Of a DNA stretch of 20,193 nucleotides, positions 1 to 20,193 are shown one piece after another. Position numbers and translations under genes: made by a program. This DNA comes from Lachnospiraceae bacterium (GTDB lineage Bacteria > Bacillota > Clostridia > Lachnospirales > Lachnospiraceae). Under the pieces are notes generated by a model. The model made no database searches, was not told where the DNA came from, and saw only the letters and a list, made by a program, of their open reading frames with translations. The stretch is taken from NCBI GenBank assembly GCA_020860745.1, contig JAJBTR010000312.1:1-20193 (forward strand), given 5' to 3'. Position 1 is the stretch's first letter, and each line of letters begins with the position of its first letter.

Positions 1-10
1 TGCTCTATGA

Positions 11-16
11 TATAAT
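11..16 (+). promoter_or_regulatory. possible -10 element for the left LysR gene
   Basis: A TATAAT hexamer lies about 95 nt before the LysR start in very AT-rich DNA. Its -35 would fall outside the window, so the promoter cannot be confirmed. Confidence 0.25.
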
Positions 17-110
17 TCAAATTAGTGTTTTTAATAGATGCATAATTTAAATTTATGATAGGAATTTATAAAAAAATCTTCCTGTCATTTGCCACTCAGA
101 GGAGAATGCC

Positions 111-997
111 ATGATCTGCAATCTGGAATACTACCGTACATTTTTTATGACAGCAAATTTTCTCAGCTTTACGAAAGCGGCCGACCAGCTTTGCCTGACA
201 CAACCAGCCGTCAGCCAATCGGTAAAAAACTGGAAGCTGAATTGGGTTGTAATCTGTTTACCCGATCCTCCCACGGGCTGGAGTTGACAAAAGAAGGGAC
301 TGTTTTATATGAACATGTAAAAAAAGCCTTTGCGGAATTACAGACTGGCGAAAGGCAATTAAACAATATGACTGATTTAAAGATGGGAGAATTAAAAATC
401 GGAGCCACGGAGACTTCCCTGCACTTATTTTTAGCAGCGAAACTCCCGGAGATTCGGCAGAGATTTCCGAAAATATCCATCTCCTTTGCCGGTTCCACCA
501 TCCGGGATACCTGCCAGAAACTGCAGTCTGGAGAAATCGAGGCGGCTTTTCTGATCTCTCCAATCCCTTCGGAATTTCAATTTCAGCTTACGAATATCGG
601 CTCCGTTCAGGATGTTCCTGTAGCCGGACCATCTTTTCCCATGGACTTCAAAACAACCTACACCCCGTTAGAACTGACCTCCTACCCCCTGATCGGCGTG
701 GAGGAAGGAAACAGCGTCCGAGACTATATTGAACAGTGGTTCCTGGAATACAATGTGTTGTTCACCCCGGAATTTACGGTGCGAAGCACCGGGCTCGTAC
801 TCCCACTTGTGGAACAGAATCTCGGCATCGGAATTTTGCCCGAGAATTTTGTAGACAAAAAAATAGCAGACGGCGAGTTAAAGCAGATTAAAACCCAGAC
901 TGCGATCAAGCCGCGCACTCTGTATCTGGCTATCAATCCGCTTCAACCCGTGTCTGCCATTTGTCATCAGTTTCTGGAACTATTTCAAGCTATGTAA
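111..997 (+). pseudogene. LysR-family transcriptional regulator, reading frame broken near the N-terminus
   Basis: This is a LysR-type regulator of about 295 residues once the frame is repaired. The ATG at 111 is chosen because AGAGGAG (98-104) lies 6 nt upstream and its frame opens with a textbook LysR winged HTH (NLEYYRTFF, FTKAADQL, LTQPAVSQSVK). That frame runs into the A6 tract at 224-229 and stops at 285-287. The rest of the protein (KLEAELG, LFTRSSHGLELTKEG, then the effector domain to 997) lies in the -1 frame. One extra A, or a -1 slip on A_AAA_AAC at 224-230, joins the halves exactly. A TTG at 89 would open the downstream frame but would lack the HTH, so it is not the natural start. 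The target genes are not evident and may lie left of the window. Confidence 0.85.
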
Positions 998-1051
998 TAA
1001 CACTGCTTATAAAATGTTCCATTAAAAAAAGAAAAAACATTTACAGATGCT

Positions 1052-1522
1052 CTACCGCACCAGCCGTCTCCGCTGCATCTCCTCCACAAACGCAGGATCC
1101 GGCTGAAGAACCAGGTTCACTCTCCGGCCTTCCTGATTACACGCTAATGTATAGGTATACCCCTCATCCCGGCGGGAACAGCAGTAAATCGTCTCATTCC
1201 CCTGCTCGATCTTTTTTACCAGATACTGCATATCTGACAGCTGGATAACGATTTTCTTTTTGCGGCGTCTCTGGTTGTAGATAGCAACCACCCGCAGCTC
1301 TTCCGCAAAATAAGTAAACTCATACTCCACAAACGCGCGCAGATTCAGCACAAAGAAGAGAATGAGAAACGCAACGCCAACAATGATGAAAATCAGATAC
1401 GGCATCCCCAGGAAAACAATGATCAGGGCGATCGCCGCCGCCAGGCAGAAAAGTCTCGCAAATTTATGCCCCAACGCCTCTCCGATTTCCGTAATCCACT
1501 CAATTGGTTTGCTGTTTGTCAT
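1052..1522 (-). CDS. small two-helix membrane protein of unknown function (DUF6106-like pattern)
   Basis: This 156-residue protein starts at the ATG at 1522 (MTNSKPIEW), preceded by AGGAAGGAGAG at normal spacing; an in-frame ATG 14 codons further up has no such site. A short N-terminal amphipathic part is followed by a hydrophobic hairpin of two probable membrane helices (about residues 25-60). A soluble domain then begins EYEFTYFAEELRVVAIYNQ, has a basic RRRKKK stretch and ends in alternating beta-type sequence. The layout of helices, then a Y-x-Y/F-x-x-x-E-L strand, then a basic KRRRK turn, recalls small clostridial DUF6106-type proteins, but this is from memory. It is convergent with the left LysR gene and downstream of the GH5 gene. 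No function can be assigned. Confidence 0.75.
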   Translation of the reverse strand: MTNSKPIEWITEIGEALGHKFARLFCLAAAIALIIVFLGMPYLIFIIVGVAFLILFFVLNLRAFVEYEFTYFAEELRVVAIYNQRRRKKKIVIQLSDMQYLVKKIEQGNETIYCCSRRDEGYTYTLACNQEGRRVNLVLQPDPAFVEEMQRRRLVR

Positions 1523-1693
1523 ATGTCTCTCCTTCCTGATCCCGGCTATCACACTCACATTCACAGCGCCGCTGCCCAGTATAGCGTATTTGAAATTACT
1601 CGACCTTTCTGCAGGTCTGTTATTTACAAAATGCTGTACTATGATAACAACATCTTCCGCATCCTGCCAGGTTTATATACAGCCTCTAAAAAA

Positions 1694-3376
1694 TTATATA
1701 AATTCTATCTCTTTAAATATCACGCTTCCGTTCACGGCTTCCACCGTGACTACCACGCGCTCCCCGGCGTTGGCAGTTCCCACATCCAGCGGTTCCGGCT
1801 TTTCACCCGCCGGCACGCCGCCCTCGTAGAGGACTATTCCGTCTGCGGACACGCGAATTTTCGCCCCTGCCGCCCCGCAGATCTGTAATCTCACCGGAAC
1901 CTCTTTTTCCGCCTCGCGTACCGAGTAGGACGCCGCGTCGCCCTCATCCAGCTGCAGCCAGATGTGCGGCCAGTCGCCGTACTTGACCGGATTGGGATTC
2001 ATCATTGCCAGACCGCCCAGATCGTTGGGTACATACCCCGGCTCATAGACCAGGTGCATCCGGTCCTCCCGGCGGAATCCGCAGAAAAGCGCGTAAGGCC
2101 ATGAACCTCTGTGTTCGCTGTCGGTATCGTAAGCGGAGGCAGGCACACAGATTCCCGGTCTCCGCAGCATGACCGCCACACGGTCTTTCTGCTCCGTGCA
2201 GTTTTCAAAGCGGATGTTTTCCAGAAGCTCATCAAAAATGGCGATCGCCTTCGCGTAACCGGGCTTCGCCCCGCCTTTCTGACAGTAATCTACCACCTGC
2301 TGCCACCCCTGCGGCTCCGGTCCCGCAAAGGAAAATGTGTATGCCGCGTCCACACCGTCCAGCGCCTTGGCGCACCAGATATTATAGCTGATATGGTACT
2401 CCATAAGCGACTCGAAAAACGCCGCCATCCAGGCATTGCCCGCGGCCGGATTTTTCGGGTCGCTGCCGCCGCACTCCCCCATCCAGACCGGCACATTCCG
2501 CTCCTCGCTCTTCGCCAGAATCGGCCCGAACAACGCCAGATCCGGGAATGTCTCGTAGCAGTGCGTGGTGATTGCCCAGTTGTGATACTCCGGGTCATAA
2601 TCGTGATCAAAAATATCCAGCCTGCCCGCAAACCGGTTTCCCTGGATAAACAGAATATGCCGCTGATCCACCGCACGGATGGCGGTTACCAGGCGGTCAT
2701 AAAACTTCTTTAACTCCGGCACCAGATAGTCAAACATCGGCAATGCAATCGGCTCATTTAAGAGATCATACCCGGCAATGATCCAGCGGTCCGCCCAACG
2801 GGCTGCCAGTTCTTCCCACAGCCTGACGGTCCGGTCCGCTCCCTCCTCATCCAGGAACAGGTGCGGCTGATTATCCACGCCATTGTCACAGGAAACCGCG
2901 CTCTGTCCGGCGCAGGCCGCATGCAGATCTATAATCACATAAAGCCCATATTGCTCACAGAGGTCCAGATAGTGATCCAGCATGGCCAGATGCTCTTCAT
3001 TAAATTGATAGCCTGGCTCCTCCCTCAGAATCAGGCGCGCGTCCAGCGGCAGGCGGACAGAATTAAATCCCTGATCCTTCATCGCCCGGATATCTTCCTC
3101 CGCGAAGTAGCGCTTCTCCCACTCACTCCAGAATTTCTTCTGATAGGACGGGCCACAGAGCTCCGTGATAAACTGATCCATGGTACGGCCCCGGTCAAAT
3201 TCAGCGGAGCGGGCAAAACGTCCCATCACACCGCCGAACGGCGCTCCTCCGAATAAAAACCCCTCCGGGTTCAGCCAGTTTGCGACACCCATGCCGCGCA
3301 GCAGAACTTCCTGCCCTTCCTCATTGACAAAAATGCGGCCGCTGGTCTTCAGCCAGCCCTTTACTGTCTGGTACAT
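1694..3376 (-). CDS. glycoside hydrolase family 5-type glycosidase, cytoplasmic
   Basis: This 560-residue protein probably hydrolyses a beta-glucosidic linkage by the retaining GH5 mechanism. The start at 3376 (MYQTVKGW) follows AAAGGGGAG by 6 nt; an upstream in-frame ATG at 3400 lacks a site. It has an (alpha/beta)8 barrel over about residues 10-400: SVRLP near 105-110, IIDLHAA near 148-154, the acid/base Glu208 in DLLNEP, His272/Tyr274 in HCYE, and the nucleophile Glu301 in WMGECGG. A C-terminal beta-sandwich-like region of about 140 residues follows. There is no signal peptide, so it should act on imported oligosaccharides or glycosides. It is last in a same-strand row with the SGNH hydrolase, permease and tannase, but has its own probable promoter. 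The exact substrate and GH5 subfamily are unknown. Confidence 0.88.
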   Translation of the reverse strand: MYQTVKGWLKTSGRIFVNEEGQEVLLRGMGVANWLNPEGFLFGGAPFGGVMGRFARSAEFDRGRTMDQFITELCGPSYQKKFWSEWEKRYFAEEDIRAMKDQGFNSVRLPLDARLILREEPGYQFNEEHLAMLDHYLDLCEQYGLYVIIDLHAACAGQSAVSCDNGVDNQPHLFLDEEGADRTVRLWEELAARWADRWIIAGYDLLNEPIALPMFDYLVPELKKFYDRLVTAIRAVDQRHILFIQGNRFAGRLDIFDHDYDPEYHNWAITTHCYETFPDLALFGPILAKSEERNVPVWMGECGGSDPKNPAAGNAWMAAFFESLMEYHISYNIWCAKALDGVDAAYTFSFAGPEPQGWQQVVDYCQKGGAKPGYAKAIAIFDELLENIRFENCTEQKDRVAVMLRRPGICVPASAYDTDSEHRGSWPYALFCGFRREDRMHLVYEPGYVPNDLGGLAMMNPNPVKYGDWPHIWLQLDEGDAASYSVREAEKEVPVRLQICGAAGAKIRVSADGIVLYEGGVPAGEKPEPLDVGTANAGERVVVTVEAVNGSVIFKEIEFI

Positions 3377-3536
3377 AGTAAACTCCCCTTTTCTTTCCAT
3401 TCGTTTTTCTGCTCCGTGTTTTTAATCTGTGTATCATGAATCTGTGATGCATGATCGCATTTCGCCGCTCATGATATCTTAATTTCATCACGATCCAATT
3501 CAGACATATTATTCCGAACACATCAACATCACTTCC

Positions 3537-3565
3537 ATAATAACAGAAACCATTTTCACAGGCAA
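3537..3565 (-). promoter_or_regulatory. probable sigma-A promoter of the GH5 gene
   Basis: On the minus strand TTGCCT (3565-3560) and TATTAT (3542-3537) are separated by 17 nt, pointing at the GH5 gene with a leader of about 150 nt. The leader contains three ATCATG/CATGAT-type hexamers between about 3433 and 3478 that could be an operator; this is only a suggestion. Confidence 0.45.
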
Positions 3566-3643
3566 TTAGTTTTCACTTTTCCGGGAATATGAAATGTATC
3601 AAAAATATAATAAATGGATTCCCACAAAACCGCCACCAAGCTG

Positions 3644-4306
3644 TCACAGATACTTTTTCAGATTTTCCAGCACCACTCGGTACCCGTTCGCATACATATG
3701 CACGCCCTCGATGGTGTACTCCGCTTTCAGCATGCCCCGCTCATCCCTCAGGCCATCGTTCACATCGATATAATGATACCCAAGCTTCCCGGCAAGCTGT
3801 TCCACGGCGGCATTCGCTTTCGGGAGATTCTGATTGTTCCGATTGGCAAACATCGTCTTCGCCCACTCTCCGGCGACAGGCTTGTCTGTCTCATTCACCG
3901 GGTAATAAGCCATCAGATAGACTTCCGTTTCCGGCAAACACTCTTTGATCCGCGTGAGGATTTCCTCGTAGTTCCGCAGCATATCGGCAAGCACTTCCTC
4001 AAACTTTCGTGTTGCGTCGGAAATATCATTTGTACCAATGTTGATAAAGATGCGGGATGGCTCCGTGCCGAAGACCTGTTCTTCCATATTCTGCAGCATA
4101 TCCGCGGTTGTAAAGCCGCCCACGCCGCGGTTATAAATGATCTGCGTCATGCCGGCATCCATCAGAAGCTCCTGAATCGGAAACTGCTCCATCAGAGAAG
4201 AGCCTGTAAATAGCGTCTCCCCCTTTCTCGCGGTTTCATTCAGAATCCGGTATCTCTCAATTTTCTGTGCCTGCTCCATTTTCATGTAATCCAGAATCGG
4301 GTCCAT
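3644..4306 (-). CDS. SGNH/GDSL-family hydrolase (probable esterase)
   Basis: This 220-residue cytoplasmic hydrolase has the SGNH blocks in order: block I FTGSSLM with nucleophile Ser37, block II NRGVGG near 59-64, block III GTND at 91-94 with oxyanion Asn93, and block V EGVHMYANGY with His203. The residue three before the catalytic His is Glu200 where Asp is commoner. TAAGGAGGATACAT directly before the ATG makes the start secure. Families of this kind remove acyl or acetyl groups from sugars and other small esters. It lies 115 nt after the permease gene and before the GH5 gene, so deacylation of a plant glycoside fits the context but is not proven. No signal peptide is visible. Confidence 0.85.
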   Translation of the reverse strand: MDPILDYMKMEQAQKIERYRILNETARKGETLFTGSSLMEQFPIQELLMDAGMTQIIYNRGVGGFTTADMLQNMEEQVFGTEPSRIFINIGTNDISDATRKFEEVLADMLRNYEEILTRIKECLPETEVYLMAYYPVNETDKPVAGEWAKTMFANRNNQNLPKANAAVEQLAGKLGYHYIDVNDGLRDERGMLKAEYTIEGVHMYANGYRVVLENLKKYL

Positions 4307-4421
4307 ATGTATCCTCCTTAAAAATATTTATTTCAGCACTTTTTATCAGTCATCATTTTTACTTCCGAAACGGTTCTGCTCCCTCCGGCATCTGGTCCGC
4401 TCTCACTGAGAGCCTTCCGGC

Positions 4422-5336
4422 TCAAAGCACATAATTTGCAATCCCGATCACCAGCGGCATGGTCAAAATACTGAATAAGGTGGTCACACAAACCTCTCTG
4501 ACTGCCTGCGTATAATCAGCGTGATACAACTGTGCAAAAATTGCCACATTGGATCCAATCGGAGCCGCCGCCGCGATCAGTATCGTGAATTTTAATGTCT
4601 CATACTTATCCGGAAAAGGCATCAGAATTAATATCGTCAACAGCGGAATTACCAGCAGCCGGATCAATGCACTGCGATACACCATCTTATCCGTGAATAA
4701 TGTGTGAAGCTGACACTGCGCCAGATAGGTGCCCAGAACAATCATGGCCAGCGGTCCGTTCATAGAAGCAACCGTGCCAATCACGCCGGAGATTGCATCC
4801 GGAAGCGATACCGGCAGCACAAACAGAACGATTCCAATCACGAAGCTGATAAGAATGGGGTTGGTTGCAATTTTTTTCGGCGAAATCGTGCTCCTGTCGC
4901 CGCTCATGGTGACAACGCCGTAAGTCCACTGCAGGATATTGAGCAGAGCAACAAAGGATGCGATATAAAAAACAGCTTCGCTGCCCAGCGTCATCTGCAC
5001 CAGGGGAATTCCGATAAATCCGGCATTGGAAAACGCCGTGCCAAACCGCTCAATCCCATATTCTCTGGAGAATGTGAGACGGCTGACCACAATCGCCAGC
5101 AGCAGTGCGAGAAGAGCCGCCAGGAAAGAAACCGCCAGCCCCTCCAGTTTTTCTATGGAAAACTCTTCCAGGCAGGAATTTATGATCGCACAGGGCATGA
5201 CGATATAGAGCAGCATCCGTCCGATATCTGCGCTCCCCTGCGTTCCCACCAGCTTTTTCTTAAAAAGAAAATAGCCGACGATCAGGTATATCATCATGAT
5301 CAGATTCTGTTTTAACAAGAGCAATGTAATAGACAT
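4422..5336 (-). CDS. AEC (auxin efflux carrier) family permease
   Basis: This 304-residue integral membrane protein has about ten hydrophobic segments in two halves and the family signature NAGFIGIPLV in the first half, with SNVAIFAQLY in the second. AEC members move organic acids such as malate and other carboxylates. The frame stays open upstream to 5564, but the hydrophobic N-terminus MSITLLLLKQN at 5336 fits the family and follows a purine-rich AAGGA/GGAGG region. The gene directly follows the tannase gene on the same strand, with a terminator-like hairpin in between. From context it may import gallate or galloyl compounds, or export pyrogallol. In Lactiplantibacillus plantarum a permease gene (gacP) also accompanies the gallate genes; I cannot say whether it is the same family. 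An A7 run in this gene is in frame. Confidence 0.85.
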   Translation of the reverse strand: MSITLLLLKQNLIMMIYLIVGYFLFKKKLVGTQGSADIGRMLLYIVMPCAIINSCLEEFSIEKLEGLAVSFLAALLALLLAIVVSRLTFSREYGIERFGTAFSNAGFIGIPLVQMTLGSEAVFYIASFVALLNILQWTYGVVTMSGDRSTISPKKIATNPILISFVIGIVLFVLPVSLPDAISGVIGTVASMNGPLAMIVLGTYLAQCQLHTLFTDKMVYRSALIRLLVIPLLTILILMPFPDKYETLKFTILIAAAAPIGSNVAIFAQLYHADYTQAVREVCVTTLFSILTMPLVIGIANYVL

Positions 5337-5365
5337 GGATTCCTTATTCCTCCGCTTTATTAGAG

Positions 5366-5400
5366 ATAAAAAGCCCGATCTCAAACATGTATCGGGCTTC
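5366..5400 (-). terminator. rho-independent terminator after the tannase gene, or attenuator before the permease
   Basis: A perfect 9-bp inverted repeat (AAGCCCGAT at 5371-5379 and ATCGGGCTT at 5391-5399, 11-nt loop) is followed on the minus strand by TTTTTATC. It lies 43 nt past the tannase stop and only about 30 nt before the permease start, so it also forms part of the permease leader. Confidence 0.7.
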
Positions 5401-5442
5401 TCATTTTGTATGTTTTTTATCTTATCACAATTGACAGGTATT

Positions 5443-6861
5443 TTAAATACCCAAATCAGCCCACTTGCAGATCCCATCGATCCAGGCGAACAACTCATCC
5501 AGGTCATAATCCCCGGAATGCGGCGTGTCCCACGGAGAATGGTAATCCACCGGGTAACCGGCATTGCGCAGCTTCAGCGTGAGCATTGCAGAAATCGCCA
5601 GGGAGGAATCCCTGTCGCACTCACCGTGGCGGATCCGCCAGTGCGGCGCCTTTGTCGCCCGCTTGTCGTCAATATAGTACATCGGGTTCATCAGCTTCAC
5701 AATCTGCCCGTCTGCTCTCTTGCCGCCCACCAGGCTGTTTTCATAACTGTATGCGGTAAAGTGGCGGCAATCCTCGGTCTCCGTTCCGAAGAGATCGTTC
5801 TCCGGGCTGTCCATGGTCAGGTCGTCAAATGCCGGAGCAGTCTTCATCCTGGTGATGTCGCGGACATAAGCGTCAAAATCCATGGCGACTGCTTTTCCGT
5901 TCTTTGTCGTCAGCCAGGCCTTTTCAGAAACGTCCACACCGCTGTCCATCGCACGCTGCGCGGAGGCAAGGACAACGCTAATCATATAATTCTTAAAGGA
6001 TCCGTTCCCGTCCGCATCCAGAGTCAGCAGATTGCCATCCTCATCCTTTAATTCCAGACTGTTGAGGTAACCGGTGAACAGCTTAGCCTCCTCCCCGGAA
6101 GCCTTGATCTGAACCTCACTCATGACGCCATCGTCCGGGGAGAAAGACGGGCGTCCGCCTTCATCCATAGACATGTTCATGCGGTGATAATCGTTAACTC
6201 CCTGAAACTCCCACTCATAAGCAGTATCCGCATGATCCAGATTCGTGATCGGACAGTAACAGGACGCCGCGAAGATATCGTCCCGCGCATCCGCCGCACC
6301 TGCCTCTTTCAGATATACCTCATAGTCCGGATGGTTGCCTGTCGCTCCGACCACGGAAGAGATCGCGCCGCCGGCGCTGGTGCCGTTGGTGATGATTTTT
6401 TCCTGGTCGCCCGGAAGTTTATCGCTGAAATAGTGCAGGTAGCGCACCGCCGCCTTGTAGTCCGTGATCACCGCCGGAGCTTTACCGACATTTTTCCCGT
6501 CTGCATCTTTCAGACATCTGCCGCGCAGAGCCGGCGTCGCCACTACGTAACCGTGTGCCAGCGCATAAAAAGCGGAGTTCAGCCGTTTCGGCCCCCAGAC
6601 TTCGTATCCCGGGTTGTTCTGCTCGCCCGGCATATAGCCGCCCACCAGGTTCGGCATAAAGGTCGGTGCAGTCTCCATTGTGTAGCCATTGATGTTTTTT
6701 CCCTCATAGTAGTCCAGCGGGACAAAAATATTCATCTGCTGATGCTCCGCGTCCTTCGGATTCTCCACATACATCAGGTGGCGGAACGCGCGGAAACGGA
6801 TGGTAATTCCCTCCAGCGTCAGTTCCTCGTCGGTATAATTATTTTCATCAAATTTCAACAT
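5443..6861 (-). CDS. tanB: subtype-B bacterial tannase (tannin acyl hydrolase)
   Basis: This 472-residue alpha/beta hydrolase should cleave galloyl ester bonds in gallotannins and simple gallate esters, releasing gallic acid (EC 3.1.1.20). It resembles the 469-residue L. plantarum tannase along its whole length: NIFVPLDYYEG, APTFMPNLVGGYMPG, ITNGTSAGG, CPITNLDHADTAYEW, HWRIRHG and TPHSGDYDLDELFAWIDG. The triad is read as Ser162 (GTSAG), Asp416 and His448; the Asp-His spacing of 32 equals that of the L. plantarum Asp419/His451 pair. No signal peptide is visible, so it is intracellular. An AGGAG site lies 8 nt before the ATG. It follows the gallate decarboxylase gene on the same strand with a 186-nt gap and ends at a good terminator. 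Confidence 0.92.
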   Translation of the reverse strand: MLKFDENNYTDEELTLEGITIRFRAFRHLMYVENPKDAEHQQMNIFVPLDYYEGKNINGYTMETAPTFMPNLVGGYMPGEQNNPGYEVWGPKRLNSAFYALAHGYVVATPALRGRCLKDADGKNVGKAPAVITDYKAAVRYLHYFSDKLPGDQEKIITNGTSAGGAISSVVGATGNHPDYEVYLKEAGAADARDDIFAASCYCPITNLDHADTAYEWEFQGVNDYHRMNMSMDEGGRPSFSPDDGVMSEVQIKASGEEAKLFTGYLNSLELKDEDGNLLTLDADGNGSFKNYMISVVLASAQRAMDSGVDVSEKAWLTTKNGKAVAMDFDAYVRDITRMKTAPAFDDLTMDSPENDLFGTETEDCRHFTAYSYENSLVGGKRADGQIVKLMNPMYYIDDKRATKAPHWRIRHGECDRDSSLAISAMLTLKLRNAGYPVDYHSPWDTPHSGDYDLDELFAWIDGICKWADLGI

Positions 6862-7047
6862 GCTCTTCTCCTCGTCTTTTCTCAGATTTATTTCATGCTC
6901 TTCTCATGTTTTTCCTGCCCTGACTGTCACATAGGCTCATCAGAATTCTTTGCTGCGTCCAGTATCAAATAGTCATACGGTTTTCCACTGGTCTTCATTC
7001 TGGAATTCATACTCCCCACTCCTGTTCCCTGCATAAACCGAGACTTT

Positions 7048-8517
7048 TCAATCCCGCAGCCACCTCTCCGCATCCACTTCCATAAATTTCGCCCGCTTAA
7101 ACCGGTCTTTCTGATCGAACGGTACGGTACAGTCAAAAATTGCCTTGCACGCATTGCCTCTCACGCGCAGATTGTACGAGTACTCCGGACCGTTGGACGG
7201 ATCCAGCGGATGACACTGCACGCCCGGAATCGTGATCAGGTCCATATCTGCCTGAAACCGTGTGGTCATCGCCCACATGACATCGTTGATATCAAAAATA
7301 TCCACATCCTCGTCCACCAGAATCACATGCTTCAGCTCCGCAAAAGCGGAAAAAGCCAAAAGCGCCGCCTGCCGCTGCCGTCCCTCATCGGAGGGCACTG
7401 ATTTTTTAAACTGCATGATGGTCACATACTTGCCGCCGCCAAAGGAAGCGTTGTACACATTCAGGCATTTGCCGGGCATGGCCTTGTCCACCATCGCCAG
7501 AATGCTCGCCTCCGTGGGAATCCCCGCCATGGAAACATGCTCCTCAGACGGTCCGATACAGGTCTGCATGATCGGGTGTTTCCGGGTCGTCACCGCTTTG
7601 ACTTTAATCACCGGCAGCTCCGGATTCGCCGGACCGTTGTATCCCGGAAACTCCGGCATGGCCTTTCCGGTGTTGGAATTTTTGTCCTCCCGCATCCGCA
7701 CGCCGGGCAGGACCTCACCTTCGATGACATATTCCGCATTGGCGATCGCACGCTCATGGATCGTCAGACACTTCACCAGCTCCACCGGTTTTTTCCGAAT
7801 GGCTCCCGCAGCCTGCAGCTCATCATAGCCTAACGGCGTTGTGGGCGGTTCAAAGCAGGATGCAATCTCAATCGCCGGGTCCACGCCGATGGAAACGGAA
7901 ATCGGCAACGGTTCGCCTCTCTGCTCCGCCAACTCAAAAAAGTGCCCGATATGCCGTGCTCCCGGCTGGAAAAAGATGGAAATCTCATCCTTACTCTGCA
8001 GGCACATCCGGTGAATCGTCACATCGGAAGTCCCCGTCTCCGGGCTGGTCGCATAGCACATCCCCATCGTAATGTACGGGCCGGCATCCTCCGGCGTATT
8101 TGTCGGCGCAGGAACCAGTTTCCGGATGTCAAAATCCGGATCTGTCGCCAGATGCACTACCTCCTGGCACTTCGCCTGCTCCCGCGGAATCTCCACCGGC
8201 TTCACCGGGTGCTGCACACTGTCTTTCAGCAAAAAACCAAGCTTTTTCGGATCGCAGTCCAGCAGTGCCCCGACACGCCTGCGGCTAGCCAGCAAACCAA
8301 TCACCACGCTGGCATCCGGATGCCCCTTCACATTGTGAAAGACCATGGCAGGCCCCTCTTTGGTCGGGCGCATCACCGTGCCGCCCGCTCCCACGTGACG
8401 GTAAACCCCGGAGATTTCCGCCATCGGGTCGACTTCCACATCCGTCTCCGCAAGCTGCCCCGGAATTGTCCGCAGAAAATCCAGGGCACTTCTCAGATCA
8501 ATTACGTTATTAGCCAT
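7048..8517 (-). CDS. lpdC: UbiD-family gallate decarboxylase, catalytic subunit
   Basis: This 489-residue protein should decarboxylate gallate (and perhaps protocatechuate) to pyrogallol (or catechol) non-oxidatively, using prenylated FMN. Length and sequence match the L. plantarum LpdC type (490 residues): SDVTIHRMCLQSKDEIS around 164-180, ARHIGHF 187-193, SIGVDPAIEIASCFEPPTTPLGYDE 209-233, AEYVIEGEV 261-269, MPEFPGY, CIGPSEEHVSMAGIPTEASIL and a C-terminal DCTVPFDQK. The TIHR Arg and the IEGE acidic cluster correspond to conserved UbiD active-site positions. AAGGAGAGG precedes the ATG. It is divergent from the LysR regulator and heads the run towards the tannase. Other hydroxybenzoate-decarboxylating UbiDs are the main alternative, but tannase and LpdB/LpdD neighbours favour gallate. 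Confidence 0.92.
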   Translation of the reverse strand: MANNVIDLRSALDFLRTIPGQLAETDVEVDPMAEISGVYRHVGAGGTVMRPTKEGPAMVFHNVKGHPDASVVIGLLASRRRVGALLDCDPKKLGFLLKDSVQHPVKPVEIPREQAKCQEVVHLATDPDFDIRKLVPAPTNTPEDAGPYITMGMCYATSPETGTSDVTIHRMCLQSKDEISIFFQPGARHIGHFFELAEQRGEPLPISVSIGVDPAIEIASCFEPPTTPLGYDELQAAGAIRKKPVELVKCLTIHERAIANAEYVIEGEVLPGVRMREDKNSNTGKAMPEFPGYNGPANPELPVIKVKAVTTRKHPIMQTCIGPSEEHVSMAGIPTEASILAMVDKAMPGKCLNVYNASFGGGKYVTIMQFKKSVPSDEGRQRQAALLAFSAFAELKHVILVDEDVDIFDINDVMWAMTTRFQADMDLITIPGVQCHPLDPSNGPEYSYNLRVRGNACKAIFDCTVPFDQKDRFKRAKFMEVDAERWLRD

Positions 8518-8541
8518 AATTTTCCCTCTCCTTATTCTCTT

Positions 8542-8547
8542 ATTATA
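8542..8547 (-). promoter_or_regulatory. -10 element of the lpdC promoter, no good -35
   Basis: TATAAT on the minus strand lies about 25 nt before the lpdC start. At 16-18 nt spacing the -35 position reads only ACCTGG-like sequence. A strong -10 with no -35 is typical of an activator-dependent promoter, which agrees with the divergent LysR gene. Confidence 0.55.
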
Positions 8548-8626
8548 CTAATTGTTTACTTTTTCCAGGTCACCCACTACTTTTAGCAAGCGCAGTTAGC
8601 ACTTAGTTTGTCGAAGCGTTGCCCCG

Positions 8627-8644
8627 GTTGTCTGAAACGATAAC
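8627..8644. promoter_or_regulatory. candidate LysR operator dyad between lpdC and the regulator
   Basis: GTTGTC, six bases, then GATAAC form an imperfect inverted repeat (5 of 6 positions) near the middle of the 258-bp divergent gap. LysR regulators usually bind such dyads. It sits about 100 bp from either predicted transcription start, further than usual, so the call is tentative. Confidence 0.3.
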
Positions 8645-8712
8645 ATCGGCATCTTCCGCACCCGCCAAAAAGGCACCTCAATTATTTTTCTTAAAGTATA
8701 AAATTTTTCCCC

Positions 8713-8741
8713 TTGTACATCAATTCTGCTTTCGCTATAAT
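8713..8741 (+). promoter_or_regulatory. sigma-A promoter of the divergent LysR gene
   Basis: TTGTAC (8713-8718) and TATAAT (8736-8741) are separated by exactly 17 nt, with a predicted start near 8748 and the LysR ATG at 8776. Confidence 0.7.
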
Positions 8742-8775
8742 AGATTCCAGGATGGAATGAAAAGAGGATACAGAC

Positions 8776-9659
8776 ATGACATTTGACCAGCTGGACTATT
8801 TTATCGCGGCGGTAAAGGAAACCACATTTTTTGATGCGGCGGAGTCTCTGCACATGACCCAGTCCGCTCTCTCCAAACAGATCATGAAACTGGAGTGGGA
8901 GCTGGATCTGACCCTCTTTGACCGCAGCGGCCGCTCTGCTCGTCTCACCGAAGCCGGGCAGCTTTTTTTGAGGAGGCTCAGACTCTCTCCGCCCAATACC
9001 GGCAGGCCATGCTTCACATGCAGCAATACCGGGATCAGACCCGCCAGCAGCTGCGCGTTGGCACACTGCCCATCCTGTCACAATATGGCCTGACCTCTTT
9101 GTTTCGCAAATTTTCGGAACAGTATCCTCAGATCATCCTCTCTCTCGATGAAGTAGAGGAAAACGAGCTTATGCATGGACTGGATCACGGAATTTATGAC
9201 ATTGTCATCGCGCGCAATTCCATGTTCTCCCCGGAAAAATATCAGACTGCTCTTCTGTCAGAGGACAGACTTGCCGCCATTTTTCCGGTTTTCCACCCTC
9301 TCGCTGACAGGGAAGTGGTAACTCTGGAGAATCTCGCGGAAGAACGTTTCATTTTAATGAAACCGTACACCTCCATCTATCAGTTATGCATGAAATTATT
9401 CGCTAATTCCGACATACGACCAAATATCCTGCGTACCGCTCGCATGGAATCGATTCTCGGGGCTGTCGCCGCCGGAGAAGGCATCAGCCTGCTTCCGGAA
9501 AAAAATTTCCAGCTCTTTTCCCATGCATCACTGACCGCCGTTCCTCTCTTCTCCGCGCCTACGCTCTCCGTTGTCGCCGCACGAAAAAAAGCTGCCCCTG
9601 CCTCCGCGGGAACAGCCCAATTCTGGAATGATATCTCATCGCCGGTCCAACGGCAATAG
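8776..9659 (+). pseudogene. LysR-family regulator in the TanR position, frame broken at a T7 run
   Basis: When repaired this is a 294-residue LysR regulator. Its ATG follows AGAGGA by 7 nt and opens a canonical HTH (MTFDQLDYFIAAVKE, FFDAAESLHMTQSALSKQIMKLE, LFDRSGRSARLTEAG). At the T7 run 8963-8969 the frame shifts; frame 0 ends at 9093 after 105 residues. The linker helix and effector domain (EEAQTLSAQYRQAMLHMQQ, then LRVGTLPILSQYGL, YDIVIARN, GEGISLLPE) continue in the -1 frame to 9659. One extra T, or a -1 slip on T_TTT_TTG (8964-8970), rejoins it. Its divergent placement next to lpdC and tanB matches TanR, the LysR activator of L. plantarum tannin genes, so it is the likely inducer-responsive switch. 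If the break is real, only an HTH fragment is made. Confidence 0.85.
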
Positions 9660-9703
9660 TTTTACGGAACTATATCTCACCACCGGTCCAACGGCAATAA
9701 TTT
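9631..9703. repeat. imperfect 32-bp direct repeat at the convergent ends of the LysR gene and lpdB
   Basis: Positions 9631-9662 and 9672-9703 match at 29 of 32 bases, 41 bp apart. The first copy encodes the LysR C-terminus (SSPVQRQ); the second, read on the other strand, encodes the lpdB C-terminus (CRWTGGEI). Confidence 0.8.
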
Positions 9704-10248
9704 TCAGCCTCCACACCAAACGGTTCCACCAGCTTTGCTGCCATGTGATAAACCATATCTTCCATATTTTCCGGCTGATGGTAAAACGTCATCATCGGCG
9801 GAATAATGCGCACGCCCGGCAGCAGCGAAAGTTCATACAGATTCTTCAGGTGAATGGCAGACAACGGCGTCTCCCGCGCCGCAAGCACCAAAGTGCGCTG
9901 TTCTTTTATCGTCACATCCGCCGCCCGCAGAATCAGATCTTCCGCGTAGCCGCTGTGAATCCCGGCCACAGTTTTCATACTGCAGGGCACAATCAGTATC
10001 CCTTCCGTCCGGAATGTGCCGCTGGCCGGCCCCGCCCAGATTTCATCCGGCTGATACACAAAGTCCGCATATTCTCCCAGCTCCTCCGCCGTAAGTCCGG
10101 TCTCATGCACCATCGTCAGCTTTGCGCTGCCACTTACAATCAGATGCACCTCCAGGCTCCCGTCCTGACGGAGCAGTTTCAATACTGCCTCTAATATGGG
10201 AAATCCGCTGGCTCCGGTGGCCGCCACAATGATCCGCTTTTTCTTCAT
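9670..10248 (-). CDS. lpdB: UbiX-like flavin prenyltransferase (LpdB)
   Basis: This 192-residue enzyme should make prenylated FMN from FMN and dimethylallyl phosphate, the cofactor needed by the UbiD-type decarboxylase. It shows the GASG flavin loop (12-15) and the family core VPCSMKTVAGIHSGYAEDL, RAADV, KEQR, LVLAARETPLSAIHL and a late FYHQPENMEDMV. The first ATG at 10254 abuts the AGGAG sequence with no spacing, so the second ATG at 10248 (MKKKRIIVAA), 6 nt from it, is the better start. The gene is convergent with the LysR regulator (10-bp gap) and has its own -10 hexamer. In L. plantarum lpdB is distant from lpdC; here both lie in one locus. Confidence 0.92.
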   Translation of the reverse strand: MKKKRIIVAATGASGFPILEAVLKLLRQDGSLEVHLIVSGSAKLTMVHETGLTAEELGEYADFVYQPDEIWAGPASGTFRTEGILIVPCSMKTVAGIHSGYAEDLILRAADVTIKEQRTLVLAARETPLSAIHLKNLYELSLLPGVRIIPPMMTFYHQPENMEDMVYHMAAKLVEPFGVEAENYCRWTGGEI

Positions 10249-10313
10249 AGCCATCTCCTGTCACACAGACCGGGAACTTTTTGCAGGCTTCTTTTCAGTA
10301 AACAATACTTACG

Positions 10314-10369
10314 ATTATATTCCTCTCATATAATGATAAAACAAAAGCCCCGGTTTCGTTCATCGCAAC
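10314..10369 (-). promoter_or_regulatory. lpdB promoter with possible LysR site
   Basis: TATAAT on the minus strand (10319-10314) has no good -35. About 54 bp upstream of the predicted start lies GTTGCGATGAACGAAAC (10369-10353), a GTT..AAC dyad-like sequence resembling the one beside lpdC (shared TGAA(A)CGA and AAC). The rest of the 303-bp gap to lpdD shows only a weak GATTCC/GGAATC hairpin (10434-10450) and no gene. Confidence 0.35.
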
Positions 10370-10551
10370 TCTTTTCACTCAGATTATTTTACCTTCTGTC
10401 CTCGCTGCAATCAATTCTTTTCCAGGCAAGACTGATTCCAAACCGGAATCCTGCTGCAGTTAACAAATGAAAAATAACGGAATCCTATGATAGCTATAAA
10501 TCAAAATCCCTTACAAATGATAAAACCCACGGATTGTTCCATAAAGCATCA

Positions 10552-10950
10552 TCATGCTGTATATAAATTCGTCAGCTGCGGGATCAGTTCCTCCGCCACC
10601 ACCCGCTTTATTTCTGTGATCTGATCTTCCTGCAGATGATCCTCATGGAATCCGCCGACACACACCACAAGACACTGGTATGCCCGGCAGACTGCCTCCG
10701 CCAGAACCCGGCAGATCTCCTCATCCTTGTGTCCGATTACGTTGATCACCGAAGAGGTAGCGCTGGCTGTCCTATCTCCCGAAAGAGACAGTCGCGGCAC
10801 ACTCATCACCACGCAGCCAATATGAGGATCTGTCCCGCCGGTCAGAAGCAGATGCATATCTTTTCCCACGCGCTCCATGCGAACCTCAATGTCTGCGCCG
10901 GATGAGAGACTTTTTCGAATGTTTTTTACAATACATGTTTTCTCCGACAT
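10552..10950 (-). CDS. lpdD: LpdD-like gallate decarboxylase accessory protein
   Basis: This 132-residue soluble protein matches the small LpdD protein that accompanies gallate decarboxylases. Landmarks are LLLTGGTDPHIGCVV (35-48), the Ser/Thr-rich stretch TASATSSVINVIGHKDEEI (61-79) and CVGGFHEDHL (97-106); His43, His74, His102 and His105 stand out. GAAAGGAGAA precedes the start. In L. plantarum LpdD sits next to LpdB and is not itself the catalytic subunit; its molecular role is not settled as far as I know, and a prenyl-FMN handling or chaperone role is an inference. It is on the same strand as lpdB, 303 bp upstream, and may have its own promoter. Confidence 0.88.
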   Translation of the reverse strand: MSEKTCIVKNIRKSLSSGADIEVRMERVGKDMHLLLTGGTDPHIGCVVMSVPRLSLSGDRTASATSSVINVIGHKDEEICRVLAEAVCRAYQCLVVCVGGFHEDHLQEDQITEIKRVVAEELIPQLTNLYTA

Positions 10951-11002
10951 GCGCAGTTCTCCTTTCTCCGCTTATACAGAAAATGCTCTTTCTCTCTCGG
11001 GA

Positions 11003-11043
11003 ATTTTAAACCAGCCTGTTACAGCGTTTGCGGAATATCGCAA
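11003..11043 (-). promoter_or_regulatory. possible lpdD promoter and dyad
   Basis: TAAAAT (11008-11003) could be the -10; the -35 region is poor and is overlapped by TTGCG-N6-CGCAA (11028-11043), a perfect 5-bp-arm dyad. On the lpdD strand it reads TTGCGAT followed by CGCAAAC, close to the lpdB upstream sequence. Confidence 0.3.
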
Positions 11044-11122
11044 TCAATGGTTGGTGCCGTTTTCCCAACAACACAGGCCAAAATCTTCAGCGTAGCTGCA
11101 CCGGAATTTTGAAAACACGATA

Positions 11123-11386
11123 TTAATCTTCCTCAATCACCTGTATTTCCAGATAGTCAAACGAAATATTCTCAATGAAACTGTCCTGATAAAAACGGGT
11201 CTTTGCGTGCCGTCTGAACTCCTCGATATTCGCGTCCAGCCAGATGGGTTTTCCCAGGTCAAACGCATAGCAGATTTCATCCAGGGCATGAAATATCTTG
11301 TGTGTCCGCGTATCCGCACTGTCATCGCTGACCGTCATATCCCGCAGCATGCGGTTATTTTTCCACTCTTTCGCCCAAAGCCTCAT
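11123..11386 (-). CDS. conserved small protein of unknown function
   Basis: This 87-residue acidic soluble protein (MRLWAKEWKNNRML, DDSADTRTHKIFHALDEICY, PIWLDANIEEF, ENISFDYLEIQVIEED) is of a type I recall as widely conserved and uncharacterised in Lachnospiraceae. The frame is open up to 11431, but GGGAGG lies 8 nt before the ATG at 11386, and that ATG overlaps the stop of the preceding 37-codon ORF (ATGA), so 11386 is the likely start. No catalytic motif, membrane segment or metal site is recognised. It lies downstream of the RNA methyltransferase gene on the same strand. Confidence 0.75.
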   Translation of the reverse strand: MRLWAKEWKNNRMLRDMTVSDDSADTRTHKIFHALDEICYAFDLGKPIWLDANIEEFRRHAKTRFYQDSFIENISFDYLEIQVIEED

Positions 11387-11496
11387 TTCATTGCCTCCCT
11401 GCTCTCTGCCCAAAACAGGGTAAGCTCCCAATCAATCGTTTTGAGATAAGCCCGTTCCGCCTTTGAACATGCTTTTTCAAAAACACGCACGTACAT
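11383..11496 (-). CDS. 37-residue small ORF, translationally coupled to the next gene
   Basis: The ORF reads MYVRVFEKACSKAERAYLKT followed by IDWELTLFWAESREAMK. It has GGAG 7 nt before its ATG and ends in an ATGA overlap with the 87-residue protein gene, the classic layout for coupled translation. The predicted peptide is a charged amphipathic helix with regular E/K spacing, which looks coding. No homologue is recognised. Confidence 0.5.
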   Translation of the reverse strand: MYVRVFEKACSKAERAYLKTIDWELTLFWAESREAMK

Positions 11497-11542
11497 TTCA
11501 TTTCTCCATAATCACGACAGCTCAAATGACACGGTGATATTG

Positions 11543-12464
11543 TCATCCCCTGCGCCTCTGCCGGTCCGCCTCATACATCAGAATTCCCGCCGCCATTGCC
11601 GCATTCAGGGACTCTACCTGCCCGTGCATGGGGATACGGATATTGCGGTCTGCAAGGCCGGCGGTCTGCTCCGTCAATCCGCTGCCCTCATTTCCAATCA
11701 GAAAAGCGGTATCACCCGCATAATCCTGTTCATCATGCACACTGCTGCCCTCCAGATGCGCGGCAAAGATCCGGATACCGCGTGCTTTTACCAGCCGTAT
11801 CGCCTCCTGCAGATCCTCCGTGATATAAAAAGGCACACGGAAAATACTTCCCATCGTGGAGCGGATTGTCTTGGGATTATAGATGTCCGCTGTCGACCGA
11901 TCCATGATTATCCCTGCAATTCCCGCGCCCTCCCCGGTGCGAAACATCCTACCAAGATTACCGGGATCCTGCAGGTTCTCCAGGATAAGCCAGAGACCAG
12001 CCTGATGTCGGCTGTTCGCAAAAGCATGATCTGTGGTGCTTCCATTACTCTTCTCTGATGCAGCTGTTGTCTCATCCTTTTTCTGACAATGTGCTTCATT
12101 TTCTGTACCACCAGAATTCTGCGCGACATCCGTTTTCCCTTTACGAATTAACAGAATGTCTTCCAACCCATATTGCTGCATCCGCATCAGGCACAGAATT
12201 CCCTGGGGCGTCCTGGTATCTGAGACATACTCAAATACGGAATCTGCCAGAACTTCATAGCGTTTCCCGCGCAGCAGATCCATATTTTTTTACATCGGAC
12301 GCAAAAGAAGCCGAGAGATATATACTCTCAATCTGATCTGCCGGTGCCTCGGAAAACATCCGAACCCCCTCCACCACATAGAGTTTCTGCTTCCTGCGCT
12401 CCTTTGCCTTCTTTTTTAATTGTACGATATTTCTAACCTGAGCGTTACCGGTACTCGTGATCAT
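11543..12464 (-). pseudogene. SpoU/TrmH-family RNA 2'-O-methyltransferase, split by a frame break
   Basis: The N-terminal substrate-binding domain (MITSTGNAQVRNIVQLKKKA, KLYVVEGVRMF, from 12464) and the C-terminal SPOUT domain lie in different frames, joined at an A7 run on the sense strand (12291-12285). Dropping one A gives a continuous protein of about 306 residues. SPOUT motifs are clear: LILENLQDPGNLGRMFRT, FLIGNEGSGL and IPMHGQVESLNAAMAAGIL with the SAM-binding knot. Such enzymes methylate rRNA or tRNA ribose. Between the domains is an unusual hydrophilic S/T/N/E/K-rich insertion of about 48 residues (near 12000-12142). The break is of +1 type, unlike the -1 breaks in the two regulators. 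The upstream gene is pfkA, 68 nt away on the same strand. Confidence 0.85.
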
Positions 12465-12532
12465 TTATGTGCCACCCGTTTTCCTGGGATTATTATGTTG
12501 TCAGAGACAAAAACCTTATCTTGTAATAATAC

Positions 12533-13501
12533 CTATATCCTTTCCGCCAGATCATATTGGTACTCAGAAAAATCCTTCTGCATGGCCAGCGCCTCATCGA
12601 TATCGAAATCCACAAACCGGCCATCTTTATAAGCCACTACGCGATTGCTCTTGCCCTCGCAGAGCAGATCTGCCGCCATGGCTCCCATCGCGGAAGCGTA
12701 CACACGATCCTTACAGGTCGGGCTGCCGCCTCTCTGCATGTGACCCAGAATCGTCGCCCGGGTCTCCATTCCCGTAGCCGCCTCAAACCGCCGCGCCATG
12801 GAGGTCGAGTGTCCGATCCCTTCCGCATTGATAATGATATAATGCCGTTTCCCCCGCTTCCGGTTGGCTATGATATCGTCCACAATCTTCTGCTCATCGT
12901 AGTCATATTTTTCCGGAATCAGAACCTGCTCCGCACCGTTAGCCAGACCGCACCACAGAGCAATGTAGCCTGCGTGACGCCCCATGACCTCTATAATACT
13001 GCAGCGCTGATGCGAGGAAGCCGTGTCGCGGATCTTGTCAATGGCATCCATCGCCGTATTTACTGCCGTATCAAACCCAATGGTATAATCGGTACAGGCA
13101 ATGTCCAGGTCGATTGTGCCCGGAACTCCGATGGTATTGATTCCGTGAGCGGCCAGCTTCTGCGCCCCGCGGAAGGAGCCGTCGCCGCCGATGACCACAA
13201 TGCCGTCGATTCCCTGCTTTTTGCAGACCTCCGCGCCCCGCTGCTGCCCTTCCTCCGTGCAAAACTCCAGGCACCGGGCAGTCTCAAGAATCGTGCCGCC
13301 GCGCTGGAGGATATTAGAAACGCTCTGGGCATTCATGTCAATGATATCCTCATCCAGCAATCCCGCGTATCCACGCAGAATTCCCTTTACCTTTTTCCCT
13401 TTTGCAAGGGCTTCCCGAACCACCGCACGGATAGCCGCATTCATGCCCGGCGCGTCGCCGCCGCTGGTCAGTACACCGATTGTCTGCACTTCTTTTCCCA
13501 T
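12533..13501 (-). CDS. pfkA: ATP-dependent 6-phosphofructokinase
   Basis: This 322-residue enzyme phosphorylates fructose-6-phosphate to fructose-1,6-bisphosphate in glycolysis. It has LTSGGDAPGMNAAIR (11-25), GGDGS (105-109), PGTIDLDI (127-134) and EVMGRHAGYIA. Gly108 and Gly128 are the residues expected for ATP rather than PPi use. Catalytic Asp131 and Asp133 are kept, while the Asn usual between them is Leu132; I recall this as common in Lachnospiraceae. The start at 13501 is fixed by AGGAGG 8 nt upstream; the open frame further up to 13576 lacks a site. The dyad repeat array lies just upstream. No convincing consensus promoter is visible between the array and the gene. Confidence 0.95.
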   Translation of the reverse strand: MGKEVQTIGVLTSGGDAPGMNAAIRAVVREALAKGKKVKGILRGYAGLLDEDIIDMNAQSVSNILQRGGTILETARCLEFCTEEGQQRGAEVCKKQGIDGIVVIGGDGSFRGAQKLAAHGINTIGVPGTIDLDIACTDYTIGFDTAVNTAMDAIDKIRDTASSHQRCSIIEVMGRHAGYIALWCGLANGAEQVLIPEKYDYDEQKIVDDIIANRKRGKRHYIIINAEGIGHSTSMARRFEAATGMETRATILGHMQRGGSPTCKDRVYASAMGAMAADLLCEGKSNRVVAYKDGRFVDFDIDEALAMQKDFSEYQYDLAERI

Positions 13502-13582
13502 AACTGAATCCTCCTGTCGCTGACTCTCCTCTATATACAATAAATATGTTGTCATTGTTTTTTCGTTATGTATCACGGACTT

Positions 13583-13910
13583 GTCATGTGTTTTTTACAC
13601 GCCATACGTACCAATCCTGTCCTCTCGACAAATTTGTCCGTATGCTTTTTGCACTCTATACGGACCGAATTCATTATTCCTGTTTTCTCGTCCGTATGCA
13701 TTTACATTTCATACGGATTTAATTCACTGTTCCTGCTTTTTCGTCCGTATGCTTTTACATTCCATACGGACCAAATTCACTATTCTTACTTTCTCGTCCG
13801 TATGCATTTACATTTCATACGGATTTAATTCACTATTCTTGTTTTTTCGTCCGTATATTTTTATATACATACTGACAATTTTGCCTGGTAAGATGTTTTC
13901 ATCCGTATAG
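13583..13910. repeat. 53-bp tandem repeat array, each unit carrying a 9-11-9 inverted repeat
   Basis: Units begin near 13583, 13636, 13690, 13743, 13796, 13849 and 13901, so the period is 53 bp (54 and 52 once). Each core unit carries GTCCGTATG, 11 nt, then CATACGGAC (or CATACGGAT / TATACGGAC). The third full unit is perfect; the outer units are decayed. Units alternate between type A (GCTTTT loop, ACGGACC end) and type B (GCATTT loop, ACGGATT end), giving a 106-bp higher-order period. The array fills most of the gap between fba and pfkA (13502-14070), which holds no gene. Confidence 0.9.
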
Positions 13911-13934
13911 CACACCATTTCAGACAGACAAATC

Positions 13935-14022
13935 CCGGGATATAAATTCTATTCTAACATAAACTATCAGTTTTAAAAAACCTCCGCTCTCTCTTCCGGG
14001 AAAGCGGAGGCTTATATCCCGG
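13935..14022. repeat. 11-bp inverted repeat enclosing the aldolase terminator
   Basis: CCGGGATATAA (13935-13945) and TTATATCCCGG (14012-14022) are perfect reverse complements placed symmetrically around the terminator hairpin. They could form an outer stem of a nested structure. Confidence 0.75.
13975..14010 (-). terminator. rho-independent terminator of the aldolase gene
   Basis: CCTCCGCT (13981-13988) and AGCGGAGG (14003-14010) form a perfect 8-bp stem, followed on the minus strand by T6. It lies about 60 nt after the aldolase stop. Confidence 0.9.
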
Positions 14023-14070
14023 CTATATTGACTTCAACAAAATGCACCGGGGGCTTTTCTACAGATTCTT

Positions 14071-15024
14071 TTACTTTGTCATGTCCGCAGCTTTTCCTGC
14101 ACTGCCGAGAACGTTGACAATCTTATGAGCAACCATATCCTTGACTGCCTGACGAGCCGGCTTTAAATACTGGCGGGGATCAAAATGATCCGGATGCTCT
14201 GCGAAGTATTTACGGATGTTTCCTGTCATGGCAAGACGGATATCGGAGTCGATGTTGATCTTGCAGACGGAAAGCTCAGCAGCATGACGCAGCTGCTCTT
14301 CCGGAACACCGATGGCGCCCGGCATATTTCCGCCGTACTGGTTCACCATCTCACCGAACTCCTGCGGTCCGGAAGAGGAACCGTGAAGCACGATGGGGAA
14401 TCCGGGAAGTCTCTTGGTGCACTCCTCCAGAACGTCAAAACGAAGCTGCGGCTTTGTGCCGGGTTTGAACTTGTATGCGCCGTGGGATGTTCCGATGGCG
14501 ATAGCAAGGGAATCACAGCCTGTCCGGGATACAAATTCCTCTACCTCTTCCGGGCGGGTGTACATCTCTTTGCCGGCTTCCACACATACCTCATCCTCAA
14601 CACCGGCCAGTGTACCGAGCTCAGCCTCGACAACCACGCCGTGTGCATGTGCGTACTCTACGACCTTTTTTGTCAGCTCGATATTCTCATCAAAAGGCTT
14701 GGAAGATGCGTCAATCATAACGGAGGTAAATCCGCCGTCGATGCAGCTCTTGCAAAGCTCAAAGCTGTCGCCGTGATCCAGATGCAGAGCAATCGGGATA
14801 TCCGGATTCTCAATGATGGCAGCCTCTACCAGCTTCACCAGGTAAGTGTGGTTCGCGTAAGCGCGGGCTCCCTTGGAAACCTGAAGGATCACAGGGCTGT
14901 TCAGCTCTCCGGCTGCCTCAGTGATACCCTGTACGATCTCCATATTGTTTACATTGAAAGCGCCGATGGCATAACCGCCGTTGTAAGCTTTCTGAAACAT
15001 TTCAGTTGTGGTAACTAATCCCAT
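14071..15024 (-). CDS. fba: class II fructose-1,6-bisphosphate aldolase
   Basis: This 317-residue zinc enzyme cleaves fructose-1,6-bisphosphate to dihydroxyacetone phosphate and glyceraldehyde-3-phosphate. The class II signature is complete: GAFNVNN (21-27), HLDHG with catalytic Asp83 and zinc ligand His84, EAELG (133-137), GTSHGAYKF with His181, LHGSSSG with His214, and KINIDSD for phosphate binding. AAAGGAGGAC lies 7 nt before the ATG. It follows the PPi-type phosphofructokinase by 130 nt on the same strand and ends at a strong terminator, so the two consecutive glycolytic steps are probably co-transcribed. Confidence 0.95.
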   Translation of the reverse strand: MGLVTTTEMFQKAYNGGYAIGAFNVNNMEIVQGITEAAGELNSPVILQVSKGARAYANHTYLVKLVEAAIIENPDIPIALHLDHGDSFELCKSCIDGGFTSVMIDASSKPFDENIELTKKVVEYAHAHGVVVEAELGTLAGVEDEVCVEAGKEMYTRPEEVEEFVSRTGCDSLAIAIGTSHGAYKFKPGTKPQLRFDVLEECTKRLPGFPIVLHGSSSGPQEFGEMVNQYGGNMPGAIGVPEEQLRHAAELSVCKINIDSDIRLAMTGNIRKYFAEHPDHFDPRQYLKPARQAVKDMVAHKIVNVLGSAGKAADMTK

Positions 15025-15154
15025 GATAAAGTCCTCCTTTTTATATTATTTATAACAGTTCAGAACAACCTCAGACATATGGCACTGTCTTATTTCGGCA
15101 TATAGCCCGCCAGGGCGGTCTGTGGCCTGATGTTCTGAATGGTCTCCTGTTTCC

Positions 15155-16402
15155 CTATCTCTCCCGCAGTCCGTCCGGCACAGCCAGATGTCTCGGAAGT
15201 CCGTTCACCATAATCGGAGCAAGCTCGCCCTGGATCAGAGGCTTCGCGTAAGCGATGAACTTGTCCGTTACATAATCTCCGTCCTCGTTGACCCACTCTC
15301 TCGGAACAACTCTCTCGTCGTTTGCGATCTTGTTCACATCGCGAAGAGTGGTGCCGCATTTGTACGGATCCTGGGATGTTCTCTCAAAGACAACCATCAG
15401 GCCTGTCTTGCCCTCGTCCGCCGCTTTGATCGCTGCCTTTCCGGCCTCAAATCCCTCAGAGATATCCGTCAGGGAAGCTACGTGGGAACCGGCGCGCTGC
15501 AGCGTGGAGAACTCGATTGCACGAGTCTTGCAGCCAAACTCATTTGCAATGTATCCGGCCAGGTAAGAAGCCGTGCCGGAAAGCTGCTTGTGTCCGAACG
15601 CATCGACAAAGTCTACGCTGTTGCCGAGCTCACATACATAAGTGCCGTCCGCTGTGTGAATGCCCTCAGATACCGCCACGACAACGGAAACCTTTTTTGC
15701 AAGAAGATCTTTTACTTTCGCCTTGAACGCCTCAATATCAAAAGGAATCTCCGGCAGATAAATCAGATCCGGTCCCTGGCAGTCCTCGTCCTTCGCCAGA
15801 GCTGCCGCTCCGGTCAGCCATCCGGCGTTCCGGCCCATAATCTCCACGATCGTGCACATACCCTGCTTAAAGTCGATGGTAAAGCTGTCGCGGATCAGCT
15901 CTTTCATGGAAATCGCAATATATTTTGCCGCGCTGCCGTATCCCGGTGTGTGATCGGTCAGAGTCAGATCGTTATCCACGGTCTTCGGGCAGCCGATGAA
16001 ACGGATCTCGCTTCCGATGCTCTGCGCATACTGGGACAGCTTATTGATCGTATCCATGGAGTCATTGCCGCCGATATAAATAAACACTTCGATATCCAGT
16101 TCAGCCAGGGTTGCAAAAACCTTCTTATAAACTTCCTCGTTGCCCTCGGCTGCCGGCAGTTTATAACGGCAGGAACCCAGGAATGAAGACGGGGTTCTCT
16201 TTAACAGTTCCGCATCCAGTCCATCCTTCACATGCTCGGAGAGATCGATGTATCTTCCCTCCAGCAGACCCTGGATACCGTTGAGCATACCGTAAACGGT
16301 TTTTGCTCCGCACTCTTTGGCGGTGAGATAAACTCCCGCAAGGCTTGCATTGATCGCCGCGGTCGGTCCTCCCGACTGTCCTACGATAACATTTCTTGTC
16401 AT
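15155..16402 (-). CDS. PPi-type phosphofructokinase (diphosphate-fructose-6-phosphate 1-phosphotransferase)
   Basis: This 415-residue member of the PFK family probably uses pyrophosphate as phosphoryl donor, giving a reversible step between fructose-6-phosphate and fructose-1,6-bisphosphate. Evidence: GQSGGPTAAINAS at the N-terminus, GGNDS (111-115) with Asp114 where ATP enzymes have Gly, PKTVDNDL (139-146) with Lys140 where ATP enzymes have Gly, and EIMGRNAGWL. These two residues are the usual ATP/PPi discriminators. It is longer than ATP-type PfkA, as expected for this clade. GGAAGGA lies before the ATG. It starts 61 nt after dnaE and precedes the aldolase. Many databases name it simply 6-phosphofructokinase. 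Confidence 0.88.
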   Translation of the reverse strand: MTRNVIVGQSGGPTAAINASLAGVYLTAKECGAKTVYGMLNGIQGLLEGRYIDLSEHVKDGLDAELLKRTPSSFLGSCRYKLPAAEGNEEVYKKVFATLAELDIEVFIYIGGNDSMDTINKLSQYAQSIGSEIRFIGCPKTVDNDLTLTDHTPGYGSAAKYIAISMKELIRDSFTIDFKQGMCTIVEIMGRNAGWLTGAAALAKDEDCQGPDLIYLPEIPFDIEAFKAKVKDLLAKKVSVVVAVSEGIHTADGTYVCELGNSVDFVDAFGHKQLSGTASYLAGYIANEFGCKTRAIEFSTLQRAGSHVASLTDISEGFEAGKAAIKAADEGKTGLMVVFERTSQDPYKCGTTLRDVNKIANDERVVPREWVNEDGDYVTDKFIAYAKPLIQGELAPIMVNGLPRHLAVPDGLRER

Positions 16403-16463
16403 AACAGAAAATCCTTCCTTTCCTATCTATATCACTATCGCATCTAGTTTAATACTTTCTCAC

Positions 16464-19400
16464 TTATTTTTCAATCCGTTTTTCCAAAACTTTGATATTT
16501 TTTTCACCAAGTTTTACACCCAGCGCCGAAATCAATTCCTGATCCGCCAAAACCCCCATATTGGGGCCCAGTTTCCTGACAGCCCGCGGATTCGCTACAT
16601 AAAACGCCACCTGATCCTGGCCATCGGACTGACGCAGAAGCGCAAACACTTCCGCTTCCATGGATTTGTACGCCTCCATAGTTGGAAACTGAATCCAGAG
16701 CTCCCGCTTCGCATCATCGAAGGAATAGATCTGCTCGCAGATCAGCTTCGCGTTCTTATCCTCCTCCACCGACACACGGCCGCGGATGAAAACCTTATCA
16801 TCCGGGTTCAGCATCTGATTATATTTCTCATAGCTCTGCGGAAAGACAATCACCTCGACGGTCCCGTAAATATCTTCGATGGTCAGGAACGCCATGGTCT
16901 GGTTTTTCTTCGTATATTTGATGGTTTTCCCCGCGATCATGCCGCCGATCATCGCCTGCTCGCCATCGCGGACGCGCATCTCGCCGGTCTCCTCATCCAG
17001 AAGAAAATCGCCTGTCACATGCGTGATATTTTTCCGCCATTTCTCCTCGTACTCCTCCAGCGGATGACCGCTGACATAAATGCCGAGAACCTCCTTTTCC
17101 ATGGCGAGCATCTCCTCTTTCGGGAACTCGTCCACCTCGGGCAGGCGTATCTCATAGCGGGCTTTTTCCTCCTCGCCGACCAGATCAAAGAGCGACATCT
17201 GGCCTGCCATGGAATGCTTCCGCTCCTGGTTGACGGAATCCAGAATAGAGCTGTAGACCATCATAAACTGATGCCGGTTGCCGCCGAGCCCGTCAAAAGC
17301 CCCGGCTTTGATAAAGTTTTCAATGGCGCGGCGCGTCACCTCTTTCCCCGCCATGCGCTCAATGAAATCCTCCAGGGAACGGAACAGGCCGCCTGCGCTG
17401 CGCTCCTCAATGATGGAATCAATGACCGGCCGCCCCACACTCTTGATCGCTGACAGGCCGTAACGGATGGCAGAACCAGACACGGAAAAGCCGCTCATTC
17501 CCCCATTGATATCCGGCGGAAGCACAGAAATCCCCATCTGTCGGCACACCTGAATATACTCAGACACTTTTGACGATTTATCAATAACCGATGTCATCAG
17601 CGCAGCCATAAACTCTACGGGATAGTAATATTTTAGATAAGCCGTCTGGTAGGAGACTACCGCATAAGCCGCCGCGTGAGATTTATTGAACGCGTACTTG
17701 GCAAAATCTGTCATCTCATCGAAAATTTTGTTTGCCACATGCTCCGATATGCCGTTTGCAATACAGCCGGGAACGCCCTCCTCCTCGTTTCCATAGACAA
17801 AATTCTGGCGTTCCCGGGCCATGACATCCGTTTTTTTCTTGGACATGGCGCGGCGGACCAGGTCGCTCCGCCCCAGGGTATAGCCTGCCAGGTCGCGGAC
17901 GATCTGCATGACCTGCTCCTGGTAGACGATGCACCCGTACGTAGGCGCCAGGATCGGCTCCAGCTGCGGGCAGTCATAGGTGATGGATTCCGGATTATTT
18001 TTCCCGTGGATGTAAGCCGGGATAAAATCCATCGGTCCCGGCCGGTACAGGGAAATCCCGGCGATCACATCCTCCAGGCTCTGCGGTTTTAACTCCTTCA
18101 TGAAGCTTTTCATTCCCGCACTCTCCAGCTGGAACACGCCGTCGCATTTTCCGGTGGAAAGGGAGGCGAGAACCGCCGCGTCATTGTAATCAATAGCGTC
18201 CATATCCAGTTTGATCCCGTGGGTCGTCTCCACATTCTTCACCGCGTCCTGAATCACAGTCAGCGTCCGCAGTCCCAGGAAATCCATCTTCAGCAGCCCC
18301 AGTTCCTCCAGCGTCGTCATGGTAAACTGCGTCGTGATGGAGCCGTCGGATCCACGGGAAAGCGGCACATACTCGTCCACTGACTTCTGGCTGATGACGA
18401 CGCCCGCTGCATGAATGGATGTATGACGGGGCAGGCCCTCCAGCCGCTTCGCCATGTCGATGAGCTTCCCGATCTCCGGGTCGGACGCATAAAGCTCCCT
18501 CAGCTCGTGATTCATGTTCAGCGCTTTATCTATGGTAATTCCCAGCTCGTTGGGAATCATTTTTGCAATCTTGTCACAGACGGCGTAGGGCAGATCCATC
18601 ACCCGGCCCACATCGCGGATTACATTCCGGGCAGCCAGGGTACCGAACGTAACAATCTGCACCACCCGGTCTTTCCCGTACTTCCGCACGACATAATCAA
18701 TGACCTCCTGCCGTCTCTCATAGCAGAAATCCACGTCGATATCCGGCATGGACACACGCTCCGGATTTAAAAAACGCTCAAACAGAAGGTTGTAACGGAT
18801 GGGGTCCAGCTTTGTGATGCCGAGCGAATAAGCCACCAGACTGCCCGCCGCGCTTCCTCTGCCGGGTCCGACCATGATATCATGCTCCCTGGCATAGCGG
18901 ATGAAATCCCATACTATAAGGAAATAATCTACATACCCCATCTTCTGAATGACGCCAAGCTCATACTCCAGCTTTTGCTTCAGCTCCGGCATCCGATCCG
19001 CCGGATAGAGCCTCTCCAGCCCCTCGCAGCACAATTTATTTAAATATTCCCAGGAAGTGTAGCCCTCCGGCACATCAAACCGCGGCAGCTTCGTGACGCC
19101 GAATTCAATCTCCACCTCACAGCGGTCCGCAATCTTCTGCGTGTTATCCAGCGCCTCGGGGACATAGGCAAACAACCGGCGCATCTCCTCCTCGGATTTC
19201 ACATAATACTGCCCGCCCTCATAGCGCATCCGATCCTCATCGCTGAGCTTTTTCCCGGTTTGCAGACAGAGCAGGATATCGTGGGGTTCCGCGTCCTCCG
19301 CGAACGTGTAATGAACGTCGTTCGTCGCCACTAGATCGATGCCCGTCTCCTCATGCATCCGCATCAGCTGCTGGTTGACCAGTGTCTGCTCCGCAATGCC

Positions 19401-19934
19401 GTGGTCCTGCAGTTCCAGGAAAAAATTCCCCCTGCCAAAGCATTCCTCGTACCTGTAAGCCGCCCGTTTTGCATCCTCGTACATACCGCGGGTCAGAAAC
19501 CGCTGCACCTCCCCGGCCAGACAGGCCGAAAGCGCAATGAGGCCTTCGTGGTACTGATTTAAGATTTCCATATCCACACGGGGCTTATAATAGTAGCCAT
19601 CCACAAAACCCTTGGACACCAGCTTCATCAGGTTCGCGTAGCCCGTATTGTTCTCCGCCAGCAGGACCAGGTGATAATAGCGGTCCTCCCCCCGCCCCTG
19701 CTCCCGGTCAAAGCGGGATCCCGGCGCCACATAAACCTCGCAGCCTAAGATCGGGCGGATCCCTGCTTTCTTCGCCGCGCGGTAAAAATCAATCACGCCG
19801 TACATCACGCCGTGGTCTGTAATGGCCGCGGCGTTCATGCCAAGCTCTTTTACACGCTCCACGTACTCACTTATCTTGTTTGAACCGTCCAGAAGACTGT
19901 ACTCCGTGTGGACGTGTAAATGGACAAAGGACAT
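16464..19934 (-). CDS. dnaE: DNA polymerase III alpha subunit, DnaE type
   Basis: This 1156-residue replicative polymerase is of full length. Domain order: PHP domain from residue 2 with intact metal-site motifs (HLHVHTEYS 5-11 region, ITDHG, GCEVY, NDVHY), palm with GPGRGSAAGSL (356-365) and the catalytic pair Asp398/Asp400 in PDIDVDF, the third catalytic Asp in KMDFLGLRTL, fingers with TSIHAAGVV and GPMDFIPAYI, tandem HhH region, then an OB fold (GTVEVIVFP) near the end. The PHP residues suggest that proofreading or PHP metal binding may be retained. AAGGAGAGG precedes the ATG. A T7 run in this gene (17831-17837) is in frame, a useful control for the broken genes. Confidence 0.97.
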   Translation of the reverse strand: MSFVHLHVHTEYSLLDGSNKISEYVERVKELGMNAAAITDHGVMYGVIDFYRAAKKAGIRPILGCEVYVAPGSRFDREQGRGEDRYYHLVLLAENNTGYANLMKLVSKGFVDGYYYKPRVDMEILNQYHEGLIALSACLAGEVQRFLTRGMYEDAKRAAYRYEECFGRGNFFLELQDHGIAEQTLVNQQLMRMHEETGIDLVATNDVHYTFAEDAEPHDILLCLQTGKKLSDEDRMRYEGGQYYVKSEEEMRRLFAYVPEALDNTQKIADRCEVEIEFGVTKLPRFDVPEGYTSWEYLNKLCCEGLERLYPADRMPELKQKLEYELGVIQKMGYVDYFLIVWDFIRYAREHDIMVGPGRGSAAGSLVAYSLGITKLDPIRYNLLFERFLNPERVSMPDIDVDFCYERRQEVIDYVVRKYGKDRVVQIVTFGTLAARNVIRDVGRVMDLPYAVCDKIAKMIPNELGITIDKALNMNHELRELYASDPEIGKLIDMAKRLEGLPRHTSIHAAGVVISQKSVDEYVPLSRGSDGSITTQFTMTTLEELGLLKMDFLGLRTLTVIQDAVKNVETTHGIKLDMDAIDYNDAAVLASLSTGKCDGVFQLESAGMKSFMKELKPQSLEDVIAGISLYRPGPMDFIPAYIHGKNNPESITYDCPQLEPILAPTYGCIVYQEQVMQIVRDLAGYTLGRSDLVRRAMSKKKTDVMARERQNFVYGNEEEGVPGCIANGISEHVANKIFDEMTDFAKYAFNKSHAAAYAVVSYQTAYLKYYYPVEFMAALMTSVIDKSSKVSEYIQVCRQMGISVLPPDINGGMSGFSVSGSAIRYGLSAIKSVGRPVIDSIIEERSAGGLFRSLEDFIERMAGKEVTRRAIENFIKAGAFDGLGGNRHQFMMVYSSILDSVNQERKHSMAGQMSLFDLVGEEEKARYEIRLPEVDEFPKEEMLAMEKEVLGIYVSGHPLEEYEEKWRKNITHVTGDFLLDEETGEMRVRDGEQAMIGGMIAGKTIKYTKKNQTMAFLTIEDIYGTVEVIVFPQSYEKYNQMLNPDDKVFIRGRVSVEEDKNAKLICEQIYSFDDAKRELWIQFPTMEAYKSMEAEVFALLRQSDGQDQVAFYVANPRAVRKLGPNMGVLADQELISALGVKLGEKNIKVLEKRIEK

Positions 19935-19991
19935 GTTTCCTCTCCTTCGCTTTTCATCATTGCATCATTAAAAGCATTTTTCATTCAGATA

Positions 19992-20021
19992 ACTATACCA
20001 TAAGCCGGAAAAGAAGTCTAA
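19992..20021 (-). promoter_or_regulatory. possible dnaE promoter
   Basis: On the minus strand TTAGAC (20021-20016) and TATAGT (19997-19992) are 18 nt apart; the -35 overlaps the stop codon of the upstream gene. Confidence 0.4.
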
Positions 20022-20193
20022 TCATAAGATGAAAATAAGCCCAATCCTTCCCTTTCCTTCTCTTCCTCCGAGACCAATCCCAAAACCTCCGACACATGTT
20101 TTTTGGTATGTATGTCTTTAAACCAGATAGCCAACTCATATCTTGGTCGCGTCATCATGACATAATATGTATTTATAATCAGCAAATCCACTT
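20018..20193 (-). CDS. 3' end of an upstream gene, possibly a DUF2075/helicase-like ATPase
   Basis: An open minus-strand frame enters from the right edge and stops at 20020-20018 after 58 codons (VDLLIINTYYVMMTRPRYEL, then AIWFKDIHTKKHVSEVLGL and an acidic tail ending FSSYD). NTYYVMMTRPRYELAIWF resembles the end of DUF2075/superfamily-1-like ATPases, where an N-T-Y-x-V-L-x-T-R motif closes the helicase core. The fragment is too short for certainty. Its stop lies about 80 nt before dnaE. Confidence 0.5.
   Translation of the reverse strand, partial: VDLLIINTYYVMMTRPRYELAIWFKDIHTKKHVSEVLGLVSEEEKEREGLGLFSSYD

Follow-up and report, generated by a model that had tools for sequence, protein, structure and literature searches.

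The window analysed here, a single contig of 20,193 nt from a Lachnospiraceae bacterium (JAJBTR010000312.1, assembly GCA_020860745.1; coordinates count from contig position 1), encodes on its minus strand a subtype B tannase (TanB), a UbiD-type decarboxylase, a UbiX flavin prenyltransferase (LpdB) and an LpdD homologue; a lysR gene is transcribed divergently from the gene for UbiD (Table 1). The identities that the initial annotation had given to the tannase, UbiD, UbiX and LpdD proteins were confirmed by NCBIfam, Pfam and TIGR profiles, and its view of the enzymes as intracellular agrees with a simple hydropathy scan, in which they had no hydrophobic N-terminus. The same scan found no hydrophobic N-terminus in the neighbouring GDSL esterase and GH5 glycoside hydrolase. 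An Rfam search returned no family above threshold, and a tandem 39-nt repeat was seen at 9625-9704.

Table 1. Features of the tanB region, with coordinates in the window
Feature	Coordinates	Strand	Basis
GH5 glycoside hydrolase, neighbour	1694..3400	-	PF00150; PDB 9ku5 105 bits
GDSL esterase, neighbour	3644..4306	-	PF13472
AEC-family permease, 304 aa, neighbour, unit membership doubtful	4422..5336	-	PF03547
Intrinsic terminator 3' of tanB	5366..5404	-	fold energy
tanB, subtype B tannase, 472 aa	5443..6861	-	NF041556
lpdC-like UbiD decarboxylase, 489 aa	7048..8517	-	PF01977, PF20696, PF20695
Putative LysR-type operator (T-N11-A palindrome) and overlapping divergent lysR/lpdC promoters	8719..8757	-	7-locus alignment
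LysR-type regulator, frame broken near 8965	8776..9659	+	LysR_substrate domain in 9009-9659
lpdB / UbiX flavin prenyltransferase, 194 aa	9670..10254	-	TIGR00421, PDB 1sbz
Putative LysR-type operator/promoter element, second copy, before lpdB (UbiX)	10410..10448	-	PWM score 24.2
lpdD homologue, prFMNH2-chaperone type, 132 aa	10552..10950	-	PF21758

TanB scored 638 bits with its NCBIfam model (cut-off 300). Its residues S162, K340, E354, D416, D418 and H448 are invariant alongside three tannases of solved structure (3wa6, 7q6y and 6yq4) and correspond to S175, K365, E379, D439, D441 and H471 of CbTan2 (numbering checked on 7q6y), which is also its best structural match. With the catalytic and gallate-binding roles taken from CbTan2 (PMC8958541), TanB keeps the complete triad (the GXSXG serine, Asp and His) and, at the gallate site, its Lys, Glu and Asp. 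In a quick tree of 38 sequences, supported by SH-aLRT only and with some very long branches, TanB clustered with characterised subtype B tannases and not with non-tannase esterases: it fell within a 32-row group that holds the three reference tannases, while 580-aa tannases of congeners and a lipoprotein (C69) lay outside. We firmly call TanB a subtype B tannase and predict that it hydrolyses galloyl esters. The C69 lipoprotein, encoded by the other tannase-like gene in the genome, was considered as an extracellular tannase and rejected (121 and 115 bits versus cut-offs of 550 and 300).

The UbiD protein carries all three Pfam UbiD domains, and its best PDB match was AroY (5ny5, 643 bits; 5o3m, 615 bits). 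With the NCBIfam model for VdcC (hydroxyarylic acid decarboxylase subunit C), an 'exception'-type model, it scored 461 bits, under the cut-off of 650. An alignment of 34 rows including the two AroY proteins had 145 invariant columns, among them R170, E289 and K363, which we take to be the catalytic positions. A lysine base is mentioned in PMC6644310. By sequence, the protein belongs to the AroY/LpdC class: it resembles AroY along its full length and shares the invariant residues, but the AroY pair differs systematically from the remaining 32 rows at 28 positions. Both UbiD partners are adjacent in the island. UbiX reached 192 bits with TIGR00421 (cut-off 108.9) and 174 bits with PDB 1sbz; LpdD reached 101.5 bits with PF21758 (PAC_bac; cut-off 27, E 3e-29) and matched the LpdD structure 8p4w weakly (E 0.0017). 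H43 and H74 of our homologue, aligned to the LpdD metal ligands H35 and H61 (PMC10865409), are invariant in 12 rows, and D76, at the third position of the H35/H61/D63 site, is Asp in nine of them and Glu in three. According to the LpdD paper, earlier work found that LpdD contributed hardly or not at all to the decarboxylation of gallate (PMC10865409).

A 39-bp element, TTCCA-N3-TGGAA-N3-ATTATA-N9-GAATTGAT, precedes the UbiD gene and occurs again before the UbiX gene. The first copy was aligned in the LysR-UbiD intergenic regions of seven loci, and promoter-like hexamers lie on both strands there; the divergent lysR and the T-N11-A site share this region and are kept in relatives. One match to the element was found in the contig at up to 3 mismatches, where 0.02 were expected by chance. 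The copy before lpdB departs from the element at 5 of 25 specified bases; it lay outside the training set of the matrix, its orthologous site in a sister species (L024:6432) scores 20.1, and it is followed by TTGATT-17-TAAAAT. The TTGAT -35 hexamer is equally spaced from both copies, so LysR would activate lpdC-tanB jointly with lpdB. When 1.89 Mb was scanned with the matrix built on the seven intergenic sites (score threshold ≥20), there were 12 non-training sites, and all 12 precede a UbiD gene, tanB, a UbiX gene or the transporter of a second tannase-UbiD locus; three passes over simulated sequence gave no site at this threshold. The distribution predicts a putative LysR regulon for tannin use spanning several genera. 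A search of titles and abstract openings in the open-licence literature gave, among the matches listed, no paper in which the operator or a LysR regulon for gallate had already been described, and the element appears to be a new candidate control switch of tannin islands in several gut bacteria.

The compact cluster of tanB with lpdB, lpdC and lpdD proposed in the initial annotation is real, and its linkage exceeds chance in Lachnospiraceae. Among 150 genera of the family, tanB was above cut-off in 7 and this UbiD in 15, and the two co-occurred in 5 compared with 0.7 expected (Fisher p = 9.5e-5; 4 of 149 genera and p = 6.8e-4 when the source genome was excluded). They share a contig in four of these five genera and lie ∼185 kb apart in the fifth. 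Across 80 tanB loci, this UbiD was near tanB in 18 and all three decarboxylase genes in 14; the sequence available for the other 62, many of them on short contigs, showed no such UbiD, nor did 30 of the 43 loci with full flanks. In a class sample of 395 genomes around an Erysipelotrichaceae genome, tanB was found in 3 (E 1e-60) and the UbiD in 5 (E 1e-100).

Building on the directly established gene identities, active-site residues, linkage and two copies of a conserved element, we infer substrate, reaction products, inducer and LysR binding as follows. A galloyl ester would enter the cell via a carrier and be hydrolysed to gallate by TanB. LpdB would make prenylated FMN, which LpdD would help to load, and gallate would then be decarboxylated to pyrogallol by the UbiD enzyme (LpdC). 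LysR, whose inducer is probably gallate or a closely related phenol, would bind both the T-N11-A palindrome between lysR and lpdC and the second copy upstream of lpdB. We give a probability of about 0.75 to this reading of the island as a cytoplasmic galloyl-ester route under one LysR switch. The broken lysR frame, the VdcC score under the cut-off, the scatter of tanB-linked UbiDs in the tree, the 62 tanB loci showing no such UbiD and the earlier work on LpdD weigh against it.

The substrate of the UbiD enzyme could be read differently. In favour of gallate, EcAroY acts on gallate as well as on protocatechuate, and gallate is given as the best substrate of LpdC (PMC6644310). UbiDs linked to tanB are scattered over the tree, and well-supported branches force at least 4 changes, so the UbiD tree by itself does not point to gallate. 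The enzyme might act mainly on protocatechuate, yielding catechol, with the tannase freeing both protocatechuate and gallate and pyrogallol arising as a side product. Its nearest solved structures are indeed protocatechuate decarboxylases, tannases also cut protocatechuate esters (PMC8276758), and relatives at ∼70% identity occur in non-tannase contexts; in Peribacillus, for example, a gene for a catechol-type dioxygenase is ∼4 kb away, and in Sporomusa the neighbours are acyl-CoA genes. However, the 28 positions noted above part the AroY pair from the other rows, and the UbiD-tannase linkage recurs in several genera. We regard a mainly protocatechuate-directed enzyme as improbable; judged by gene context, gallate is the likeliest substrate. 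The regulator raises a further doubt. The initial annotation had described a divergent LysR gene, and its position opposite the UbiD gene stands, but its frame is broken in this assembly: at a T run the reading frame shifts, so that the N-terminal half is encoded in another frame than the rest. The switch may therefore no longer work in this organism, or the break may stem from a sequencing error. A second LysR gene at the contig start is likewise split, as might be expected if the island were decaying or silent in this organism. Yet the four enzyme and chaperone frames are all open with the tested active-site residues retained, and the island lysR is open in two sister species (292 and 298 aa). 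The break in the other LysR gene is beside an A run, not far from the end of the contig, and breaks at or near homopolymer runs would suit an assembly error. A decaying or silent island is, on this evidence, unlikely.

The AEC permease (PF03547, 84 bits versus 25.7) had been counted as part of the unit. Read from the ATG at 5336, its ORF lies outside 5443..10950, and a strong intrinsic terminator (a 51-nt stretch at 5360-5410, -20.2 kcal/mol, z -6.2) separates it from tanB. Scans of the contig found no operator copy before it. A blastp search with this permease, which could miss distant permeases and covered many short contigs, found no homologue in 78 of the 80 tanB loci. The sister species L024, where the permease also adjoins the GDSL gene, has a close homologue, and L031 has a distant one (32% over 116 aa, ∼5 kb from tanB). 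The contig of the other sister species (L023) stops just past tanB. The case for placing the AEC permease in the unit is thus weak, and we set it aside as an operon member on the terminator and the missing operator. By analogy with Lactobacillus plantarum, the permease might still exchange gallate for pyrogallol, with uptake and decarboxylation driving a proton motive force. In that species lpdC has a carrier gene next to it and the metabolism of gallate generates a membrane potential (PMC4600210), and in L024 the permease stays near tanB despite reordered genes. The terminator, the operator-free upstream region and the rarity of close homologues count against such an exchanger, as do the carriers of other families found near such loci elsewhere. 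We hold it to be a possible but doubtful addition to the galloyl-ester route.

A second tannase-decarboxylase locus in the genus contains a GPH carrier, an esterase, GH3, a tannase, GH65 and UbiD, and a homologue of a molybdenum enzyme is divergent from, and beside, UbiD in two congeners. Of 20 genomes of the genus, 16 have the molybdenum enzyme encoded on contig C283, and several of these 16 gave no tannase match; it was therefore set aside as an island-specific partner and kept as a lead only. It was also considered as a pyrogallol-phloroglucinol transhydroxylase and rejected: its best solved-structure match was acetylene hydratase, and the transhydroxylase name was absent among its 52 rows at E 1e-10 or better. 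In its widest form, our proposal is that one LysR/39-bp regulon would serve galloyl-ester use in Lachnospiraceae and beyond, with at least two loci in the genus, the tanB island and a locus importing galloyl glycosides with phosphorolytic sugar cleavage, and that an NAD(P)H-linked molybdenum enzyme may carry out a further reduction of pyrogallol. Taken jointly, these parts are unlikely all to hold. The enzymes themselves were to be expected; the useful part is the operator, which offers a sequence test for tannases, decarboxylases and carriers of one response. It points to a sugar-type carrier (GPH) before a tannase operon and argues against the neighbouring AEC, and through it the regulator and its inducer can be tested directly in genera that grow in culture, among them Fusicatenibacter and Faecalicatena. 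As far as the papers considered indicate, less has been established beyond the lactic acid bacteria and the streptococci about which gut bacteria convert dietary tannins to gallate and pyrogallol and how they take tannins up.

The novelty first claimed for a compact tannase-decarboxylase island is not upheld, because tanB with clustered gallate decarboxylase genes was published for Streptococcus gallolyticus in 2014 (PMC4218992); the island type is already known and the 39-bp element is what is new here. In S. gallolyticus, a gut bacterium of herbivores and in this similar to our source, the subtype B tannase gene lies close to all three gallate decarboxylase genes, themselves clustered (tanB-sgdCBD), and the gene set is induced by methyl gallate (PMC4218992). 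Compared with that published description, the present island differs in that lysR separates lpdC from lpdB and that the putative operator is present in two copies. L. plantarum WCFS1 has the same enzymes and an intracellular TanB, but its lpdBD genes lie >1 Mb from lpdC, and the carrier gene next to lpdC is called an ion transporter rather than an AEC permease (PMC4600210, PMC4218992). Clostridium butyricum likewise has a clostridial tannase gene, CbTan1, near a putative gallate decarboxylase, but CbTan1 is of subtype A with a predicted signal peptide, whereas the gene of CbTan2, the best match of the island tannase, is reported to have no such neighbours (PMC8958541).

The tannase plus decarboxylase island is real and of a known kind; gene by gene, tanB, lpdC, lpdB and lpdD are grouped with a divergent LysR gene, as the initial annotation had proposed. 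Of the 20,514 bases in contig C146, which belongs to a 3.10 Mb draft genome (completeness 91.9%), the window takes in the first 20,193. The genes lpdD, lpdB (UbiX), lpdC (UbiD) and tanB, followed by those for an AEC permease, a GDSL esterase and a GH5 hydrolase, are all on the minus strand, lysR lies between lpdC and lpdB in the opposite orientation, and the other flank of the island is housekeeping (SpoU methylase, two PFKs, aldolase and DNA polymerase III alpha). The nearest named matches of tanB come from two Clostridiales MAGs congeneric with the window, the sister species L024 (93% identity) and L023 (91%). In the L024 scaffold lpdD is truncated and, perhaps through a scaffolding artefact, inverted; it adjoins a run of unknown bases. 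Where the ends of lysR and lpdB converge in the window there is a tandem repeat of a 39-nt unit, its two copies being 87% alike.

TanB scored 638 bits against a subtype B tannase cut-off of 300, and the triad and gallate-site residues defined for CbTan2 (PMC8958541) were invariant in an 18-row alignment that takes in structures from L. plantarum, C. butyricum and F. nucleatum. Its placement among tannases and not other esterases agreed with a quick 38-row tree (no bootstrap, root on a very long branch), in which TanB fell inside a 32-row group with all three reference tannases. The same genome encodes an 831-aa lipoprotein-like tannase relative, under both tannase cut-offs, with GGSGGG replacing GTSAGG; two congeners (L113 in G153, L114 in G166) hold open frames of >1000 aa with repeated tannase-like regions. 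The solved structure nearest to the window UbiD was AroY. Because EcAroY decarboxylates protocatechuate and gallate alike and the best substrate listed for LpdC is gallate (PMC6644310), the class of the window UbiD allows either substrate. The window protein formed one group with those of L023 and L024 (support 100/99) in a tree of 34 UbiD rows, in which tanB-linked UbiDs were spread over more than one clade. UbiX was above its family cut-off; LpdD was recognised via its domain, and the histidines aligned to the LpdD metal ligands are conserved.

The lysR–lpdC intergenic region is conserved in the sister species and holds a block, TTCCA-N3-TGGAA-N3-ATTATA-N9-GAATTGAT, whose spacing is constant across seven loci of several genera, with some positions variable. 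It includes a T-N11-A palindrome, the lysR -10 and the lpdC -35. The 5-5-5 palindrome alone is not rare, turning up in 7–25% of intergenic regions after shuffling; the evidential weight is carried by the block as a whole. A matrix trained on the seven sites, with the three from the window's genus weighted as one, was used to scan 155 sequences (1,885,541 bases). At a score of at least 20, a cut picked after the table of scores was inspected, the scan returned 19 sites, of which 12 had not been used for training, versus none in three first-order simulated passes. The 12 are intergenic and immediately upstream of the genes named in the table below, in a sample where such neighbours are favoured because the loci were mostly fetched via tanB or UbiD. 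Eight sites scored 14 to 20 (∼1.7 expected by chance at ≥14): five precede tanB, UbiD or a carrier (L088, L052, L059, L090, L058) and three have no such gene downstream (L056, L093, L061). Counting matches to the consensus in all the sequences collected gave a concordant result: there were 37 (repeated loci included) versus 0 for the reversed pattern at up to 6 mismatches in 25, 23 versus 4 at 7 mismatches and 98 versus 50 at 8. The element is absent from some UbiD loci, e.g. in Parablautia (L028, L029). Judged from sequence, this shared putative operator ties the window island to similar loci in other genera; a prior description of it was not found in the literature searches made.

Positions of features in the window and in related loci
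Feature	Sequence	Positions	Strand
Element before lpdC	window	8719-8757	-
Non-training sites ≥20 before UbiX	window; orthologous place in L024	10410-10448 (window)	-
Non-training sites ≥20 before UbiD	L152, L155, L149, L136		
Non-training site ≥20 before LpdD-UbiD set	L137		
Non-training site ≥20 before UbiX-UbiD pair	L157		
Non-training sites ≥20 before tanB	L043, L051		
Non-training sites ≥20 before GPH carrier opening second-type tannase locus	congeners L181, L182		
AEC start codon	window	5336	-
lysR frame break	window	near 8965	
Second LysR gene	window	1-997	+
Tandem 39-nt copies	window	9625-9704	
Unknown bases	L024	5818-5917	
Tannase relative	L127 (G000:C69)	159-2654	
UbiD to tannase/feruloyl esterase gene	L141 (NZ_CP117592.1)	73791-79088	

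The lysR gene of the window is in two halves in separate frames, with the break in a T run, and is open in L023 and L024; the break is either an error or a true loss. The other LysR gene of the window, which lies where the contig begins, is likewise divided between two frames, close to a run of A, and only its 3' half aligns in L024.

The AEC permease, put forward in the initial annotation as the transporter, is present beside tanB. Its membership of the island is opposed by the hairpin and run of T found in the tanB–AEC gap (-20.2 kcal/mol, z -6.2), and by the matrix scan, which gave no copy of the element before AEC. The gene order in L024 is tanB, GH5, AEC, GDSL versus tanB, AEC, GDSL, GH5 in the window; the reordered stretch is free of unknown-base runs, and a terminator of the tanB–AEC type was not seen in L024 on inspection by eye. 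Within 10 kb of similar loci there are a sugar-binding-type ABC carrier (L028, with the same gene clusters in L029 and L053), a TRAP carrier (L055), an MFS_2/GPH carrier (L088, same cluster in L089) and a DASS/CitMHS carrier (L060); no carrier was found among the neighbours scanned at L030, L044, L049 and L090. The terminator, the reordering in the sister and the other carriers therefore leave AEC as only a candidate.

A UbiD of the window's class is present in 15 of 20 genomes of the genus, and four congeners (L181, G161:C85; L182, G162:C139; L183, G164:C5; L184, G163:C282) hold a different tannase of ∼580 aa, above the subtype B cut-off in the two tested (342 and 348 bits). Its neighbours include UbiD and enzymes of the GH65 type and of GH3 (the latter cut by the contig start in L184); a GPH carrier (a shorter frame in L183) and a BD-FAE-type esterase are found in L181–L183, and beta-phosphoglucomutase in L181 and L183. 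Family assignments come from Pfam or NCBIfam matches at one or two loci and, for the others, from blastp (≥73% identity). The LysR element and the GPH carrier head the locus in L181 and L182, and G162 carries both locus types. This is likely a galloyl-glycoside utilisation locus, and its gene content suggests that intact galloyl glycosides are imported, de-esterified in the cytoplasm and phosphorolysed by the putative GH65 phosphorylase.

Another contig of the window's genome (C283, L143) encodes a bis-MGD enzyme with an FeS protein and AsrA- and AsrB-type partners. Its nearest solved structure is acetylene hydratase, as is likewise the case for catechol dehydroxylases (PMC7028382). Homologues with 67–68% identity (L179, G166:C16; L180, G167:C1) lie divergent beside UbiD, with a citrate/sulfate (DASS/CitMHS)-type carrier, UbiX, a MerR regulator, an LpdD-like protein and AsrA/AsrB-like partners, a candidate set for reductive dehydroxylation of a phenol. 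A role of the C283-type enzyme in pyrogallol metabolism is speculative because this gene is widespread among congeners (16 of 20 genomes) and many close relatives exist, with 1056 at E 1e-60 in the scored candidates.

We surveyed tanB loci in the best 80 of 316 confirmed relatives in genome contigs, counting UbiD as present at ≥60% identity over ≥100 aa (in two pieces in L051). UbiD was found in 18/80, UbiX in 19/80, LpdD in 17/80 and all three in 14/80; among the 43 loci with full flanks, UbiD was found in 13 and all three decarboxylase genes in 10. Genomes with such loci come from Parablautia, Fusicatenibacter, Mediterraneibacter, Faecalicatena and Eisenbergiella, among others, and there are Erysipelotrichaceae MAGs and a soil Bacillota MAG too. 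Across 150 sampled Lachnospiraceae genera, tanB over the cut-off occurred in 7, UbiD in 15 and both in 5 (Fisher p = 9.5e-5; p = 6.8e-4 once the genome of the window itself is excluded), and the two genes shared one contig in four of the five double carriers and were ∼185 kb apart in the fifth (G046). On an Escherichia albertii plasmid, genes for UbiD, UbiX, DUF554, isopentenyl-diphosphate isomerase and a tannase/feruloyl esterase are consecutive, another tannase-decarboxylase set, in which the isomerase may supply the prenyl donor. For Blautia, Dorea and Anaerostipes, a gallate decarboxylase is predicted in the literature (PMC8276758). The initial annotation had set the compact cluster against L. 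plantarum, where lpdB/lpdD lie far from lpdC; the same compact arrangement of tanB and gallate decarboxylase is already published for S. gallolyticus (PMC4218992).
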